Source: Terriglobia bacterium
GTDB lineage: Bacteria; Acidobacteriota; Terriglobia; JAIQFV01
Direction of reading: 5' to 3'
Assembly: GCA_028716525.1 (NCBI GenBank)
Contig: JAQUPQ010000002.1
Span: forward strand, 62,001-126,000
DNA length: 64,000 nucleotides
The notes under the pieces were generated by a model. That model ran no database searches. It was given only the letters and a program-made list of their open reading frames with translations, and was not told the DNA's origin. Each line of letters opens with the position of its first letter. Positions within the stretch are counted from its first letter, which is position 1. Shown piece after piece: positions 1 to 64,000 of the stretch. Made by a program: the position numbers and the translations under genes.

Positions 1-2265
1 GGGAAATCCGCGGCGGGCCTCAAAGATAGGCGACGCAGTAATCTTCAAGGGAAAATGGAACGCGCCATACGCAATAAAGCGTTCGGGGGTGTCGAAAGGC
101 AAATTGGAAAATTGATCGGGACGCAGTAGGGGTTCCGGGGTGTTTCCGAAGTAATAATTGAATTCATTCAAATCGCCCCGGGCTTTGCTTTGGACATAGG
201 AGGCCGTGAAGGTGTCTTCTTTCCGGAGTTTCAATTCCACTGTACTGTCGAATTCGTAATATCTTCCCCGGCCACGGTTGCTGAGAACGGTAGCCGGGTC
301 GGTGATTCCAAAAAAGCCCGGCTCCACGATGAACAGACGATGGGAATAACTCCTTAGATAATTCAATCGGATCTTGGCCCAATTGGTGGGTCGGTGGTCG
401 AGTTCAATATTCCAGCTTACATTGTAGGGTGTAAAGCTGAAGTCGGGATTGTTAAAGAGAATGGTTTCCCGCCCGCGGGGGCCCACATCGATGATGACGT
501 TCTGGTAAAACTGCGGGGGGCCGAGCGGAGTGATACCGTCGGGACCGAAGAATGTCACGATGCGGTGCTGTTGCTGATGAAAATTCGTGGCATTCAATGG
601 AACCTTGTCATAAAAGAGGCCAAATCCTCCGCGAAGAACCGTCTTCTCGTTCTTAAAAGGGGAGTACGCAAAGCCGATGCGCGGGGCGAAATTCACGGCG
701 TCGGCGATGGTTTGGTTGTTGTACCGGATCCCCAAATCGACAGTAAAGTTCCGATGCATCATCCAGCGGTCTTGGATGAATATCGCGCCTTCGTAGTTCC
801 TTTGGTTCAAGGAGCCGGCACCGACAAAAGTGTCGCGCTCTTCCAAAGATCCGTCGGCGCGGCGAACTTCAATCGGAAGCGAGTGCGAAAATCCATGGTA
901 ACTGGAATAGGTGAGACCCGCGCCGAATTTCAATTCATGGGTTCCCCAAGCGGTTTTTGGAGTCAAGGCGTATACCAGCAAGGTTTCCAGCCGGTGACTA
1001 AAGCGGTTCTGAATATTGAAAAAATTTCCGCTATTGCCTTGGGGCTGCAGCACCATGGGCAGAATGCCTTGTCCCCAAACATAGGCGTCAAACTTGGTGT
1101 ATTGAAACAGCCCCGTCAACAGGCCTCCGGACTGGGTGCTGTAATTATCTGTGGCGTTGACGGTGTAACCGCGCTGCTTGAAGTTGGGGGTGACGGTCTG
1201 CGGGTTGAAGAAGTTCAGGTTCTGGAAACTCTTGGTCTGCGGAAAAAAATTAAAGCTGGTGGTGAGCACATTCTGATTGGAAAGGATGAAATCAAATCGC
1301 GAGTAGGAATTGAAGGCTTCCGTCTTGGTTTCATTTCCCGGAAAAGAAAGCCCGCGGACGGGCGATTTCAAAATGTCGTATTCAAAACTTTGCGCAAATC
1401 CAATGCGGTTCCGGATCAGTGGACCGCTGAATGAAAGCCGGGGCGTGTCGTCCGCGATGCCCACAATCGATCCGTTCTTGATACGCGGATCGGGTAAGAA
1501 ATCGTTAAACGAAAATTCCCATTTGGGTCCGGCCGGCTTGGTTTCGACCGTAGTAACACCGCCTGAGAAGCGTCCGTATTCCGAAAGGTAGGGGGTCTTG
1601 AACACCTGAACCGATTCCACGGCGTCGACCGGGATGTTGATGACAAAATTTCCGGTCACCGGGTCGCTGGAATTCGCCTGGTTCACCAAGACGGTGCTTT
1701 GAGATTCGATGCCGCCTTTGATGTTGATGCGGCCGTCGGCGGTGCGGATCACTCCGGGGATGATGGGGAGCGATTCCTCAATCTTCTTGACCTTCAAAGG
1801 GAGCGTTTCGAAGGTTTTCTCGGTGATTCGGCCCTCGGGTATGGCTGAACCCGCAGCCACTTCCTCTCCCGGTTGAGCGGTCACGGTGATTTCGGATTTC
1901 ATCGTAATGGTCGGAGTCATCACCACATCGAGCTCGGTGATGGAGTCGGCTTTCACATCCACATGATCCTGGGTGATGGTTTCAAACCCCACCTTGCTGA
2001 ATCTGACTCGGTAACCCCCGACGGGAATCCCTGCAATCGAGAAGGCGCCTTTTTCATTGGATTCGGCGGTTTTGAGGATTGTGGCGAAGGCGTCTTTGGT
2101 AATTTCGATCTTGGCGCCGGGAACCCAATTGGACTTGCCGTCACTCAGGGTCCCTGCGATTGATCCGAACTGGGGAAGAAGAGGTACTTGAGCCCATCGA
2201 AGAGATCCTTCCATGAACACAGACACACTGATGAGAAGACAAAAAAGTCCCCTCGCGACGTTCAT
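1..2265 (-). CDS. TonB-dependent receptor, Oar-like (C-terminus outside the window)
   Basis: Outer-membrane TonB-gated receptor; the ligand cannot be read from the sequence. The frame opens at an ATG behind a purine-rich AGGGGGG site and runs 755 codons without a stop to the left edge, so the end of the barrel is missing. Residues 1-27 form a signal peptide ending in RWAQ. Residues about 33-115 are a carboxypeptidase-regulatory, Ig-like domain (SIAGTLSDG, then IAGIPVGGYRV). A plug region follows (GVIRTADGRINIKGG, VNQANSSDPVTGN), then aromatic-rich alternating strands of a large barrel. The EARRGFP stretch near the edge is, as I recall, typical of the Oar-like receptors that are abundant in Acidobacteriota. 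No TonB/ExbBD or SusD partner is adjacent. Family assignment is firm; substrate is unknown. Confidence 0.9.
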   Translation of the reverse strand, partial: MNVARGLFCLLISVSVFMEGSLRWAQVPLLPQFGSIAGTLSDGKSNWVPGAKIEITKDAFATILKTAESNEKGAFSIAGIPVGGYRVRFSKVGFETITQDHVDVKADSITELDVVMTPTITMKSEITVTAQPGEEVAAGSAIPEGRITEKTFETLPLKVKKIEESLPIIPGVIRTADGRINIKGGIESQSTVLVNQANSSDPVTGNFVINIPVDAVESVQVFKTPYLSEYGRFSGGVTTVETKPAGPKWEFSFNDFLPDPRIKNGSIVGIADDTPRLSFSGPLIRNRIGFAQSFEYDILKSPVRGLSFPGNETKTEAFNSYSRFDFILSNQNVLTTSFNFFPQTKSFQNLNFFNPQTVTPNFKQRGYTVNATDNYSTQSGGLLTGLFQYTKFDAYVWGQGILPMVLQPQGNSGNFFNIQNRFSHRLETLLVYALTPKTAWGTHELKFGAGLTYSSYHGFSHSLPIEVRRADGSLEERDTFVGAGSLNQRNYEGAIFIQDRWMMHRNFTVDLGIRYNNQTIADAVNFAPRIGFAYSPFKNEKTVLRGGFGLFYDKVPLNATNFHQQQHRIVTFFGPDGITPLGPPQFYQNVIIDVGPRGRETILFNNPDFSFTPYNVSWNIELDHRPTNWAKIRLNYLRSYSHRLFIVEPGFFGITDPATVLSNRGRGRYYEFDSTVELKLRKEDTFTASYVQSKARGDLNEFNYYFGNTPEPLLRPDQFSNLPFDTPERFIAYGAFHFPLKITASPIFEARRGFP

Positions 2266-2736
2266 TAAGCTTTCCCCCCTGCTGTCGTCCTCAGTCCGAT
2301 ATTACCGCCTGTGAGCAACCCTGAATCCGGCCATTATACACAAATTCCTCGTGAAAAACTGTGAATTTAAGGTGTAACCGGACTGCTGAATTCATGTGCG
2401 GCCAACCGATGGCCGTGTCTCCTGAAACCCACCCGAGGCCGGATGGTCAGATCACACTGTCGCCTTGATTATTTGGGTTTGAAGGGGCACAATAATTGGG
2501 CCGTTCGCAAGGAGGCAGTTCAAGCGGGTACAAGGACCCGCGACGGTTCCAAGCGTTACGGAGTATCCCCTGGGCCATGCTAAATCGTTTCGCCGACACC
2601 TGTCGAAAATCACAACTAACCTCCACCCCTACGTTGTGACGGTTTGACCCTCTTTTTATCGATGATCTAGTGTGTATCTTCAAGTGAGGAAGGCGTGTCA
2701 CCGGCATCCCCGCAAGAAGGTGAAAGAGAGATTACG
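2266..2736. other. Intergenic region between divergent TonB receptor and universal stress genes
   Basis: About 470 bases without a credible gene. It must hold both divergent promoters. For the stress gene the best candidate is TTGACC at 2644-2649 with a poor -10 (TAGTGT) 18 bases on. A short minus-strand frame at 2447-2707 has no ribosome site or recognisable product. Confidence 0.5.
2333..2338 (-). promoter_or_regulatory. Possible -10 element of the TonB receptor gene
   Basis: A perfect TATAAT on the minus strand lies about 70 bases upstream of the receptor ATG. No convincing -35 hexamer sits 16-18 bases further upstream, so this is only a half-supported promoter. Confidence 0.35.
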
Positions 2737-3603
2737 ATGAACTCATTCGGTTTGAAGTCCATTTTATGCCCCATTGATTTCAGCGACCTTTCGGCCCTGG
2801 CATTGAGATATGCGTCAGATTTTCGAAAATGTTCAGGGGGACGACTGGAAGTGCTTTACGCAAATGCGTTTCTCCCGCCACCACAATTGACATCCACCCA
2901 GCGAAATCACTTGGCGGAAGCCTGGAAAGAATCGAAGAACTCAACACAACAGTACCTGGATTCGTTTGTAGCCAAGGTGTTGCCACAGGCAAAGGAAGAA
3001 CTCGAATGCCATGTCGTTGACTCTTCCCCGGTGGAGGCGATCGTTGAAGCGGCGACATCACGGGCCGCTGATTTGATTGTGATGGGAACGCACGGTCAGA
3101 GCGGGGAGAATCGCATGTTATTGGGATCCGTGGCGGAGCGTGTGCTGAGGGAGGCTCCTTGTCCGGTGTTGACCGTTCGTCAAAAGAAGGAATCGACGGC
3201 GCCGACCGCTGAAATCAAAAACATTCTGGTGCCGATTAATTTCTCGGTGGTGTCTCGTATGGCGCTGGTCTCAGCAGGCCGCATCGCCCAATGTTTTCAC
3301 GCCTTCATGCATGTTCTGCGTGTCATCGAACCGGCCGAAGACCCGCGCGACGAGGCCGACGAAATGGCTCGCCTGCGCGCTTGGATCCCGCCGGATACCC
3401 GCAAGATGGTTGAATTGCAGGAATCGGTGGTCAAGGGCGAAGGAGCGGAACAGATTGTCCTGTTTGCCAATGATGAAAAAATTGATTTGATCGTGATGGG
3501 CGCGCAACACCGCCAGTTCTTCGACTCGACCGTTGTGGGTACCACTTCTCTGCGAGTGGTGCGCCACGCCCCCTGTCCGGTGTTCACCATGATTCGTAAG
3601 TGA
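2737..3603 (+). CDS. Tandem universal stress protein (UspA family)
   Basis: Cytoplasmic stress protein made of two UspA domains, residues about 5-148 and 158-288. Domain 1 ends in the nucleotide-binding signature G-2x-G-9x-GS (GTHGQSGENRMLLGS), so it probably binds ATP. In domain 2 the second glycine of the signature is replaced (GAQHRQFFDSTVVGT), suggesting a non-binding partner domain, as is common in tandem Usp proteins. The ATG at 2737 is preferred over an in-frame GTG at 2695: the family begins directly with a strand like KSILCPIDFS, and GAGAG sits six bases ahead of this ATG. It stands alone, with the next gene 150 bases downstream. The trigger and partner are not visible. Confidence 0.9.
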   Translation: MNSFGLKSILCPIDFSDLSALALRYASDFRKCSGGRLEVLYANAFLPPPQLTSTQRNHLAEAWKESKNSTQQYLDSFVAKVLPQAKEELECHVVDSSPVEAIVEAATSRAADLIVMGTHGQSGENRMLLGSVAERVLREAPCPVLTVRQKKESTAPTAEIKNILVPINFSVVSRMALVSAGRIAQCFHAFMHVLRVIEPAEDPRDEADEMARLRAWIPPDTRKMVELQESVVKGEGAEQIVLFANDEKIDLIVMGAQHRQFFDSTVVGTTSLRVVRHAPCPVFTMIRK

Positions 3604-3750
3604 CCCGGTTAACCCGTTCTTTCGACCTTCGCCCGACTGGGAATTGACCCCCTTCGTGAATTAATTTATTCTTCGTTCTGGATCCTCGCCAAATTGAGAG
3701 CGTTTTTATACCCGGGCAAGGCTGCCCAAGAAGGATCCCAGTGGAGATTC

Positions 3751-4557
3751 ATGAAACCATCGGAGGGACGAAGAATTCTGATTACCGGCGCAAGTTCCGG
3801 CATCGGTGAGGCCTTGGCGAAGGAGTTTGCGAGCCGCGGTGCGCATGTGGGTCTCCTGGCCCGGCGCGAGCCCCAATTGCGCCGGCTGAGGGATTCCCTG
3901 CGTCAAGCCCACCCCCGGCAGAAATTCTGTTGTGTGGCCGTTGATGTTCGGGATTCCGCCGCCTTGGAGACGGCCGTGGGATCTGTCATTCAAGAGCTGG
4001 GTGGAATGGATGTGGCGATTGCCAACGGCGGCATTGGTGAACATCGCAGCGCATTTAGTTCTCATCATTGGGAAATCGGGAGGAACATCCTGGAGGTCAA
4101 CCTCCTGGGCGCGATTCACACTCTTGAAATCGCGAAATCCTATTGGGTCAAGAATCAACGGTCCGGACAGTTGGTGGGCATCAGCTCCGTAGCCGGCGCA
4201 CGGGGTCTGCCTCAGATCGCTGCTTACAGCACCTCCAAGGAGGCGCTGGCGGCTTACTTGGAAGCTATCCGGGGAGAGTTGGCCACGGGCGGGATTGGCG
4301 TTCTTTCTATTCATCCCGGCTACATTCGTACACCCATGACTGCCCGAAACAGATTTTACATGCCTTGGCTGATGGACGCCGAAAAGGCGGCCCGAAAGAT
4401 CGCCAACGCTATAGAAGCCGAGAAGAAACGGTATGTTTTCCCTGTCCCCATGCGGTTCATTTATGCTTTCCTTCGGCACGTACCGGGTTTTCTTTATGAT
4501 TACGAAACTTATCGCTTGGCCGTGAGATCAAGGAATAAGAAGAAGCCAACGCCATAA
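3751..4557 (+). CDS. Short-chain dehydrogenase/reductase
   Basis: NAD(P)H-dependent oxidoreductase of the classical SDR family, 268 residues. The cofactor loop TGASSGIG is at residues 12-19, followed by the acidic/basic discriminator region LLARRE, which favours NADP. The catalytic Ser145/146, Tyr159 and Lys163 (YSTSK) are all present. The usual NNAG motif reads ANGG. The C-terminal 45 residues are basic and hydrophobic (FIYAFLRHVPGFLYDY), suggesting loose membrane association, as in reductases acting on lipids. The ATG at 3751 follows GGAG; a TTG start at 3694 would add residues unlike the family. The substrate is not predictable. Confidence 0.88.
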   Translation: MKPSEGRRILITGASSGIGEALAKEFASRGAHVGLLARREPQLRRLRDSLRQAHPRQKFCCVAVDVRDSAALETAVGSVIQELGGMDVAIANGGIGEHRSAFSSHHWEIGRNILEVNLLGAIHTLEIAKSYWVKNQRSGQLVGISSVAGARGLPQIAAYSTSKEALAAYLEAIRGELATGGIGVLSIHPGYIRTPMTARNRFYMPWLMDAEKAARKIANAIEAEKKRYVFPVPMRFIYAFLRHVPGFLYDYETYRLAVRSRNKKKPTP

Positions 4558-4695
4558 TCTTTTTGCATCCCATCCTGCCTCGAGTTGTTTCCTCCCACGG
4601 ATTGCCGATAAAATTCATTGTTTCTTGTTTGCAGCATGCGGCTTCGTTAGAATGGGCGCAGAGCGTCCCATGTAATATTTCGAAAGGGTGCCCTC

Positions 4696-6732
4696 ATGTC
4701 ATCTCTCATATTCCTTTTCTGCATCCTTGTGGCGTTGGCCGTCTTTGGTCGAACGATATACCTACGCATTCGCGTGTTGATGGCGGTTCAACCCGCGCCC
4801 CGATTCGACCAGATCGGAAGGAGGATTCGAGCGGTTCTGGTGTATGCATTCGGCCAGAAGAAATTTGTGGTGGGGGAGCAGCCTGCCGGATGGATGCATT
4901 TTTTCATTTTTTGGGGCTTTCTTGTATTAAGCCTGCAGATCATTACCATGTTCGGGCGCGGTTTTTCTCCTCACTTTTTCATTCCGGGATTTCGGCCCGA
5001 GCAACTGGGGGGCGTGTTTTTGTTGTGCCGCGACCTGATGGAGCTCATCGTGGGTGTGGCTGTCCTCGCGGGGTTGTACCGATGGTGGTTTTCGCATCCC
5101 CGACGGTTGTTCGGTTTTGCTCCGGCCGAGGAGCGCCATTTGAAGCAGTCGCACGGCGAAGCCGCGCTCATTTTGATCTTCATTCTGACCATCATGGCCA
5201 CCGGCCTGCTGTACGACGCCGGGAGACTGGTGTATCAAGCGGGCGAACCCGCTTCGGAGATAGAGCGGGCCTGGGAGCCTGTCAGCGCCTGGATCAGTCG
5301 AGGTCTTGCGAGTTGGGGATCAGACTGGGCGCGGGTCCTCAGCACGACGGCGTGGTGGATTCACAATCTTGTGGTGCTGATCTTCTTGAATCTTCTTCCG
5401 CGATCCAAACATTTTCACATCATTACTTCCATCCCCAATGTCTTTTTCAGGAAACTGGAGCCCGTGGGCGCACTCCAGAAGATGGATTTGGAAAGTGCCG
5501 AGAATTTTGGCACCTCGAGAATTAATCAGTTCAATTGGAAACAAGTGCTGGATATGTACAGTTGTACGGAGTGCGGCCGGTGCAGCTCGCACTGTCCTGC
5601 CACCATGAGCGGCAAGGCGCTGGCCCCTCGACAGCTGTTGCTGGATCTTCGGGATTACCTGTATCAAAAACAGCAACAAGTCATCTCCGGGCGCGGATCG
5701 GATGGCAATGAGGAGGTTGGGGACGTTATTGTTGGCGAGAAGCTGATCCACGACGATGTTCTGTGGGCCTGTACGACCTGCCGGGCTTGCGAAGAGGCTT
5801 GTCCGGTATTAATCGAATATGTCGACAAGATTGTCGATATGCGGCGCCACTTGGTGCAGGATGAGGCGCGTTTTCCAGCCGAACTCGTCAAGACATTCAA
5901 TGGCATGGAAACCCACAGCAATCCCTGGGGGATAGGGGCACATCGCCGCGTGGAGTGGGCTCAGGGTTTGGAGGTTCCACTCATCGCAGATCATCCCGAC
6001 GCGGAGTATCTCTACTTTGTGGGGTGCGCCGGATCGTTTGATGACCGCAATAAAAAAACCACTGCGGCCTTCGTCAGAATCCTGAAGAGGGCGGGGGTCG
6101 ATTTCGCCATTCTTGGAACGGAAGAGCCCTGCAACGGAGAAACTGCCAGACGCTTGGGGAATGAATATTTGTTTCAAAACATGGCCCGGCATGCGATCGA
6201 GGTGTTGGGACAACATCACGTCAAAAAGATCATCGTCAATTGTCCGCACTGCTTTAACACGTTCAAGAATGAATATCCGCAAATGGGCGGGAAGTTTGAG
6301 GTGATCTCGGCGGCGGAGCTGATATCGAAATTGCTGGCTGAGGGCAAGCTTTCACTGCAGGCCTCGGGCGACCCCCAGAAACTTACGTATCACGACGCCT
6401 GCTATTACGGAAGGTATAACGAAATTTACGATCTCCCGCGCTCAATCCTGAAATCTCTTCCGGGCATTGAATTAAGTGAAATGGAGCGACACAAGGAAAC
6501 GGGAATGTGTTGCGGCGCGGGCGGCGGGTGGATGTGGATGGAGGAGCCTCAAGACAAACGCGTGAGTCATTTGCGGGTTGACCAAGCGATGGAGACCCGC
6601 TCCGAGGGCATTGCCGTCTCCTGCCCGTTTTGCATGATCATGCTGAGTGATGGGCTCAAATCCAAAGATGCCGAAGAAAAAATGCACATGGTAGACCTGG
6701 TGGAACTGGTTGATCGTTCAATGAAACCATAA
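4696..6732 (+). CDS. Membrane-bound Fe-S oxidoreductase with CCG domains (HdrD/DsrK/GlpC-like)
   Basis: Quinone- or heterodisulfide-type electron transfer protein of 678 residues. The N-terminal quarter has about five hydrophobic segments resembling a nitrate-reductase gamma or HdrE-type cytochrome b anchor. Two ferredoxin-like 4Fe-4S motifs follow: C290TECGRCSSHCP and C359TTCRACEEACP. The C-terminal half carries two cysteine-rich CCG domains, the first around CAGSFD...CPHCF and the second around C605CGAGGG...CPFCM, which in HdrB-type proteins bind a noncubane cluster. In related bacteria such fused proteins take electrons from electron-transfer flavoproteins and pass them to quinone. No etfAB is nearby, so that partner is an inference. 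A weak AAAGGG site precedes the ATG. Confidence 0.88.
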   Translation: MSSLIFLFCILVALAVFGRTIYLRIRVLMAVQPAPRFDQIGRRIRAVLVYAFGQKKFVVGEQPAGWMHFFIFWGFLVLSLQIITMFGRGFSPHFFIPGFRPEQLGGVFLLCRDLMELIVGVAVLAGLYRWWFSHPRRLFGFAPAEERHLKQSHGEAALILIFILTIMATGLLYDAGRLVYQAGEPASEIERAWEPVSAWISRGLASWGSDWARVLSTTAWWIHNLVVLIFLNLLPRSKHFHIITSIPNVFFRKLEPVGALQKMDLESAENFGTSRINQFNWKQVLDMYSCTECGRCSSHCPATMSGKALAPRQLLLDLRDYLYQKQQQVISGRGSDGNEEVGDVIVGEKLIHDDVLWACTTCRACEEACPVLIEYVDKIVDMRRHLVQDEARFPAELVKTFNGMETHSNPWGIGAHRRVEWAQGLEVPLIADHPDAEYLYFVGCAGSFDDRNKKTTAAFVRILKRAGVDFAILGTEEPCNGETARRLGNEYLFQNMARHAIEVLGQHHVKKIIVNCPHCFNTFKNEYPQMGGKFEVISAAELISKLLAEGKLSLQASGDPQKLTYHDACYYGRYNEIYDLPRSILKSLPGIELSEMERHKETGMCCGAGGGWMWMEEPQDKRVSHLRVDQAMETRSEGIAVSCPFCMIMLSDGLKSKDAEEKMHMVDLVELVDRSMKP

Positions 6733-6787
6733 ATCCCGCATTGCATGACATTGCACTCCCCCGTGAACCCTAACACCGCCCTCAAAG

Positions 6788-6813
6788 CCCCCATTGAGTC
6801 TGGGGGATGTTTT
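6788..6813 (+). terminator. Likely terminator after the Fe-S oxidoreductase
   Basis: Inverted repeat CCCCCA/TGGGGG with a 7-base loop, followed by a short T-rich run (ATGTTTT). It lies between two convergent genes. Confidence 0.5.
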
Positions 6814-6928
6814 GTGCAATTCATCTCCACGCTGCTCTGCCTTCGCTGTCAACGCAACGACCGACCAAACACACCAGGTTGCGAAGAGTAGGGATGGGCC
6901 GTCGGGACAGGACAGGGCCCGAGAGAGG

Positions 6929-8920
6929 TTAATTGACTGGGGGCTTTTTGGATTCTCGTTCCAAACGATTGTTGATGTCCTTGAGTTCCTCGTAGCTGTA
7001 CTGATCCGCCTGCAAATCCAGATGATAAACCTGGCGGAGATGCAAAATCAGAGCCGCCTTCTTGGCTCCTTCGGCTGACGAGACTTGGGTCCGGGGCTTG
7101 TTACGAACCGGGGCCTCCGGCTTGGCATCCGGCGGGGCGTTGTCACCCGCAGCTTCTTCAGTTTCATCGGCGGAGGCAGCGCTGACATTCTGTCGGAGTG
7201 GCTTCGTTTCTTCGGCCTTGGGTTGCGCCGGAGTCGATGTGGGATCCGAAGTGCTGGTCGCTGGACCGGTAACATTCGCCGGCTTTGAATCGGAGCTTTG
7301 AGACGGCAAAGTGATCGGCGTTCCGGGTGTTTGAGCCTGCTGACTCACGGTTGGATGCGGATTGGCTGCTTCTGCGGCCAGTGGAGTCGGCTGATTGTGT
7401 CGAACGAATGTAATCAGTACGTAAACACCAAAGGCAATCAAAATGGGCACGAAGATATACAGTGCCTTTGTGAACAATTCCAGCGAGAAAAAGCGTTTTC
7501 GTGCTGGCTGCTGACTGTATGCTGCAAATGCCGGGAAAGCCGGCTCCCTATCCCCGACAGCAGAAGGAGTGGAGTCGTAATCCTGGTCATAACCTTCCGA
7601 TAAACCGGACTCCTCCTGGGCATAATCAAAGTCTCCCTGGGGAGGCGCATAGGCCCCGGGATCTGCATCCACCATCCTGTTTGCAGCAGGCGCAGGCCCC
7701 TCCGCGGTGTAATCTACTTCGGGTTCGCTGTAGCTTTGTCCTGGAGTGTATTCCGGAGAGTACTCGGCCTCCCCGGCTGAGAATGCTTTATCGGATGCCA
7801 TCATGGGCTCCGGTTGCACCTCAGCAGGCATTGGCGGAACATCCAACTTTGAATTCGATGGCGTGGTCGTTTCGGAGATTTCCTGAGCCGATGTGGGAAC
7901 CGTCGATGCCTCATGAATAGCGGCCATTGATTCCAACGGTGCCCATCCCATGGAATCAAAATACACTTCAATTCCGAGAGGGTCCGATTCGAGACCGGAG
8001 GTGAAGGATTTCTTCAGTCCCCGCTCTTGAATCTCCGTAACCTGATCAGCGGAACCAATTGCTGTGGCAGGTTGCGGTGTGTTAACGGTCGCTACGGCGC
8101 CCATTTGCGCGGATTCTGTTCCTGATAGGGCTGACACCGGCTTGGCAGAGGACGAAGACGGCACGTTTGAGCGGGCTTTCTCTCGGCCTTGCCAAAGGAG
8201 CTGCGCGGTCTCCTCTAACGATCTTTGAGCATACACAGGACGCTCGACCGTCGGGGCCAAGACTTCCCCGGAAGAAGTCCGCTTCACCGCCCTTTCAGTT
8301 TGAGGTGGTCGCTTTGAAATATCAGGTTCCGTCGGCCTGGCCACCAAGGGTTTCGATTTTCGAATTTCAGGTGTTACCAGGTGTGGCGCCGGACCCGTTC
8401 TCTGAACTGCAGAGGGTCCGCGAGAAGGAGCTGTGGGCATGGCATAGGGCTGTTCACCCAAAGGCGCAAGCAGGGGTTTGTCATAGCGCTTCTCAAGGAT
8501 GGAGACATCCACCTCCGGCAAACCGTGCTTCTTGACTTCCCGCAACAACGCATCCAAAAGCTTCTTGAAACCCATCCACCCCAACTTGACGCGGAACATC
8601 ACCACTTCATCGCTTGCGGGAAGCGGGGAAACTTCGTTGATTCCCAAGAAGGCTCGCAATCCGGCATTGGAACTGAATTCCTGACGCATGGCCTCGCTGG
8701 AAACATCGAAGATGTATTCCATAAGTAAGATTTTGAAAAAGAGCGATGGATCCGCTTTGGAGGAGGACGGCCGGGGGTTATATCGGTTGAAAGCGTTCTT
8801 GGTTATGGCGTGAAAATCACAGGCGCCACCCAAGCGCTCGAAAAATCCCGCCGGCGCGCTAATGCGCACGGCCGGTTCGGGGCGCTGGACACCTCGGTCA
8901 GGTTGTAGCTGAGTATTCAC
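6929..8920 (-). CDS. Membrane protein with transposase-type (DUF772-like) N-terminal domain
   Basis: A 663-residue protein of unknown function. Residues about 23-135 match the architecture of the N-terminal domain of IS5/IS1182-type transposases (DUF772): DPSLFFKILLMEYIF, then SNAGLRAFLGI, then a P-S-D-E/FR segment. No DDE catalytic domain follows. Instead residues about 140-480 are a long, low-complexity Pro/Ser/Glu-rich linker, with one transmembrane helix at about 484-506 (ALYIFVPILIAFGVYVLI). A second disordered Pro/Thr-rich stretch leads to a short folded tail (about 615-663, EELKDINNRLERE). The GTG start has AAGAAGG seven bases upstream and a near-perfect sigma70 promoter, so the gene is expressed deliberately and is not a decaying insertion sequence. 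By inference the N-domain may bind DNA near the membrane. It is monocistronic. Confidence 0.75.
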   Translation of the reverse strand: MNTQLQPDRGVQRPEPAVRISAPAGFFERLGGACDFHAITKNAFNRYNPRPSSSKADPSLFFKILLMEYIFDVSSEAMRQEFSSNAGLRAFLGINEVSPLPASDEVVMFRVKLGWMGFKKLLDALLREVKKHGLPEVDVSILEKRYDKPLLAPLGEQPYAMPTAPSRGPSAVQRTGPAPHLVTPEIRKSKPLVARPTEPDISKRPPQTERAVKRTSSGEVLAPTVERPVYAQRSLEETAQLLWQGREKARSNVPSSSSAKPVSALSGTESAQMGAVATVNTPQPATAIGSADQVTEIQERGLKKSFTSGLESDPLGIEVYFDSMGWAPLESMAAIHEASTVPTSAQEISETTTPSNSKLDVPPMPAEVQPEPMMASDKAFSAGEAEYSPEYTPGQSYSEPEVDYTAEGPAPAANRMVDADPGAYAPPQGDFDYAQEESGLSEGYDQDYDSTPSAVGDREPAFPAFAAYSQQPARKRFFSLELFTKALYIFVPILIAFGVYVLITFVRHNQPTPLAAEAANPHPTVSQQAQTPGTPITLPSQSSDSKPANVTGPATSTSDPTSTPAQPKAEETKPLRQNVSAASADETEEAAGDNAPPDAKPEAPVRNKPRTQVSSAEGAKKAALILHLRQVYHLDLQADQYSYEELKDINNRLERESKKPPVN

Positions 8921-8947
8921 ACAAACCTTCTTTCAAGCGGAACTGCG

Positions 8948-8976
8948 ATCATAAGTACACTAAAACACTTTGTCAA
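8948..8976 (-). promoter_or_regulatory. Strong sigma70 promoter of the transposase-domain membrane protein gene
   Basis: On the minus strand TTGACA (8976-8971) and TATGAT (8953-8948) are separated by exactly 17 bases, and the GTG start lies about 28 bases past the -10. This is the best housekeeping promoter in the window. Confidence 0.75.
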
Positions 8977-9041
8977 CAATTTGTCGGAGGCGATTTAACC
9001 CCTGGCAAGGGGCGTCCGAAGGGCTTCTAAAATACAGGGAT

Positions 9042-9078
9042 AAAAAACAAAGCGGGCCCCGTAATTCCGGACCCGCTT
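9042..9078 (-). terminator. Rho-independent terminator of the DsbA-like gene
   Basis: On the minus strand a 7-bp stem AAGCGGG/CCCGCTT, extended by further partial pairing, is followed by TGTTTTTTA. It lies about 55 bases past the stop codon of the thioredoxin gene. Confidence 0.8.
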
Positions 9079-9134
9079 AATTCTAAGCCATCTGGAGAAT
9101 TTGAGGGTGAATCTGATTTGCACCCGGTTGCACG

Positions 9135-10133
9135 TCAGTTGCTGGCGCGTTTCAACTCCTCATCGATCACCCTTTGGAAGGCGCTGAAGGGCTGAACGCC
9201 GGGCAACATATGGCCGTTCACAACGAACAAAGGTGTTCCTGTGATGCCCAGTCCCTGAGCCTCATCCATTTCCGCTTTGATTTGCGGCAAAGTCTGCTTG
9301 CTGTCGTAACACTCTTCAAACTTCTTGGTGTCAAGTTTTGCGGTGGTCGCCAATTCCAACGACCTGGCCTTGATGTTATCGGGCGAAATGGAGGATTGGT
9401 TTTCAAAGAAACCCTTGTAAAAGGACCAGAAGGCGTCGTTGTTCTGTTGACTGGCGCACAAACCGGCTACCGCAGCCGACTCCGCCCAGGGATGGCTGGC
9501 CAAGGGGAAGTTCTTGTACACGATTCTGACCTTGTCGCCATACTGCTTCAACACGTCGTTTTCGACGGTCTTATATGCCTGACCACAGAAGGGGCATTCG
9601 AAATCAGAATACTCCACGATGGTCACTTTGGCGTCCTTGTTTCCGCGGGAGGGGGCGTTGCTGAAATTGATCTTCCGCATGTTCTGCGCGAACGGATTGT
9701 CGCTGACGTCGATGATCCGAGCGATCAATACAAATTTATTGTCGCTGCTTACGAGAACTTCCTGTTTGTTGGAATCAGCGCCGTTGCGAACCTCGACCGT
9801 CACCTTATCCAGCCCGTTGATCTTTGAAGGAGTCCTTGAAAGAACATTCATTTCAATGGACGGAGGAACTCCCAGGGTGGCACGAATGTTATCCACAATG
9901 CGCTGGTTCATCCGCGCTTCTTCCGGATTCACCGTGGGGGTGGGAGACGACTTTTTTGCCTCCCCTGTGGCCGGGGAAGAGTCGGTTTTGGTTTGGGTCT
10001 TGGAAGTGGCCGACTTGGCGTCTGTCTTGGGTGTTTGATCCGTGTTTCCTGCGAACAACGGAGTCATGATCATCATCATTGCGGTCAGGACAACCACGAT
10101 GCCTGCCTGCTTGCTGAAATGCTTGTTTATCAT
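9135..10133 (-). CDS. Exported DsbA/thioredoxin-fold oxidoreductase
   Basis: Periplasmic thiol oxidoreductase of the Thioredoxin_4 (DsbA-like) family, 332 residues. Residues 1-29 form a signal peptide (VVVLTAMMMIMTPLFAG), followed by a Lys/Thr/Ser-rich linker to about residue 70. A small N-terminal domain (about 75-150) precedes the thioredoxin domain, whose active site is ECPFCGQAY. The cis-proline segment GITGTPLFVVNG lies near the C-terminus. CPFC is unusual against the CPHC of enteric DsbA but common in this family. It is downstream of ompH on the same strand, 105 bases apart, which fits a role in envelope protein folding. A terminator follows. Confidence 0.88.
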   Translation of the reverse strand: MINKHFSKQAGIVVVLTAMMMIMTPLFAGNTDQTPKTDAKSATSKTQTKTDSSPATGEAKKSSPTPTVNPEEARMNQRIVDNIRATLGVPPSIEMNVLSRTPSKINGLDKVTVEVRNGADSNKQEVLVSSDNKFVLIARIIDVSDNPFAQNMRKINFSNAPSRGNKDAKVTIVEYSDFECPFCGQAYKTVENDVLKQYGDKVRIVYKNFPLASHPWAESAAVAGLCASQQNNDAFWSFYKGFFENQSSISPDNIKARSLELATTAKLDTKKFEECYDSKQTLPQIKAEMDEAQGLGITGTPLFVVNGHMLPGVQPFSAFQRVIDEELKRASN

Positions 10134-10160
10134 TGTTGGTTTAAAACATCCTTTCGTTTG

Positions 10161-10176
10161 CTTAATTCAAATTAAG
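10161..10176. repeat. 16-base inverted repeat upstream of the DsbA-like gene
   Basis: CTTAATT-CA-AATTAAG is a perfect palindrome with a two-base spacer, 28 bases ahead of the thioredoxin ATG. Its position suits an operator, but no regulator is linked to it. Confidence 0.4.
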
Positions 10177-10237
10177 ACTCTGTGGGGCGTCATTTACGCC
10201 GCCGCTTTCCGACCGGTTTCATGGGACGGAAAAACCG

Positions 10238-10834
10238 TTATTTCTTTGCCGGGGCGCCGGCGGTGGGAGCCGGTTTGCCCGCCGGAGCAGTTCCACCTCC
10301 GGATTGGGCGTCGAATCGGCGAATAATCTCAGTGGTAATGTCGGTTGTCGGATTGGCAAATAACACGCCGGATTGCGGGAGGGAGGTGTCGATGACCAAT
10401 GAAAAATTCTGCTCGCTCGCATAGGCTTGGATAATGCGCAGGATCTTGTTTCCGATGACATTGATGGCTTCGCTCTGCAGTTGTTGGAACTCGGTGTTGG
10501 CATCATCGCCGGTTCGGGTCAATTCCTTGTTCTTGGCGTCCAGGGTGCGCTGTTTTTGGGCCAGGGCTTCCTCGCTTAAATTCTTTTCCTGCCGCTTGAT
10601 CTCATCATTGAGGCCTTCCACTTCTTTCTTCATTTTTTCAAGTTCGGCGGCTTTGGCATCGTACTTGGATTTGAGCGTGGCCGCCGCCTTCTTGCCTTCC
10701 TCGGATTCCAGGATGGCGTTTTGCATGTTGATCACGGCGACACGAGTTACATTAGACGCTTGAGCGATGAGTTTGGCCGTCCCCAACAGCGCCAATAAAC
10801 AGGCCGCAGCAAAAATTGTAGCAGTTCTTTTCAT
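10238..10834 (-). CDS. OmpH/Skp-family periplasmic chaperone
   Basis: Periplasmic holdase for unfolded outer-membrane proteins, 198 residues. The signal peptide is residues 1-25 (AAACLLALLGTAKLIAQ). The mature part opens with VTRVAVINMQNAILESEEGKK, the canonical OmpH start, and continues with a long Lys/Glu-rich coiled coil (about 50-115) that forms the tentacles. The C-terminal tail is low-complexity and Ala/Pro/Gly-rich. The ATG at 10834 follows AGGAGA; a longer frame to 10873 lacks signal-peptide logic. It is usually next to bamA or lpxD, but here its neighbours are a DsbA-like gene and an aldehyde dehydrogenase. Confidence 0.9.
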   Translation of the reverse strand: MKRTATIFAAACLLALLGTAKLIAQASNVTRVAVINMQNAILESEEGKKAAATLKSKYDAKAAELEKMKKEVEGLNDEIKRQEKNLSEEALAQKQRTLDAKNKELTRTGDDANTEFQQLQSEAINVIGNKILRIIQAYASEQNFSLVIDTSLPQSGVLFANPTTDITTEIIRRFDAQSGGGTAPAGKPAPTAGAPAKK

Positions 10835-10917
10835 TGAGTCTCCTAGCAGGTTCAACTGGTTTAGTCGTTCCAAAGCCGGCCCATGGGGGCCTCAAAAACC
10901 ATCCATCTTAGTCTAGT

Positions 10918-12393
10918 TTATTCATTCAAGTCAACCCATACGCTTTTGCTCTGGGTGTACAAATCAAGGGCCTGTTTTCCCAATTCGCGGCCAAATCCCG
11001 ATTGTTTGAATCCTCCAAACGGCATGGTGGGGTCGTATACATTGTAAGTGTTGATCCAAACCGTCCCGGCCCGAAGCTGGCGCGCCACCCGATGAGCTTT
11101 CTTGATGTCCCGTGTCCACACGGCAGCCGCCAAGCCGTACCGCGTGGAATTTGCAGTTTGCAAGGCCTCCTCCAGATTCTTGAATGGAATGGTGGCAAGA
11201 ACAGGTCCAAAAATTTCTTCCTGGGCTATTTTCATATGGTTTCCCACGCGGTCGAAAATGGTAGGTTGAATGAAATACCCTTTGCCGTTGACTTGGGTTC
11301 GTTCTCCCCCCGCAATCAGCACGGCCCCTTCCTTCTTGCCGGAATCAATGTATTGCAAAACCGTATTCATTTGGCCTTCGCTGACGACTGCGCCCAGTCG
11401 TGTCTTGGGATCGAGCGGATCTGCAGGCTGTAGTTTCTGAGTTCGTGCCAGCAGCTTTTCCAGGAGCGAATCATGAACCGATTCTTCAACCAGGAGGCGT
11501 GACCCCGCCGCGCACACTTCTCCTTTTCCATAAAAGATGCCGAGATACGCCCCCCGGGATGCGGCTTCCAAATCGGCATCGGCAAAAACAATGTTGGGAG
11601 ACTTGCCGCCGAGCTCCAGAGAGATATGTTTGACGGTGTTGGCGGCTTTGCGCATGACTTCGCGTCCCACCTCGGTCGAACCCGTGAAAGCGATCTTATC
11701 AACTCCGGGATGCTCGACGAGGGCGTCGCCGGCTTCAGAGCCTTTGCCCGTGATGACATTGAATACACCGGCGGGAGCTCCGGCTTCTTCCACCAATTCG
11801 GCGAATTTTAGGGCGGTTAAAGGTGTAAGTGAGGCCGGTTTGTGAATCACTGTATTTCCGGTGGCCAGGGCGGGAGCGATCTTCCAGCTCGCCAATAACA
11901 GCGGGAAGTTCCAGGGGGTAATCGCGGCCACGACGCCAATCGGTTCCCGAAGGGTGTAATTGAAGTAATTCTCACGTGATGGGATGGTTTCACCGAAAAC
12001 CTTAGTGGCCCATCCGGCATAGTATCGAAACACCTCCGCGACCATGGGCATGTCCACATTTCGGGACTCGTAGATCGGTTTGCCGTTGTCGAGGGTCTCC
12101 AAGCGCGCCAACTCATCGATGTTTTGTTCGATGAGATCCGCGAGGCGCCAAAGCAGCTTGGCCCGGTCGGAGGGGCTCATCTTCTTCCAATCGTTCTCGC
12201 GGTCATCGAATGCTCGTCGCGCTGCCTGAACCGCCTCATCGACGTCAACCGTGCCCGCGGCTGCAATCGAGGCGAGAGTTTCGCCGGTGGCGGGATTGAC
12301 GGTAGCGAATGTCTTGCCATCGGCGGCTTCACGCCAAACGCCTGCGATGTAAAGCTTCTTGAGTGTGGCTTGTGAAGTTGGCACTGAGTTCAT
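10918..12393 (-). CDS. NAD(P)-dependent aldehyde dehydrogenase
   Basis: Oxidises an aldehyde to the carboxylate. At 491 residues it has the full family length. It begins LYIAGVWREAADGKTF and shows the cofactor motif GSTEVGR, the glutamate motif LELGGKSPN, and the catalytic Cys294 in GEVCAAGSR. The tail PFGGFKQSGFGRELG is typical of the betaine/retinal-type ALDH superfamily. The ATG at 12393 has GGGGGAG six bases upstream; an upstream extension to 12606 is not ALDH-like. The substrate is not fixed by the sequence. It is transcribed alone, probably from the TATAAT at 12450-12445. Confidence 0.93.
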   Translation of the reverse strand: MNSVPTSQATLKKLYIAGVWREAADGKTFATVNPATGETLASIAAAGTVDVDEAVQAARRAFDDRENDWKKMSPSDRAKLLWRLADLIEQNIDELARLETLDNGKPIYESRNVDMPMVAEVFRYYAGWATKVFGETIPSRENYFNYTLREPIGVVAAITPWNFPLLLASWKIAPALATGNTVIHKPASLTPLTALKFAELVEEAGAPAGVFNVITGKGSEAGDALVEHPGVDKIAFTGSTEVGREVMRKAANTVKHISLELGGKSPNIVFADADLEAASRGAYLGIFYGKGEVCAAGSRLLVEESVHDSLLEKLLARTQKLQPADPLDPKTRLGAVVSEGQMNTVLQYIDSGKKEGAVLIAGGERTQVNGKGYFIQPTIFDRVGNHMKIAQEEIFGPVLATIPFKNLEEALQTANSTRYGLAAAVWTRDIKKAHRVARQLRAGTVWINTYNVYDPTMPFGGFKQSGFGRELGKQALDLYTQSKSVWVDLNE

Positions 12394-12444
12394 GAATCGC
12401 TCCCCCCGTTTGAATCGCACTGTTTTGACTGATGGATAGACTTG

Positions 12445-12450
12445 ATTATA
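12445..12450 (-). promoter_or_regulatory. Possible -10 element of the aldehyde dehydrogenase gene
   Basis: A perfect TATAAT on the minus strand lies 52 bases ahead of the ATG; the -35 position is weak. Confidence 0.4.
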
Positions 12451-12771
12451 GCATCCCGGCACATTCTCCTGCAGACAAAGCCTCTCAGGTCCTTGCTCAA
12501 GCGCCAAGTCGGCAAGGTACTGTGACTGTATTTGATTGAGATTCCTTTGATCAGGGAACACGCAAGCTCGTGCGGTATCTTGAAAGCCGCTTGTGATGAT
12601 CCGCACAGAATGGTGCCGCAGGGAAGCGCCATCGAGCCGAATTTAGAAAGGTCGCCCCCCATTCATATTCCTGCTTGCATTCGTTCGGAGATAGTGGTAT
12701 AGAGAAACCACTGGTAGCACCTCTTTGAAAAATTATTCTCACCTTTTTCTTTTGGGGGAATTTAATTCAAG

Positions 12772-12813
12772 AGATGGGCCCGTTCTTCCTCCCATACCGA
12801 ACGCGGCCCATCT
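12772..12813. other. Strong stem-loop, possible terminator or attenuator
   Basis: AGATGGGCC-CGTTC pairs with GAACG-C-GGCCCATCT: 14 base pairs, one bulged C and a 13-base loop. Plus-strand reading is followed by TTAATTA rather than a true T tract. It lies about 380 bases upstream of either gene, so it does not end a visible transcript. Confidence 0.5.
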
Positions 12814-13063
12814 TTAATTATGGGGCACCCTCAAAAGTCGTTGGGCTGTCTTGACTCGCAGTTCCTTTGTTGTTCCAAGCACTCCTCAAAGATTTTCAGA
12901 AGGCTCGACCGCCGGTTGACACCTCGCAACCGTCCCTATTCAATTGAATCAAGTCCACTTGTGCGACCTTCATGATTATTCCAGCCGTTCCCGCCCTATA
13001 AACTCTCGACAGGAGTTGGATTTTGTGCGAAATTTATTTTGCCGAACTGCTTTTTAGCGAATT

Positions 13064-13109
13064 CCGGGAAGATCAGGTTTCCCGGGTGAGAATCCCCGCG
13101 CAGGCGGGG
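13064..13109 (+). promoter_or_regulatory. Two hairpins in the leader of the E1 alpha-beta gene
   Basis: CCGGGAA/TTCCCGG (loop 8) is followed after nine bases by CCCCGC/GCGGGG (loop 4). They end 48 bases before the ATG, ahead of the GGAGGG ribosome-site region. They may be a structured leader; no known riboswitch class fits. Confidence 0.35.
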
Positions 13110-13157
13110 GCGAATGGTTTGATTGTCCTTCGCGCTTCGGAGGGAAAGGGATTGTAA

Positions 13158-15173
13158 ATGCAGGTAGTGGAGAAGAGTTCCGAAATTGTTCCAAGACCGA
13201 TGGTCATTGAGCTGTATCGCAAGATGATCACGACCTATTACATCGAAGAGCGGGTGAAGGTATTCGTTCGCCAAGGAAAATGCTCGTTTCAAGCTTCTAC
13301 GCGCGGCCACGAGAAGGTTCAAATCGGCATGACCATGCTTTTGAAGCCGAAGCAGGACTGGTTTTTTACGTACTATCGCGAGAAGGCCATTGCGGTGGGA
13401 CTCGGCATGCCCATTAAAGATGTATTTCTGGGCATGCTGGGACGCGAAGGCGACCCGAACTCCAACGGGCGGAATATGCCCGAACATTTCTCTTCCAGAG
13501 AACTGCATCTGGTTTCTCAAACCGCGTGCACGGGAACGCAGTTTCTTCCGGCCGTGGGTTTGGCCAAATCTCTCCGAATGGAGGGTTCGGATGCGGTGGT
13601 TTACGTTTCTTCCGGAGAGGGGGCAACCAGTGAAGGGGAATTCTTCGAGGCCCTGAATTGGGCGGCCCGCGAACGCTGCCCGGTTTTGTTTGTCATCCAG
13701 AATAACGGATATGCCATCAGCGTCCCCCAGGATACCCAGACCATTTCCGAGGTGCACCGCATTGCCCGAGGATTTGGCATGCCCACCTTCGATCTCGACG
13801 GCACATGGTTTGAACCCATGTATCAAACCATTCCACCGGTCATCGAGCGCATTCGGGCGGGGCATGGACCTGCTTTGGTTGAGGCCCAGGTCGTCCGGAT
13901 CGATCCGCACTCCTCCTCCGACGATCAGAAAAAATATCGCAGTGTGGAAGAATTGGAAGATCTGGTCGAGCGCGATCCGATTCTGCAGACCGAGAAGTAT
14001 CTGCTCAAAAATAAGATTCAAACTGAGGAAGAATTGGCGGCGATGCGTGAGGAAATCAGCCGCATGGTGAATCAAGCAGCCGACGAAGCCGACCAGGCGG
14101 CCTTTCCTGATCCTCAGCAAATCATGGCGAACATTTACAGTGAGCCCCAGGAGGCAAGCGAGTGCGGTCCGCCCAATTACCTCAGCACCGAGCCGGTGAA
14201 CATGGTTTCGGCCCTCAACAGCGGGCTGCACGAGGAGATGGAAAACAATCCGCGGATTGTCATGTGGGGAGAAGACATTGCGGATCCCAAGGGAGGCGTG
14301 TTCGGTGTCACCCGGGGACTCTCAACGGCTTATCCCGAACGAGTCGAAAATTCCGCGTTGGCGGAAGCCTCCATTGTGGGGGTCGCTGGCGGCCTGGCCT
14401 TGAACGGCTACAAGCCCATTGTGGAAATCCAGTTTGCGGACTACTCCTGGCCGGCCTACATGCAAATCCGGAACGAAATAGCCACTGTGCGTTGGAGGAG
14501 CAACAACGAATGGAAATGTCCCGTGGTGATTCGCATTGCGTGCGGCGGATATATCAAAGGCGGGCCCTGGCATTCGACCTGCGTCGAAGGTTTGTACTCC
14601 CACACCCCCGGCTGGTTCGTCGTATTTCCGAGTTGCGCCGAGGATGCCAAGGGTTTGATCAAGATGGCAGCGCGCTCAGAAGATCCCGTCATTTTTCTTG
14701 AACACAAGGGTCTGTACCGTCGCCTTCAGGCCAAGAGCCTGGAGCCGGATGCTCAATATGTGATTCCTTTCGGAAAAGGCCGAATCCGTCGCGAAGGCTC
14801 CGATCTCACCATCGTGACGTGGGGAACCACCGTGTATCTGGCCTTGGACATTGCCAAGGAGTTGGAAGCGGAAAAGGTTTCCATTGAGGTCATCGATCTT
14901 CGATCCATTGTCCCGATGGATAATGAATTGGTGTTTGCCAGTGTGCGAAAGACAAACCGCGTGTTGGTGGCTCATGAGGATGGCTTGACAATGGGATTTG
15001 GCGCCGAGGTGGCGGCGCGTATTGCGGAGAATTGCTTTGACAGCCTGGATGCTCCAGTGTCTAGATTGGGAGCCAAAGACTGCTTCGTTGCCTCTTCGCC
15101 GAATTTGGAAGCAGCTGTCCTGCCGGGGCTTGAAGATATGCGCGCCGCGGTGAAAAAGCTCCTGTCGTATTAG
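13158..15173 (+). CDS. 2-oxoacid dehydrogenase E1, alpha and beta subunits fused
   Basis: Thiamine-diphosphate decarboxylase component of a 2-oxoacid (probably branched-chain) dehydrogenase complex, 671 residues. Residues about 15-330 are the alpha subunit with the ThDP/Mg motif GEGATSEGEFFEAL...QNN near 153-185. Residues about 345-671 are the beta subunit (NPRIVMWGEDIADPKGGVFG, then the central transketolase fold). Such in-frame fusions are known in several phyla. E2 and E3 partners are not in the window. GGAGGGAAAGGG lies upstream of the ATG. Branched-chain specificity is likelier than pyruvate but not proven. Confidence 0.92.
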   Translation: MQVVEKSSEIVPRPMVIELYRKMITTYYIEERVKVFVRQGKCSFQASTRGHEKVQIGMTMLLKPKQDWFFTYYREKAIAVGLGMPIKDVFLGMLGREGDPNSNGRNMPEHFSSRELHLVSQTACTGTQFLPAVGLAKSLRMEGSDAVVYVSSGEGATSEGEFFEALNWAARERCPVLFVIQNNGYAISVPQDTQTISEVHRIARGFGMPTFDLDGTWFEPMYQTIPPVIERIRAGHGPALVEAQVVRIDPHSSSDDQKKYRSVEELEDLVERDPILQTEKYLLKNKIQTEEELAAMREEISRMVNQAADEADQAAFPDPQQIMANIYSEPQEASECGPPNYLSTEPVNMVSALNSGLHEEMENNPRIVMWGEDIADPKGGVFGVTRGLSTAYPERVENSALAEASIVGVAGGLALNGYKPIVEIQFADYSWPAYMQIRNEIATVRWRSNNEWKCPVVIRIACGGYIKGGPWHSTCVEGLYSHTPGWFVVFPSCAEDAKGLIKMAARSEDPVIFLEHKGLYRRLQAKSLEPDAQYVIPFGKGRIRREGSDLTIVTWGTTVYLALDIAKELEAEKVSIEVIDLRSIVPMDNELVFASVRKTNRVLVAHEDGLTMGFGAEVAARIAENCFDSLDAPVSRLGAKDCFVASSPNLEAAVLPGLEDMRAAVKKLLSY

Positions 15174-15333
15174 GTAAGCCGGCGGTTCCGCCTCTGCCTA
15201 AAGCGTGGTTATTGTGATTGTGTCCCGGTAAGTAGAATTAGTGCATCCCCCGGAATTAGTGAAAGCATCATAGCCAGGCCTCTCGGCTCATTTCGTGTAA
15301 AATCTCATCGCGAAGCTTATGCGAGGTGGTTCC

Positions 15334-16188
15334 ATGGAAACAGGATCCAATGCGAAATCTGATGCCGGCTCTCAGGAAGAGCCGAAAATCCAAGGAATTG
15401 AAACCCCTTTGGGCGCCCCTCCAAAAACCGAAGACAAGAAGCCGCACCGAATCACAAAAAGATGGGTAAGAACGAATCGGATCTCGCGGCCCCGGACATT
15501 GGCGATTGATGTGGGTGGGACGGGAATCAAGGCGGAAATCTTGGACTCCCAAGGCAAGCCTGTCACGGAGCGGACTCGCGTCCAGACGCCTCATCCGGCC
15601 ACTCCCGCGGCCGTCCTGGGGGCCATTCAAAAAATCACCGATGGCCAAGGAGGTTTCGAGCGAGTCTCCGTGGGATTCCCTGGTGTGGTGAAGTTCGGAA
15701 CGGTTTTGACTGCGCCGAATCTCTCTCCACGATGGAAGAAATTCAACCTCGGCAAGGCTCTCCATCGGATCTATGGCAAGCCTGTTCGGGTTTCCAATGA
15801 TGCCGATGTGCAGGGATACGGAGTCATCAGGGGTCATGGAGTGGAGATGGTCATCACTTTGGGAACCGGTGTGGGGTCGGCTCTCTTTGTGGACGGCAAA
15901 CTTGTGCCTAATCTGGAATTGGGACACCATCCTTTCATCAAGGGCAAAACGTATGAAGAAAAACTGAGCCATGCGGCGCTTGACGCGGCAGGAAAGAAGA
16001 AATGGAACAAACGCCTTAAGAAAGCTGTCCGGGAACTCCAACTGATATTCAACTTTGATAGGCTTTATCTGGGGGGCGGGGACGCCAAGCACATCGACTT
16101 CAAATTGCCGGAGAATGTCAAGGTGGTCAGTAATCAGGCCGGCCTTTGGGGCGGCATCGCCTTATGGCAGGAAGCGAGTTCTCGGTGA
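15334..16188 (+). CDS. ROK-family sugar kinase, polyphosphate-glucokinase-like
   Basis: Cytoplasmic hexose kinase, probably phosphorylating glucose. Residues about 1-50 are a Lys/Pro-rich extension. The kinase starts with the phosphate loop DVGGTGIKAEILD, followed by NDADVQGYG (catalytic Asp) and GTGVGSALFVDG...LELGHHPF. The LELGH form, the absence of the ROK zinc-cysteine cluster and the short length match polyphosphate/ATP glucokinases more than NagK or GlcK. The ATG at 15334 is chosen because GAGGTGG sits five bases ahead of it; an ATG at 15319 is possible. It is about 160 bases downstream of the E1 gene. Confidence 0.8.
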   Translation: METGSNAKSDAGSQEEPKIQGIETPLGAPPKTEDKKPHRITKRWVRTNRISRPRTLAIDVGGTGIKAEILDSQGKPVTERTRVQTPHPATPAAVLGAIQKITDGQGGFERVSVGFPGVVKFGTVLTAPNLSPRWKKFNLGKALHRIYGKPVRVSNDADVQGYGVIRGHGVEMVITLGTGVGSALFVDGKLVPNLELGHHPFIKGKTYEEKLSHAALDAAGKKKWNKRLKKAVRELQLIFNFDRLYLGGGDAKHIDFKLPENVKVVSNQAGLWGGIALWQEASSR

Positions 16189-16238
16189 CGGGTATCGCGG
16201 GCCAGAAGTACGAATCGGGGCCGATCTGGGCAATCCCA

Positions 16239-17024
16239 TCAATTTTGGACGTTCAAAGCCCCAGAGGCCTGCGTCTCAGGCGCGGGTGGAGACGCCACGG
16301 GGTTTGAGCCGCCGGAGGCGCTTTGGGAGGCATGATCAACCGGATGGCCCGGGTTTCGAACGACTCTTTGGTCGGCCGTGCGTTCGTAGGCCCGAATGAC
16401 GCGGTCGACGTAATCGCCGGTGTCGTCTTGAGAGTAAGTCACATCGCCCCGGTAGGCGGCCAGACTGGTATCAAGCCAATGATATTGCTTGATGCAAGAC
16501 GCCAGTATGGGAACTCCGAGCCGAAGATTGACAACGGGGTCGAACGGGTTATTGCGACTGAAATCCAATCTCTTGGCCCATACTTTGGCGTTAATTTGCA
16601 TCAAACCAATGGCGTTTTGGCTTGAAACCGCGAAGGTGTTTCCACTGGATTCAGCGACCACAATCGCCGCCACCAGCCGCGGGTCGATATGATTGGCCAA
16701 ACCCACCGAGGTCATCTCGTGAACCAAAATGGGGTCAACTGGCATTCTGTACCGAGCGAAGAGGTGCGAGATTTGATCCTCCAGCTTGGCCCGTTTCAGG
16801 CTGTCGCCAGGCTGGGCACTGATAAAGGAAACTCTGCGCAAAGGCGCTATATTTGTTGAAGGGAAAAGACTAATCAGGAATATCAATAAACTTAAGGTGA
16901 GAGCAATCGGGTGCAGTTTTCGAAATCGGTAGGCATTGATTCCAACCCTCTGCGTCTTCCTTTGCAGATGGATTGATGTGAGTCTAAGGTTCCGCTTCAC
17001 GGAGGTGGGGCTACAAATCCTCAT
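16239..17024 (-). CDS. Membrane-anchored lytic transglycosylase (SLT domain)
   Basis: Peptidoglycan lytic transglycosylase, 261 residues. An uncleaved anchor or late signal peptide lies at about 40-57 (LTLSLLIFLISLFP). The SLT domain spans about 105-215 with catalytic Glu in VVAESSGN, then AIGLMQIN and NLRLGVPILASC, the standard goose-lysozyme-type motifs. The tail is Ala/Pro-rich. The start is certain: GGAGGTGAATC precedes the ATG directly. It converges on the ROK kinase with 50 bases between the stop codons. Confidence 0.88.
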   Translation of the reverse strand: MRICSPTSVKRNLRLTSIHLQRKTQRVGINAYRFRKLHPIALTLSLLIFLISLFPSTNIAPLRRVSFISAQPGDSLKRAKLEDQISHLFARYRMPVDPILVHEMTSVGLANHIDPRLVAAIVVAESSGNTFAVSSQNAIGLMQINAKVWAKRLDFSRNNPFDPVVNLRLGVPILASCIKQYHWLDTSLAAYRGDVTYSQDDTGDYVDRVIRAYERTADQRVVRNPGHPVDHASQSASGGSNPVASPPAPETQASGALNVQN

Positions 17025-17488
17025 GATTCACCTCCATCCCTGCGAGGGGGATGATTAAGTACGCCTGGATGTAAACGTGGTGATAGCAAAAGCCAGCTCA
17101 ACTGTCCTGGTAACATTAACTTGAATAATCATCTGAACCCTCCAAGGCTGCTCTGAGCCCTAAACCCTGCATTCCGGGAAATAGCCCTACACACACGACT
17201 GTTTTTACCCGGTCTTTCAAGCAACTCATATGCCGTGTTGCTTCTTACTGGTCCTAAAAGAATTGGCATTTTCTACCATGAATTGGGTATGTTGTCAAGT
17301 TGTGGTACTATCCGTTGGAAATCAGTCAAACTGGAACCGGTTTTTTGGATTCCAGCTTGCATTTCATCTTTTTGAAGATAAACAGCTACCTTTTTCTGCT
17401 TGACTTGGCGTGTTATAGATTTCTGGGTCGTAAAGTTGTTTCTCTTAGTTGCTCATTGCTCCTATAAACATAAAGGATTCAGCTGCTT
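17025..17488. other. Divergent intergenic region, no gene seen
   Basis: About 460 AT-richer bases between the lytic transglycosylase and the aminotransferase genes. I see no open frame with a ribosome site, no strong hairpin and no clear promoter pair. Confidence 0.5.
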
Positions 17489-18358
17489 ATGGGAAATACA
17501 ATTGTCTGGCTGAACGGCAAGTTTGTTGAATATGGGGACGCGAAGATTCCTATTGAGGATCGCGGCTTTCAGTTCAGCGACGGTGTTTATGAGGTCGTCC
17601 GGGGAAGAAAAGGCCGGTTTTTCGCGTTGGGCGATCACCTGGGCAGATTGCGCCGAAGTTTGCAGTCCGTGGAAATCGAAATCCAGCAGACGGATTCTGA
17701 GATAAGCGAAATCGCCGCTAAAATACTCCTGAAATGTGGCGCCGATGACTGCACGTTATATATTCAGGTAACTCGGGGAGTTTTTCCCCGGCAACACGGT
17801 TTTCCCCCAGGGAATCAATCACCGACCATGGTTATGCTTGCCCGACCCTTTGTTCCTTATCCGACGGAATATTACTCTCAGGGAGTAGAAGTCATAACGC
17901 TCAAAGATGAACGCTGGATGAGGTGTGACATCAAGTCCATTGGGCTCCTGGCGAACGTCCTAGCCAGGGGAAGAGCAGGCCGTGCCAAGGCAGCTGAAGC
18001 CATCCTGGTCAGGGAGAGTCATGTCACCGAAGGTTCAAGCTCCAATGTATTTGCAGTCAAAGGAGGCATCCTGTTGACTCCTATCGCCGATCAGCGAATC
18101 TTGGGAGGGGTCACACGAGATCATGTCTTGAAACTTGCCCGAGCTTCCAAGCTCCCCGTCGAGGAGCGGAATGTATCTTTGATCGAACTTCGAGAGGCCA
18201 ATGAGGTTTTTCTGACGAGCACCACCCTGGATGTTCTGCCGGTTGTGAAGATCGATCACTTTATGGTGGGCAACGGGCGTATAGGAAACCTGACTTCCGA
18301 CATGATGAGGCGCTACCAAGACCTGGTATTAACCAGCAGCAAGGCCATTGGTGGTTGA
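17489..18358 (+). CDS. D-amino-acid (class IV) aminotransferase
   Basis: PLP-dependent fold-type IV transaminase, 289 residues. The N-terminus (VWLNGKFVEYGDAKIPIEDRG, positions 6-26) is that of D-alanine aminotransferases, with the Y/F-x-D-G-VYEVVR segment next. The PLP lysine is Lys149 in CDIKSIG, and EGSSSN binds the cofactor phosphate. It probably interconverts D-alanine and D-glutamate for peptidoglycan; a branched-chain or aminodeoxychorismate lyase role is less likely. The divergent neighbour is a peptidoglycan lyase, consistent with a wall context. An AAAGGA site sits 11 bases ahead of the ATG. Confidence 0.88.
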   Translation: MGNTIVWLNGKFVEYGDAKIPIEDRGFQFSDGVYEVVRGRKGRFFALGDHLGRLRRSLQSVEIEIQQTDSEISEIAAKILLKCGADDCTLYIQVTRGVFPRQHGFPPGNQSPTMVMLARPFVPYPTEYYSQGVEVITLKDERWMRCDIKSIGLLANVLARGRAGRAKAAEAILVRESHVTEGSSSNVFAVKGGILLTPIADQRILGGVTRDHVLKLARASKLPVEERNVSLIELREANEVFLTSTTLDVLPVVKIDHFMVGNGRIGNLTSDMMRRYQDLVLTSSKAIGG

Positions 18359-18534
18359 TGTCATTCCGGTCGAAAACCCCGCCTGAAGACGGTATTCTTA
18401 AAAGATCCCTCATGGAACCTTTAGTGGATGTTTAACGTATTTGATTGATGAACCGGTGTACCATTTGAAGTCGCGTGGTCACAAAGCCTGAAAATGTGAG
18501 ATATGCCTTTTGCAGGGGAAGGAGACGAGATCCC

Positions 18535-19320
18535 ATGACCCGAACAAGACTTGGTATTGGAAGTATCCTGGTCGCGATCGTGTTGGTCCAGACCGGGTGT
18601 TTTCCAGTGGACGCCATTCAAAGGCAGGAAGAGATTTCAAAGTCCTTTGATTTGAAGCGGGGTGGAAGCGTTTCCGTTCGGAATGTGAACGGTTCGATTA
18701 CGGTGACTGGCTGGGATCAGGAGCGAGTTCAATTGGTCGCGGTGAAGTCCGCCGGAGGATTCGATGATCACGACGCTCAAGAGAACCTCAAGAGATTGGA
18801 GGTTCACATCGATCAAAATGGGAACACCCTGACAGTGGAGACTCGGAGTCCCTCAGGATTCCATTTTGGAGGCGGTGTCACATACACGCTCAAGGTTCCC
18901 AGGAGATGCGACTTGGAGCTTCATTCCACCAATGGAGGGCTGAACACTTCCGATGTGGAAGGAACAATCCGGCTTGGAACGACAAACGGGACCATTAAAG
19001 CCGACAATATTGGCGGAACTTTGAATGGCACCACCACCAATGGACGCATAATCGCGACTTTCAATAAGGTCAGCGGTGATTTGGTTCACCTCTCGACCAC
19101 CAACGGTTCGATCCAGCTTTCTTTGCCGGAGGATGCAGGCGCGGTGGTTGAGGCGCACACCACCAACGGTTCAATCAAGACTGATTTTCCTATCACCACG
19201 CGAGGCACCGTTGGACGCCACAGCTTGGAAGGCACCATTGGAAAGGGCGGTACGAGAATCCAATTGAGAACAACCAACGGCAGCATTTCGATCCTGCAGG
19301 GTTCCAGGGGTACGGTTTAA
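18535..19320 (+). CDS. Exported DUF4097-type beta-solenoid protein
   Basis: Envelope protein of unknown function, 261 residues. The N-terminus is a signal peptide ending at VQTGC; the cysteine could be lipidated although the lipobox is not classical. The rest is a repetitive beta-solenoid with short rungs marked by Thr-Asn-Gly turns (STNGG, TTNGT, TTNGR, TTNGS, repeated seven times at about 20-25 residue spacing). This DUF4097/adhesin-like fold is often linked to envelope-stress genes. Three paralogues lie at 51-55 kb in this window, but this copy stands alone. The ATG at 18535 follows GGAAGGAG; an in-frame GTG upstream at 18475 is unlikely. Confidence 0.82.
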   Translation: MTRTRLGIGSILVAIVLVQTGCFPVDAIQRQEEISKSFDLKRGGSVSVRNVNGSITVTGWDQERVQLVAVKSAGGFDDHDAQENLKRLEVHIDQNGNTLTVETRSPSGFHFGGGVTYTLKVPRRCDLELHSTNGGLNTSDVEGTIRLGTTNGTIKADNIGGTLNGTTTNGRIIATFNKVSGDLVHLSTTNGSIQLSLPEDAGAVVEAHTTNGSIKTDFPITTRGTVGRHSLEGTIGKGGTRIQLRTTNGSISILQGSRGTV

Positions 19321-19519
19321 TCCGAGAGGCAGAATGGACAGAATTTCCCGATTGTGCTCCTTTCTGCCAGAGTAGAGCTTCATAAGTAGCGCGGTCTGTT
19401 TGTGTGTTTTCCCCCATTTTTTCAATAACTTCACCTCTTCTTTTTAAGGAGATTCAAGAAGCCACCGGGGTTTTGGTGTGCTAATTGCATGATTTCCTTT
19501 ATGGATGAAGAGTTCTTGC

Positions 19520-19548
19520 TTGACATTCGCTTTTTGTTCGCCTAGTAT
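19520..19548 (+). promoter_or_regulatory. Sigma70-like promoter of the RecA-fold gene
   Basis: TTGACA at 19520-19525 and TAGTAT at 19543-19548 are separated by 17 bases, about 40 bases ahead of the start codon. Confidence 0.6.
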
Positions 19549-19587
19549 ATTTTCGGATTGAATGGATTTGATTTCAGGTGGGGAATT

Positions 19588-20340
19588 ATGAATTCAATAC
19601 ATCACTCGGCGATTCCGGATGTTGAGAAATCAGTCAACGCGGCTTTGTTTTCGTCGCCGAAACTCCAGGATCCAGCCGCGCGATTTTCATTGGGAGAGTT
19701 TTACTCGGTCTGGGAGGGTATCCAGCCGGAAAACGCCTTGATCCTGATGTATGGTGACCGCTGCACTACCGAATTGGCTCAGAGAATCCTGCAGCGATTC
19801 CTGTTGGCCCAAGAGCCAATCTTGATCTTGGACGCCTGCAGCGATTTCAGCATCCCATTGTTCACCCGAATGGCGCAGCGACTGGGCCAAGGTCCGGAGA
19901 AATTTCTGCGATCAATCCGCATGTCTCGTGCCTCGACTTGCAACCAAGTCATATCGTTGATGGACCGGGTGCTGGAAGTTTCGAGAAAGCATAAACCCGC
20001 GCTGGTAGTTGCATTGGGGCCCATGACACCTTTCTACGACGAGCGAGTGGCGCGTGCAGAAGCGGATCGCTGGTTCGATAAGTTTCGGGATCAAATCCAC
20101 CGCCTTTCGGAGATGGGAGTTCAGTTGCTCCTGGCTTGCCCCGAGACGCCTTCCAAGCGACGTCCAAATTACCTTGAAGACCTAAAGAGCGATGCCCTCA
20201 TTCGATTGGTTTGTGAGCGGGGGACCGATTCTCAAGTCCTCCTGCACCTGGAAAGCCCGGAGGAATTTAAGCAATCGTGGAGCTTGGCTCCCAATCTGGC
20301 CCCCTCGGTGCGTTACTCGCGACAATTGAGACTGTTTTAG
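19588..20340 (+). CDS. RecA/Rad51-fold protein with degenerate P-loop
   Basis: A 250-residue protein of unknown role. The middle reads as a RecA/Rad51 core: a strand then a loop where the Walker A should be, but with GDRCTTELAQ and no GKT/S. Next come ILILDACSDF, the Rad51-like IRMSRASTCNQVISLM helix, a Walker-B-like PALVVALG strand and a LLLACPE strand. It therefore probably cannot hydrolyse ATP. Proteins of this kind act as accessory paralogues in recombination or translesion synthesis (compare ImuA), but no polymerase or LexA box is adjacent. The ATG at 19588 follows AGGTGGGG; a TTG at 19558 is less likely. It is monocistronic with its own promoter. Confidence 0.6.
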   Translation: MNSIHHSAIPDVEKSVNAALFSSPKLQDPAARFSLGEFYSVWEGIQPENALILMYGDRCTTELAQRILQRFLLAQEPILILDACSDFSIPLFTRMAQRLGQGPEKFLRSIRMSRASTCNQVISLMDRVLEVSRKHKPALVVALGPMTPFYDERVARAEADRWFDKFRDQIHRLSEMGVQLLLACPETPSKRRPNYLEDLKSDALIRLVCERGTDSQVLLHLESPEEFKQSWSLAPNLAPSVRYSRQLRLF

Positions 20341-20516
20341 ATCACGAATCGGTTATGTGTATCTTTTGGAATGGCGTGGGATCCCTGCGCTATTTCTCGT
20401 TGTGTTTATACGCAGCGGTTCGTTTGACGCTGTAAAGTTGAGCGAGAAATGCGTCTATTGAGGCGTTGTAGGACTTGAATGTTCGCCGGTTGACGGGGGC
20501 TGGTGTTTCTTGTCTT

Positions 20517-20535
20517 GGGATCGAGACTCGATCCC
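20517..20535 (-). other. Hairpin just past the UGA of the small ORF (candidate SECIS-like element)
   Basis: On the minus strand GGGATCGA-GTC-TCGATCCC forms a perfect 8-bp stem with a 3-base loop starting with G. It begins 15 bases after the UGA at 20553-20551, so the apical loop is 23 bases from the stop codon. No T tract follows, so it is not an ordinary terminator. Confidence 0.4.
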
Positions 20536-20550
20536 GCAGGCTTGCGAGGC

Positions 20551-20637
20551 TCAAGTGGGTACGCCCAACCTGGGAAGGATGATGGTTTGGAGCAAAATCC
20601 AAACACCCAGTATGATGAAGATCGTCCAGTCACTCAT
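20551..20637 (-). CDS. 28-residue single-span membrane peptide (possible selenoprotein)
   Basis: A tiny open frame on the minus strand with AGGA six bases ahead of its ATG. It encodes MSDWT, one hydrophobic helix (IFIILGVWILL), then QTIILPRLGVPT and a UGA stop. It is the third gene after OsmC and FmdB on the same strand, 115 bases past FmdB. If UGA were read as selenocysteine, the frame would continue 31 residues with one Cys to a TAG at 20455. The hairpin placed right after the UGA makes that worth testing. As a plain peptide it would be a small inner-membrane protein. Codons resemble its neighbours. Existence as a gene is plausible, function unknown. Confidence 0.5.
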   Translation of the reverse strand: MSDWTIFIILGVWILLQTIILPRLGVPT

Positions 20638-20752
20638 CTGAAATCCTGGTCATTAGATCCAACATTCTAGCTCGAAGATTCAGACTTGCAAAGGTCTTGT
20701 GGCTCATGTTTCGCTTTCAACCGCATTCCCGGCGACCGCCGGAAGATCAGCC

Positions 20753-20956
20753 TCAGGTAAATCGGGGGTTTCCACAACTCTTCGGGCTGAGGTTCGATCC
20801 CGAACGAGTTCCACCAACGGAGTTAAAGGCGGAATACACTTGTTCGGTTTGGGCGCTTTCGCAATGGGGACAGTGAGGCTTTTGAGAAGTGAATCTCAAT
20901 ACCAGTTTTTCGAATACCCGGCCACACTGTTTGCATTCATATTCGTACAGCGGCAT
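20753..20956 (-). CDS. FmdB-family zinc-ribbon protein
   Basis: Small regulatory-type zinc ribbon, 67 residues. The start MPLYEYECKQCGRVFEKLV is diagnostic of the FmdB/putative regulatory protein family. The second metal pair is CPHC at about residues 33-36. The tail is Ser/Gly-rich, as usual. The start is fixed by homology; AGGAG lies nine bases ahead. A longer frame upstream overlaps the OsmC gene and is a shadow. It follows OsmC by 13 bases, so the two are almost certainly cotranscribed. The molecular role of this family is not well established. Confidence 0.88.
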   Translation of the reverse strand: MPLYEYECKQCGRVFEKLVLRFTSQKPHCPHCESAQTEQVYSAFNSVGGTRSGSNLSPKSCGNPRFT

Positions 20957-20969
20957 TCTCCAGTTCTCC

Positions 20970-21437
20970 TCACTTGTTTTCGTGTTGCGCCGGGAGCGGC
21001 TCGGAGTTTTCCATCGATGCCGGGTCGATCTCCAGGATTTCATAATCAAAACTGATGGTGGCGGTTTTTCCCAGCATGGCAGCGGCCCCGCAATATTTCG
21101 TTTCGGAAAGCTGAATGGCATCGTGTACGGATTTTTCTTTGATGCCCATCCCGGAGACGATGTAATGCACATGAATCTGGGTGTAAACCGTTGGAGGAGT
21201 GGGAGCCCTTTCACCTCGAATCTTGATTTCCAACCCGGTCACGCGCTCGCGTTTTTTCTTCAAGATGCTGATGACGTCAGTTCCGGTGCAACCCCCCAAA
21301 CCTAAGATCAAGAGCTCCATCGGACCGGCGCCGGAATTTCGATTGCGGTCGGCGTCGATGACCACCCCATGCCCGCTGCTGGGAACACCGATGAACTGAT
21401 CTCCGTCGGTCCACTTCACACTTGCTTCTGTTATCAT
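20970..21437 (-). CDS. OsmC-family peroxide/persulfide-reactive protein
   Basis: Cytoplasmic redox protein of 155 residues. OsmC/Ohr proteins reduce organic hydroperoxides with two cysteines; both are present here, in GLGGCTGTDV and KYCGAAAML. The N-terminus ITEASVKWTDGDQFIG is the family's first strands. This form is closer to YhfA-like OsmC than to Ohr. It is the first gene of an OsmC-FmdB-small peptide cluster. A second, different OsmC-like gene lies at 23.7-24.1 kb. Confidence 0.9.
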   Translation of the reverse strand: MITEASVKWTDGDQFIGVPSSGHGVVIDADRNRNSGAGPMELLILGLGGCTGTDVISILKKKRERVTGLEIKIRGERAPTPPTVYTQIHVHYIVSGMGIKEKSVHDAIQLSETKYCGAAAMLGKTATISFDYEILEIDPASMENSEPLPAQHENK

Positions 21438-21669
21438 GACGACCTCAAAAACGGAATGTAAAACCCCATCTACAGCCTACCACGGAATAATGGATTCACA
21501 GAACTTCCCTCAGACTCAAGAAATGTTCTTTTTCCCGGTTTGAAAGAGGAGAAGGGATCTGGAAATGCCTCGGCGTTTTCATGAGAGGCGGGCCGATTTT
21601 GAGGTATACTTTCGGGGCAGTAGCGGTTTCTGAAACGATTTTTTGGAATTCATTGCCACCTCCGTTTGC

Positions 21670-22308
21670 ATGGAACAGTCTTCATACCGCGATCAAGCCC
21701 TCGTTTCAAAAGCGAAGGCCGGGGATTACCCGGCCTTCGAAACTCTGGTCGAGCGCTACGAGCGTAAAGTCTATAACATGGCCTATCGATTGACCGGCAA
21801 TCGCGAGGATGCCGAGGACGTCTTGCAGGAAACCTTTCTCAAGGCCTTCCAGAACCTCAAGCGGTTCCGGGAAGAATCTTCCTTCTACACCTGGGTCATG
21901 AGGATTGGCGTGAATGCCACGTTGATGCGCTTGCGCAAGGGGGTTCACCGCAACGCCGTATCGCTCGACGAGTTTGCGGATGACGAACGAAATTTTCACC
22001 CTCGACTTGTGGTAAGCTGGGAAGCGAATCCGGAGCAGAAATATTCCCGATTGGAGAATGAAGGCATTCTCCGAAGGGCGATCCAACGGCTTCCAGCCAT
22101 CTACAGAACGGTATTTTGGCTGCGGGACGTTGAGGAATTTTCAAACGAAGAGGTGGCCCGGATGTTGAACCTATCCGTGTTTGCTGTGAAGTCGCGACTG
22201 ATGCGCGCGCGCCTGGAACTCCGGGAGCGGTTGACAGCCTATTATCGGAAGAAAGGTGCGCCCCATGACGTGCAAAACGCTGCTCACTCGCATGTCGCGA
22301 TACATTGA
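21670..22308 (+). CDS. ECF RNA polymerase sigma factor
   Basis: RpoE-type sigma factor of 212 residues. Region 2 (PAFETLVERYERKVYNMAYR, then DAEDVLQETFLKAF) binds the -10 element and core polymerase. Region 4 (FSNEEVARMLNLSVFAVKSRL) is the helix-turn-helix for the -35. The ATG at 21670 is preferred over a TTG at 21643, although the ribosome site is weak. Its end overlaps the anti-sigma gene by 44 bases, so the two are translationally coupled. A TATACT at 21605-21610 may be a -10 element. The regulon probably includes the stress genes just downstream and the convergent operons (inference). Confidence 0.9.
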   Translation: MEQSSYRDQALVSKAKAGDYPAFETLVERYERKVYNMAYRLTGNREDAEDVLQETFLKAFQNLKRFREESSFYTWVMRIGVNATLMRLRKGVHRNAVSLDEFADDERNFHPRLVVSWEANPEQKYSRLENEGILRRAIQRLPAIYRTVFWLRDVEEFSNEEVARMLNLSVFAVKSRLMRARLELRERLTAYYRKKGAPHDVQNAAHSHVAIH

Positions 22309-22522
22309 CGGCGATTTGGAGGAGGAATTGTGTGTGCAGCTGAAAAAACACCTCCGGGGCTGCGATCGCTGCAAGATTGTCTTCGATACCACCCGACGAA
22401 CCATCGGGTTTTACCGTGCCGGCAAGCCCTATGAAATTCCCCGGGGAGTCCATGCTCGCTTGCAGCGCGCCTTGCGCCGGCAATGGAAATCTTCGTCCCA
22501 AAAGAAATCTTCACGGGCTTAA
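22265..22522 (+). CDS. Zinc-finger anti-sigma factor (zf-HC2)
   Basis: Small cytoplasmic anti-sigma factor, 85 residues, made of a single ZAS-type zinc domain. The motif is MTC...YIDGDL...HLRGCDRC, with His and the two Cys ligating zinc. There is no membrane helix, so it would sense a cytoplasmic, perhaps redox, signal like RsrA/ChrR-type proteins. It overlaps the sigma gene in another frame, the usual arrangement for a cognate pair. It is clearly paralogous to the product at 23361-23675. Confidence 0.88.
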   Translation: MTCKTLLTRMSRYIDGDLEEELCVQLKKHLRGCDRCKIVFDTTRRTIGFYRAGKPYEIPRGVHARLQRALRRQWKSSSQKKSSRA

Positions 22523-22669
22523 AGAGATTTGAGCGGCGCCTCGTGCGTGACCTGCAACTTTTTGAGTCCCACCCCCCGTTACGGAATCTATGCCCTTAAG
22601 CCCATCCGAAATTCGGGTGGGCATTACTTGGAGCTTGGGGCAGGAACCCACAGAGAGGAGTTCAACCCG

Positions 22670-22873
22670 ATGCCTTTGGAGAAATGGATTCGCCTGATTG
22701 CCGGAACGTTCGTGCTCGTCAGCCTGACCCTGGGCCACTTTGTGAATCCCAACTGGTTCTGGTTCACCGCTTTTGTGGGTGTGAATTTGATTCAATCGGT
22801 CTTTACAAACTGGTGCCTGATGGAGAAGATCTTGTTGCGCTGGGGCATCAAACCGGGAGTCGAAATGAAGTAG
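22670..22873 (+). CDS. DUF2892-like small inner-membrane protein
   Basis: A 67-residue protein with two hydrophobic helices (LIAGTFVLVSLTLGHFV and FTAFVGVNLIQSVF), ending LRWGIKPGVEMK. The layout, including the late Cys in the NWCLMEKIL turn, is that of DUF2892 (the membrane part of YgaP-like rhodanese proteins). Members often accompany sulfur-transfer or redox genes, which suits the OsmC and DUF302 neighbours. The ATG at 22670 follows AGAGGAG; a longer frame from 22529 includes untranslated leader. Confidence 0.8.
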   Translation: MPLEKWIRLIAGTFVLVSLTLGHFVNPNWFWFTAFVGVNLIQSVFTNWCLMEKILLRWGIKPGVEMK

Positions 22874-22924
22874 GGGACACTCGAACAGCCGGAAAACAAC
22901 CCGGCCACGGAAGGAGTTGCACTC

Positions 22925-23308
22925 ATGTTAATCACGATGGAAAGCGGCAAGTCGATCGAAACGGTGTGTGCGCTGATGGAACCCACGGTGCAGAAACACA
23001 AGTTCGGAGTTTTGTCTGTTCATAACCTGCGTCAGACGATGGCCAACAAGGGCGTGCCTTTTGCCCGGGAGTGCTTCATTTTTGAAGTCTGCAATCCCCA
23101 TCAGGCAAAAAAGGTGCTGGAAGCGAACATGGAAGTGTCGACGGCGCTCCCGTGCCGCGTGGCCGTTTATCAGGAGGGGAATAAGGTCAAGCTAAGCACG
23201 ATCAAGCCCACCGCCATGCTGGCGATGTATCAAGCGCCGGAATTGGAGTCGGTAGCCAAAGAAGTCGAACAGGCGATCACTGAAATCATGCATGAAGTCG
23301 CCGAGTAA
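22925..23308 (+). CDS. DUF302 domain protein
   Basis: A 127-residue cytoplasmic protein of the DUF302 family, function unknown. The family core is visible: SIETVCALMEPTVQKHKFGVL, split by the usual loop, then ECFIFEVCNPHQAKKVLEAN and the PCRVAVYQEGNKVKLS strands ending with PTAML. DUF302 genes are commonly found beside DUF2892, OsmC and efflux genes in anaerobic or sulfur-rich settings. AAGGAG lies eight bases ahead of the ATG. It is the last gene of the sigma-factor operon and converges on the zinc-finger gene at 23361. Confidence 0.85.
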   Translation: MLITMESGKSIETVCALMEPTVQKHKFGVLSVHNLRQTMANKGVPFARECFIFEVCNPHQAKKVLEANMEVSTALPCRVAVYQEGNKVKLSTIKPTAMLAMYQAPELESVAKEVEQAITEIMHEVAE

Positions 23309-23360
23309 TCGCGAATCCCGCCGCCCCTGTCCCTTTGATCCTTACTCAAACAATAGGTAT

Positions 23361-23675
23361 TTAACGCTTGAGGGACGAGGGCGGTTTCAAACAGCCCGCC
23401 TTGCTTCCTGGATAATTCTTCCTTAAGACCCCGAGCAGATGTTTATGAATCTCATCCGACATCTTGGCTGGGGGCATTTTCTTGTAGAGCCGGATGGTTT
23501 TCTTAAGGGTATCGATTACACATTCGCAGGTCTTGCATTCCCGAATGTGTCGCTCCATTTCCGCGCAGTCGTTCGGGGACAAATCACCGTCGATGTATTC
23601 GGCTAGAAAAATCTTCAGGCCGCGACAGGACGCCTGTCGGCTCACAGCGGTTGCCATTCGTCCTCGGGTAGACAT
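23361..23675 (-). CDS. Zinc-finger (zf-HC2) anti-sigma-like protein without adjacent sigma
   Basis: A 104-residue cytoplasmic protein with the ZAS-type motif SCRGLKIFLAEYIDGDLS...HIRECKTCECVIDT. It lines up closely with the anti-sigma factor at 22265-22522 (YIDGDL, H-x3-C-x2-C, DT-x3-TI-x2-Y). It lacks its own sigma gene; it is the last gene of the efflux operon, starting two bases after the OsmC stop. The ATG at 23675 is preferred to a TTG at 23681. By inference it may titrate the sigma factor at 21.7 kb, or another. Confidence 0.8.
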   Translation of the reverse strand: MSTRGRMATAVSRQASCRGLKIFLAEYIDGDLSPNDCAEMERHIRECKTCECVIDTLKKTIRLYKKMPPAKMSDEIHKHLLGVLRKNYPGSKAGCLKPPSSLKR

Positions 23676-23677
23676 CC

Positions 23678-24148
23678 TCAATTTCCTTCCACGCTTTCAG
23701 GCTGCAAGACGAGAATTGTGGGCTTCAAATGCACGGTCGCTTTGATGGAGTTCGAAATCAAGCAATGGGCTTCCGCGTCCTGGAGGGTGGCCTCGGCCCG
23801 GGAAACATCGGCCGGGTTCGCTACCGTGACGGTGGGAGAAATTTCTATCTGGGTGAATTGAAATTTTCCTCCCACGTTTTCCAGAGTTCCACGGGCCGAA
23901 CTCTCGTAGCTGACCAACGACAGTTGCTTCTTGACCGCAAAAGCGAGAAAGGTGGTCATGGTGCAGGCGTCGACGGCTGCCACAAACATATCCTCCGGAG
24001 TCCAGAGACCGCCCGGACCCTTGAATTCGGGCGGGGGAGCGACCGCCAGAGGAGGCTTGTCGCCGCTACTCAGCTCGCCTTCCCGTTCGTGAGTCCACTC
24101 CAGTTGAGTGTCGTAATGAAACACCTTGAATGCCGTTTTGATTTCCAT
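23678..24148 (-). CDS. OsmC-like protein
   Basis: A 156-residue OsmC/Ohr-fold protein. The central helix carries the peroxidatic position as GLWTPEDMFVAAVDACTMTTFLAF with Cys in DACTM; the second OsmC cysteine is in EAHCLISNSI. The N-terminus MEIKTAFKVFHYDTQLEW is typical of the OsmC-like group found beside RND pumps. The ATG at 24148 follows AAGGAAG; the 52 extra residues of a longer frame overlap the previous gene. The two bases between stop and start on both sides show tight coupling in the efflux operon. Confidence 0.85.
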   Translation of the reverse strand: MEIKTAFKVFHYDTQLEWTHEREGELSSGDKPPLAVAPPPEFKGPGGLWTPEDMFVAAVDACTMTTFLAFAVKKQLSLVSYESSARGTLENVGGKFQFTQIEISPTVTVANPADVSRAEATLQDAEAHCLISNSIKATVHLKPTILVLQPESVEGN

Positions 24149-24150
24149 GG

Positions 24151-24450
24151 TCACACTTCCTTTTCGATGTTGAGCACCAGAATCTTCACACCCTGCTGAA
24201 CGGAGGGGTGCATTTGTTCTCGGAAACGAGCCAAGTCCTGGGTTAATGGGTTGACGATGTTTAGGGGCGCAATAGTCATCAAGATGGTGGAGTATCCGGG
24301 CCATTCCTCCACCTGTCGAGACCGGGTGGAGAGCGTTTCCAGAACATGTCCAAGTTCTATATCGACCTGCACGTCGTACTTCTTTAAGATTTCACGTGCC
24401 TGCGGCAGGCAAGCTTCCTTGCAAAAGATCAGCACTAATTTCACTTCCAT
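24151..24450 (-). CDS. Small PII-like/ferredoxin-fold protein of unknown function
   Basis: A 99-residue protein, no family recognised with certainty. It begins KLVLIFCKEACLPQAREILKKY, an alpha/beta unit like PII or DUF3240-type proteins, and ends with a strand KILVLNIEKEV. A single Cys pair (FCKEAC) sits in the first loop. It is placed between another PII-like protein and OsmC, with two bases to the OsmC ATG. It may be a sensor subunit for the RND pump, by analogy with its neighbour. Confidence 0.6.
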   Translation of the reverse strand: MEVKLVLIFCKEACLPQAREILKKYDVQVDIELGHVLETLSTRSRQVEEWPGYSTILMTIAPLNIVNPLTQDLARFREQMHPSVQQGVKILVLNIEKEV

Positions 24451-24498
24451 AAATCCGCCTCCGGGTGGCTCCAGTTCAACACTCGAACTGCAGTCCAG

Positions 24499-24792
24499 TT
24501 AAAGGACTTGTAGGACTTCCTGCACGATCATTTTCAAACAAGGTTTTACCCGGCATTGGTTAGCGAAACCTTGAAGTTCTTCAAGGACTGATGAAATCAG
24601 GTCACTTGATGCCGTCAGCAAAAATACGCTGGCCGGGAAGGAAAGCGTTCTATCAATTCCAATGTGTTCGCCCGGCTTGACTCCGACCGCGGAGGGAATG
24701 TGGAGATATCCCTCGAGTATTTTCTGATTCAGAGTGCGGCTCACCGTTTCCACCAAATCGTCGCTGCACAGGATGGTCAGTTTCTGATTCAT
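24499..24792 (-). CDS. PII-like transporter-associated protein (PG0541 type)
   Basis: A 97-residue alpha/beta protein reading KLTILCSDDLVETVSRTLNQ, then EGYLHIPSAVGVKPG, then a long helix and a C-terminal strand. This matches the small PII-like proteins encoded beside RND efflux genes that are annotated as PG0541-family transporter-associated proteins (assignment from memory). Three cysteines are present (ILCSDD, NQCRVKPC), hinting at metal or redox sensing. It follows the RND permease by 58 bases in the same operon. Confidence 0.7.
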   Translation of the reverse strand: MNQKLTILCSDDLVETVSRTLNQKILEGYLHIPSAVGVKPGEHIGIDRTLSFPASVFLLTASSDLISSVLEELQGFANQCRVKPCLKMIVQEVLQVL

Positions 24793-24850
24793 GCTCTCCT
24801 CAATCCGAGTTGCATCGCGGGCGCCAAGTCCGGGTGTTGATCCAAAACCC

Positions 24851-27800
24851 TCACGGCCGCTTCCGCCGCTCGTTCCACTTTTCCATCCAGTAATATCCCA
24901 AAGGAATTGCCACCATGGTCAGGGCGGTCGATACGAATGCTCCCGACATCATGGCAATGGCCAGGCCCTGGAAGATGGGATCCAGAATAATGACAAATCC
25001 GCCCACAATGACGGCGGCGGCCGTCAATGCAATGGGGCGGAACCGAACCGAGCCCGCTTCAATTACAGATTCCTTGAGCGGGCGACCTTCGCGCCGTCGG
25101 ATGTTGATGAAATCAACCAGTAAAATGGAATTTCGGACAATGATGCCCGCCAGCGCAATGAAGCCGATCATGGAGGTGGCTGTGAAAAAAGCCCCGATTA
25201 TCGCATGGGCGGGAAGAATGCCGATCAGGGTCAAAGGAATCGGGGCCATGATCACCAGGGGCACCACAAACGACTCGAACCAGGCCACGACCAGCACATA
25301 AATCAGAATCAACACGGCGGCAAACGCGATTCCCAAATCGCGGAAGACCTCATAGGTGATGTGCCACTCGCCATCCCATTTCATCACGACCTTGTCGGTG
25401 AGGAAGGGTTGGTGAGTCATCAGTTGATCGATCGTATATCCTTCCGGAATTTTTATATCGTGAATGGGGTTTTCCATATTGAAGATGGCGTAGACCGGAC
25501 TTTCTTGCGCCCCCGCGACATCGCCGGTCACATAAAAGACCCGCTGAAGATTCTTGTGATAGATGCTCTTGTCTTCGACGGCTTCTTCAAAACGAACTAT
25601 TTCGGAAAGGGGAACCTGCCTTCCGGAAGGGGATTGGATATAGAGATTTTTGATCTGTTGGAGGTTGGAGCGCGCATCCCGCGGAAGTCGCAGCATGACC
25701 TCGACCGGCTCTTTTTCCAGGGGTAGATGACTCAAACCTACACTCATGCCATCAACGGCAATTCGAAGTGTCTGGGCCACCTGGGCGGTGGAAATGCCGT
25801 TGAGAGCCGCTTTCTCTTTGTCCACCACGAGACGGACCTTAGGCTGGTCGTCTTCCATGTACCAATCGACGTCGACCACGCCCGGCGTCTTTTGAAAGAT
25901 GCCTTTGATTTGGCGCGCAATTTCGATTTGTTGAGTGTAATCGGGCCCGTACACCTCGGCGACCAAGGTGGACAATACCGGGGGGCCGGGCGGTATTTCG
26001 GCGATCTTGATGCGGGCGTTGTACCGAGCCCCGATGGCATCGATGTCGGGTCGAACGCGTTTCGCAATCTCGTGACTCTGTTGCCGGCGCTGCGATTTGT
26101 TGACCAAATTGACCTGGATGTCGGCCACATGGGGTCCTCGACGCAGAAAATAATGCCGCACCAAGCCGTTGAAGTTGTATGGCGAAGCTGTGCCGACATA
26201 GCTTTCAAAATCGGTGACTTCCGGCACCGTGCGCAAATAGGCGGCAATCTCCTTGGTGACGCGAGCCGTTTGCTCCAGCGTGGTGCCCTCAGGCATGTCG
26301 ATTATGACTTGGAATTCGCTCTTATTATCGAAGGGCAGCATTTTCACGGTGACGACTTTGAAGTACATCAGAAGAATAGAAATAAACAAAAGGACAACAA
26401 CGCTGCCGGCAAAGATCATCGATTTCCGCGAACTCTCCAGCAGCGGCGCCATGATCTTCTTGTAAATCCGGTACGTCTTTGTTTGCTCTAAAACGTATTG
26501 ATGCCCCGGGGATGAACCCGAGGACCGAAGGACCCGATAGGCCAACCACGGGGAAACAATAAAGGCCACCAACAGGGAGAAAAACATCGCCAACGATCCA
26601 CCCACGGGTATGGGCCGCATGTAAGGGCCCATCAAGCCTGAAACGAACGCCATCGGAAGGATGGCGGCAATGACCGTGAAGGTGGCAAGAATGGTGGGAT
26701 TGCCCACTTCGTCAACCGCCGCCACCGCGGCCTGAAGGGGTGGAAGAGTCGAATATTGCAAATGCCGGTGAATGTTTTCCACGACCACAATGGCGTCATC
26801 GACCAGGATTCCGATTGAAAAAATCAGCGCGAAAAGGGTGACGCGGTTCAGGGTGTACCCCAGCATGTAGTAAATGAACAGCGTCAGAGCCAAGGTCACG
26901 GGGACGGCCACGGCAACCACCAAGGATTCCTTGCGTCCCAGCGCCAGCGCGATCAAAACAATCACCGAAAGTGTTGCGATCAGCAGGTGTTCCAGCAGCT
27001 CATTGGATTTTTCTTGTGCCGTCTCGCCGTAATTTCGTGTGACCGTGACGTGAACATCCGAAGGAATCAGATAGCCACGTAATGAATTAACTTTCTTCTC
27101 CACCGTGTTGGCAATGTCGGTGGCGTTGGCGCCTTTTCGTTTGGAAATGGAGAGTGTGACCGCGGGGAATTCGTAGCCCGAGGATCCGGAGACCTTAATG
27201 TCTTTGTATCCGGCGGCGGGACCGGTTCCGAAGAAAACGTAATCCTGCGGCTCCTCCGGGCCGTCCTGAATACTCGCCACATCATTCAAGTAAACCGGCC
27301 GGCCGTTAAACGTCCCCACCACGACACGACCGATGTCGGCAGCGTTTTGCAGGAAAACTCCGGTCTCCAAAAGGATTTCGCGGTTGGCGGTAGCGAGCGA
27401 TCCTGCCGGCAGCGAGGCATTGGCTTGCTGAGCCATAGGAAGAATGGCCAGAGGTGAAACGTTCATCGCGGCCATTTTCTGAGGGTCCAGCAACACACGG
27501 ACTTGACGTCGTTGACCGCCGATGACGCGGGTTTCGGAAACGTCGGGAATGGCCTTGATTTGGCTGTCCAGTTCGTCGGCGACCCGGCGCAATTGAAAAT
27601 GGTCGTACCGCTCGCTCCACAATGTCAACGCCAGTACCGGAACGTCATCAATTGAGCGGGCCTTCACCAGCGGGGGCATGGCGCCCGAAGGCAGGAGATC
27701 CAGGTTTCCATTGACCTTGTCATAAAGTTTGACCAGGCTTTCTTCCATGTTCTGGCCGACCAGGAATCGAACCACGATCATGGCGAATCCGGGTTGAGAG

Positions 27801-28072
27801 GTGGAATACACATACTCCACACCCTTGATCTCCCAAATCTTCTTTTCAAAAGGTGTAGCCAAACGCTGTTCGACTTCTTGGGAAGACGCCCCGGGCATCG
27901 GGAGGAACACATCAAACATGGGAACGGAAATCTGCGGTTCCTCTTCCCGCGGGGTAAGGATTACCGCGCCGATGCCCAGCAGCAGCGAGGCCAGCAGCAA
28001 CAAAGGAGTCAGCTTGGAGTCAATGAAAAGATTTGCAATTTTTCCTGCTAATCCGATTCTACCGGTGGTCAT
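24851..28072 (-). CDS. RND efflux permease (AcrB/CzcA superfamily)
   Basis: Inner-membrane proton-driven pump of 1073 residues, full length for the family. The first helix follows [18 protein letters not shown], then the large periplasmic porter domain. Helices 2-6 include the TM4 segment [19 protein letters not shown], with the adjacent Asp pair needed for proton relay. The second half begins near [21 protein letters not shown] (spread over residues about 585-606). The sequence resembles the group of RND pumps with unassigned substrate in anaerobes; metal export by the HME class is not shown, since the HME charged pattern was not checked. The ATG at 28072 is chosen over GTG at 28078. It is the central gene of a TolC-MFP-RND operon. 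Confidence 0.93.
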
Positions 28073-28117
28073 AATCACTCAAGACAGTCGACAAAAGAAT
28101 TTTCGGAATTTGAGACA

Positions 28118-29281
28118 TTAAATGATTTTTGAGCCGTCGATAACGCGGTCGGCCCCGTTGACGATGATCCGTTCATTAGGCGCAAGCCCACTCACAATTT
28201 CGTATTGGTTCTTTCCGGCGGGAGCGGTTTTAACCAGTCGCATCTGGGCAATCTGATCGGCATTCACGACCATCAGGTATTCCAGCTCTCCTCGAACGAA
28301 CCGCGAGGATGCAGGGACAAATATTCCTGTGCGGTTGCCGCGCGGAATTTGAACGGTTCCAAAGAGACCCGATCGGAGCTGTGTGTTGGGCGGAAGATCA
28401 ATTTTCACGATGGAAGTTCGCGACATGGGGTCTGTCGCCGGGACGATTTCAGAAATCCTCGCCGGAAGGGCGTTAACCCCCACTGCGTCTACAGTGATGC
28501 GGACATCCTCCCCGGTGTGCAGGGTGGAGGCGACTTCCTCGCCCACACTGGCTTCCAGGCGGAAGCGGCTGGCATCCTCGACGACAACCAGGGGCATTCC
28601 CGGTGTGGCCATGGTTCCGACATCGACGGATCTTTGGGTGACAACCCCGTTTTGGGGCGAGGTAATACGCGTGTAACTCTCGAAAGTGTTAGCGGCGGCA
28701 ATGTCGGCGTTCACCTGTTGACCCTTGGCCAGCACTTGTTCTTTCTTGGCGAGCATGGACTGGTACATGGCTTCGGCGCCGCGATACTTGGCTTCGACTT
28801 CGTCGAATTCCTGGGGGCTGACGGATTTTTTTGAAAGCAGATCTTTGAAGCGTCCGTAAGTGGCTGTGGCGAGTGCGCGGTTGGCGTCGGCCCCGCGGAT
28901 GCCTTCATCCACCTCAGTCAAAGCATGTTGAATCTCGCTCCGGCCCGCCTGCGCCTTGGAAAGTTGCGCGGCAGCGTCGCGGTCGTCCAATAACATCAGC
29001 AATTGCCCGGCTCGAACATGATCGCCTTCCTGGACTCGCACTTCTCGAACCGTGCTCATGACCTTTGTGGCGATCATACTGGTGTTTACAGAACGCACCG
29101 TGCCAACCGCCTCTACATAATCGGGGATTGTCTCGACTTGGACGGCAGCAACTTGGACTCCGGAAACCGTGGGATGATCAACCCGGGCAGTTCCAGGTCC
29201 GATGGCTCCGCATCCCATTAAGAAAAGAATGAGCGCCGAGATCATGAGTCCTGCGATTAGTTGAGCGATACGGGATGGCAT
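28118..29281 (-). CDS. RND periplasmic adaptor (membrane fusion) lipoprotein
   Basis: Periplasmic adaptor joining the pump to the outer-membrane channel, 387 residues. A lipoprotein signal is clear: LILFLMGC with lipobox LMGC at residues 21-24. Then come the barrel-sandwich first half (VRSVNTSMIATKVMSTVREV, VQEGDHVRAGQLL), a coiled-coil hairpin with Ala/Lys/Glu repeats (about 115-195), the second half SPQNGVVTQRSVDVG and the beta-barrel domain. The C-terminal membrane-proximal domain ends NGADRVIDGSKII. It is 36 bases past the TolC-like gene. Confidence 0.92.
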   Translation of the reverse strand: MPSRIAQLIAGLMISALILFLMGCGAIGPGTARVDHPTVSGVQVAAVQVETIPDYVEAVGTVRSVNTSMIATKVMSTVREVRVQEGDHVRAGQLLMLLDDRDAAAQLSKAQAGRSEIQHALTEVDEGIRGADANRALATATYGRFKDLLSKKSVSPQEFDEVEAKYRGAEAMYQSMLAKKEQVLAKGQQVNADIAAANTFESYTRITSPQNGVVTQRSVDVGTMATPGMPLVVVEDASRFRLEASVGEEVASTLHTGEDVRITVDAVGVNALPARISEIVPATDPMSRTSIVKIDLPPNTQLRSGLFGTVQIPRGNRTGIFVPASSRFVRGELEYLMVVNADQIAQMRLVKTAPAGKNQYEIVSGLAPNERIIVNGADRVIDGSKII

Positions 29282-29317
29282 GGAATGACTCCTTTTAAAT
29301 ACGCTTGATGAGCAGCC

Positions 29318-30718
29318 TTACGGGTTGACCACCTCAGAGTTTTCATTGAGTGTTCCGGACGCCAGTTCCAGGTTGGCTTTGGCTATACGATGATCGAAGA
29401 GCGCTTGGAGATGAGCCGTCCGCGCCTGGGTGAGATCAGTTTGGGCACGAAGAAGATCCGTGATGGTGGTTAGTCCGGCGCCATACCGATTCAGAGTAAT
29501 GCGCAAGCTTTCCTCCGCCTGGGCGATAGCTGATTGCGTGACGTCAAGCCGTTGGCGGGAGGTTTCCAAATCCAGGGAAGCTTGTTTCACCTGAAGCTTC
29601 ACCGCGGACGACATGTATTGACTCATGGAGGTAGAGCGTTCCAGGTTGGCCTTGGCCTCCTCGAGCCGGGCTTGGTCGCCACGGCCGTGGAATAGGTTGA
29701 TGTGAACTTGTGCCCCAACGATCCAATTGTTTCCGCCGCGCTGCGTCAATGTTTGAGTGTCGCTTTCCCACGATCCAAAAAAGCCGGCCTGTGGCAGAAA
29801 CTCCGACCGGGCGACCGTGACGCCTTTTTTTGCGATATCTTTCATCAGCAGGGTCTGGAGGTAATCGGGCCGTTGCTCCAAGGCCTGCTGAAACAAGGAA
29901 GTCTCGGGGGGCGCATCAAACCGGGCTTCGGTCAGATCCGAGGAAACCTCTACCGGAGAGTCCACAGGCAGTCCCAGCTCAAAATTCAGCGCGGCCATAG
30001 ATAAGGCGACCTGGTTCCTCGCTTGGAGCAAAGCTTCTTCCATGCGCGAACGAAAAACTTGGGCCGCCAGTTTGTCGGACTCGACGATCATTCCCGACTG
30101 AAACATGGAATCGGCCCGCGTCTGAGCGGCGGCCGCGGTCTTCACGGCATCTTCTGCAACTTGTTGTCCCGACCGGGCCAGCAGATGCAATGTGTAGGCT
30201 TTGACAACCCGGAAGATCAATTCCTGCTTGGTTCTCTCCACATCTTTCCGAGCGATTTCTTCTCCCAGCCTGGCTTGACCGACGTAACCGCGAATCTTGC
30301 CGGCGTCATAAATCACCTGCTGCAGCGACAGCTTCGCTTGAAAATTATCCAGAGCATCCGGCCGGTTCAGCGAAACGATATTGAAATTCTCGGGGCCAAA
30401 TTGCCGCTGAGTCAACAAACTGCCGAAGACGTACACGGGGTTGTTTCCGCGTGTAATTGTTTCGTCGAAGTTCAGCTGGGGGAGATAGTTCGACAGGGCC
30501 TGCGAAATTTTGGTTTTGGCGGCATCCCGTCCCTGTTGTGCGGCGCGATATGAATTGTTGTTCTGAAGTGCGATGGAAACCGCCTGCTTTATAGATAATG
30601 GCGTGGCAGGAATCGGAGATCCAGGTGTCTGCCCCGACGTCCCGATTTGACCCTGAAGCGATGAGGCTGAAACTAGCAGTAGGAGAATAGTCGCCAATTG
30701 GTGGACATGCTTTTTCAT
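29318..30718 (-). CDS. TolC-family outer-membrane efflux protein
   Basis: Outer-membrane channel of the tripartite pump, 466 residues. Residues 1-24 are a signal peptide (ATILLLLVSASSLQGQ). Two OEP repeats follow, beginning SIKQAVSIALQNNNSYRAA and, in the second half, FQQALEQRPDYLQ, with long amphipathic helices and short beta segments (FGSWESDTQTLTQ). The tail ends YRYGAGLTTITDLLRAQ-like then LELASG, as in TolC homologues. The start at 30718 gives a proper signal peptide; an in-frame ATG at 30760 would add 14 residues. It is the first gene of the operon. Confidence 0.92.
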   Translation of the reverse strand: MKKHVHQLATILLLLVSASSLQGQIGTSGQTPGSPIPATPLSIKQAVSIALQNNNSYRAAQQGRDAAKTKISQALSNYLPQLNFDETITRGNNPVYVFGSLLTQRQFGPENFNIVSLNRPDALDNFQAKLSLQQVIYDAGKIRGYVGQARLGEEIARKDVERTKQELIFRVVKAYTLHLLARSGQQVAEDAVKTAAAAQTRADSMFQSGMIVESDKLAAQVFRSRMEEALLQARNQVALSMAALNFELGLPVDSPVEVSSDLTEARFDAPPETSLFQQALEQRPDYLQTLLMKDIAKKGVTVARSEFLPQAGFFGSWESDTQTLTQRGGNNWIVGAQVHINLFHGRGDQARLEEAKANLERSTSMSQYMSSAVKLQVKQASLDLETSRQRLDVTQSAIAQAEESLRITLNRYGAGLTTITDLLRAQTDLTQARTAHLQALFDHRIAKANLELASGTLNENSEVVNP

Positions 30719-31114
30719 GGATATCCCAGGATGCAATCTTTTGAGTATTTGAAATTTCATTCCTGTATGAAGAGAAAATGCGCCCTTGTATTTCCCCGGA
30801 AGCCCGCTTGTGGAAGTGCGCTGCGGCTGATCTCGCGGCGCTCCACTGCTTATCGATTCAAGGGTTCGCCAAATGACTCAAAGATTTTGATGATGAGTAC
30901 GAGAAAATGCGGGGACATGTCGTGGCGGCAAGATTGTTATTTGATACAAACGGGTGAAGCGGGTCCCATCCGAGGGACAACATTTTTCCCCAATGCTTCT
31001 TTACGTTCCCTGGGATTCGTTTTATATTGATCTTCTTCCAGCGGTTGCGTTTCAATCTGTACTCAAAGCGCAATCCTTCACTCCCTGGACAAACTCTCCG
31101 AACAGGAGTCCTTC
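30719..31114. other. Divergent promoter region of the efflux operon and the decarboxylase gene
   Basis: About 395 bases without a supported gene. Promoters in both directions are required here, but I find no near-consensus pair. Confidence 0.5.
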
Positions 31115-32677
31115 ATGGCTGCAAGTTCGACCGCCAAATCGGCAACGAAAAAACGGAAATCAGTATCACGAGGAAAGAACGCGACGCTTGATTTTTCTTC
31201 TTCTCAATTCAAGGCGGCGCTTCGAAGGTCGGAGAAGCTGGTCATGGATTACCTCGATTCTGTGAACAGGAAACCCATCTTTCCCCGACTTGATGGAGAG
31301 AGATTAAGGCGGATTATCCGGGAACCTTTGCCGGTTTCACCGAGGTCCCCGGTTCGCGTCCTCCAGGAGTTTGAGCGCAGGGTTTTGCCGTATGTCCGTC
31401 ATAACCTGCATCCCCGATTCTTCGGCTATGTTTCTTCTCCAGGCAATCCCATGGGTGTGGTGGCCGATTTAGTGACGGCAGCGGTGAATCAAAACGTCAC
31501 CTCCTGGCGTTCAGCGCCAGTCGCGACGGAAGTGGAATTGCAAACCATCGACTGGATAAAAGAACTGGTGGGCTATCCCGCCGAGGCGCTGGGGATGTTT
31601 ACGAGCGGAGGGTCGTCGGCCAATTTGCAGGCCCTGGCCGTGGCACGAGAAATAATTGCCAACGCCGAAGTGTCACTACATGGGGTGCAGTCGCTGGGGC
31701 GACAAAAACTCGTTTTGTACATGTCGACCGAAGGGCACATGTCGATTCCCAAGGCCATGGGTCTGCTGGGGCTGGGAAAGTCCGCGGTCCGGACCGTCCG
31801 TGTGGACTCAAGTTTCGGAATGGATACGAACGACTTACAACAAAAGATCGAAGAAGACCGCGCTCATGGTTTATCGCCGTTTTGTGTGGTCGGAAATGCG
31901 GGGACGGTGAATACCGGTGCGATTGATGATCTCGGGGAAATCGGGCGAATCGCCGCCCGTGAAAAGATGTGGTTTCATGTCGACGCCGCGTATGGCGGCT
32001 ATGCCATGCTCGTTCCGCAGGTCAAAAAACGATTCCGGGGGTTGGAATCGGCTGATTCGGTGACCTTGGATCCGCACAAGTGGCTTTACCAGCCGATTGA
32101 TGCCGGCTGCGTCCTCATTCGTGATCGACGGCATGCGCACAGGACTTTCAGTGGAAGTGGGGACTATGCCAAAGTCATCGCCGGTCTCCCGGGAGAAGAT
32201 TTTGCATTTTTTGAGCATGGCATGGATCTCACGCGGCGTTTTCGAGCTCTGAAGATCTGGATGACTTTCAAGTGTTATGGTGTTCGCGCATTGCGCTCCA
32301 ATGTCGAGAAGAATCTCAAGATGGCGCAATATCTTCGGAATCGTATTACAAGCTGCGAAGACATTGAATTGCTGGCGCCGGTCGAGCTGGCGATTGTCTG
32401 CTTCCGTTTTATTCCCAAAGAATTTCGGGAGCGGTATGCCCGGGAGACACCCGCCACTCAGCGGGCCTTGGACGATCAATTGAACGGATGGAATCGCGAA
32501 TTGATGACGCGAATGCAGCGCGGCGGCGTCGCCTATGTCTCCAATGCCGTTCTGAATGGAAAATTCGCGTTGCGAGCCTGTGTGTTGTCGTACCGAACCG
32601 AAGAACAGGACATGGATATTCTTGTTGGGGAAATCCAGAAATTGGGGCGCGCCATTGCACGGGAGAAGAAAGATTAG
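31115..32677 (+). CDS. PLP-dependent group II decarboxylase (aromatic amino acid/glutamate type)
   Basis: Cytoplasmic amino-acid decarboxylase, 520 residues. A 30-residue Lys/Ser-rich leader precedes the fold. Visible motifs: HPRFFGYVSSPGNPMGV, TSGGSSANLQAL, HVDAAYGGYAML and the PLP lysine Lys322 in LDPHKWLYQP. The DPHKWL form and length are those of aromatic-L-amino-acid, tyrosine and related decarboxylases; the product cannot be decided. AGGAG lies five bases ahead of the ATG. It is followed 45 bases later by a secreted amidohydrolase. Confidence 0.9.
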   Translation: MAASSTAKSATKKRKSVSRGKNATLDFSSSQFKAALRRSEKLVMDYLDSVNRKPIFPRLDGERLRRIIREPLPVSPRSPVRVLQEFERRVLPYVRHNLHPRFFGYVSSPGNPMGVVADLVTAAVNQNVTSWRSAPVATEVELQTIDWIKELVGYPAEALGMFTSGGSSANLQALAVAREIIANAEVSLHGVQSLGRQKLVLYMSTEGHMSIPKAMGLLGLGKSAVRTVRVDSSFGMDTNDLQQKIEEDRAHGLSPFCVVGNAGTVNTGAIDDLGEIGRIAAREKMWFHVDAAYGGYAMLVPQVKKRFRGLESADSVTLDPHKWLYQPIDAGCVLIRDRRHAHRTFSGSGDYAKVIAGLPGEDFAFFEHGMDLTRRFRALKIWMTFKCYGVRALRSNVEKNLKMAQYLRNRITSCEDIELLAPVELAIVCFRFIPKEFRERYARETPATQRALDDQLNGWNRELMTRMQRGGVAYVSNAVLNGKFALRACVLSYRTEEQDMDILVGEIQKLGRAIAREKKD

Positions 32678-32722
32678 TGGAGCTCGGGAATTATTTGTGT
32701 AATTAACTAGCGGAGGTGCGGA

Positions 32723-34036
32723 ATGAAGAACTGCTTCATGCGCGTTCACAGGTGGATAAGCTTGGGCATGTGTTTGGCAGGCCTGGTGTTTGCTGGTGCT
32801 ATGTTTGCCCAAACGAGCACGAGCCCGGTGGTGATTAAGGCGGGAAGGCTGATCACAGGCAATGGGCAGGCGCCTTTGTCGGACGTCCTCATTTTGGTTC
32901 AAGGCAACCGTATCGCTGCCGTCGGATCCAAAATTGAAATTCCCGCCGGCGCCCGGGTGATTGATCTCTCGGGTGCGACGGTGATGCCGGGTCTGATTGA
33001 TGCGCATACGCATCTCCTGCTGCAGGGAGACATCACCGCTGATGATTATGACGCCCAGTTGTTGAAGGAATCGCCTCAATACCGGACTATTTTGGCAACC
33101 GTGAACGCCCGGACAGCGTTAATGAACGGATTTACGACATTACGCGATGTGGAAACTGAAGGAGCGTTTTATTCCGACGTGGATTTAAAGCGCGCCATTA
33201 ACAGGGGAATCATCCCGGGGCCGCATCTGATCGTGGCGACTCGCGCGCTCGATGTTACGGGAGCGTATCCGTTGCTCGGCTATGCCCCCAACGTGCCGGT
33301 TCCCACCGGTGTTCAGGTGTGCGACGGCCCTGAGGCCTGCCGTCGTGCCGTTCGAGAACAAATCAAGTACGGCGCCGACTGGATCAAGGTGTACGCCGAC
33401 CGCAGTTATTATGTTCTTCCCGATGGAACGCTCTCGTCCATTCCAACGTTTACACCGGCCGAGATGGGTGCCATCGTGGATGAAGCCCACCGGGAACGTG
33501 ATAAAGTGGCGGCGCACGCCATGGCCACTCCCGGTGAAAAGACGGCCCTGGATGCCGGCGTCGATTCCATCGAACATGGCGACTACTTAAGCGAACAAAC
33601 ACTGGCACAAATGAAACGCCAGGGGGTTTTTTATTGTCCCACCCTGTTTGTGGGTGATTACGTCGCCCGTGGCCGGGCTCAAGCCGGCGCTCCGATTTGG
33701 GAGAAGATGATCGACATCGCCCGCCAATCCTTTGGCCGCGCCTTAAATGAAGGCGTGACCATCGTCTTCGGCACGGATGCCGGAGGTTTTCCTTGGACCG
33801 AAAATGAGGCGAAGGAATTTTCTTACATGGTGAAGTATGGAATGACGCCCATGCAGGCAATTCAATCAGCCACCTCCATCGCCGCCAAGGCTTTGGGAAT
33901 TGACGAGACAGTGGGGACCGTCGAGCCGGGGAAAGAGGCCGATATCATCGCCGTGAATGGAGATCCGTTGTCGAGTATTTCCCTGATGGAAAAAGTATCT
34001 TTCGTCATGAAGGACGGCAAGATTTATAAGGAATAA
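32723..34036 (+). CDS. Secreted metal-dependent amidohydrolase (imidazolonepropionase-like)
   Basis: Periplasmic amidohydrolase, 437 residues. The signal peptide ends around FAGAMFAQ (residue 29). The catalytic barrel follows a small beta-sandwich (VVIKAGRLITGNGQ) and contains the metal motif MPGLIDAHTHLL, a likely carbamylated-Lys segment (YGADWIKVYAD), the DSIEHGDY His and the FGTDAGGFP Asp. This set matches the exported Xaa-Pro dipeptidase/imidazolonepropionase-like group, which probably cleaves dipeptides or cyclic amides. GGAGG sits eight bases ahead of the ATG. The next gene starts six bases after the stop. Confidence 0.9.
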   Translation: MKNCFMRVHRWISLGMCLAGLVFAGAMFAQTSTSPVVIKAGRLITGNGQAPLSDVLILVQGNRIAAVGSKIEIPAGARVIDLSGATVMPGLIDAHTHLLLQGDITADDYDAQLLKESPQYRTILATVNARTALMNGFTTLRDVETEGAFYSDVDLKRAINRGIIPGPHLIVATRALDVTGAYPLLGYAPNVPVPTGVQVCDGPEACRRAVREQIKYGADWIKVYADRSYYVLPDGTLSSIPTFTPAEMGAIVDEAHRERDKVAAHAMATPGEKTALDAGVDSIEHGDYLSEQTLAQMKRQGVFYCPTLFVGDYVARGRAQAGAPIWEKMIDIARQSFGRALNEGVTIVFGTDAGGFPWTENEAKEFSYMVKYGMTPMQAIQSATSIAAKALGIDETVGTVEPGKEADIIAVNGDPLSSISLMEKVSFVMKDGKIYKE

Positions 34037-34041
34037 GAGAA

Positions 34042-34449
34042 ATGAGGCGGAAGAAAAAAACCGTTTCGGCGGCCTCACTTGAAACTGCCCGTCGGTTAAG
34101 TGAGCTCCATGAGTCGATTCGGGATATCTTGCGGCGTCTGGAAGGGTTGAGCGAAAAGAAATTGTGGGGTGGTCTGGGGTATCGGTACGAGGGCCTGCTT
34201 TTCTTTACGCTGACGCTTCGCGCCCGAACGGTTTTGATCGAAATGAAGTTGCTCGGCGAAGAAGCCGATCGGGCACGAGAACTTCCCTTTGTTCACCCTC
34301 ACAGCTTCAAACGATTGGCGCGGAATGGCTGGGTGGCGGTCTCAGCAACGCCCGAAGTGCCGCTACGCAGGATTGAAGAACTGGTGGATCGCAGTTACTG
34401 GAGCCGCATAGAGTCTCGTCCGCGCTCCAAGGCCATGCCCTGGATTTGA
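34042..34449 (+). CDS. Uncharacterised small protein, possibly MmcQ/YjbR-like
   Basis: A 135-residue basic protein. The end, WVAVSATPEVPLRRIEELVDRSYW, resembles the last strand-helix of the MmcQ/YjbR family (double-wing, DNA-binding-like fold). The centre GYRYEGLLFFTLTLRARTVLIEMKL supplies antiparallel strands that would fit. The first 30 residues are a basic helix. It begins six bases after the amidohydrolase stop and is likely in the same transcript. Family assignment is tentative. Confidence 0.6.
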   Translation: MRRKKKTVSAASLETARRLSELHESIRDILRRLEGLSEKKLWGGLGYRYEGLLFFTLTLRARTVLIEMKLLGEEADRARELPFVHPHSFKRLARNGWVAVSATPEVPLRRIEELVDRSYWSRIESRPRSKAMPWI

Positions 34450-34494
34450 GTCGCACGTGAACGACCGAACGGATCACGCGGGCGTCGATCCTCG

Positions 34495-34511
34495 AGGAGG
34501 AAACAGATCTG
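34495..34511 (+). promoter_or_regulatory. Strong ribosome site pointing to a CTG start codon
   Basis: A full AGGAGG (34495-34500) is followed after eight bases by CTG (34509-34511), in frame with the glycosyltransferase. The next possible start is TTG at 34518, 17 bases from the site, and no ATG or GTG is in a better position. Confidence 0.45.
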
Positions 34512-35666
34512 CGATATTTGATCATCGGACTGGCGGCCTTTACCGCCGTTTTTTGGTGGCAATTGGTCATTGATTGGCTCATCCGGGGAAGGGGATTGGA
34601 GCAATTGCGGGAGCAGCCCGACTCCTTGTCTGAAGGTGAAGCGTGGCCTCCTCTGGCTGTCGTCGTACCCATTCGAAACGAAGCCGTGCGTCTGGAGGCT
34701 TCTTTAAGAAGTTTGGCGATACAGGATTATCCCAAGCTTCGGATCATTGCCGTTAATGATCGTTCCGAAGATGCCTCCCCCCAAATTTTGGAGAAGCTGG
34801 CAGCGGAGTATCCCCAACTTCAAATTGAAACCATCAAATTGCTTCCTCCCGGCTGGCTGGGCAAACCTCACGCCCTTTGGCGGGGGGTTCAGCTCGCCGG
34901 GAAGGCCGAATGGATTTTGTTCACGGATGCAGACGTCACGCACGCGCCCTCTACTTTGAGGCGCGCTGTGGCCTTCGCGATTCTGCGGCAATTGGATTTG
35001 TTGAGCCTCTACCCCGAAATGATTTTACGCGGCTATTGGGAGCATGCCGTGACAGGCTGTTTTGCATTGCTCTCATTTTTTGGATATGCCCACTGGCGTG
35101 TCAACGAGCGGAATTCGGGTGCCTATTTTGCCATGGGAGCGTTTATCATGGTCCGCCGATCCAAGTATGAAGAGGTTGGCGGACACAAGGCGCTTTCCCG
35201 TGAAGTAGTGGATGATGGTCGACTGTGCCGTCTGATGAAACGGAACGGCGGTATGGTTCGGATTATTATCGGCCAAGGCGCTATTCGGATTCGTTGGCAG
35301 GAGGGGGTCCAAGGAATCATCGACGGTTTAACCAAGAATGTTTTTGCCGCCGTCAATTTTAATCTTGTGAAGACCTTGGGCGCCACGGTGCTGGTGCTTT
35401 TGGTGTCGGTAGGCCCATTCCTGGGTTGGTTGCTCTTGCCGCACACCGCGGGTGTATTAAGCCTGGCGGCATTGACGGGACTTGTGTTCGCGCACGAGAT
35501 AGTTTCCGGGGGGACCGGAATAGGCCTGCGCTATGTTACCGGTCACCCGATTGCCGCTCTCATCATGGTTTGGATCTTTTGGCGCTCCGCCTTCACGACC
35601 TTGTTCCACAAGGGTGTAACATGGCGTGGGACATATTACCCATTGGATGAGCTTAAGGCGAAGTGA
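34509..35666 (+). CDS. Membrane glycosyltransferase family 2 (HpnB-like)
   Basis: Inner-membrane GT-A glycosyltransferase of about 385 residues. One N-terminal helix (about 1-22) precedes the GT2 domain: VVVPIRNEAVRLEASLRSL, VNDRSEDAS, GKPHALWRGV, the DxD-type FTDADVTH, and EVVDDGRLCRLMKRNGG, which supplies the acceptor-side ED. Two or three C-terminal helices follow (ATVLVLLVSVGPFLGWLLL, spread 285-310). The order resembles hopene-associated HpnB and carotenoid glycosyltransferases. The start is uncertain: CTG at 34509 has the good ribosome site, TTG at 34518 is the conventional choice. Confidence 0.82.
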   Translation: MRYLIIGLAAFTAVFWWQLVIDWLIRGRGLEQLREQPDSLSEGEAWPPLAVVVPIRNEAVRLEASLRSLAIQDYPKLRIIAVNDRSEDASPQILEKLAAEYPQLQIETIKLLPPGWLGKPHALWRGVQLAGKAEWILFTDADVTHAPSTLRRAVAFAILRQLDLLSLYPEMILRGYWEHAVTGCFALLSFFGYAHWRVNERNSGAYFAMGAFIMVRRSKYEEVGGHKALSREVVDDGRLCRLMKRNGGMVRIIIGQGAIRIRWQEGVQGIIDGLTKNVFAAVNFNLVKTLGATVLVLLVSVGPFLGWLLLPHTAGVLSLAALTGLVFAHEIVSGGTGIGLRYVTGHPIAALIMVWIFWRSAFTTLFHKGVTWRGTYYPLDELKAK

Positions 35667-35723
35667 ATCCCTCCGAAGGGTAAACGAGGGGTTTTGTCTC
35701 GCTGAGGTGTTTGCGAACGGCGT

Positions 35724-36473
35724 ATGGCCTACGAGAATTTTGCAGACGTTGCGGATGATTATTGGAGAACATTCGGACCGGAATTTCATGTCTTGATTCA
35801 GGGACGCCTTGAAGCCTGGTTGCGTCGATACGGGATTAGGCCACATCGTGTGCTGGATTTGGGTTGCGGGACGGGTTCGTTGGCGGTGGAGTGGGCGCGG
35901 CAGGATTACCAGATGACCGGTGTGGACGTGAGCGCCGCGGCCCTCCGAATCGCGAGGAAGAAGGCAAGATCAGCGAGAGTCCGGGTGCGGTTTATAAGGA
36001 CCGATCTGCGCAAGTTCGCGCTTCCCTCCCGGTTCGACTTGGCCGTTTCGATATTTAACACGGTCAACCATGTTTTGAGTGTGGACGGGCTTCAATCCAT
36101 GTTTCGGTGCGTGGCCAAAGCACTAAATCCCTCGGGGTGGTTCGTGTTTGATGTGAACAATGCCTCGTGTTTTCGGAGAGTGTGGGGAGGCATCTCCGTG
36201 GTTGATCATCCCCGTTTTGTCTTGGTGCGCCAAGACCAACTTGATTTCAAGAATAAAAAAGCCTCTGCGCATTTGATGATTTACAAGCGACGACATGGCG
36301 GATTCATCCGGGGAGAGGATCTGATCAGGGAGACCTGGTTCGACCACCGCCTGATTCGCCGAATCGCGGTCAGGGCCGGTTTTCAGGTAGTTCACAAAGA
36401 AGATTTCAATCCCTTCGATGGCGGGAAACGAGATTCCAAGATCAAGAGTCTGTGGTTGTTACGAAAGGTGTGA
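35724..36473 (+). CDS. Class I SAM-dependent methyltransferase
   Basis: Cytoplasmic methyltransferase, 249 residues. The SAM loop VLDLGCGTGSLAVEWA is at about 43-58, the acidic motif GVDVSAAALRIARKKA follows, then the motif DLRKF and post-loop FDLAVSIFNTVNHVL. The C-terminal half, with WFDHRLIRRIAVRAGFQVV, is as in the Methyltransf_25/11 group that acts on small molecules or rRNA-like substrates. The substrate is unknown. The ribosome site is weak. It lies 32 bases ahead of the QueC-like gene. Confidence 0.85.
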   Translation: MAYENFADVADDYWRTFGPEFHVLIQGRLEAWLRRYGIRPHRVLDLGCGTGSLAVEWARQDYQMTGVDVSAAALRIARKKARSARVRVRFIRTDLRKFALPSRFDLAVSIFNTVNHVLSVDGLQSMFRCVAKALNPSGWFVFDVNNASCFRRVWGGISVVDHPRFVLVRQDQLDFKNKKASAHLMIYKRRHGGFIRGEDLIRETWFDHRLIRRIAVRAGFQVVHKEDFNPFDGGKRDSKIKSLWLLRKV

Positions 36474-36504
36474 ACGAAGAACAAGAAAATTGTCCCGAAG
36501 AAAA

Positions 36505-37224
36505 ATGCGCAAAAAAGTCTGTGTTTTGATTAGTGGTGGTATTGACAGTGCCGTCTTGTTGGCGAAAATGAGCCGACAATTCGATGTTGTCTTTCCTGTG
36601 TTTATCTCCTGTGGTTTGCGCTGGGAGCGGGCGGAGCTGTTTTGGTTGCGCAAATTGCTTGCCGGTTTGAGCACCTCCGGCCGAAAGGCGGCCTTTGGAG
36701 GATCTAAGAGGAAACCCGGAATGATTAAGCCGCTTACCATCCTGGAGATCCCGGTTGGAGACCTCTACGGGCTTCATTGGTCCATGGACCGAGGGAAAAG
36801 AGGTGGGGGACATTCCCGTCGGCGCCTTGTTCCGGGAAGACGATCCGATGATCGCCGGGTTTATCTACCGGGGCGAAACTTGTTATTGTTGTCCAAAGCC
36901 GCCGTTTTTTGCGCACGGAACCACATTTCTACAATTGCCTTGGGCCCGTTGAAGGGAAATCCTTTTCCCGACGCAACACCGTCGTTCTTTCGCTCTGTTG
37001 AAAAGAGTTTGTCCTTGGCTCTGGGATTTGGTTTAAAAATTCGCACGCCGTTTCTGAAATGGGCCAAAGCGGATGTTATCCGATTGGGGCAAAGGCTCCA
37101 TGTGCCATTCGTCTATTGTTTTTCATGTTTGGCCCCGGACGCTCGATTCCATGCTTGTGGGCGTTGTAACAAGTGTGCTGAAAGGGACAAGGCGCTTCGG
37201 GCTGTCTTGAATAGACCTGAATGA
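36505..37224 (+). CDS. QueC/ExsB-like ATP-dependent synthase with an internal frame disturbance
   Basis: A 239-residue member of the adenine-nucleotide alpha-hydrolase group that includes 7-cyano-7-deazaguanine synthase. The P-loop LISGGIDSAVLLAKM is near the start; YLPGRNLLLLSKAAVFC, then IALGPLKGNPFPDATPSFF, and the C-terminal zinc cluster CFSCLAP...HACGRCNKC are all present. Residues about 95-118 (DRGKRGGGHSRRRLVPGRR) are basic and alien. The +1 frame over the same bases reads TEGKEVGDIPVGALFREDDP, a plausible link between HWSM and VYLPGRN. Two compensating frameshifts near 36786 and 36858 would explain this. No queD, queE or queF is adjacent, so a true deazaguanine role is uncertain. Confidence 0.7.
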   Translation: MRKKVCVLISGGIDSAVLLAKMSRQFDVVFPVFISCGLRWERAELFWLRKLLAGLSTSGRKAAFGGSKRKPGMIKPLTILEIPVGDLYGLHWSMDRGKRGGGHSRRRLVPGRRSDDRRVYLPGRNLLLLSKAAVFCARNHISTIALGPLKGNPFPDATPSFFRSVEKSLSLALGFGLKIRTPFLKWAKADVIRLGQRLHVPFVYCFSCLAPDARFHACGRCNKCAERDKALRAVLNRPE

Positions 37225-37326
37225 GGCCTTAAAGCGAATGGAACGAGGATTAGGCGCCCAGTAAAATATTTACCTTGCCAGGCGGTTGTGCTAAACTTTC
37301 GCATCACCCAAAAGGCGGGTCATTTT

Positions 37327-38112
37327 ATGAAACCCATTTGGCGGGCAGGAGGGCTGGTTTTCCTTGGCCTACTCTCATGGATCCCGTTTGTCTGGGCGGT
37401 GAATCACCCGACCCATCAGCCTTCACCTGCGGTCGTGGCGCCCAACGCCGATGTGGATCAGTTGATCAAGCGCTCGGACTCGCTGGTGGCGCGCAAGCTG
37501 TTCGATGATGCCATTGAAGTGCTCAAGCAATGCATCGAGCTGTCTCCCAGAGATGCGACTTTATACAATCGATTGGGAGTGGCTTATCACCGCAAGCAGG
37601 ATTTTCGCGACGCTGAAGTCAATTACAAGAAGGCCATCAAGTTGAACCCCGTTTACGCGGAAGCCTACAATAATTTGGGGACAATTGCTTTCACGCAAAA
37701 AAAGTATGGCCGGGCGGTGAAATATTATGAGAAGGCCTTGAAAATCCGGCCGGAAGCGGCCACCACTCACTACAATTTGGGGAGCGCCTTCTTTTCCCAG
37801 CAAAAATACGACAAGGCGTTCACGGAATATCAACTGGCCCTCAAGATGGATCCGGATTTGATCGAGCACATCAGCGCCACGGGAAGCATGGTTCGCACGG
37901 CCGCATTCAATCAGTCCAAATATCATTTTTACATGGCGAAGATCTTTGCTTTGATGGGCGACAATAATCGGGCCATCGATTATCTGACGCGGGCGTTTGA
38001 AGAGGGCTTCAAGGAAACAGATTTACTTTATAACGATAAAGCATTCGCCACACTTATTAAGGATGAAAAATTTTCGCGTTTGATTCAGAATCCTCCAAAA
38101 CCAATAGAATAG
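37327..38112 (+). CDS. Exported TPR-repeat protein
   Basis: Periplasmic or membrane-anchored scaffold of 261 residues. The signal segment (GGLVFLGLLSWIPFVWA) spans about 7-23. Four to five tetratricopeptide repeats of 34 residues follow between about 45 and 215, for example ATLYNRLGVAYHRKQDF, AEAYNNLGTIAFTQKKY and ATTHYNLGSAFFSQQKY. The last repeats are looser (YHFYMAKIFALMGDNNRAI). Such proteins organise protein complexes; the partner is not visible. It is 28 bases upstream of the SGNH hydrolase and may be cotranscribed. The ATG at 37327 gives a proper signal peptide. Confidence 0.87.
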   Translation: MKPIWRAGGLVFLGLLSWIPFVWAVNHPTHQPSPAVVAPNADVDQLIKRSDSLVARKLFDDAIEVLKQCIELSPRDATLYNRLGVAYHRKQDFRDAEVNYKKAIKLNPVYAEAYNNLGTIAFTQKKYGRAVKYYEKALKIRPEAATTHYNLGSAFFSQQKYDKAFTEYQLALKMDPDLIEHISATGSMVRTAAFNQSKYHFYMAKIFALMGDNNRAIDYLTRAFEEGFKETDLLYNDKAFATLIKDEKFSRLIQNPPKPIE

Positions 38113-38140
38113 AACTCTAATCAACCACAGGAGACGATCC

Positions 38141-39529
38141 ATGAAGGCGACATTTAAATGGCGACAGTGCGGCGGAATTCTGGTTCTGATCGGCTTGATG
38201 ACGGGCGTGATGTTTGCCCAAACCGGCGGAGTCAATACCACGTTAATAATGGCTGTCGGTGACAGTTTGACGGCCGGGTTTCAAAGTGGCGGGTTGTCCA
38301 TCACAGGGCAGCGCAACGGATATGCGGTCCTGGTGGCTAAACAAATGGGGGGATTCCTGCCGTTGCCCACCATCACGGCGCCGGGCATCCCTCCGGTGTT
38401 GACGATTACCTCGACCGGAGCCATTGTGCCCTCGTCAGCGACACCGGGAACCCCGCTGTTCCCTCCGGTGGGAAATTCCTTCCATTTTGATGTGGCGGTC
38501 CCGGGATTCCGAGTGACCGATATTTTGAATCAAAGACCCCTGCTTCCCGATCCGGTCAATCGCCCCAATGACATCCTTCGCGACTTTATTTTGGGGGTGC
38601 CGGGACTGGCTGTCCCGGGAGCGGTGAACGTCGGCTCGGAAGTCGATCAGGTCCAAGCCCTTCGTCCCACCTTCATCATACTGTGGATTGGAGCCAATGA
38701 TGTGCTGGGTGCTCTGACGAATAACAACGTCGGCCTCATTACCCCCCTGGCCAGTTTTACCTCAGATCTTCAGACGGCGGTCCAGCGCCTCAAATCCACT
38801 GGCGCCCAAATGGTCATGGCCAATATTCCGGATGTGACGGCCACGGCATTTGTAGTTCCTGTGCCCGCAGTGGCCGCTCAAGTGGGCGCGCCGGTGGCGG
38901 CGGTGGCCGCCGCCCTGGGCGTTACGGCAGGCGATTCGATATTCATTACAGGAATTCCAACGGTGACAGCGATTCTCACCGGACAAACCGCCGGGCCGTT
39001 GCCTCGAAGGTTTGTGTTGACTGCAGCCGATACACTCACTTATCAAACGGCTATCGCCAACATGAATTCTGTGATCGCGAATACCGCCTCGGCAGCAGGG
39101 ATTCCCCTTGTGGATATCTTCACGGCGCTCAACGGCCTCCGCGCGAATGGTGTTTTTGTCGGCGGAAAAAAGTTGACCACGTTTTTCCTGGGCGGAGTGT
39201 TTAGCTTGGACGGAATCCATCCGACCAATACCGGCTATGCCATCATCGCCAATGCGTTTTTGCAGACCATCAACGCAGCTTACCTAACCAGCTTCCCGAT
39301 GGTCGATGTGAACGCGGTGTTTGCCGCCGACCCGTTGGCCCCGTTGGTTCACAAGAGCGGGCGCAGTGGCGGCATGGATGAGGGCATTTCACTCATGGAT
39401 CTCATGATTGATCCCAACGCCTTTGATGGTTTGCTCCAGGTGTTGACGCCCAGTACGGTCGATACTCCGCCGGCGGCGACTTCCGATGGGTCGATGGACC
39501 CGGGCGGCAGTTCGGGGCTGCCGAACTGA
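38141..39529 (+). CDS. Secreted SGNH/GDSL hydrolase
   Basis: Exported esterase or lipase-like hydrolase, 462 residues. The signal peptide ends at VMFAQ (about residue 28). Block I is MAVGDSLTAGFQ (nucleophilic Ser), block III is WIGANDVLGAL, and block V is LDGIHPTNTGYAI (catalytic Asp and His). A long Ala/Val/Pro-rich insertion (about 220-280) and a 70-residue Gly/Pro/Ser-rich tail are extra to the core. CAGGAGACG precedes the ATG. A strong bidirectional terminator follows the stop. Confidence 0.9.
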   Translation: MKATFKWRQCGGILVLIGLMTGVMFAQTGGVNTTLIMAVGDSLTAGFQSGGLSITGQRNGYAVLVAKQMGGFLPLPTITAPGIPPVLTITSTGAIVPSSATPGTPLFPPVGNSFHFDVAVPGFRVTDILNQRPLLPDPVNRPNDILRDFILGVPGLAVPGAVNVGSEVDQVQALRPTFIILWIGANDVLGALTNNNVGLITPLASFTSDLQTAVQRLKSTGAQMVMANIPDVTATAFVVPVPAVAAQVGAPVAAVAAALGVTAGDSIFITGIPTVTAILTGQTAGPLPRRFVLTAADTLTYQTAIANMNSVIANTASAAGIPLVDIFTALNGLRANGVFVGGKKLTTFFLGGVFSLDGIHPTNTGYAIIANAFLQTINAAYLTSFPMVDVNAVFAADPLAPLVHKSGRSGGMDEGISLMDLMIDPNAFDGLLQVLTPSTVDTPPAATSDGSMDPGGSSGLPN

Positions 39530-39558
39530 GGAATTTAATTTCTGAGAAGTGTTGAAAA

Positions 39559-39590
39559 TAAAAAAGCCGCGTCATGCGCGGCTTTTTTAT
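39559..39590. terminator. Bidirectional Rho-independent terminator
   Basis: A-tract, then GCCGCG-TCATG-CGCGGC, then TTTTTT. The symmetry serves both the SGNH gene (plus) and korB (minus), which converge here. Confidence 0.9.
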
Positions 39591-39610
39591 TGTGCCCATG
39601 GATTCTTGCC

Positions 39611-40657
39611 TTATCGAAATTCCTCCATAATTTCATTCAAAGCCTGTTCGGAAGGCCGGACGCGTTCGTCGGGAAGGGTGGCCAAGGGCTCTTCAATCAT
39701 GTTGATTTCCTCGATGAAGTCTTTCTTCTCTCCGTCATAGAAAAGCAATCCGGTCAAGAGCTCCCCGTCCTCATGCGATTTTCGAATGAGCTGCAACGCT
39801 TGGGGCTTGTTGGTGGGATCATAATCGCGGTCCAGCTTTCGCATGCGAAGATGCGAGCCGTCGTGCAGTTCCACTTCTTTGACCGTGCCCTCAGGATAGT
39901 CGGTTTGAATCTGTTCAAAGAAGGGGACGAAGCCAATCTCGTGCAAAAGTTCTTCGTGTTCCTTGGCATACTTGAAGCTTTTGGTCGACCCTTCGTGATT
40001 GTTGAATGTCACGCAAGGACTGATGACGTCGAGCAAGGCCGTACCCTTGTGCGCAATGGCACCTTTGATGAGGGGCACCAACTGTTTCGGATCTCCCGCA
40101 AAGGACCGGGCCACATAAGAACAGCCCAGTTCGATGCCCAGCACGCAACAATCAATGGGGGGCAGTTCGTTGACGATGCCGTTCTTCAATTTAGACCCGA
40201 CATCAGCCGTGGCTGAAAACTGTCCTTTGGTCAAACCGTATACGCCATTATTTTCGATGATGTAAATCAGCGGGATATTTCTTCGCAGAAGGTGCACGAA
40301 CTGCCCGATGCCGATGGAGGCCGTGTCTCCGTCTCCGGACACGCCGATCGACAGCAAGGTGCGGTTGGCCAGCATGGCGCCCGTGGCGACGGCCGGCATG
40401 CGCCCGTGAACCGCATTGAACCCATGCGAGTTCCCGATGAAATACGCGGGCGTTTTGGAGGAGCATCCGATGCCGCTGAACTTGGCCACACGATACGGCT
40501 CCACGCCGTACTCAAAAAAAGCCTTCACGATCTGGCTGGTGATACCGTCATGGCCACACCCGGCGCACAAGGTGGAATCCAGCCCTTTATATTCCGCCAT
40601 CGGCAGGCCCAGACGATTGGCCTTAAGGACGCCCCCCGAACTTGGTGCTGAAGACAT
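39611..40657 (-). CDS. korB: 2-oxoacid:ferredoxin oxidoreductase, beta subunit
   Basis: ThDP-binding subunit of a CoA-dependent 2-oxoacid:ferredoxin oxidoreductase, most likely 2-oxoglutarate (Kor). The 348 residues contain the iron-sulfur ligand start STLCAGCGHDGI, the ThDP/Mg motif GDGDTASIGIGQ...ENNGVYGLTKGQ, and a domain-C tail (GLLFYDGEKKDF). Together with KorA it oxidises 2-oxoglutarate to succinyl-CoA with reduced ferredoxin, or runs in reverse. It starts four bases after the korA stop, with AGGAG overlapping the end of korA. The terminator at 39559-39590 ends the operon. Confidence 0.9.
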   Translation of the reverse strand: MSSAPSSGGVLKANRLGLPMAEYKGLDSTLCAGCGHDGITSQIVKAFFEYGVEPYRVAKFSGIGCSSKTPAYFIGNSHGFNAVHGRMPAVATGAMLANRTLLSIGVSGDGDTASIGIGQFVHLLRRNIPLIYIIENNGVYGLTKGQFSATADVGSKLKNGIVNELPPIDCCVLGIELGCSYVARSFAGDPKQLVPLIKGAIAHKGTALLDVISPCVTFNNHEGSTKSFKYAKEHEELLHEIGFVPFFEQIQTDYPEGTVKEVELHDGSHLRMRKLDRDYDPTNKPQALQLIRKSHEDGELLTGLLFYDGEKKDFIEEINMIEEPLATLPDERVRPSEQALNEIMEEFR

Positions 40658-40660
40658 AAT

Positions 40661-42520
40661 TTACTGCTCCTTCCGGGCTGCAGTTTCAGCAGCCGCAATC
40701 ATTTCCGTGACCGTGCGCGCGTCGATAGGCAGACCGCTGTAATGTAGAACCTTTCGAATGCGGGGAGAATGCGGGCCTACTTCCAGTCGGATGAGATCGG
40801 CCAGTTGACCGTCGCGATTTTGTTCCACCACATAAACTCGCTCGTGGCGCGTTACGAATTCAGCAACATCACCCGTAAAAGGCAACGAGCGCAAACGCAA
40901 ATAACTCGTTTCGATCTTCTTTTCATTCCGCAATTGGTCGCGGCTTTCGAGAATAGCCCAATCGGTGGTTCCGTATGCAATGATGCCCACGGAAGCCTGG
41001 GGTTGAATATCGATGACAGGTTTCGGGATAAACTGTTTGGCGGTTTCATGCTTCCGGGCCAGCCGGTCGACCAGGTTTTGATAATCTTCCGGCCTTTCGC
41101 TATAGCCGGCCCGCTCGTTGTGTCCGCTGCCTCGAGTGAAATAGGCGGCCAGGGGATGAGGTGTTCCGGGCAAAGTGCGGAAAGGAATACCGTCGCCATC
41201 GACATCGAGGTAGCGCTCGAATTTTCCGAGGCGTTCCAAATCTTCCTTGGAGAGAACCTTTCCGCGATCCAGCGGCTTGCGGGGGTAGTCAAACCGATCC
41301 GACATCCAGTTGTTCATTCCCAAATCCAGATCGCTGAGCACGAACACGATGGTTTGGAATCGTTCCGCCAAGTCCAATGCTGCTCCCGCGAATTCGAAAC
41401 ATTCCTTGACTGATCCGGGAAGAAGGATGATGTGCTTGGTGTCTCCATGGGAAAGGTAGAAGGCCGCGGTCACGTCGCCTTGCGAAGTGCGAGTGGGAAG
41501 ACCGGTCGAAGGGCCGACACGTTGAATATCCCACACCACGGCGGGGATTTCGGTGAAATAGGCCAAACCGGCGAATTCCGCCATGAGTGATAGGCCCGGT
41601 CCGGACGTGGCCGTCATGGCTCGAGCGCCCGCCCAGCCGGCTCCTATAACCATTCCCAAGGCCGCCAGTTCATCTTCAGCTTGCACAATGGCAAAGGTTG
41701 CCTTCCCGGTTTTCGGATCGATGCGATACTGGCTGAAATACTCGATCATGGTTTCACACAGGCTTGAGGAAGGAGTGATGGGATACCATGTCACCACGGT
41801 GCATCCCCCGAACATGGCGCCCAACGCCGCGGCGGAGTTTCCGTCGATGATGATTTTGTCTGCCGTCTTGTTCATCCGCTGTATTTGGAACGGGTCTTTT
41901 TTCAAGAGCTGGGCGCGAGCATAATCGATACCGAGATCGACCGCTTTGATGTTGAGATCTACGGCCTTGGCTTTGGATTTGAACTGCTTCTGGATGGCCG
42001 CGACGACCTCGTCGCGCCCCACTCCCAGAAGGTGGGACGCCACCCCGACGTAGATCATGTTCACCAGCAATTTTCGCAACTTGGGTTCGGTGGTGGCTTG
42101 AGCGGCCAATTTCGCGAACGGGACGGGATAGAAGAACACGTCGCTCCGCAGTGAAGAAAGGTTGAACGATTCCTCGTAAATGATGGCGGCGCCCGGCCGC
42201 GCTTTCAGGACGTCTTCGCGGGCGGTTTCCGGGTTCATAGCAATGCAGATGTCGACTTCTTTGCGTCGTGCAGTGTACCCGTCCTTATTGGCGCGAATGG
42301 TGAACCAGGTGGGGAGTCCGGCGATGTTCGAGGGAAAAATGTTCTTGCCGCTGACCGGAACTCCCATCAAAAAAATAGAGCGCATCAGGACGCTGTTGGC
42401 CGACTGGCTTCCGGAGCCGTTCACCGTGGCAACCTGAATGGAGAAATCGTTGACAATTTCTTCGGGTCGCCGGCCGATTTCGGCATCGGCGACTCGGGCC
42501 GTGAGGGTGGCGTTGGACAT
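40661..42520 (-). CDS. korA: 2-oxoacid:ferredoxin oxidoreductase, gamma-alpha fused subunit
   Basis: Large subunit of 619 residues. Residues about 25-215 are the gamma domain (VNGSGSQSANSVLMRSIFLMG, spread 33-53), fused to the alpha domain (about 220-619) that starts IIDGNSAAALGAMFGGCTVV and includes WYPITPSSSL and QAEDELAALGMVIGAGWAGAR. This gamma-alpha fusion with a two-gene operon is the standard KorAB layout in aerobic and microaerobic bacteria. AAGGAGAG precedes the ATG. It is transcribed divergently from a LysR regulator, which probably controls it. Confidence 0.92.
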   Translation of the reverse strand: MSNATLTARVADAEIGRRPEEIVNDFSIQVATVNGSGSQSANSVLMRSIFLMGVPVSGKNIFPSNIAGLPTWFTIRANKDGYTARRKEVDICIAMNPETAREDVLKARPGAAIIYEESFNLSSLRSDVFFYPVPFAKLAAQATTEPKLRKLLVNMIYVGVASHLLGVGRDEVVAAIQKQFKSKAKAVDLNIKAVDLGIDYARAQLLKKDPFQIQRMNKTADKIIIDGNSAAALGAMFGGCTVVTWYPITPSSSLCETMIEYFSQYRIDPKTGKATFAIVQAEDELAALGMVIGAGWAGARAMTATSGPGLSLMAEFAGLAYFTEIPAVVWDIQRVGPSTGLPTRTSQGDVTAAFYLSHGDTKHIILLPGSVKECFEFAGAALDLAERFQTIVFVLSDLDLGMNNWMSDRFDYPRKPLDRGKVLSKEDLERLGKFERYLDVDGDGIPFRTLPGTPHPLAAYFTRGSGHNERAGYSERPEDYQNLVDRLARKHETAKQFIPKPVIDIQPQASVGIIAYGTTDWAILESRDQLRNEKKIETSYLRLRSLPFTGDVAEFVTRHERVYVVEQNRDGQLADLIRLEVGPHSPRIRKVLHYSGLPIDARTVTEMIAAAETAARKEQ

Positions 42521-42618
42521 AGGTTCTCTCCTTTACGGTGCATCACCCGCCCCGCGGGCGGCATAGTGCTGAAAACCGCAGAATGAATATGTTAACACTT
42601 CTTTTTTAGATGCCAAAA

Positions 42619-42633
42619 ATGAATTAAAATCAT
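42619..42633. promoter_or_regulatory. Candidate LysR-type operator between korA and its regulator
   Basis: ATGA-ATTAAAA-TCAT is an interrupted dyad containing the T-N11-A core of LysR-type sites (T at 42620, A at 42632). It lies 31 bases ahead of the regulator ATG and about 100 bases ahead of korA. Confidence 0.4.
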
Positions 42634-42663
42634 TAAACTAATGCAAAATGTGGATAACACCTT

Positions 42664-43572
42664 ATGGACATTGAGCAACTCAAGCTGTTTGTCGATCTGG
42701 CACACGTCAAGAATTTCACGCGGGCCGGGCGCAACAATTTTTTAACCCAGCCGGCGGTGAGCCGCCGCATTCAACAACTGGAGGCGGAGTTGGGCGCCCG
42801 TTTGTTTGAACGCAGCCGGCGGCGGGTTCTGCTCTCTGAAAACGGACGGCTTTTTTTGCCGTATGCCCGTGATGTGCTGGCGCGATTGGAAGAAGCCCGC
42901 CAGCAGATGCAGGAGAGCGAGAAGAAGCCCGTGGGACGCCTCCGTCTGGCGGCCTCACCCAGCATTGGACTGTATATGCTGCCATCGTACCTCCGGAAGT
43001 TCATCCGCCTGTATCCAAAGATTGAGTTGCACGTGGAATATGATCTGCCCGACAACATCTACTCCAAAATTGCCGGCGGCGAAATCGATTTAGGCGTGGT
43101 GGCCTATCCCGTGGGTAAACCGGAGGTGGTGACTCTCCCGTTTGTGACCGATACCATAGTCCTCATCTGCGGGCCCAAACACCCCTTTGCCAAACGGCCC
43201 AACGTCCATCTTCAAGATCTGCATGGGCAGCCCTTCGTGTTGCTGCCCGAGCGCGTTCCCACGGGCAAAGCCATACGTCAGGCTTTGCGGCGAATGGGTG
43301 TAAAGCTGGAAGTTCGCATGGAGTATGATAACTTTGAGTTGATCAAACGGACGGTTGAGCTCGGCGCAACGCTCTCTCTGGTCCCAAGGGGCGTGGTGGA
43401 TACGGAGATCAGAAGCAACACACTCCGCTGTGTCAAGGTGTCGGATTTTCATTTCAACCGGCCCATGGCCATCATTTACCGGAAGAGAAGAATCTTGACC
43501 ACTCCCATGCGGGCTCTCATCGGGGTCCTGAATCCCGCCGAAGCGGCACAAGTGGCCAGGAAGGCACTGTGA
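42664..43572 (+). CDS. LysR-family transcriptional regulator
   Basis: DNA-binding regulator of 302 residues. The winged helix-turn-helix spans residues 1-60 (MDIEQLKLFVDLAHVKNFTRA, TQPAVSRRIQQLEAELGARLF). The effector domain begins GRLRLAASPSIGLYMLPSYL and shows the two-lobe periplasmic-binding fold. Its divergent placement from korAB is the classic LysR layout and suggests control of 2-oxoacid oxidation; the inducer is unknown. Residues NNFLTQPAV replace the usual LHVSQPAV, a minor variation in the recognition helix. Confidence 0.92.
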   Translation: MDIEQLKLFVDLAHVKNFTRAGRNNFLTQPAVSRRIQQLEAELGARLFERSRRRVLLSENGRLFLPYARDVLARLEEARQQMQESEKKPVGRLRLAASPSIGLYMLPSYLRKFIRLYPKIELHVEYDLPDNIYSKIAGGEIDLGVVAYPVGKPEVVTLPFVTDTIVLICGPKHPFAKRPNVHLQDLHGQPFVLLPERVPTGKAIRQALRRMGVKLEVRMEYDNFELIKRTVELGATLSLVPRGVVDTEIRSNTLRCVKVSDFHFNRPMAIIYRKRRILTTPMRALIGVLNPAEAAQVARKAL

Positions 43573-43694
43573 CCTTACAGATCTAATTGTGTGCATTTCG
43601 TTTCCGAATTGAACTCGTGATAAGATGAATCCGATTTTGCTGCAGCGGATTGCTCATTCCTTGCCAGGCAATACGACCTACCCGCGGAGAAGAA

Positions 43695-44987
43695 ATGACT
43701 GAAGCTATGCCATCCATTGGAATAATCGGTTTGGGTTATGTGGGGTTGCCACTGGTCATAGGATTTGCCTCTCGCGGATGCCTGGTGCGAGGCTTTGATA
43801 TCGACCAAAACAAAGTCGATTTGCTGATGCAGGGAAAGAGCTACATCCGGCATATCGCCTCTGAAGATATTCAATCCTTAATTCGGCAGGAGCGTTTTTG
43901 TGCCACCGGCGATTTTTCCCGCTTGGCCGAGGTTCAGACTATTTTGGTGTGCGTGCCGACTCCGCTGACCGAAAAAATGGAGCCCGATCTGACGTTCATT
44001 ATTCAAACCGGTAAGACCATTTCGGCCCATTTGAAACGGGGACAATTGGTGGTTCTGGAAAGCACGACATTTCCCGGAACTACCGAAGAGCTGCTCATTC
44101 CCATCCTTGAAGAGAGCGGACTGAAAGCGGGGAAGGATTTTTATGTGGGATTTTCTCCGGAACGAGAGGATCCGGGAAACCGGAATTTCAAAACCCATCA
44201 AATCCCGAAGGTGGTTTCCGGGATCGACGAGGAGTCCACAAAGCGGGTGAAGGACATCTACGAGAAGCTTTTTGAGAAGGTGATTGTGGTTTCATCTCCC
44301 CGCGTCGCCGAAATGACCAAGCTGCTCGAAAACATTTATCGGTGCGTCAACATTGCGTTGGTCAACGAATTGAAACTGTTGTGTCAGCGCATGAAGATCG
44401 ACCTCTGGGAAGTGATCGGCGCCGCCTCGACAAAGCCGTTTGGATTTACTCCCTTTTACCCCGGTCCGGGATTGGGCGGCCACTGCATTCCGATCGATCC
44501 GTTTTATTTAAGCTGGAAGGCCAAGGAATTTGATTTTCCGACACGCTTTATCGAATTGGCGGGTGAAATCAATACCGCCATGCCGTTTCACGTGGTCGAT
44601 TCTGTGGCGGCGGTGTTGAATGAGGTGCAGAAAAGCCTCAACGGATCCAAGGTGCTGATCCTGGGCGTGGCTTACAAAAGGGACATCGACGATTTGCGTG
44701 AATCTCCTTCCTTAAAGATAATGGAATTGCTCCTGGAAAAAGGCGCGACAGTAGATTATAACGACCCTTATTTTCCGACGTTGCACAAGATGCGCAAATA
44801 CGATTTCAAGAAAGACTCTGTGCCTTTGACGCCTGAGAACCTGGCCCAATACGACTGCGTGGTGATTGCCACCGATCATTCATGTTACGATTACGAAACC
44901 ATTGTTCGGCATGCCCGCCGGGTTGTGGATACCCGTAACGCCACCGCGGGCGTCAAAGGGCGGAACTCCAAGGTTCTTTTGGCTTGA
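43695..44987 (+). CDS. UDP-sugar 6-dehydrogenase (UDP-GlcNAc/WbpA-like)
   Basis: NAD-dependent nucleotide-sugar dehydrogenase, 430 residues. It makes UDP-uronic acids for capsule or O-antigen. NAD loop GIIGLGYVGLPL at about 8-19; catalytic Cys264 in GLGGHCIPIDPFYLSWKA; C-terminal domain VLILGVAYKRDIDDLRESPS. The HCIPIDP and KRDIDDLRESP forms indicate the UDP-N-acetylglucosamine or galactosaminuronic branch, not UDP-glucose. GGAGAAG precedes the ATG; a TTG at 43650 would add a non-homologous leader. Other polysaccharide genes lie at 60-64 kb. Confidence 0.92.
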   Translation: MTEAMPSIGIIGLGYVGLPLVIGFASRGCLVRGFDIDQNKVDLLMQGKSYIRHIASEDIQSLIRQERFCATGDFSRLAEVQTILVCVPTPLTEKMEPDLTFIIQTGKTISAHLKRGQLVVLESTTFPGTTEELLIPILEESGLKAGKDFYVGFSPEREDPGNRNFKTHQIPKVVSGIDEESTKRVKDIYEKLFEKVIVVSSPRVAEMTKLLENIYRCVNIALVNELKLLCQRMKIDLWEVIGAASTKPFGFTPFYPGPGLGGHCIPIDPFYLSWKAKEFDFPTRFIELAGEINTAMPFHVVDSVAAVLNEVQKSLNGSKVLILGVAYKRDIDDLRESPSLKIMELLLEKGATVDYNDPYFPTLHKMRKYDFKKDSVPLTPENLAQYDCVVIATDHSCYDYETIVRHARRVVDTRNATAGVKGRNSKVLLA

Positions 44988-45020
44988 TCCTCAGATAACA
45001 ACGTTGTGATTGGGGCCTTT

Positions 45021-45590
45021 ATGAAGTGTCAATTCTGCGGCGGACTACTTCCGGCAGACAGCCAGTTCTGCAAACATTGCGGGGCAACTGTTCCCCAGTC
45101 CGTATGGGGCGTACCGGTGGAAAATCGGCGTGGAGGATTGTTTTCCCGGCCGGGCTCGGACTCAGGTTACGGGCCGTCTAAATCGACCACAGGTCAAACA
45201 ACCACCTCGGCAGACCGTCGGGCCGAGGCCAAGAATCTCGATGAGGAAATCCGTCTGCTCGAGGAATTGCTCAGCCGCACGCATGAATCCACCGAGCGCG
45301 AGGAGATTAAGAAGAAGATTCATTTGAAACGCGTCCGCCGGAGTCGGCATGGAGTGCGGTCATTGTTCAACCGCCGTAATCTGAGCGATATGCGCAGGAA
45401 TGTCCTGTTGCTTGGAGGCGCCATCCTCCTGGCGCTGGTGATCGCATTTCTCTTGTTGAGATATTTAGACCGGCAAAACCAGCCGGGAGAAGATCAAGGA
45501 CAAATGCACAAGGATTTTCAAGCTTGGGTAGTGAGGCCTCAAATCACGGGAAGAGAAAATTCAACGGCCCCCTTGAAGCACAAAAGTTAG
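45021..45590 (+). CDS. Zinc-ribbon membrane protein
   Basis: A 189-residue protein of unknown function. Residues 1-25 form a zinc ribbon (KCQFCGGLLPADSQFCKHCG). A disordered Thr/Ser linker and a charged coiled-coil (about 70-110, EEIRLLEELLSRTHESTERE) follow. One membrane helix (LLLGGAILLALVIAFLLL) is at about 132-150, with a short periplasmic tail. The layout is that of zinc-ribbon-headed membrane proteins of unknown partner. The ATG at 45021 starts the ribbon; a GTG at 45006 is possible. Confidence 0.7.
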   Translation: MKCQFCGGLLPADSQFCKHCGATVPQSVWGVPVENRRGGLFSRPGSDSGYGPSKSTTGQTTTSADRRAEAKNLDEEIRLLEELLSRTHESTEREEIKKKIHLKRVRRSRHGVRSLFNRRNLSDMRRNVLLLGGAILLALVIAFLLLRYLDRQNQPGEDQGQMHKDFQAWVVRPQITGRENSTAPLKHKS

Positions 45591-45613
45591 CAGCGCTCCC
45601 CCTCCCGGGTTGT

Positions 45614-46420
45614 TCAAAGAGAAATCGCCCCCCAATTCCATTTCTGCAGCTCCACCCTCATTGAATTGTTTTCTACCGCTACCGCGGCCCGGTAGTCGGA
45701 ACCCACCTCTAAATTCTCGAGAAGCCAGCGCGAACTTTCTTCCGAATCGGATTGAATGCTCACCAGACGGGCGGGCTCCCGGGGATCAACGCTCACCGTA
45801 AAGCTCGACAGTGAAATTGAGAGCCCCCCGCCCGTGGCCTTGATGAAAGCCTCTTTTCGGGTCCAACACGCGAAGAATCCCGAAGTCCGAAGGTCGACCG
45901 GGAGATCCTTCAAGGCCTTGACTTCAGGACCCGAAAAAAAGCGTTTGGCCAGCTCTTCAGTGGCTCTTTCGGGCCGCTGATGTTCGACGTCCACACCCAG
46001 ATCAAATCGTTTGGCGAAGGCCAATAAGGCTTTTTCGTGGGAATGCGACACATTGAACCGCACCTTGCTGTGGGCTTCCTCAGTCAGGAAAGGCTTCCCG
46101 TGGGGACCGTAGGAAAACTCAATCGATTGCGGTGGCACTTTGAGATATCGACCCAATAAGAGCCGGAGCAACGCGCGTGTCGCAGTGAATCGGTTCCGGT
46201 CGCGGTCAAAGTAGAACCGGGTGGCGCGGGCTCGTTCATCCGTCGACAAAACGGTTTGCAACGCCGTGGGCGCTTGGGACTGCAAATCCAAATCGGCAGT
46301 CCAGATTTGAATCACACCCTCTTGAAGCTCAGGCAGCTGCGCAGAGGGGTTTGGAGTCGTTCCTTTAATGGGCATAAATGTCCGGCTGCGAGAAGCCTGC
46401 CGATTGTTACGAATTCCCAT
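45614..46420 (-). CDS. 4'-phosphopantetheinyl transferase (Sfp/AcpT superfamily)
   Basis: Transfers phosphopantetheine from CoA to carrier-protein serines. The 268 residues contain FTATRALLRLLLGRYL, GPHGKPFL, RFNVSHSHEKALLAFA, the magnesium motif GVDVEHQRP, and FFACWTRKEAFIKATGGGLS, which together are the Sfp-type signature. A Sfp-type enzyme normally serves polyketide or non-ribosomal peptide synthases; none is in the window. The start is uncertain: ATG at 46420 or 46375, neither with a strong ribosome site. Confidence 0.9.
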   Translation of the reverse strand: MGIRNNRQASRSRTFMPIKGTTPNPSAQLPELQEGVIQIWTADLDLQSQAPTALQTVLSTDERARATRFYFDRDRNRFTATRALLRLLLGRYLKVPPQSIEFSYGPHGKPFLTEEAHSKVRFNVSHSHEKALLAFAKRFDLGVDVEHQRPERATEELAKRFFSGPEVKALKDLPVDLRTSGFFACWTRKEAFIKATGGGLSISLSSFTVSVDPREPARLVSIQSDSEESSRWLLENLEVGSDYRAAVAVENNSMRVELQKWNWGAISL

Positions 46421-46580
46421 TCTAATGGAGCAAACGTTTTCAGAGAACTATTTTGTCCTCTCGTTTTCCTACGCATGCTTGGAGAGGTGTGCGGGCGCGA
46501 CTATGTGCTGAATGCTTCGGATGATTTAGAATGGAAAATGTTGGCGGTCCACCTAACCGAAAGAACACGAAGTCAGTCTA

Positions 46581-47162
46581 ATGAGACAGATGGACGCGAG
46601 TGATGAAGTCACGGTGGAGGGAATCCTCGCCGGCGATCGGGAGCAGTTCCGCACTCTCGTCGAGCGACATAGTCACCGTGTCTTTCGGCTGGCGTTTCGG
46701 ATAACGGGCCGGGAGCAGGATGCGGAGGAAGTGGTCCAGGAAACGTTCCTCCGGGCGTATCGGCAGTTGAAACGATTCGAATCACGATCCACTTTCAGCA
46801 CCTGGCTTTATCGGATTGCAGTGAATTGTGCGCTGGATTGGATGCGGAAGGAAAAACGGTATCGAAATCGGGACATATCGAGCGCCGAAGAGGCCGTTGA
46901 TGTTTTGGAGGCCCTTCCCGATGGAGCGCCTCAGGCAGATCGAATGGTGTTCAGCGAGGACGTGCGGAAGAAGTTGGGACTGGCTTTGCAGACGCTGGGC
47001 GAAAAGGAACGGACGGTGTTTATGTTGCGGCATGAAGAAGAAATGTCATTGAGAGAGATCGGAGATCTTTTGCAGATCAGCGAGAATGCCGCCAAACACT
47101 GCCTCTTTCGCGCGGTCAGGAAATTGCGGCAGGAATTTCAACCCTTGGTGAAAACCGGATGA
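46581..47162 (+). CDS. ECF RNA polymerase sigma factor
   Basis: RpoE/SigW-type sigma factor, 193 residues. Region 2 (EQFRTLVERHSHRVFRLAFR, DAEEVVQETFLRAYRQLKRF) and region 4 (MSLREIGDLLQISENAAKHCLFRAVRKL) are complete. The gene ends in an ATGA overlap with the next gene, a membrane anti-sigma factor, so the pair is cognate. It heads a run of exported HEAT-repeat proteins and a DUF4097 solenoid (46.6-52 kb). The start (first ATG) lacks a clear ribosome site; ATG at 46590 is an alternative. Confidence 0.92.
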   Translation: MRQMDASDEVTVEGILAGDREQFRTLVERHSHRVFRLAFRITGREQDAEEVVQETFLRAYRQLKRFESRSTFSTWLYRIAVNCALDWMRKEKRYRNRDISSAEEAVDVLEALPDGAPQADRMVFSEDVRKKLGLALQTLGEKERTVFMLRHEEEMSLREIGDLLQISENAAKHCLFRAVRKLRQEFQPLVKTG

Positions 47163-47920
47163 ATCTCCATTACAGCGAAGAGGAATTGATTCTTTTGTTC
47201 TACAGAGAGAGTGATGCTCCCGAGGGCATGGCCGCGCATTTGAAGGATTGCGAACCGTGTCGCGTCCAATACGAAGAGCTTGCAGCGGGGCTTAAATCGA
47301 TTCCAGGGGCGGAAGAGCCGCCCCGACGCAGCGAGTCCTATGGAACTCAAGTGTGGGCGAAAATTCGGGAGCAATTGCCTGAAGAGCGGTCGTTCGATTG
47401 GAAGTCGGTGTTTCTGCCCCGCCGATTGGCGGCCGTGGGTGCGATGGCGGCGTTGGTGTTTTTTGCTTTCATGTTGGGCCGGGTCAGCCGACCGGTCAAG
47501 TCGCCGATGGATCAGCCTCTTTCTCAACAGGATCGCCAACGAATTCTGTTGGCGGGAATCGGCAATCATCTGGACGGCTCACAGCGATTACTTCTTGAAA
47601 TTGAGAATGCTCAAACCGGCGGTTCCTTGGATATTTCCAATGAACAACGGCGGGCGGAGGATTTAGTGGAATCGAATCGATTGTATCGGCAAGTTGCGCT
47701 GAGATCCGGCGACGTGCGAGTGGCCGGCGTGCTCGATGATCTGGAACGCGTGCTTTTGGAAATCGCCAATAGCCCTTCCCAAATTGCTTCCGCCGACCTG
47801 GGTGATATCCAGCGTCAAATCGAGAATCAGGGAATCCTGTTCAAGCTTCGTGTGATGGATGATCAGATCCACCAGAGAGAAGCGCAATCGCCGGGCTCAG
47901 GGAACCGGAGCCGAATTTGA
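47159..47920 (+). CDS. Membrane anti-sigma factor with zf-HC2-like head
   Basis: Probable anti-sigma factor, 253 residues. The cytoplasmic head (HYSEEELILLFYRESDA...HLKDCEPC) has the His-Cys-Cys zinc pattern. One membrane helix (LAAVGAMAALVFFAFMLG) is at about 92-109. The periplasmic part (about 110-253) is all helical, rich in Glu/Gln/Leu and without a known domain, and would be the sensor. It overlaps the sigma gene by four bases (ATGA). How it is inactivated is unknown; no site-1 or site-2 protease is nearby. Confidence 0.85.
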   Translation: MNLHYSEEELILLFYRESDAPEGMAAHLKDCEPCRVQYEELAAGLKSIPGAEEPPRRSESYGTQVWAKIREQLPEERSFDWKSVFLPRRLAAVGAMAALVFFAFMLGRVSRPVKSPMDQPLSQQDRQRILLAGIGNHLDGSQRLLLEIENAQTGGSLDISNEQRRAEDLVESNRLYRQVALRSGDVRVAGVLDDLERVLLEIANSPSQIASADLGDIQRQIENQGILFKLRVMDDQIHQREAQSPGSGNRSRI

Positions 47921-48072
47921 GAGCGCGCGACATGCGTCCCGCTTGGGCGACCCGGAAGGAGATTGAAGCGGTGAATGAATCAGGACGATCAACCGAATCG
48001 GAGGGGAGGCGCAACACGTATCACGCGCTTTCGAAAGTTGAATTGATTGAAGTGAAACATGGAGGAGGCTCA

Positions 48073-49521
48073 ATGAAGAGAATACCACAGTGGTTGTTTA
48101 GCGGTTTATTGGCGTGCTGGGTGGTTCCGATGTCTGCGCAAGGATTGCCGGCACAACCGTTTGTTCCGCCGGCACTTCCGAAAACGCCGGTCGCGGCGCC
48201 CGGTACACTACCCGACCTGCCTGGTTCAATCCCCGTGCCGCCGGTGAGTCTGTTGGAGATGGCGCAAGATGATCTTCAATCGGTTGTGGGGATTCTTCCC
48301 ATGACCGCGCAGATTGCCGCAGTTCCAATGGCTGCCTTTGGGATGCTGGAAGATGCGCAATCCGATAGAACTGGTCGCGCGAAGCTGTCCGAACGAGCGC
48401 GAGCAGAACGGAGCGATGGAAATTATGAACGCGGGACGGAAGCGCTGGATCGCAATCAGTGGGACCGCGCCGTCGAGTCGTTCAATCGTGTCATCGAAAG
48501 CGGCGGTCCGCGTGGGGATGGGGCGATGTATTGGAAAGCCTACGCTCAAAATAAGCAAGGTTTGCAGAGCGACGCCCTTTCAACGCTGGCACAATTCTAC
48601 AAGTCATATCCTCAAAGCCGCTGGCTTAAGGATGCGAAAGCTCTGGAAGTCGAAATTCGGTCGCAAGTGGGAAGACCTGTGTCCCCCGAGAAAGAGAGCG
48701 ATGAAGACTTGAAGCTGATGGCGATCAACGGCCTTTTGGTGAGCGACCCGGATCGCGCATTGCCGCTTTTGGAAAAGATTCTTCAGGGAAACCAATCACC
48801 ACGGGTTAAAGAACGGGCTTTATTTGTGCTCAGCCAGAGCAACTCCCCGAAAGCCCGGGAAATCATCGTCCAGCTGGCCAAGGGGGATTCCAACCCGGAT
48901 TTGCAGCGCAAGGCCATTCAGGACCTCAGCCTTTTTGGCGGTTCCGGAAGTCAAAAAGTGTTGGCTGAGATTTATGCGTCGTCCTCCGATGCGGCTGTAA
49001 AAAAGACCATCATTCAGAGTTTCATGGTATCGGGGGATAAGTCGACGCTGTTCAATCTTGCCAAGAAGGAAAAGGACCCGCAACTGCGAAAGACTGCAAT
49101 TCAGCAGCTGGGCGTTATGGGCGGTCAGGACGAGCTCTGGCAGATTTATCAAAGTGAGCCGTCGGTTCAGGTGAAGCGCGAAATTCTCCAGTCCATGTTT
49201 ATCGGCGGCAAATCTTCACACCTGGAAGACGTCGCAAAAAGCGAGAGCGATCCGCAGCTGCGTGGCGCCGCCGTTCAAAGTTTGGGCTTGATGGGCTCAC
49301 AACACTCGGCCTTTCTTATCAGCCTTTATGAATCAGAGAAAGACCCGACCGTTCGGAGGAAGGTCATCGAGGCTCTCTTTCTCCAGGGTAATGCCAAAGC
49401 ATTGGTCGATTTGGCGAAGAAGGAAACGGACCCGGCCATGAAGAAGAGGATCGTCGAACAGCTTTCCATTATGCACTCCAAGGAAGCGACGGATTACCTG
49501 ATGGAATTGATCAACAAGTGA
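48073..49521 (+). CDS. Exported HEAT-repeat protein with TPR-like head
   Basis: Secreted repeat protein, 482 residues. Signal peptide 1-25 (LLACWVVPMSAQG), a Pro-rich linker, a TPR-like unit at about 115-185 (RNQWDRAVESFNRVIESGG), then about eight HEAT repeats of 30-31 residues from about 215 to the end (SPRVKERALFVLSQSNSPKA; DPQLRKTAIQQLGVMGGQDE; DPTVRRKVIEALFLQGN). Such alpha-solenoids are protein-binding platforms. The ATG at 48073 follows GGAGGAGG. The gene is 152 bases past the anti-sigma gene and heads a HEAT-DUF4097 series. Confidence 0.87.
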   Translation: MKRIPQWLFSGLLACWVVPMSAQGLPAQPFVPPALPKTPVAAPGTLPDLPGSIPVPPVSLLEMAQDDLQSVVGILPMTAQIAAVPMAAFGMLEDAQSDRTGRAKLSERARAERSDGNYERGTEALDRNQWDRAVESFNRVIESGGPRGDGAMYWKAYAQNKQGLQSDALSTLAQFYKSYPQSRWLKDAKALEVEIRSQVGRPVSPEKESDEDLKLMAINGLLVSDPDRALPLLEKILQGNQSPRVKERALFVLSQSNSPKAREIIVQLAKGDSNPDLQRKAIQDLSLFGGSGSQKVLAEIYASSSDAAVKKTIIQSFMVSGDKSTLFNLAKKEKDPQLRKTAIQQLGVMGGQDELWQIYQSEPSVQVKREILQSMFIGGKSSHLEDVAKSESDPQLRGAAVQSLGLMGSQHSAFLISLYESEKDPTVRRKVIEALFLQGNAKALVDLAKKETDPAMKKRIVEQLSIMHSKEATDYLMELINK

Positions 49522-49552
49522 ATCCCAAGGAATGATCAAGAAGGGATCAGCG

Positions 49553-50653
49553 ATGAAATGTGCAAGGACAGCGGGTTTATTCTTGGGCCTGGCTCTACTT
49601 TTGAGCGGAAGCCTTTGGGGCGAACAACCTCACTTTGTGAACGCCCGTCTGCAGACCGTTTCTATGGCCGGAAGCTTGGCTTCGCAGTTGGAGTCCATCA
49701 TCGCAAAACAGAATGAACCGGCTTGGATTGCCTATTCTGTCCCGGCGATCGATGGAAGTGGACATATGTGTTGCGGGGAATATGAGGATTCAATGGGATG
49801 GACCTCCTGCTCCGGGTGCAGACTTGAAGGCAAACAGGGCAGCGCCGCAATTGATAGAGAAGGTGCCCAGCCTCGTGAAGTCAAATTGGAATCGCCTCGA
49901 TCTGTAAATATCCTGATCCGTGTTGCCGAACGGCGTGTGGACCGGATCCGCGTGTTTTCATCGGATTGTGATTTAGATGCCGGAGGATTGTCTGTTTACT
50001 TTGTACCCCATGCCGCCTCCGAAGAGAGTATAAAACTTCTTTCCAAATGGGTCCTGGAGAATGGCGACGAGGCGGCCGGCCATCGCTCTCTGACGGGGCA
50101 AGGCGTGATGGCGATTGCCATGCATGCCGGCGTGGCCGCGGAACAGGCACTGGACGGGTTCACGGCTTCCTCCCAGCCGGAATCTTTACGGCGACAGGCA
50201 GTGTTCTGGTTGGGAAGTGTTCGCGGGCAGGCGGGATTTGAGGTTCTCAAGCGGCTCGTGACAAATGATCCCAGCGAGAAAATCCGCGAGCATGCCGTAT
50301 TCGCATTGTCCATCAGCAAGGTGCCACAAGCAGTCGAAGCCATGATCCGCACGGCCCACGACGACCCTAGTGCCCACGTTCGGGGCCAGGCTTTGTTCTG
50401 GCTGGCGCAGAAGGCGGGCCGGAAGTCCGTAGGAGCCATTAGCGACGCCATTCAGAATGACCCTGCAACGGCGGTCAAACGCCGGGCCGTATTTGCCTTG
50501 AGCCGGCTTCCAAAAGATGAGGGCATACCAAAACTGATTGAGGTGGCCCAGACCAACCGCAACGCCGCAGTCCGGAAACAAGCAATTTTTTGGCTGGGAC
50601 AGTCGAAAGATCCGCGCGCCCTCAATTTCATCGAACAGCTTCTGCTGCACTGA
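49553..50653 (+). CDS. Exported HEAT-repeat protein with cysteine-rich head
   Basis: Secreted 366-residue protein. Signal peptide 1-23 (LFLGLALLLSGSLWG). Residues about 55-130 form a distinct head holding a Cys-rich segment (HMCCGEYEDSMGWTSCSGC), possibly disulfide-bonded or metal-binding. From about 205 on there are five or more HEAT repeats (ESLRRQAVFWLGSVRGQAGF; EKIREHAVFALSISKVPQA; AHVRGQALFWLAQKAGRKS; AVKRRAVFALSRLPKDEGI). It is 31 bases after the previous HEAT gene, with AAGGGA ahead of its ATG, so the two are cotranscribed. Confidence 0.85.
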   Translation: MKCARTAGLFLGLALLLSGSLWGEQPHFVNARLQTVSMAGSLASQLESIIAKQNEPAWIAYSVPAIDGSGHMCCGEYEDSMGWTSCSGCRLEGKQGSAAIDREGAQPREVKLESPRSVNILIRVAERRVDRIRVFSSDCDLDAGGLSVYFVPHAASEESIKLLSKWVLENGDEAAGHRSLTGQGVMAIAMHAGVAAEQALDGFTASSQPESLRRQAVFWLGSVRGQAGFEVLKRLVTNDPSEKIREHAVFALSISKVPQAVEAMIRTAHDDPSAHVRGQALFWLAQKAGRKSVGAISDAIQNDPATAVKRRAVFALSRLPKDEGIPKLIEVAQTNRNAAVRKQAIFWLGQSKDPRALNFIEQLLLH

Positions 50654-51198
50654 TGGGTTAAGTTGCTTTGTTCGAGTGAAGAAAATCGAGGCCGGCCCAT
50701 TTGAAAAGCATAATTTGACGTGATTGGCGAACTGAGCAATCGTCTTTTGGTTGATCCTGGGATTATGTGCAAAATCAGGGAAAAGCCCACGATCGCCCGC
50801 TGGGGATTGTGGCTACCCAGCCCTCTCCGTTCCATGCTCCTGGATGCCACCTCGGGGCATGAAGAACTGCCTCGAAAAAAAATGCCGGGGAGAGTCTTTT
50901 GCTCAGAAAACATCCGGAAGGTTCTCTGCGCAGTCTCGGCGACCTCAGCGTCTCCGCGGTGAACGATCGTCCAAAGACCGAATCATTTGTTTTCATGTCC
51001 TTGGGTGGCCACCACCCTGCGGGAGATCCAATTTCATGGTCCTGGGTGCGAAGAGGCCCATGAGAGACCGCCGTGAGAAGATGCTAGGACCCGAAAGAGC
51101 GCCTTCACCCCAAGAATATTTGGATGATGGCGTGACCTTTCCTTTGTCAATGAGTCTAATAGGGAGAGCAATTCATCTTTGATTTCAGGGGGATTGAT
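50654..51198. other. Intergenic region with one dispersed repeat
   Basis: About 545 bases between the HEAT operon and the DUF4097 gene. I find no gene with a ribosome site; the open frames here are read through a repeat at 50920-50961 that recurs inside rsgA. The DUF4097 gene has its own ribosome site and may have its own promoter near 51130-51170, without a clean consensus. Confidence 0.5.
50920..50961 (-). repeat. Dispersed repeat, copy 1 (intergenic)
   Basis: On the minus strand the 42 bases start CACCGCGGAGACGCTGAGG and end CAGAGAACC. Over the first 36 bases, 26 match the copy inside rsgA at 57229-57270 without gaps, and one frame reads HRGDAEVAETAQ against HRRDAEDAEKTQ there. Confidence 0.6.
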
Positions 51199-52020
51199 AT
51201 GCGTCGAAGTGTGCAGAGGGTGTTTGTTTTCGTGATACTTGGGTTGTTAGGGGCGACCTTCATCACGTTCGCATCCGAGAATGCAGATAAGAGGCTGGCG
51301 TGTGACCAGAATCATTCCTGGAATGACCGTTTGGAAACTCATTGCGAAATGCGTGAACAGACCATTCCCGCCACGGCCGGAGTCCTGCATGTTGATGGGC
51401 GTACCAATGGCGGCATTAGCGTGAAGGGTTGGGATCGTCACGAGGTTTTGGTGCGATCGCAGGTCCGCACCGCTGCTCCAAACAAGGCCGAAGCGGACCA
51501 ATTGGCTTCTCAGATCACTATTCAGACGAACGGAGCAGAAGTGCGGTCCGAGGGACCCACCATGGACAATGACCACAACTGGTCAGTCAGTTACGAGATT
51601 TTTGTGCCGCAGCAAACCAATTTGTCCTTGAAAACTCATAATGGCGGAATTCGCATCGCTGACGTTTCCGGGAACATTGATTTCAAGGCCTTGAATGGGG
51701 GCGTTAGTCTGGCACGCCTTTCCGGAGATGTTCGGGGAGGTACCACGAATGGTGGTCTTTCCATCGATTTGGCTGGAACGCACTGGGAAGGCCGCGGCCT
51801 CGATGTTCAAACTACAAACGGTGGAGTCCACATGAACGTACCGCATGATTATTCCGCCCATTTGGAAACGGGCACCGTCAACGGAAGTCTGAACATTGAA
51901 TTTCCTGTGACGGTTCAAGGAAAAATCTCGCGCCAACTATCCATGGATCTCGGGTCGGGTGGTGCCACGGTGCGTGCAACGACCACCAATGGCGGCGTGA
52001 AGATCTCACGTAAGAGCTGA
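51199..52020 (+). CDS. Exported DUF4097-type beta-solenoid protein
   Basis: Secreted envelope protein, 273 residues. The signal peptide covers 1-26 (VFVILGLLGATFITFAS). Residues about 60-270 form a beta-solenoid with rungs marked by Asn-Gly turns: RTNGGISVKGWD, KTHNGGIRIADVSG, ALNGGVSLARLSG, TTNGGLSID, TTNGGVHMN. GGGGGAT sits directly ahead of the ATG. It is the first of three DUF4097 genes in this locus and is followed by a strong terminator. Function is unknown; cell-surface or periplasmic adhesion or stress sensing are guesses. Confidence 0.83.
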   Translation: MRRSVQRVFVFVILGLLGATFITFASENADKRLACDQNHSWNDRLETHCEMREQTIPATAGVLHVDGRTNGGISVKGWDRHEVLVRSQVRTAAPNKAEADQLASQITIQTNGAEVRSEGPTMDNDHNWSVSYEIFVPQQTNLSLKTHNGGIRIADVSGNIDFKALNGGVSLARLSGDVRGGTTNGGLSIDLAGTHWEGRGLDVQTTNGGVHMNVPHDYSAHLETGTVNGSLNIEFPVTVQGKISRQLSMDLGSGGATVRATTTNGGVKISRKS

Positions 52021-52042
52021 GCTTCTTTGTAGTGCCTTCCTG

Positions 52043-52072
52043 CGGCCCTGGTGATTCCCAGGGCCGTTTTTT
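52043..52072 (+). terminator. Rho-independent terminator
   Basis: Perfect 9-bp stem CGGCCCTGG-TGATTC-CCAGGGCCG followed by TTTTTT, 22 bases past the stop of the DUF4097 gene. It separates the two sigma-factor units. Confidence 0.9.
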
Positions 52073-52239
52073 GGTCCGATCCTGTTATGCAAACTCCGAT
52101 TCGGTATTGAATCATTACCCCGCCGTTCCAGTCGAATCCCGTCCCCAGTGTAGTTATGATATTGTTCTAATCCCTTGTAACCTTTTTCGTTAGCCCCGGT
52201 ATTCATAGTTGACCGAATGTTCGGACAGGCTGGAGAAAC

Positions 52240-52803
52240 ATGACCGCAATCAGCGATCAAGTGTTGATGCAATCGGTCCGCGATGGGGAACTGGACAAGT
52301 TGGGTGTCCTGTTTGAACGCCATCATGGAATGCTGTTTAACTTTCTTTTGAAGATGACCTCCGATCGGCAGTTGAGTGAGGACCTGACCCAGGAAGTGTT
52401 TGTGAGGATACTGAAATATCGCCATACCTATCGCGGAAACAGCCAGTTCACTACCTGGATGTTTCAGATCGCGCGGAATGCGCGGGTCGATCATTTCAGA
52501 AAATATTCCGGAGAAGAAACGGTGAAAAAGGACGAGCAGCTGGAGGAATTCGCGGCATCAGGACCCTCGCCGCGAGAACGATTGGAGCGGGAGCAGGAAA
52601 TCAAGCTGCTGCATGGGGCCCTGCAACAACTGTCCGAGGAGCAGCGCGAGGTTCTGGTGCTGAGCCGTTTTCACGGGATGAAATATGAACAGGTGGCGGA
52701 GATTCTGAATTGTTCAACAGGAGCCATAAAGGCGCGGGTCTTTCGCGCCATGCAGGATTTGAAGCAACATTTCAATTCACTGGAAGGTGAAAAAGTGTCA
52801 TGA
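52240..52803 (+). CDS. ECF RNA polymerase sigma factor
   Basis: Third ECF sigma factor of the window, 187 residues. Region 2: FERHHGMLFNFLLKMTSD, LSEDLTQEVFVRILKY, FTTWMFQIARNARVDHFR. Region 4: MKYEQVAEILNCSTGAIKARVFRAM. The stop overlaps the anti-sigma ATG by four bases. It probably drives this second unit (anti-sigma, two DUF4097 proteins, ABC ATPase). The promoter was not identified. Confidence 0.93.
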   Translation: MTAISDQVLMQSVRDGELDKLGVLFERHHGMLFNFLLKMTSDRQLSEDLTQEVFVRILKYRHTYRGNSQFTTWMFQIARNARVDHFRKYSGEETVKKDEQLEEFAASGPSPRERLEREQEIKLLHGALQQLSEEQREVLVLSRFHGMKYEQVAEILNCSTGAIKARVFRAMQDLKQHFNSLEGEKVS

Positions 52804-53615
52804 GATGCAAAGAAGCTCAAGGAATGCTTGCCGATCTGTGGGCGGAGCGTTTGGAAGATTCACAACGACGCGCTTTGAACGATCATCTGGTCGGCTGTTC
52901 AGCTTGTCGGGTGGAGCAGGAGTCGTTGACAGCGCTTTGGGTGAAGCTGGGGGCTCTCCCTGAGGAAAAACCTGATCCTTCTATCCAGGCACGTTTCCAA
53001 GGGATGCTGGAAGGATACCGGGAGGGGTTGGAACGGACTCGAAATATCGATCGAGCTGGCGATCCGTCAAAGAAATGGTTTGGTGGCCTGCTGCCGTTCC
53101 GTCTGGCCCTTGAAATTTCCGCTGCAGTTCTGGTGTTAGCCGTGGGATTGTTGGCGGGCCGACTCCTTGGGGGTCCGGACCAGCGGTCGACTGAATTGGC
53201 TCAACTGCGCGAAGAAGTCCACGACATGCGCCAGATGGTCAGTGTATCCCTCATGAAACAAGAATCCGCCAGCGAGCGTTTGAGGGGAATCAGTTGGAGC
53301 GGACAGGTCAACCACCCCGATCCGGAGCTGCGGCAAACCCTTCTCAACACCCTGAACTTCGATCCCAGCGTGGATGTGCGCTTAGCTTCGATGGATGCCA
53401 TTTCTCGATTTGCCGACGATCCCGTTCTTCGAAAAGGCCTGGTTCAATCGTTGCCCCGTCAAAGTTCGCCTTTGGTTCAGATCGGCATCATCGACTTGCT
53501 GGTGCAATTGCAGGATCGGCAGTCCATCGAGGCGTTGCGTCAATTGTCCAACGATGCGGAAGCCAATCAAAGCGTTCGTGAACGCGCCCAATGGGGAATC
53601 AAGAAACTCAGCTAA
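52800..53615 (+). CDS. Membrane anti-sigma factor with periplasmic HEAT-like domain
   Basis: A 271-residue anti-sigma factor. The zinc head spans 1-45 (MRCKEAQGMLADLWAERL...HLVGCSACRVEQ). A membrane helix (LEISAAVLVLAVGLLAGRLL) is at about 103-122, then a short coiled coil (about 128-165). The periplasmic domain (about 175-271) is a run of HEAT-like repeats: DVRLASMDAISRFADDPVLR, LVQIGIIDLLVQLQDRQSIE, SVRERAQWGIKKLS. An anti-sigma factor with a HEAT sensor is unusual and links this unit to the HEAT proteins upstream. ATGA overlap with the sigma gene. Confidence 0.85.
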   Translation: MRCKEAQGMLADLWAERLEDSQRRALNDHLVGCSACRVEQESLTALWVKLGALPEEKPDPSIQARFQGMLEGYREGLERTRNIDRAGDPSKKWFGGLLPFRLALEISAAVLVLAVGLLAGRLLGGPDQRSTELAQLREEVHDMRQMVSVSLMKQESASERLRGISWSGQVNHPDPELRQTLLNTLNFDPSVDVRLASMDAISRFADDPVLRKGLVQSLPRQSSPLVQIGIIDLLVQLQDRQSIEALRQLSNDAEANQSVRERAQWGIKKLS

Positions 53616-53626
53616 GGAGACGGCAC

Positions 53627-54499
53627 ATGAAGTATTTGCAGGCCTTCGTTCTCGTTGTTGTTGTTGTCGGGTTGAGCATTTCGCCCTATGCCAAGAGCGT
53701 TGATCATCTTCAGTTTGGGGAGGAGCAAGCGGACACGCTTCAAAAGGCGGTGATGTTCTCCAACCCCGCTGGCGCCAAACACGTGAACGTCGACAACGTG
53801 AATGGATATGTTCATGTAGTTGGATATGATGGAACGGCCGTGCAGCTTGTGGCTCATCGAACGATTCGCGCGGCCTCAAAAGAAGAAATCGAACTGGCCA
53901 AGAAGGAAGTGGAGCTGAAGATCACAGAAAAGAATAATACGGTCGAGTTTTATGTCGATGGGCCTTTCCGCTGCCAGGGTCGAACTTCCAGAGAAGATTC
54001 GCGCCGAAACCGTTACAACGTGAATTATGACATCGATTTGCAGGTTCCTCGGGATTCCGGGTTGTACCTCCGGACAATTAATCATGGCGATATTCAGGTC
54101 GAACGGGTCGATGGGGACTATGACGTTAAAAACATCAACGGGAAAGTCCAGTTGACCGATATTGCCGGTGCGGGGCATGCCTATTCACTGAACGGTGGCG
54201 TCCGTGTGGAATTCAGCAAGAATCCGCCGCGTAATTCCTACTTTGGAACGCTCAATGGCAATGTGGATGTGGCCTTCCAACGGGGCTTGTCGGCCGATCT
54301 TCGATTCAAAACATTCAACGGCAGTGCCTACAGTAGCTTCGCGGTAACGCCGGTGGCGTTGGAAAGCGGGTCGGGGGAACACCGCAATGGAAAATTCATT
54401 TACAGGAGTAATCGCTCCTCCGGCGCCCGTGTTGGCAGCGGGGGGCCGGAACTTCAATTTGACACATTCAACGGAAACATTCACCTCACCGAACGGTGA
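53627..54499 (+). CDS. Exported DUF4097-type beta-solenoid protein
   Basis: Secreted 290-residue protein. Signal peptide 1-24 (AFVLVVVVVGLSISPYAKS). The solenoid begins HVNVDNVNGYVHVVGYDG, and rungs follow with RTINHGDIQVERVDG, DVKNINGKVQLTDIAG, YSLNGGVRVEFS, GTLNGNVDVAF and KTFNGSAY. Turns here are Ile-Asn-Gly or Leu-Asn-Gly in place of the Thr-Asn-Gly of the 18.5 kb copy. AAGGAGACGG precedes the ATG. It starts 12 bases after the anti-sigma stop, so it is part of the same operon and is a likely output or ligand of that pathway. Confidence 0.84.
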   Translation: MKYLQAFVLVVVVVGLSISPYAKSVDHLQFGEEQADTLQKAVMFSNPAGAKHVNVDNVNGYVHVVGYDGTAVQLVAHRTIRAASKEEIELAKKEVELKITEKNNTVEFYVDGPFRCQGRTSREDSRRNRYNVNYDIDLQVPRDSGLYLRTINHGDIQVERVDGDYDVKNINGKVQLTDIAGAGHAYSLNGGVRVEFSKNPPRNSYFGTLNGNVDVAFQRGLSADLRFKTFNGSAYSSFAVTPVALESGSGEHRNGKFIYRSNRSSGARVGSGGPELQFDTFNGNIHLTER

Positions 54500-54517
54500 A
54501 TGTTCAGGAGGAGTCGT

Positions 54518-55354
54518 ATGAAACGGTTTAGATTTCTTGGAGGCGTTGCGATTGTTCTGATCTTGGCAGGCACAGCGTGGGCTCAAAATGCCGGCGACGA
54601 CCGGGTAACCGTTCCACTCTCTGATCCGTCGCGCCCCGCCACGGTGAAAGTGAATCTTATCCGGGGCAGCATTACGGTCCACGGGTACGCGGGCAAGGAT
54701 GTCATTGTGGAGGCCCAGGGGGGCAGGGAAGACCGGGTGCGAAAGACTGACCGAACCGAAGCCGAAGGTTTGAAACGAATTTCGAACGGGCCTTCGGGGC
54801 TTACGGTTGAAGAGGAAAACAACGTTGTGTCGGTTAGCACCAGCGTGATGCGCCAACCTCAACAAATTTCTATTCAGGTCCCCATGCACACGTCATTGAA
54901 ATTGAAAACCATCAATGGCGGAAACATTGATGTCGACCAGGCGGATGGTGAGATTGAGGTGAACAACATCAATGGCGGCGTGAAATTAACACACATTTCC
55001 GGGAGCGTTGTGGCCCATGCCTTGAATGGGAACGTGGTCGTGGCCTTGGATCGTGTCGATTCGGGCAAGCCAATGTCGTTCAGTTCCCTGAATGGAAACA
55101 TCGATGTCACTCTCCCGGCCGATACGAAAGCCAATATCTCAATGCGGTCAGATCGGGGGGAAATTTACAGCGACTTTGAAATTCAATTGAAGCCCAATGC
55201 GGGGAAGCCGGAACCCGAGAATCTACGGTCAAAGAATGGGCAGTTCAAATTCCACGTGGATAGCACCATGCTGGGGACCTTGAATGGCGGCGGACCGGAA
55301 TTCCAATTTAAGACCTTCAACGGAAATATTTATATCCGGAAGGGAACGAAATGA
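54518..55354 (+). CDS. Exported DUF4097-type beta-solenoid protein
   Basis: Secreted 278-residue paralogue of the preceding gene. Signal peptide 1-22 (GGVAIVLILAGTAWAQ). Rungs: RPATVKVNLIRGSITVHGYAG, KTINGGNIDVDQADG, VNNINGGVKLTHISG, VAHALNGNVVVALD, SSLNGNIDVTLP; the last repeat ends GGGPEFQFKTFNGNIYIRKG, a tail nearly the same as that of the previous gene (GGPELQFDTFNGNIHL). This shared C-terminus suggests a recent duplication or a sorting signal. CAGGAGGAG precedes the ATG, 18 bases after the previous stop. Confidence 0.84.
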   Translation: MKRFRFLGGVAIVLILAGTAWAQNAGDDRVTVPLSDPSRPATVKVNLIRGSITVHGYAGKDVIVEAQGGREDRVRKTDRTEAEGLKRISNGPSGLTVEEENNVVSVSTSVMRQPQQISIQVPMHTSLKLKTINGGNIDVDQADGEIEVNNINGGVKLTHISGSVVAHALNGNVVVALDRVDSGKPMSFSSLNGNIDVTLPADTKANISMRSDRGEIYSDFEIQLKPNAGKPEPENLRSKNGQFKFHVDSTMLGTLNGGGPEFQFKTFNGNIYIRKGTK

Positions 55355-55516
55355 TCGCCCGTTTCGTCTAATTGTTATAGCGCCGGGTTTTTGGCGGGGT
55401 TGATTGCCGTTTATGGTTCAGGCGGCGTGCGCGCTGCTCTGTAGATGATCAATCCGCTTTCGCCTAACTGGAGAACCAAGGAGCGCAAATCCCAAATTGA
55501 GCTTGGAGAGAATGTG

Positions 55517-56230
55517 ATGTCGACAGAATCTGCTGAGGTTTTGATTCACCTGCAAAACGTGAGCAAGTTCTTTTATACCGAAGAAGTGGAGACTCATGCC
55601 TTGGAGGGAACGCATCTGGAGATATGTCGTGGAGAATATGTCGCGGTTGCAGGGCCCTCGGGGTGTGGAAAGTCGACGCTGCTGTCCATTCTGGGTTTGC
55701 TGGACACACCGACCGAGGGTCAATACCTCTTGAATGGACAGCCCGTAGAGAGCCTGCAAACCTCCGAACGGGCCCGGGTTCGCAACCGCGAAATAGGATT
55801 CATTTTTCAAAGTTTCAATTTGATCGGAGATCTCACCGTATTTGAAAATGTGGAACTGCCCCTGACCTACCGGGGCATGCGAAAACCTGAAAGGAAAGAA
55901 CGTGTTCTGAACGCATTGGAGCGCGTGGGAATGGCTCACCGGCAAAACCATCTTCCCAGCCAGCTCTCCGGCGGTCAGCAGCAACGAGTGGCCGTAGCCC
56001 GGGCGCTGGTGGGAGAGCCTTCCATTCTGTTGGCCGATGAGCCCACGGGAAATCTGGATTCTAAAAACAGCGATGCGGTGATGGGACTTCTGAAAGAACT
56101 TCATCAGAACGGTGCCACCATCTGCATGGTCACGCACGATGCCCGTTTTGTCGAGGTCGCCGACCGCACCATTCGTTTGTTTGACGGCCGCGTGGTGGAG
56201 GATGCGGACAACAAGGGCATCGACGCTTAA
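55517..56230 (+). CDS. ABC transporter ATPase, LolD/MacB type, without permease
   Basis: ATPase subunit of a MacB/LolD/FtsE-type ABC transporter, 237 residues. Walker A GPSGCGKST, Q-loop FIFQSFNLIGDLTV, signature LSGGQQQRVAVARAL, Walker B ILLADEPTGNLDS and switch His in VTHDARF are all intact. These ATPases power mechanotransmission through an FtsX-like permease. No permease follows: the next gene is on the other strand, so the partner is encoded elsewhere. It lies 162 bases after the DUF4097 pair and may be driven with them. The ATG at 55517 follows GGAGAG. Confidence 0.92.
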   Translation: MSTESAEVLIHLQNVSKFFYTEEVETHALEGTHLEICRGEYVAVAGPSGCGKSTLLSILGLLDTPTEGQYLLNGQPVESLQTSERARVRNREIGFIFQSFNLIGDLTVFENVELPLTYRGMRKPERKERVLNALERVGMAHRQNHLPSQLSGGQQQRVAVARALVGEPSILLADEPTGNLDSKNSDAVMGLLKELHQNGATICMVTHDARFVEVADRTIRLFDGRVVEDADNKGIDA

Positions 56231-56263
56231 GGCAAATCAGGTAAACGAGACGCAATTGAATAG

Positions 56264-56318
56264 CCTGGGGCGTAAGCCCCAGGTACCGATCCCAAACGCC
56301 GCCGAGCCCTGCAGGGGC
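56264..56318. repeat. Twin intergenic hairpin (REP-like)
   Basis: CCTGGGGC-GTAA-GCCCCAGG (perfect 8-bp stem, GTAA tetraloop) is followed 23 bases on by the self-complementary GCCCTGCAGGGGC. No T tract follows. This two-hairpin layout resembles the dispersed intergenic repeats of environmental bacteria. Confidence 0.5.
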
Positions 56319-56379
56319 GACATAGAAAATAGCTTTTGCCCTGCTTGTCGGCTTCATCGGTGAATTGTTTCCAAGAACG

Positions 56380-57510
56380 TCACCATGGTTTTCTATCGCG
56401 ATAGATTCGCTTTTGCTCCTTCATAATATTCCTGATTCTTCTGTCCCTCTCCTGCCGTGCCCATACATCTTGTTTCGATCTGAGAAACTCCTCTTCCCGT
56501 TGGAGCTTACGAAAGCTCTGGAGCCTTCCCTCGTCGAGCGTGCCCGCTGACACAGCCGATAGAACTTCACATCCGGGTTCCGTTTGATGGTGGCAATCGC
56601 TGAATCGACAATGCTGTGCCAACGATTCAATATCAGGAAACGCGTGCTGCAATCCCTCCTCGGCATCCCAGAGCTGCAATTCACGCATACCCGGCGTGTC
56701 AATGAGAATTCCGCCCCCGGGTAGAAGCAACATTTGGCGCGAGGTGGTGGTATGGCGGCCGTGGGCATCGTCCTCGCGAATGGCTGCCACTCGCAGACGA
56801 TCTTTGCCCAAAAGAGAGTTTATGAGTGTGGACTTGCCCACGCCCGAAGAGCCGAGAAAGGCAGTTGTCCCGGCTCCGCGGAGACAAGCAGCGAGTTCCT
56901 CCATGCCATCACCGCCGAGCGCGCTAGTCACGAAAACGGGGACGCCCATGGCCGACGATTCAGTTTCCAGAATCCATGGCAATGGATCGTCGCAGAGATC
57001 CGCTTTGTTGAGGACGACCATGGGTCGCGCTCCACTTTCCCACGCTAAAACCAGATAGCGCTCAATGCGACGGAGATTAAATTCGGCGTTGAGGGAGCTG
57101 ACGAGAAGAACTGTGTCCACATTGGCGGCAACTATCTGTTCCTCCGTGGTTTTTCCGGCAATCTTCCGCGAAAATTTGGTGCGTCGGGGAAGGACGCGAT
57201 GAATAATCGCCTGAAAGACAGAACGGGTTGGCCCCTGCGTCTTTTCTGCATCCTCTGCATCTCTGCGGTGAACGGTCAAATCAAAATTTGCCATCACCCA
57301 ATCTCCAACCACCGGAAGATCAGCACGAGAGTCAGCTTCATATCGTTGTCTTCCCGACAACTCTCCCCATCCTTCGCCCGCTTCTGCCCACAGGCGATAC
57401 CGTCCTCTCTCTTCTCCGGCAACCCGAGCCGGCTTCAAGCCGATCGAGTGTGTGTCGTCCAAGCGTGAATCAAATAATTTGCACCAGCCCAGTTGTGTCA
57501 ATGAATACAT
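56380..57510 (-). CDS. rsgA: Ribosome small-subunit GTPase RsgA with in-frame repeat insertion
   Basis: Circularly permuted GTPase that helps late 30S ribosome maturation, 376 residues. OB-fold domain residues about 30-115; then the permuted G domain with NKAD (G4), SALGGDG (G5), GSSGVGKSTL (G1) and DTPGMREL (G3); then the zinc domain HCRFSDCHHQTEPGC. In the OB-fold, between GDWVMANF and the conserved IIHRVLPRRTKFSRK, there are about 24 extra residues including HRRDAEDAEKTQG. They are encoded by a dispersed DNA repeat (57229-57270), also present at 50920-50961. The OB-fold loop evidently tolerates it. CTGGAG precedes the ATG. Confidence 0.92.
   Translation of the reverse strand: MYSLTQLGWCKLFDSRLDDTHSIGLKPARVAGEERGRYRLWAEAGEGWGELSGRQRYEADSRADLPVVGDWVMANFDLTVHRRDAEDAEKTQGPTRSVFQAIIHRVLPRRTKFSRKIAGKTTEEQIVAANVDTVLLVSSLNAEFNLRRIERYLVLAWESGARPMVVLNKADLCDDPLPWILETESSAMGVPVFVTSALGGDGMEELAACLRGAGTTAFLGSSGVGKSTLINSLLGKDRLRVAAIREDDAHGRHTTTSRQMLLLPGGGILIDTPGMRELQLWDAEEGLQHAFPDIESLAQHCRFSDCHHQTEPGCEVLSAVSAGTLDEGRLQSFRKLQREEEFLRSKQDVWARQERDRRIRNIMKEQKRIYRDRKPW
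57229..57270 (-). repeat. Dispersed repeat, copy 2 (inside rsgA)
   Basis: On the minus strand it starts CACCGCAGAGATGCAGAGG and contains a degenerate nine-base unit (GCAGAGnnn). It is in frame and encodes residues 81-94 of RsgA (HRRDAEDAEKTQGP). It matches the intergenic copy at 50920-50961 in 26 of 36 bases. Confidence 0.6.
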
Positions 57511-57929
57511 TTGGAATTCTCCAGGTTTGAGTGCGGCATGAATTCACACGCCGCACCATGTGTAGGGTTTTATCAACAGATATAAATTGAGAAGGGGAGA
57601 GGGCTGGCCTTACCGCAGGAGCCGCAGAAATCCTTTAAGCAGATTCGACGGAGACAGACCCATCCCGTGATGAGCTTTCGTATCGCATAGGCCTACTCCT
57701 CGGTGAGATTTAGTACCCGTTCGCGAGTGGATTATACATTGTTGGGTGTTTCAGGGGAAGTGGCATCATGGGCTAAGGTTTGAGGTGTGAGGAGCGAGTC
57801 CGTAATCAGATTCTTGCGGTACGAGCGGGACTTACGCTATGTCACAGTTTTCTCTCTGCCGACAGGGGCAGCCCAATGCTTCGCGGCGTGCGAATCATTC
57901 ATTATTGCCAGGTTCCAATTTATGCGGCT
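57511..57929. other. Intergenic region, no gene seen
   Basis: About 420 bases between rsgA and a small secreted protein gene, both on the minus strand. No frame with a ribosome site and no strong hairpin were seen. Confidence 0.5.
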
Positions 57930-58355
57930 TCACTTCGTCAGTTCCGGCTTCTTTTCTTTCTGCTCTCGATCTCTCAGTAGCTGCTCAATCTCCGCGAGGC
58001 TCGAAGCCGTATCAATCATGATAACCTGACTGCCTTTTCGCTCGATGAAGAAGTAGGTCTTCCCTTTGGCGTTATATTCGCAATAAGCCGCAGATTCGTC
58101 GCCATAATTAGTGAAGTTCCTTTGCGCGAGAAGGGCAGAACCGAGTTGTTTTGATACACCCAGGCGACCGTCCAAGTAGCCCTTGAAGTAATCAGAAGCA
58201 CCTCGAACTGTCCCCATATCCCTCGTGCGAACATTTGTGGACGACTTATCAGAAGTGGAGAGCGATTGAGAAGAGGTACTGACGGCAAGAGAAAAGAAAA
58301 CAACAATGAGAATTGTGACGATTATGAAGAATTGCCGGTTTGGTTTCTTGAACAT
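57930..58355 (-). CDS. Small exported protein of unknown function
   Basis: A 141-residue protein, not recognised. The signal segment (FFIIVTILIVVFFSLAVS) covers about 9-26. The mature part is a Ser/Thr-rich linker and then a compact region with GYLDGRLGVSKQLGSALLAQ, YCEYNAKGKTYFFIERKG (residues about 92-109) and IDTASSLAEIEQLL. One Cys is present. AAGGAGG precedes the ATG, so it is a real gene. Base use is somewhat AT-richer than its neighbours. Confidence 0.65.
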   Translation of the reverse strand: MFKKPNRQFFIIVTILIVVFFSLAVSTSSQSLSTSDKSSTNVRTRDMGTVRGASDYFKGYLDGRLGVSKQLGSALLAQRNFTNYGDESAAYCEYNAKGKTYFFIERKGSQVIMIDTASSLAEIEQLLRDREQKEKKPELTK

Positions 58356-58586
58356 ACGTTGCCTCCTTGGTTGTTCGTGTTCAGGGCAGATTTACATGGG
58401 TTAATTGAAAATCAGAGTTCTCATGGCACCTGCGTCCAGGTTCGATTTACTACAATACTTCTATAGACACTGATTCGCAAAGAATGGTTCCGAAGAAGTT
58501 GTATAAGCTGAGAGGCGGAGCGATAAGGGTGCGGAAAAGTTTAGGAGGCGAGTTTGAGAATCACCACGGGGAACAAAGAAGGTTGG

Positions 58587-59078
58587 TCAATTGTTGCGTC
58601 TCGATCGTTTGGCGGATTCAATGTCGCCGAGGTGATGAGTGGCGTGTCCAACTTCGGCGCGAAGGAGTTGAGCCACGGTTGTCTTGCGGGGAACGCCACC
58701 CGGGGTGTCGAGAATTCCGACGGAGTGCTGAACATTCCGGGGATTGTGCGCAATGAGCGAGGATATATGTTTGGTGAGCGCCTCGAAAAGTTGAAGAGCA
58801 GACTCGACGGGAGCACGGTCGTAAGAAAGCCGTTTCATCCAGGCCTTGCTCGGATGGACCCAAGACCAGTCGTAAGTGCCGCCCGGCTTTCCAAGAGCCA
58901 CCAGCACCACGTGGCAGGCAATGAAATTATCTTCAACCAGATGATGGACGTACTCGGCGATGGACCATCCCTCAGCGCCGCCACGGATGGCGAGATCATG
59001 AGCTCGCAGGCCGCGGATAGATTTGCGGATCCGATTCGGAATTGAAGACCATTGTTTGACAACGGCGGGGGTTTTCAC
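58587..59078 (-). CDS. DinB-like metal-binding four-helix protein
   Basis: DinB/YfiT superfamily protein, 163 residues, a four-helix bundle that usually binds a divalent metal with three His and often transfers thiols. The visible His residues are in IAEYVHHLVEDN and EVGHATHHLGDIE, which matches the family. The start is GTG at 59078 with AAGGAG five bases upstream. Substrate unknown; some members use bacillithiol or mycothiol. Confidence 0.8.
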   Translation of the reverse strand: MKTPAVVKQWSSIPNRIRKSIRGLRAHDLAIRGGAEGWSIAEYVHHLVEDNFIACHVVLVALGKPGGTYDWSWVHPSKAWMKRLSYDRAPVESALQLFEALTKHISSLIAHNPRNVQHSVGILDTPGGVPRKTTVAQLLRAEVGHATHHLGDIESAKRSRRNN

Positions 59079-59184
59079 GCGGGCTCCTTATCGGGGAAGT
59101 GTTCCCCGGGAATGCTGAATTGTGTGATCGGTTTGAGAAACATATCACCACAGTCGGGCATATTAACGGAGAGCGTAACCGAGC

Positions 59185-59592
59185 TTACCGTTTGGATTTC
59201 CGTTTCTTTCTGGGTCGGCGAATTTCCTGCGCGAAGTACCACTCATGCCCTTCGAGATCCGTCGCGCCGTAACGCCGATGCCCGTACTCCGTGTTGGTGG
59301 GTTCTTCGAGAATAGCGGCGCCGGCTCGGCGTGCCCGCTCGAAGTGCTTGTCAACATCCTTCACGTTGACATACAGGCTCTGAGTTGCCTGTCCGAGTCG
59401 CCTGGGATTGCGGTAGCCGGCGCCAGGGCGACCCATCATGACCACGGCGCTTCCCAGCTTCATGGCGGCATGGTTGGTCTTGCCGTCAGGACCTCGCATC
59501 TGAACGCCGTACTGGCGAAATCCGAATGCTTTGGCCAGGAATTTCAAGACGCCGTCGACGTCTTCATAGTAAAGATACGCTGTGATGGCCAT
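59185..59592 (-). CDS. VOC-family (glyoxalase/bleomycin-resistance-like) protein
   Basis: PhnB-type vicinal-oxygen-chelate protein, 135 residues. Typical landmarks: YLYYEDVDGVLKFLAKAFGF, AAMKLGSAVVMMGRPG, VNVKDVDKHFERARRAGAAI, and EEPTNTEYGHRRYGATDLEGH, which carry the likely metal ligands. The basic tail (RRPRKKRKSKR) is unusual for the family. A weak GAGGA site lies ahead of the ATG. It may protect against reactive aldehydes or antibiotics; not determinable. Confidence 0.85.
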   Translation of the reverse strand: MAITAYLYYEDVDGVLKFLAKAFGFRQYGVQMRGPDGKTNHAAMKLGSAVVMMGRPGAGYRNPRRLGQATQSLYVNVKDVDKHFERARRAGAAILEEPTNTEYGHRRYGATDLEGHEWYFAQEIRRPRKKRKSKR

Positions 59593-59642
59593 AAACCATC
59601 CTCGGTAGTCTTTGTTTGAAATGCCGGTCTGGGAGATTGATC

Positions 59643-59720
<78 letters not shown>

Positions 59721-60302
59721 AATCGTTTTCTAAAACGCCATCAAACTACAAGAGAATATCCCGGATGTCAACGTGCCGCGGGCCGATCATTTAGGAATTC
59801 CGGAGGAGCCGTTACAACGATTGCAGCTTGCCCATTCCTTGAATTTCCAGTAAATTAGAGTGACACCAAGGGCTCCAATTCATAATGATTTCAAGGTGGC
59901 GGACGAGAGTTTGGAGCCGGCACTAATTTCCGCGCGGGCGCTTTCTTTTCGACACACTCAAAGGCTTTGGTTCTGGCTTCTCTGCCCAATTCAGCAGGCC
60001 CGCGTTGCATACGATCCCGAAATGAATTCCTTGCGCAATAGTCAAAATTTGACCCACGCTGCATATTGAGCAGTGTGTGAATAAAATGACACTTTTCGTT
60101 TTTAAAGTATTGCTGGAAAAAGGCATTGGAGCCAAGGGCGAGTGTAACGAGATTTGGCGTTCATGATGCCGGTCCTCGGTGCGGGCCGGGGCATCATCAC
60201 TTGTTTCTACGGAGAAGCCCGGCGTCAAGAAATGCCGGTGCGACCAAATGATATTGTCCAACCGTGGTCATGTGATTTGACGCGTGGTGGGATCAAAGGC
60301 GC
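59721..60302. other. Intergenic region ahead of the polysaccharide operon, no gene seen
   Basis: About 580 bases between tRNA-Pro and the epimerase-glycosyltransferase gene. Open frames here lack ribosome sites and homology. I see no convincing promoter pair, though one for the operon must lie in its right part. Confidence 0.5.
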
Positions 60303-62279
60303 ATGGAATCTACGTTGAATAGCAAAACGATTGTCACATTGTTCGGGACACGTCCCGAGGTGATCAAGCTTGCGCCGGTCATTCATGAACTCGAGAAGCG
60401 GTCCGCTTTCCGAACGATCAATGTGACCTCCGCCCAGCATCGGGAACTGTTGTATCCCTTCGTGGATTTCTTCAGGATTCGCATCGATCACGATTTGCAT
60501 GTGATGCAGGAGGATCAATCGCCCAGCCAGGTGTTTTCACGAACCTTGTCGGAATTTGGAGCATGTCTCGACCGCCTTTCTGCCGACCTGGTTTTGATTC
60601 AAGGCGATACCACGACAGCAGCTGCCGGAGCACTGGCGGCGTTCTATCGAAAAATTCCGGTGGGCCATGTGGAAGCCGGCCTTCGGAGTGGGGACGTGAC
60701 CAGCCCGTTTCCTGAAGAGATCAATCGCCGCTTGATCACACGCTTGGCCACTTTTCATTTTGCTCCGACCCCGGGTAATCGCATGCGGTTGCTTGAAGAG
60801 GCGATTCCGGAAGACCGAATCTTTGTGACCGGAAATCCCGGTGTTGATGCTTTAGAGCAATGGCTTGCGAAAAGTCGTCCCAGCTCGAGTACCGAACCTT
60901 GGAGAAAAGCCGCTCAGGGTTTGAAGAAGTTGGTCTTGACTACGCACCGCCGTGAAAGTTTTGGCAATAAGTTGGCGGAGAATCTCTGTGTTCTTCGCGA
61001 CTTTGTTACACGTCACAGGGATGTGGCGTTACTCTTTCCGGTTCACGCCAACCCCGAGGTGCAGGCCAGGGCCAAGGAAATCCTGGGTGGAATCCCCAGA
61101 ATTCATCTCTTGTCCCCGCTCGGATATGCGGAGTTCATGCAACTCCTATCGGAGAGTTGGTTGATTGTGTCAGATTCCGGGGGGGTTCAGGAGGAAGTGC
61201 CTACGCTGGGGAAAGCTCTTTTGGTGTTGCGCGATGTCACGGAGCGTCCCGAGGTTATAGAGTGTGGTAGCGCGCGATTGGTGGGGAATCAGGTCGGGCA
61301 TTTGGAGGAACTTTTGGAAGAGGCCCTCAAAGGGGGAAGTTGGGTGGAGAAAACGAAGCCTGTTTCAAATCCGTTTGGCCAGGGCAACAGCGCAGCTCAA
61401 ATTGCGGATGTTCTCGAGGGCTTGATGTTTTCGAGCCTACGGGGCGAGAGAACGGTGCCGGCCGGAGTTCCTGTCACGATCGTAGTGCCCTGTTACAACG
61501 AAGAGCCCATGCTTCCGCATTTGTCGGAAACACTCCAGAGTGTTCAGCGTGCCCTGGAAACTCACTATCGGATCAAATTCATTTTCGTCGACGACGCCAG
61601 CACGGATCAAACCTATCGACTGTTGTGTGAGACCCTTCCACCCGCGTTTGATGCCCAGATCATTCGACATGAACGAAACCAGGGAGTGGCGGGCGCTATT
61701 CTCACAGGAATTCGAAACGCCGAGAGCGAGATCGTATGTTCAATTGATGCCGACTGCACGTACGATCCGCACGAATTGGGCAAGATGATTCCGTTGCTGA
61801 CGGAGGGTGTGGACATGGTCACGGCATCTCCATTTCATCCGCTGGGACATGTGCAGAACGTGCCAGGGTGGCGACGGGGTCTTTCCCGGGTATCGTCCTG
61901 GCTTTATCGAAGGGCGCTGAATCAGAAGTTGTACACTTACACCAGCTGTTTTCGGGTGTATCGTCGCAGCAAGATGATGGGACTTGATGTGAAGGACCAG
62001 GGGTTCTCCGGAATTGCGGAGATGCTTGCCCTTTTGGATTTGGCCGGGTCCCGAATTGTCGAACATCCGTCCACTTTGAGGTCGAGATGGATCGGTCGTT
62101 CCAAGATGCAAGTCTCGCGACAGATATTCCGCCATTGGCGTTTATTGGGACGCATCGTGTGGTTGCGGGCAGTAAAGAAGCCCGATCGGGTCAGGGCTCG
62201 AAAACTTACGACATCGACTCGACCTTTGCTGACGACCGCCTCGAGACCCTCCTCCGAGGGCAAACGAATTCGCGGATGA
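60303..62279 (+). CDS. Fused UDP-GlcNAc 2-epimerase (WecB) and family 2 glycosyltransferase
   Basis: A 658-residue bifunctional protein. Residues about 1-375 are a WecB/MnaA-type non-hydrolysing UDP-N-acetylglucosamine 2-epimerase: TLFGTRPEVIKLAPVIHEL, QGDTTT, HVEAGLRSGD, GNPGVDAL, THRRESFG, SDSGGVQEE. A short linker (about 376-390) leads to a GT-A domain, VPVTIVVPCYNEEPMLPHL, FVDDASTDQT and the IDADCTYDP metal motif. The last 40 residues are basic. This couples formation of UDP-ManNAc to a transferase that may use it, for cell-surface polysaccharide. I know of no common fusion of these two. There is no frameshift or repeat at the joint, so an assembly artefact is unlikely but possible. Confidence 0.85.
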   Translation: MESTLNSKTIVTLFGTRPEVIKLAPVIHELEKRSAFRTINVTSAQHRELLYPFVDFFRIRIDHDLHVMQEDQSPSQVFSRTLSEFGACLDRLSADLVLIQGDTTTAAAGALAAFYRKIPVGHVEAGLRSGDVTSPFPEEINRRLITRLATFHFAPTPGNRMRLLEEAIPEDRIFVTGNPGVDALEQWLAKSRPSSSTEPWRKAAQGLKKLVLTTHRRESFGNKLAENLCVLRDFVTRHRDVALLFPVHANPEVQARAKEILGGIPRIHLLSPLGYAEFMQLLSESWLIVSDSGGVQEEVPTLGKALLVLRDVTERPEVIECGSARLVGNQVGHLEELLEEALKGGSWVEKTKPVSNPFGQGNSAAQIADVLEGLMFSSLRGERTVPAGVPVTIVVPCYNEEPMLPHLSETLQSVQRALETHYRIKFIFVDDASTDQTYRLLCETLPPAFDAQIIRHERNQGVAGAILTGIRNAESEIVCSIDADCTYDPHELGKMIPLLTEGVDMVTASPFHPLGHVQNVPGWRRGLSRVSSWLYRRALNQKLYTYTSCFRVYRRSKMMGLDVKDQGFSGIAEMLALLDLAGSRIVEHPSTLRSRWIGRSKMQVSRQIFRHWRLLGRIVWLRAVKKPDRVRARKLTTSTRPLLTTASRPSSEGKRIRG

Positions 62280-62313
62280 GGTTTTTGGGTTGAAACACCG
62301 AAAGGATATTGAA

Positions 62314-63555
62314 GTGACCAAGGCTGTTGCCGATTTGAATCACAGGCTGGATCTTCCCTCGGATCAGGACTCCACCGGACGATCCCTGGGCCAGGAAGAG
62401 ATGCAGCTTCTTCGGGAGGTGATTGAGCGAGGACACCTGAACAGCACTCGCGGCACAATGGTGGAGCGGCTGGAAAAGGAATTTGCCGCTTCCTTGGATG
62501 TGAAGTATGCCTATGCCTGCGCTTCAGGCACAGCGGCCATCCATACCGCCATTGCAGCCATTAACCCCGATCCGGGAGATGAAATAATCACGTCGCCCAT
62601 TACGGACATGGGAGCCATCACTCCGATTCTCTATCAGGGCGCCATTCCCGTCTTTGCTGAAGTGGACCCGCGGAGTTGGAATGTGACCGCAGAGTCGATT
62701 GAAGCTTGTTTGAGTGCGCGGACCCGCGCCATCGTGGTGACCCACCTATTTGGCAATCCCTGTGATATGGATCCCATTCTGGATCTTGCGGAGCGGCGGG
62801 AGATTCCTGTGATTGAAGATTGTGCCCAGGCCTACTGCGCCGAGGATCGAGGGAGGTTGGCAGGAACGATGGGCGCCATCGGATGTTTCAGTTTGCAACA
62901 GGGAAAGCACATGACGGCCGGCGAAGGCGGCTTGGTGGTTACACGAAATGATCAGCTGGCGCGACGCCTGTTTCTTTTTATCAATAAAGCTTGGGGCTAC
63001 GGCGATCCTCAGCCCGATCATTATTTTCTGGCGCTGAATTATCGCCTGACGGAGCTGCAAGGCGCAGTCGCGGTGGCCCAGTTGAAAAAACTTCGCCCGA
63101 TGGTCGAACAGCGCATCACTGCGGCTTCCCAATTGACGGCGCATCTCAAAGGGGTGAGGGGCATCGAAGCGCCCGGGGTGCGACCGGAAAGCGTGCACAC
63201 GTTTTGGAAATATTGTTTGAGGGTGGACGACAAAGTTATTTCAGGAGGCGCCGCCACGCTGGCGTCACGGCTGAAGAAAATGAATATCAGCTCGGCACCG
63301 CGGTATATACAAAAGCCGGCGTTCATGTGCGAGCTGTTCCAAAAGCAGAGAACCTTTGGTCATAGCCATTATCCCTTCAATCTTGCCCGGCCTGAGGTTT
63401 TGCATTATGACCGCGAGCACTTTCCGATGACCTTCGAGGCCCTGGAACACATTTTGGTTCTTCCCTGGAACGAGCGATACACTGAAGAGCACGTGGAGCG
63501 ATTGGCGCAGGGGATTCGAACGGCAGTGGGCGAGTCTGTGGGAGGCGTCGGATGA
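62314..63555 (+). CDS. DegT/DnrJ/EryC1 sugar aminotransferase
   Basis: PLP-dependent nucleotide-sugar aminotransferase, 413 residues. Visible are NSTRGTMVERLEKEFA, CASGTAAIHTAI, VIEDCAQAYCAEDRGRLAGT, the PLP Lys198 in LQQGKHMTAGEGG and the LNYRLTELQGAVA segment. It converts a 3- or 4-keto sugar nucleotide into the amino sugar used in surface glycans. The GTG at 62314 follows AAAGGA with eight bases spacing; TTG at 62290 (adding eight residues) is an alternative. Its end overlaps the next gene by four bases (ATGA). Confidence 0.9.
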   Translation: MTKAVADLNHRLDLPSDQDSTGRSLGQEEMQLLREVIERGHLNSTRGTMVERLEKEFAASLDVKYAYACASGTAAIHTAIAAINPDPGDEIITSPITDMGAITPILYQGAIPVFAEVDPRSWNVTAESIEACLSARTRAIVVTHLFGNPCDMDPILDLAERREIPVIEDCAQAYCAEDRGRLAGTMGAIGCFSLQQGKHMTAGEGGLVVTRNDQLARRLFLFINKAWGYGDPQPDHYFLALNYRLTELQGAVAVAQLKKLRPMVEQRITAASQLTAHLKGVRGIEAPGVRPESVHTFWKYCLRVDDKVISGGAATLASRLKKMNISSAPRYIQKPAFMCELFQKQRTFGHSHYPFNLARPEVLHYDREHFPMTFEALEHILVLPWNERYTEEHVERLAQGIRTAVGESVGGVG

Positions 63556-64000
63556 ATTCGAAGATACGATTTGGAATGGTGGGGACAGGGCGGATCGCTC
63601 ACGCCTATGCCGAGGCGTTCCGCTCGTCCGAGGTGGCTGAGTTGGTGGCCGTGGCTGATACTCGTGAGGATGCCGTGCGCGCGTTTGCCGAGGAGACGAG
63701 ATGCCAAGGCTACACCCGTTATGAGGACCTGGCGAAACATCCCAGCTTGGAAGCGGTGGTGGTGTGTACGCCCCCGGTCAGTCATCCCGAGATCAGCACT
63801 CACTTCCTGGAGCGACGTGTCCATGTGATGTGCGAAAAGCCGGTGAGTATCGACATTCCGAGCGCCAAGCAAATGATTGAGACGGCGGATCGGGCCGGTG
63901 TCCTGCTGACCATGGCATCGAAGTTCCGGTATGTATCCGATGTGGTGCAGGCCAAGAGCATCGTGGCTTCGGGTGTTTTGGGCGACATCGTCCAGTTTGA
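63552..64000 (+). CDS. Gfo/Idh/MocA oxidoreductase (cut by the window edge)
   Basis: NAD(P)-dependent sugar dehydrogenase, first 149 codons only. The N-terminal Rossmann motif IRFGMVGTGRIAHAY is followed by VAVADTREDAVRAFAE, VVVCTPPVSHPEISTHFLER and the typical VMCEKPVSID (EKP motif with catalytic Lys). The ATG overlaps the aminotransferase stop (ATGA), so the genes are coupled; a 3-keto sugar supplied by this enzyme could feed the aminotransferase. The C-terminal substrate domain lies outside. Confidence 0.92.
   Translation, partial: MNSKIRFGMVGTGRIAHAYAEAFRSSEVAELVAVADTREDAVRAFAEETRCQGYTRYEDLAKHPSLEAVVVCTPPVSHPEISTHFLERRVHVMCEKPVSIDIPSAKQMIETADRAGVLLTMASKFRYVSDVVQAKSIVASGVLGDIVQF

Follow-up and report, generated by a model that had tools for sequence, protein, structure and literature searches.

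The question raised by this locus is whether the N-terminal domain of a transposase has been taken over by its host as part of a membrane protein, or whether an insertion sequence is decaying there. It concerns a 663-aa protein encoded in a 64,000-nucleotide stretch of a Terriglobia contig (hereafter the window), for which the original prediction was that a DUF772 domain had been captured into, and maintained in, a single-span membrane protein. To our knowledge, transposase domestication is far less documented in bacteria than in eukaryotes, and a search of one literature collection found no paper linking DUF772 to domestication.

Organization of the gene and its neighborhood

The features of the gene are collected in Table 1. 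Its adjoining genes are ordinary chromosomal ones, encoding a short-chain dehydrogenase, a CCG/4Fe-4S protein, a DsbA-like thioredoxin, an OmpH-like chaperone, and an aldehyde dehydrogenase. A σ70 promoter with 17-base spacing had been proposed to drive the gene, and this site is present at 8976-8948. One site of the TTGACA-17-TATGAT class is expected by chance within the 2.6 kb scanned; both orthologues described below display TTGACA-17-TACCAT, and the −35 element and 17-bp spacing thus recur at a nearly equal distance from the start. The hairpin at 9050..9078 was read by eye and is missing from the output of the repeat/hairpin scan, whose loop limit was 8. This promoter, together with the hairpin behind the dsbA-like gene, suggests separate transcription, and the gene is probably transcribed alone.

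Table 1. Features of the gene for the 663-aa protein, with positions in the window
Feature	Residues	Positions	Strand	Remarks
Whole gene	663 aa + stop	6929..8920	−	Intact ORF, GTG start; probably monocistronic
σ70-type promoter TTGACA-17-TATGAT		8948..8976	−	Consensus match at 11/12 positions
Ribosome-binding site AAGAAGG		8926..8932	−	5 nt upstream of GTG start
Terminator-like hairpin and T-run		9050..9078	−	Behind upstream dsbA-like gene; read by eye
Transposase-derived, all-helical N-terminal domain (head)	17-150	8471..8872	−	Profile comparisons; dN/dS 0.075
DUF772 core	56-123	8552..8755	−	Pfam PF05598
Cytoplasmic low-complexity linker	151-476	7493..8470	−	326 residues, acidic; dN/dS about 0.47
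Short conserved linker motif ESDPLGIEVYFDS	311-323	7952..7990	−	Shuffle test
Single transmembrane helix	about 485-506	7403..7468	−	Sole hydrophobic peak; ARKRFF on N-terminal side
Predicted periplasmic Pro/Ser/Thr/Ala-rich linker	507-612	7085..7402	−	
Conserved tail	613-663	6932..7084	−	Two helices (~45 aa); dN/dS 0.065

The N-terminal head is related to transposase N-terminal domains

Residues ~23-135 had been read as DUF772-like. The Pfam scan confirmed the domain, with PF05598 (DUF772) matching residues 56-123 (E = 4.1e-5, 23.9 bits versus a gathering cut-off of 23.1), whereas the extent had to be corrected: homology to transposases covers about residues 17-134 and stops where the DDE domain of IS1182/IS5/IS4-type enzymes would start. 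NCBIfam models of IS1182 and IS5 transposases also give weak matches over the DUF772 region. With a Pfam score just 0.8 bits above the cut-off, both orthologues below it (17.9 and 16.1 bits), and a fold search naming no transposase with confidence, the resemblance might have arisen by chance in an unrelated helical domain. However, all three proteins match PF05598 at the same profile positions. When a profile of their heads was compared with one built from five DUF772 proteins in the class (a single pairwise comparison), the match was collinear across 113 columns (probability 96.5%, E = 7e-10). Moreover, several columns that are 87-97% conserved in transposases hold the same residue in the head. 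We therefore consider a chance match very unlikely.

Column conservation was taken from an alignment of the heads with 40 transposase rows. The retained residues are Y47 (90%), P58 (90%), S75 (93%), R89 (87%), and R110 (97%), and the two Arg, which are among the most conserved in transposases, are present in all three proteins. Where transposases have the GRPS loop (residues 52-55; G 97%, R 79%, P 87%), the heads have [SQ]SS[KE]. At the position of the first catalytic Asp, where the alignment is unsure, all three proteins have Glu. The head has a net charge of just +1 to +3, although this is no lower than in three transposase heads (0, −2, and +1).

Given an input of only two sequences, AlphaFold2 modeled the head as all-helical (pLDDT 75, pTM 0.78). 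When this model was searched against PDB, BFVD, and VIA-align, no trustworthy match was found; one IS4 transposase row appeared in BFVD at E = 1.9, and globin-like rows were set aside as typical of small helical bundles. In a phylogenetic tree the heads form a clade near IS1182-like rows, on a stem of 2.62 changes per site. Because support is weak and branches are long, the tree leaves the parent insertion-sequence group unassigned.

A conserved host gene at a fixed locus

The missing catalytic domain, in a class where insertion sequences of the DUF772 kind are common, could also mean that a transposase fragment was accidentally fused to another ORF and is on its way out. As originally predicted, the Pfam scan gave no match to a DDE family along the 663-aa protein, even at E-values as high as 10, and neither inverted nor direct repeats bracketing the gene were found, in line with the predicted lack of inverted repeats and target duplication. 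No nearby insertion-sequence genes were found either. No complete DUF772 transposase was seen in the window's genome; apart from the gene itself, the search gave just one weak match, of 42 aa, that scored under the cut-off.

Full-length orthologues are encoded in both other genomes covered from the GTDB family of the window genome (Terriglobia, Acidobacteriota), namely the draft genomes G297 and G298 (the latter being Terriglobia MAG SRVP_39, record JAIQFY010000026.1), which belong to a different genus; this brings the total to three, all from draft genomes. Both orthologues occupy the same locus, with the same flanking genes and the same promoter layout. As to mobility, there is one copy per genome with the same neighbors in all three, and no DDE fragment lies beside the gene in any of them. 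In these two related genomes (L009:10676-12526 and L010:2287-4139), a zinc/manganese-type ABC transporter pair, i.e. a binding protein and a permease, named by eye, is situated beyond the aldehyde dehydrogenase gene.

As measured on one species pair (G297 versus G298, with bootstrap ranges), dN/dS is 0.075 (0.036-0.128) for the head, 0.12 (0.042-0.273) for the membrane segment, 0.065 (0.010-0.184) for the tail, and about 0.47 for the linkers. Most comparisons involving the window copy are saturated at synonymous sites; over the head they give dN/dS of 0.24-0.28 at dS 1.4-1.6. The head, membrane segment, and tail are thus under purifying selection, whereas the linkers are weakly constrained.

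An insertion sequence in decay is hard to reconcile with the fact that another genus has orthologues at this locus that are intact and full-length, with dN/dS of 0.065-0.12 in the three constrained parts, and with a gene that has neither inverted repeats nor a DDE remnant. Within this sample of three genomes, synteny and dN/dS refute it, and we give it next to no credence. On the same grounds the gene is a domesticated host gene, and the claim of capture and maintenance in a single-span membrane protein is upheld by the syntenic orthologues, the low dN/dS, and the lack of an adjacent DDE fragment. Neither of the two outcomes named beforehand as refuting it, no DUF772 match or a separate DDE fragment beside all homologues, was observed. 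We conclude with high confidence that a transposase N-terminal domain has been domesticated within a bitopic membrane protein of one Terriglobia family. A soil acidobacterial lineage would thus have reused a part of selfish DNA, only the N-terminal domain of a transposase, by joining it to an anchor in the membrane and to a small new domain predicted to be periplasmic.

Linkers, membrane helix, and tail

The long disordered linker previously proposed is seen as a low-complexity region of 326 residues. The conservation of ESDPLGIEVYFDS is reached by 0.002 and 0.006 of shuffles, and this is the sole linker motif beyond shuffles. An LxxxAQLLW motif (residues 231-243, positions 8192-8230, minus strand) seemed conserved, but falls inside the shuffle range.

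The hydrophobicity profile has a single peak, at residues ~485-506, which agrees with the one membrane helix expected. Because basic residues (ARKRFF) are found N-terminal to this helix, an N-in/C-out topology is predicted. A short folded tail had also been expected; two helices are predicted in ~45 aa, and dN/dS is low. No match to the tail was found in PDB sequences or Pfam, and a fold search of the membrane helix plus tail against PDB gave no trustworthy match.

What the head may do

The best explanation overall, to which we give an even chance, is that the domesticated transposase head recognizes a macromolecule, likely DNA, at the membrane. With the loss of the DDE catalytic domain from an IS1182/IS5/IS4-kind transposase, the remaining N-terminal helical domain, presumed to serve end recognition, would have become the head, on the cytoplasmic side, of a bitopic membrane protein. 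While the head would still recognize its ligand at the membrane, the long linker would provide reach and carry a short docking motif (DPLGIE), and the periplasmic two-helix tail may sense, or anchor to, the envelope. DNA is the most likely ligand in view of the transposase origin and the kept arginines, DNA binding by DUF772 being assumed from its position in transposases. That the head binds DNA at the membrane we rate slightly below an even chance. More specifically, an end-recognition domain may have become a protein that is tethered to the membrane, binds DNA sequence-specifically, and couples a signal in the periplasm to transcription or to sites on the chromosome, as a transmembrane regulator or nucleoid tether; we view this version as rather doubtful. 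Nucleoid anchoring and membrane-bound regulation, the two roles originally suggested, are both possible.

A protein-binding role is almost as likely, because the GRPS loop is lost and charge is near-neutral. The domesticated head may be a protein-protein or self-association module, so that the protein would be an envelope or division scaffold linking cytoplasmic and periplasmic partners without contacting DNA. The long stem branch, which indicates that the function of the head may have changed, is consistent with this, as are the docking-type motif conserved in the linker and the conserved tail. In contrast, retention of R110 and R89 in all three proteins argues against it, and we entertain such a scaffold only tentatively.

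Comparison with known systems

The 663-aa protein shares with IS1182/IS5-type transposases the N-terminal helical domain and its conserved Y, P, S, and two Arg. It differs from them in having no DDE domain or terminal repeats, in the lost GRPS loop and the Glu in the first catalytic Asp column, in being encoded by a single-copy gene at a fixed locus, and in the added membrane helix and tail.

One-component membrane regulators of the ToxR/CadC type have a cytoplasmic DNA-binding head of the winged-helix kind, one membrane helix, and a periplasmic domain. The predicted layout of the 663-aa protein is alike (cytoplasmic head, single span, periplasmic domain), but its head is transposase-derived and its cytoplasmic linker is very long and of low complexity. 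No winged-helix head (Trans_reg_C) was found, DUF772 being the sole significant match in the Pfam scan. Bitopic proteins of the RodZ type likewise have a single membrane helix, which connects a periplasmic part to a helical head in the cytoplasm that is related to DNA-binding folds. The layout predicted for the 663-aa protein is the same, whereas head and tail are unrelated, with no sequence relation found, and the genomic setting is different. Given its putative cytoplasmic DNA-binding head and periplasmic domain, the 663-aa protein would work like ToxR/CadC or RodZ.

Like the 663-aa protein, TnpA-REP (RAYT) is described as an insertion-sequence protein that its host has kept. RAYT retains its catalytic domain, whereas the 663-aa protein retains the N-terminal domain only, within a membrane protein. 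TnpA-REP has been called the first domesticated transposase of prokaryotes (PMC8266576). The present gene lends itself well to asking if DUF772 alone binds DNA and how a part of selfish DNA becomes an envelope protein.

Distribution of the gene and of other DUF772 open frames

Outside the family, no credible relative was found with the full-length protein in 297 genomes of the phylum, with the head profile in 399 genomes of the class and 396 of the phylum, or with the tail profile in 299 genomes of the class. The sole find of two contig-database scans was the G298 record. On these samples of genomes (~400 for the class and ~400 for the phylum), the gene appears to be family-restricted. Apart from this gene, the DUF772 open frames of the class that we inspected are either transposases or fragments of them.

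Four genomes of another genus (g224) contain short DUF772 open frames of about 197-240 aa (L057 G494:C22, L059 G521:C26, L020 G644:C48, and L022 G654:C46). These frames diverge from the transposase at one common point before the DDE domain and continue into a common following sequence, SVPAYRKFVASLAEHA; two of the four are near a PIN/VapC-like gene. They may represent either a truncated element that is spreading or another case of domestication.

Follow-up and report, generated by a model that had tools for sequence, protein, structure and literature searches.

A short dispersed repeat found in frame within rsgA of a Terriglobia bacterium matches the terminal arms of genes for GxxExxY proteins, predicted PD-(D/E)XK nucleases

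A dispersed repeat that lies in frame within rsgA of a Terriglobia bacterium belongs to a family of half-elements, and these half-elements form the terminal arms of genes for GxxExxY proteins (PF13366), a family of predicted PD-(D/E)XK nucleases. This assignment is new here; in the open-access literature we found no account linking the TIGR04256/PF13366 family to repeats or mobility. It points to an undescribed, nuclease-linked mobile element whose ends would account for many of the short repeats of bacteria and archaea that lack an explanation. We assign a probability of roughly 0.7 to this reading as a whole, i.e., to a mobile element made of nuclease and repeat which works in a REP/RAYT-like manner with another enzyme, and of whose terminal arm the rsgA insert is a solo copy. 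That the nuclease itself moves the repeat is what we infer from the observations below. Positions refer to the window, which is the entire stretch of 64,000 nucleotides that was analysed.

The rsgA gene, encoding the ribosome small-subunit GTPase, occupies positions 56380–57510 on the minus strand; its open reading frame is intact (PF03193, E = 6.8e-55) and carries an insert near the N-terminal domain. Alignment to 11 homologues from relatives delimits an in-frame insert of 54 bp at 57232–57285 (minus strand; residues 76–93), with edges uncertain by a few codons. The 18 inserted residues are absent from all 11 homologues, the two nearest of which show an 18-column gap opposite to them; the underlying search had matches in 16 of 61 genomes, several being partial matches to other GTPases, and in this genome set the species and genus of the window are represented by the window's own genome alone. 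The original prediction had put the extra residues at about 24. It had rightly placed a dispersed repeat in frame inside rsgA, and the frame is kept open by an orientation and a length divisible by three, as had also been claimed. The solo arm spans 57232–57273 (minus strand; pattern match; 38.3 bits and E = 1e-10 with repeat model R1), and shares one end with the insert; RsgA carries the residues HRRDAEDAEKTQ here. The arm starts with GTTCACC, after which come four GCAGAG-like units at 8, 9 and 11 bp, an uneven spacing that departs from the 9-base period initially proposed for the core.

One arm would have inserted into the RsgA N-terminal domain, where homologues differ in length, and the GTPase may have been kept because the arm's orientation provides a stop-free frame and its length is a multiple of three. 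Alternatively, the residues could represent an old RsgA loop that mimics the repeat by chance, given that periodic DNA can be imitated by low-complexity coding sequence and that the insert sits where RsgA length varies. This explanation is already contradicted by the data: CACCGCAGAGACGCAGAG, with up to three mismatches, matches twice in the window where 0.05 matches are expected (two matches occurred in none of 100 shuffles), none of the homologues has the residues, and the rsgA DNA has both the outer GTTCACC and the four units that make up the architecture of the repeat.

In the 4.2-Mb genome 130 matches to the repeat pattern were counted, against 9 for a reversed-pattern control, so that further copies of the repeat do exist. 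The half-element consists of an outer TCACC and four CGCNGAG (GCNGAG) units at 8-, 9- and 11-bp steps, many copies being shortened at the inner end. Copies occur solo, as convergent pairs that form hairpins, or within a longer composite family; by eye, a single arm has no self-complementarity, and hairpins form from pairs only. The second copy in the window, at 50922–50964 (minus strand), is intergenic, as predicted, and scores 47.8 bits with model R1, a 44-nt model whose 14 training sequences include both window copies (47.8 and 38.3 bits). Reading the rsgA repeat side by side with positions 50926–50961 reproduces the 26 of 36 matching bases reported earlier. Both copies are real, but they are not equivalent elements, as the intergenic one is part of the composite family A (consensus of 15 copies). 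Members of this family in the loci examined (window approximately 50780–51080; 15 copies) contain the arm inside, with GACACCCGACACC tracts after it and a GGGCACCCAGGAGCATG segment before it.

Copies captured in coding frames are rare here. Of the 106 that were examined, 24 have an open frame extending over 50 codons or more to either side; Pfam was applied to seven of these and placed the repeat within a recognised gene in rsgA only. Most of the other 17 frames have fewer than three good units, are members of family A, or read the opposite strand. Near position 2550 of locus L023, a truncated arm yields GGAGGAG immediately ahead of the start of an HMGL-like gene, and its GGAG may serve this gene as ribosome-binding site. 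No Rfam family covered the repeat in 20 loci at the gathering threshold, or in window positions 50000–60000 at E values up to 1. The Rfam family Acido-Lenti-1 scored 35.6 bits at window 56248–56283 (minus strand), under its cut-off of 37, which L003 and L011 exceed. Since hairpins of the form TAGCCC..GGGC like those of Acido-Lenti-1 border Y1 transposase genes in this genome (L342, L343), this family may represent RAYT-associated REPs and not a structured RNA.

The first link between repeat and enzyme came from locus L207, where a convergent pair of arms encloses a single gene, that of a GxxExxY protein. PF13366 is present in 35 of 61 genomes (that of the window and its 60 relatives), and the gene flanks show inverted arms. 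When framing was defined as inverted arms scoring at least 30 within 180 bp per side, regardless of sequence type, framing was found at 37 of the 52 GxxExxY genes scored in relatives of the window, a set that excludes truncated PF13366 genes and five cut or oddly placed loci (L391, L399, L402, L405, L407). By the same definition, framing was seen at 0 of 138 other open reading frames from loci of this set, at 3 of 411 random windows taken there, and in 3.5% of 1500 pairs of mismatched flanks. Outside the scored set, L402 has an inverted pair by eye, and such arms were seen by eye at both GxxExxY genes found in viral contigs. In repeat-bearing genomes sampled across many phyla, two archaea included, 23 of 30 genes (vs 0 of 271 neutral windows) and 31 of 40 genes are framed, which gives 91 framed genes out of 122; the remaining 31 are without such arms. 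Examples of framed copies are those in the genomes of Geothrix limicola and Magnetospirillum sp. UT-4 (L459, L497, L501; L484, L493). A framed unit measures 492 bp in the median (approximately 460–560 bp). Periodic units, at least two on both sides, are present in the arms of 76 of the 91 framed genes compared to none of 15 inverted flanks of the RAYT type.

The genome of the window has its own GxxExxY gene with convergent arms (G000:C5:106929-107273). Both arms are matched (E = 7.7e-10 and 1.3e-9) by a repeat model built without them, which ties the rsgA insert directly to a GxxExxY unit. The repeat is dispersed, as the original prediction of a mobile short repeat implied, but it is not anonymous. 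Of the 12 genomes in which the repeat occurs 10 or more times, 11 have GxxExxY genes, vs 24 of the 49 with fewer copies, and the numbers of copies and of GxxExxY genes are modestly correlated (Spearman 0.38, p = 0.003); genome G007, with 21 copies, lacks a GxxExxY gene. PF13366 also occurs in 28 of 31 repeat-bearing genomes across phyla, a sample picked for holding a RAG-type repeat and therefore biased to the RAG arm class. Clustering of 9396 neighbouring open reading frames returned mostly phage structural genes, plus a GxxExxY cluster of six loci. Eleven convergent arm pairs are more than 400 bp apart; one holds GxxExxY, and in the other ten either ordinary genes or none could be recognised. 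A transposase was considered as the content of such long pairs and rejected; the frames present, named by eye, include HutH-like, flagellar motor-like, phage and TIR-like ones.

The GxxExxY proteins of L207 and L240 belong to TIGR04256 (147.5 and 137.7 bits; cut-off 35) and to PF13366, also named PDDEXK_3 (142.3 and 138.4 bits; cut-off 22). Pfam returned no other family for these two proteins, and thus no framed transposase gene of the kind that defines an insertion sequence. The motifs GxGxxExxY, D62, ExK and QxxxY are common to 24 GxxExxY proteins, in which D62, K74, Q86 and Y90 are invariant and E72 is nearly so, corresponding to the PD-(D/E)XK catalytic pattern. The structure predicted for the protein of L207 (pLDDT 94.7) has its best structural match in SSO0001 (4ic1; Z = 9.6, 100 residues, rmsd 4.4), which we take to be a Cas4; further matches are lambda exonuclease, restriction enzymes and archaeal Hjc. 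A Foldseek search with the same model gave no significant E-value (best 0.033), and a sequence search against solved structures detected no relative (best E = 0.3). Based on this modelling, GxxExxY is predicted to be a PD-(D/E)XK nuclease of about 120 residues with a Cas4/lambda-exonuclease-like fold.

Arms can be classed by the ending of their units as RAG, RAT or AA (8 of 91 were left unclassed). On a tree of the 91 proteins, computed from the protein core alone, arm class changes nine times, whereas shuffled labels require 25.1 changes on average, and none of 200 shuffles was as low. Shuffling labels within genomes, which removes host composition, gave a mean of 19.7 and a minimum of 12, with 0 of 2000 shuffles as low as nine; thirteen genomes contain more than one arm class. 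The best split of the tree separates 50 AG arms and one other from 5 AG arms and 27 others. Arm class thus tracks protein clade, and therefore an arm and its gene move together or evolve together as a pair. This pairing agrees with a nuclease that recognises its arm, and also with simple joint inheritance of one unit.

Comparisons between copies and between genomes outline the putative mobile unit. In genome G045, two units that are 88% identical share 428 bp from arm tip to arm tip, starting and ending at GAACCACGAAT and its complement, and their flanks are unrelated. G001 lacks, at the syntenic position, a unit that G002 has; the 62 bp left there may include a degenerate arm, so that the unit may have been lost from G001 and the site need not be an empty one. 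L427 had no match in G002. A gene-less hairpin pair is present in one phage and absent from a related one; it sits after a stop codon, ahead of the following gene. Target-site duplications were sought in the 91 framed units, with no consistent signal: direct repeats of at least 6 bp flank seven of them (control approximately 0.4%), and most units have none. Insertions are often common to closely related genomes, and many copies are therefore old; the genome comparisons captured no event of transposition, excision or cleavage. Relics or genes of GxxExxY also occur in several copies inside other repeat families (L430–L442 in G045; L443–L445 in G042), and these carrier repeats have inverted ends of their own (GAGCCTYTTGCAA.. 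and TAGTGTCCAGGAATTAA..). Internal deletion was considered for the repeated C-terminal fragments in G045 and discarded, since they sit in the larger repeat with its own inverted ends.

We propose that a full unit consists of an arm, one GxxExxY gene and an inverted arm, each arm being an outer TCACC with a short array of degenerate 7–9 bp units behind it (CGCNGAG in the present genome). The nuclease would cut or process arm units that it recognises as being of its own dialect. In this way full units, gene-less hairpin pairs (arm, spacer, inverted arm) and solo arms might spread, as REPs and REPINs do with RAYTs.

A different, unlikely explanation is that the arms are mobilised in trans by an insertion-sequence transposase or a RAYT, and that GxxExxY is a framed passenger. 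It is consistent with the presence of RAYT-type Y1 genes in 49 of 61 genomes, with the relation between Y1 number and copy number (0.27, p = 0.03), with the larger repeats with other ends that enclose GxxExxY genes or relics in G042 and G045, and with the copies that G007 maintains without GxxExxY. Against it speak the hairpins at RAYT flanks, which are of another kind and periodic in none of 15 cases, and the arm dialect, which follows the GxxExxY clade even within genomes. Moreover, no transposase was recognisable by eye in the eleven long convergent pairs, among whose genes Pfam was applied to the GxxExxY of L207.

Still far less probable is that the arms are terminator-like or regulatory hairpins which flank isolated small genes and spread by recombination, GxxExxY being a typical isolated gene. 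Pairs do form long hairpins, in G060 13 of 20 pairs continue their complementarity into the host flank, and most examined copies lie outside recognised genes. Against this explanation, none of the 138 other reading frames in the same loci is framed, single arms lack self-complementarity by eye, and arm sequence and protein clade co-segregate. The mobile nuclease-plus-repeat element is therefore the reading that we prefer.

The nearest known system is that of REP/REPIN sequences and RAYTs. As described by Bertels and Rainey (2011, PMC3116915) and Di Nocera (2013, PMC3733652), it has in common with the present element short dispersed repeats, inverted hairpin doublets, dialects that differ by species, and a gene for a single-domain nuclease that lies between its own repeats. 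The enzyme, however, is here a predicted PD-(D/E)XK nuclease, whereas RAYTs are HUH Y1 transposases. REPs are hairpins of 20–40 bp with a GTAG or CGTC tag; by contrast, the half-element is a TCACC-led tandem array of 7–9 bp units, and its unit pattern, unlike that of REP/RAYT, is kept across bacterial phyla and archaea. Periodic arms were found at none of the 15 Y1 genes with inverted flanks, which sets the repeat apart from the REP/RAYT class; 5 of 30 Y1 loci hold a copy (pattern, up to three mismatches), none framing the Y1 gene. Because Y1 genes carry REPs (15 of 24 have inverted flanks), they are no neutral control for framing. RAYTs as the mobilising enzyme were examined and rejected, as Y1 gene numbers follow copy numbers poorly: G005 has eight copies and no Y1 gene, and G041, G049 and G055 have 7–10 Y1 genes with 0–3 copies.

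Short gene-less pairs with terminal inverted repeats, such as define MITEs, are present. According to the review PMC10969869, MITEs and Rickettsia palindromic elements are likewise gene-less inverted-repeat units, some of them in frame within proteins. MITEs derived from insertion sequences depend on a transposase, whereas the gene framed here encodes a nuclease predicted to have another fold. The review also gives 44 integrations of palindromic elements in genes of one Rickettsia, from which the rarity of in-frame capture in the present genome differs. With Cas4 and lambda exonuclease-type nucleases GxxExxY shares the predicted fold and the pattern D, ExK and QxxxY; unlike these, it is a free-standing gene framed by arms, with no sequence kinship to solved structures detected.

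A widespread family of interspersed repeats thereby gains a likely cognate enzyme, and a widely held, uncharacterised nuclease family gains a testable function. The arm code matched to nuclease clade offers a ready specificity code for biochemistry, the REP-like lifestyle becomes linked to a second, non-tyrosine nuclease type, and one route emerges by which repeats add residues to conserved proteins. Going further, we consider it slightly better than an even bet that a so far undescribed class of mobile elements, spread over bacteria and archaea, has GxxExxY proteins as its founding enzymes, and that in it a Cas4-like nuclease would read the tandem 7–9 bp units of its own arms by a clade-specific arm code. 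Many unexplained short periodic repeats of prokaryotes (of the CACAGAG-, CACAGGAT-, CGCAGAT- and CACGAAT-type) would then be gene-less progeny, some of them domesticated in frame in essential proteins such as RsgA.

Among the matches listed, the three-unit pattern occurs at no fewer than 120 viral loci and the four-unit pattern at 117 or more genome loci; by record titles, they include Acidobacteriota, Planctomycetota, Bacteroidota, Chloroflexota, Verrucomicrobiota, Pseudomonadota and other phyla as well as the archaea Methanothrix and Thermoplasmatales. The reversed pattern, with up to two mismatches, had no hits among the listed viral and genome loci. At least 134 convergent adjacent pairs among these loci are separated by 1–200 bp and at least one by a gap of 0 or less, with short gaps dominating. 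Within the set of 61 genomes, 39 contain at least one copy, and copy-rich genomes keep a repeat dialect of their own.

Several variations on the arrangement of arms were observed. In G060 (L318–L337) arm pairs are near-perfect, with unit changes matched in both arms; the 13 pairs that extend complementarity into the host flank (score of at least 6; control 1.8%) do so for up to about 40 bp, as if they had inserted at the centres of terminator-like palindromes. Insertion at palindrome centres was dropped as a general rule, the signal being strong in G060 and the excess at GxxExxY units lying mostly in the outer 3–5 bp of the arm. In some Acidobacteriota relatives arms face outward (L398 and PF13366 fragments at G022:C3:4454-4806), either around GxxExxY or as tight gene-less pairs. 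Finally, in related phage contigs (L052, L097, L101, L152) the intergenic spacers are full of several unrelated repeat types that vary between phages.
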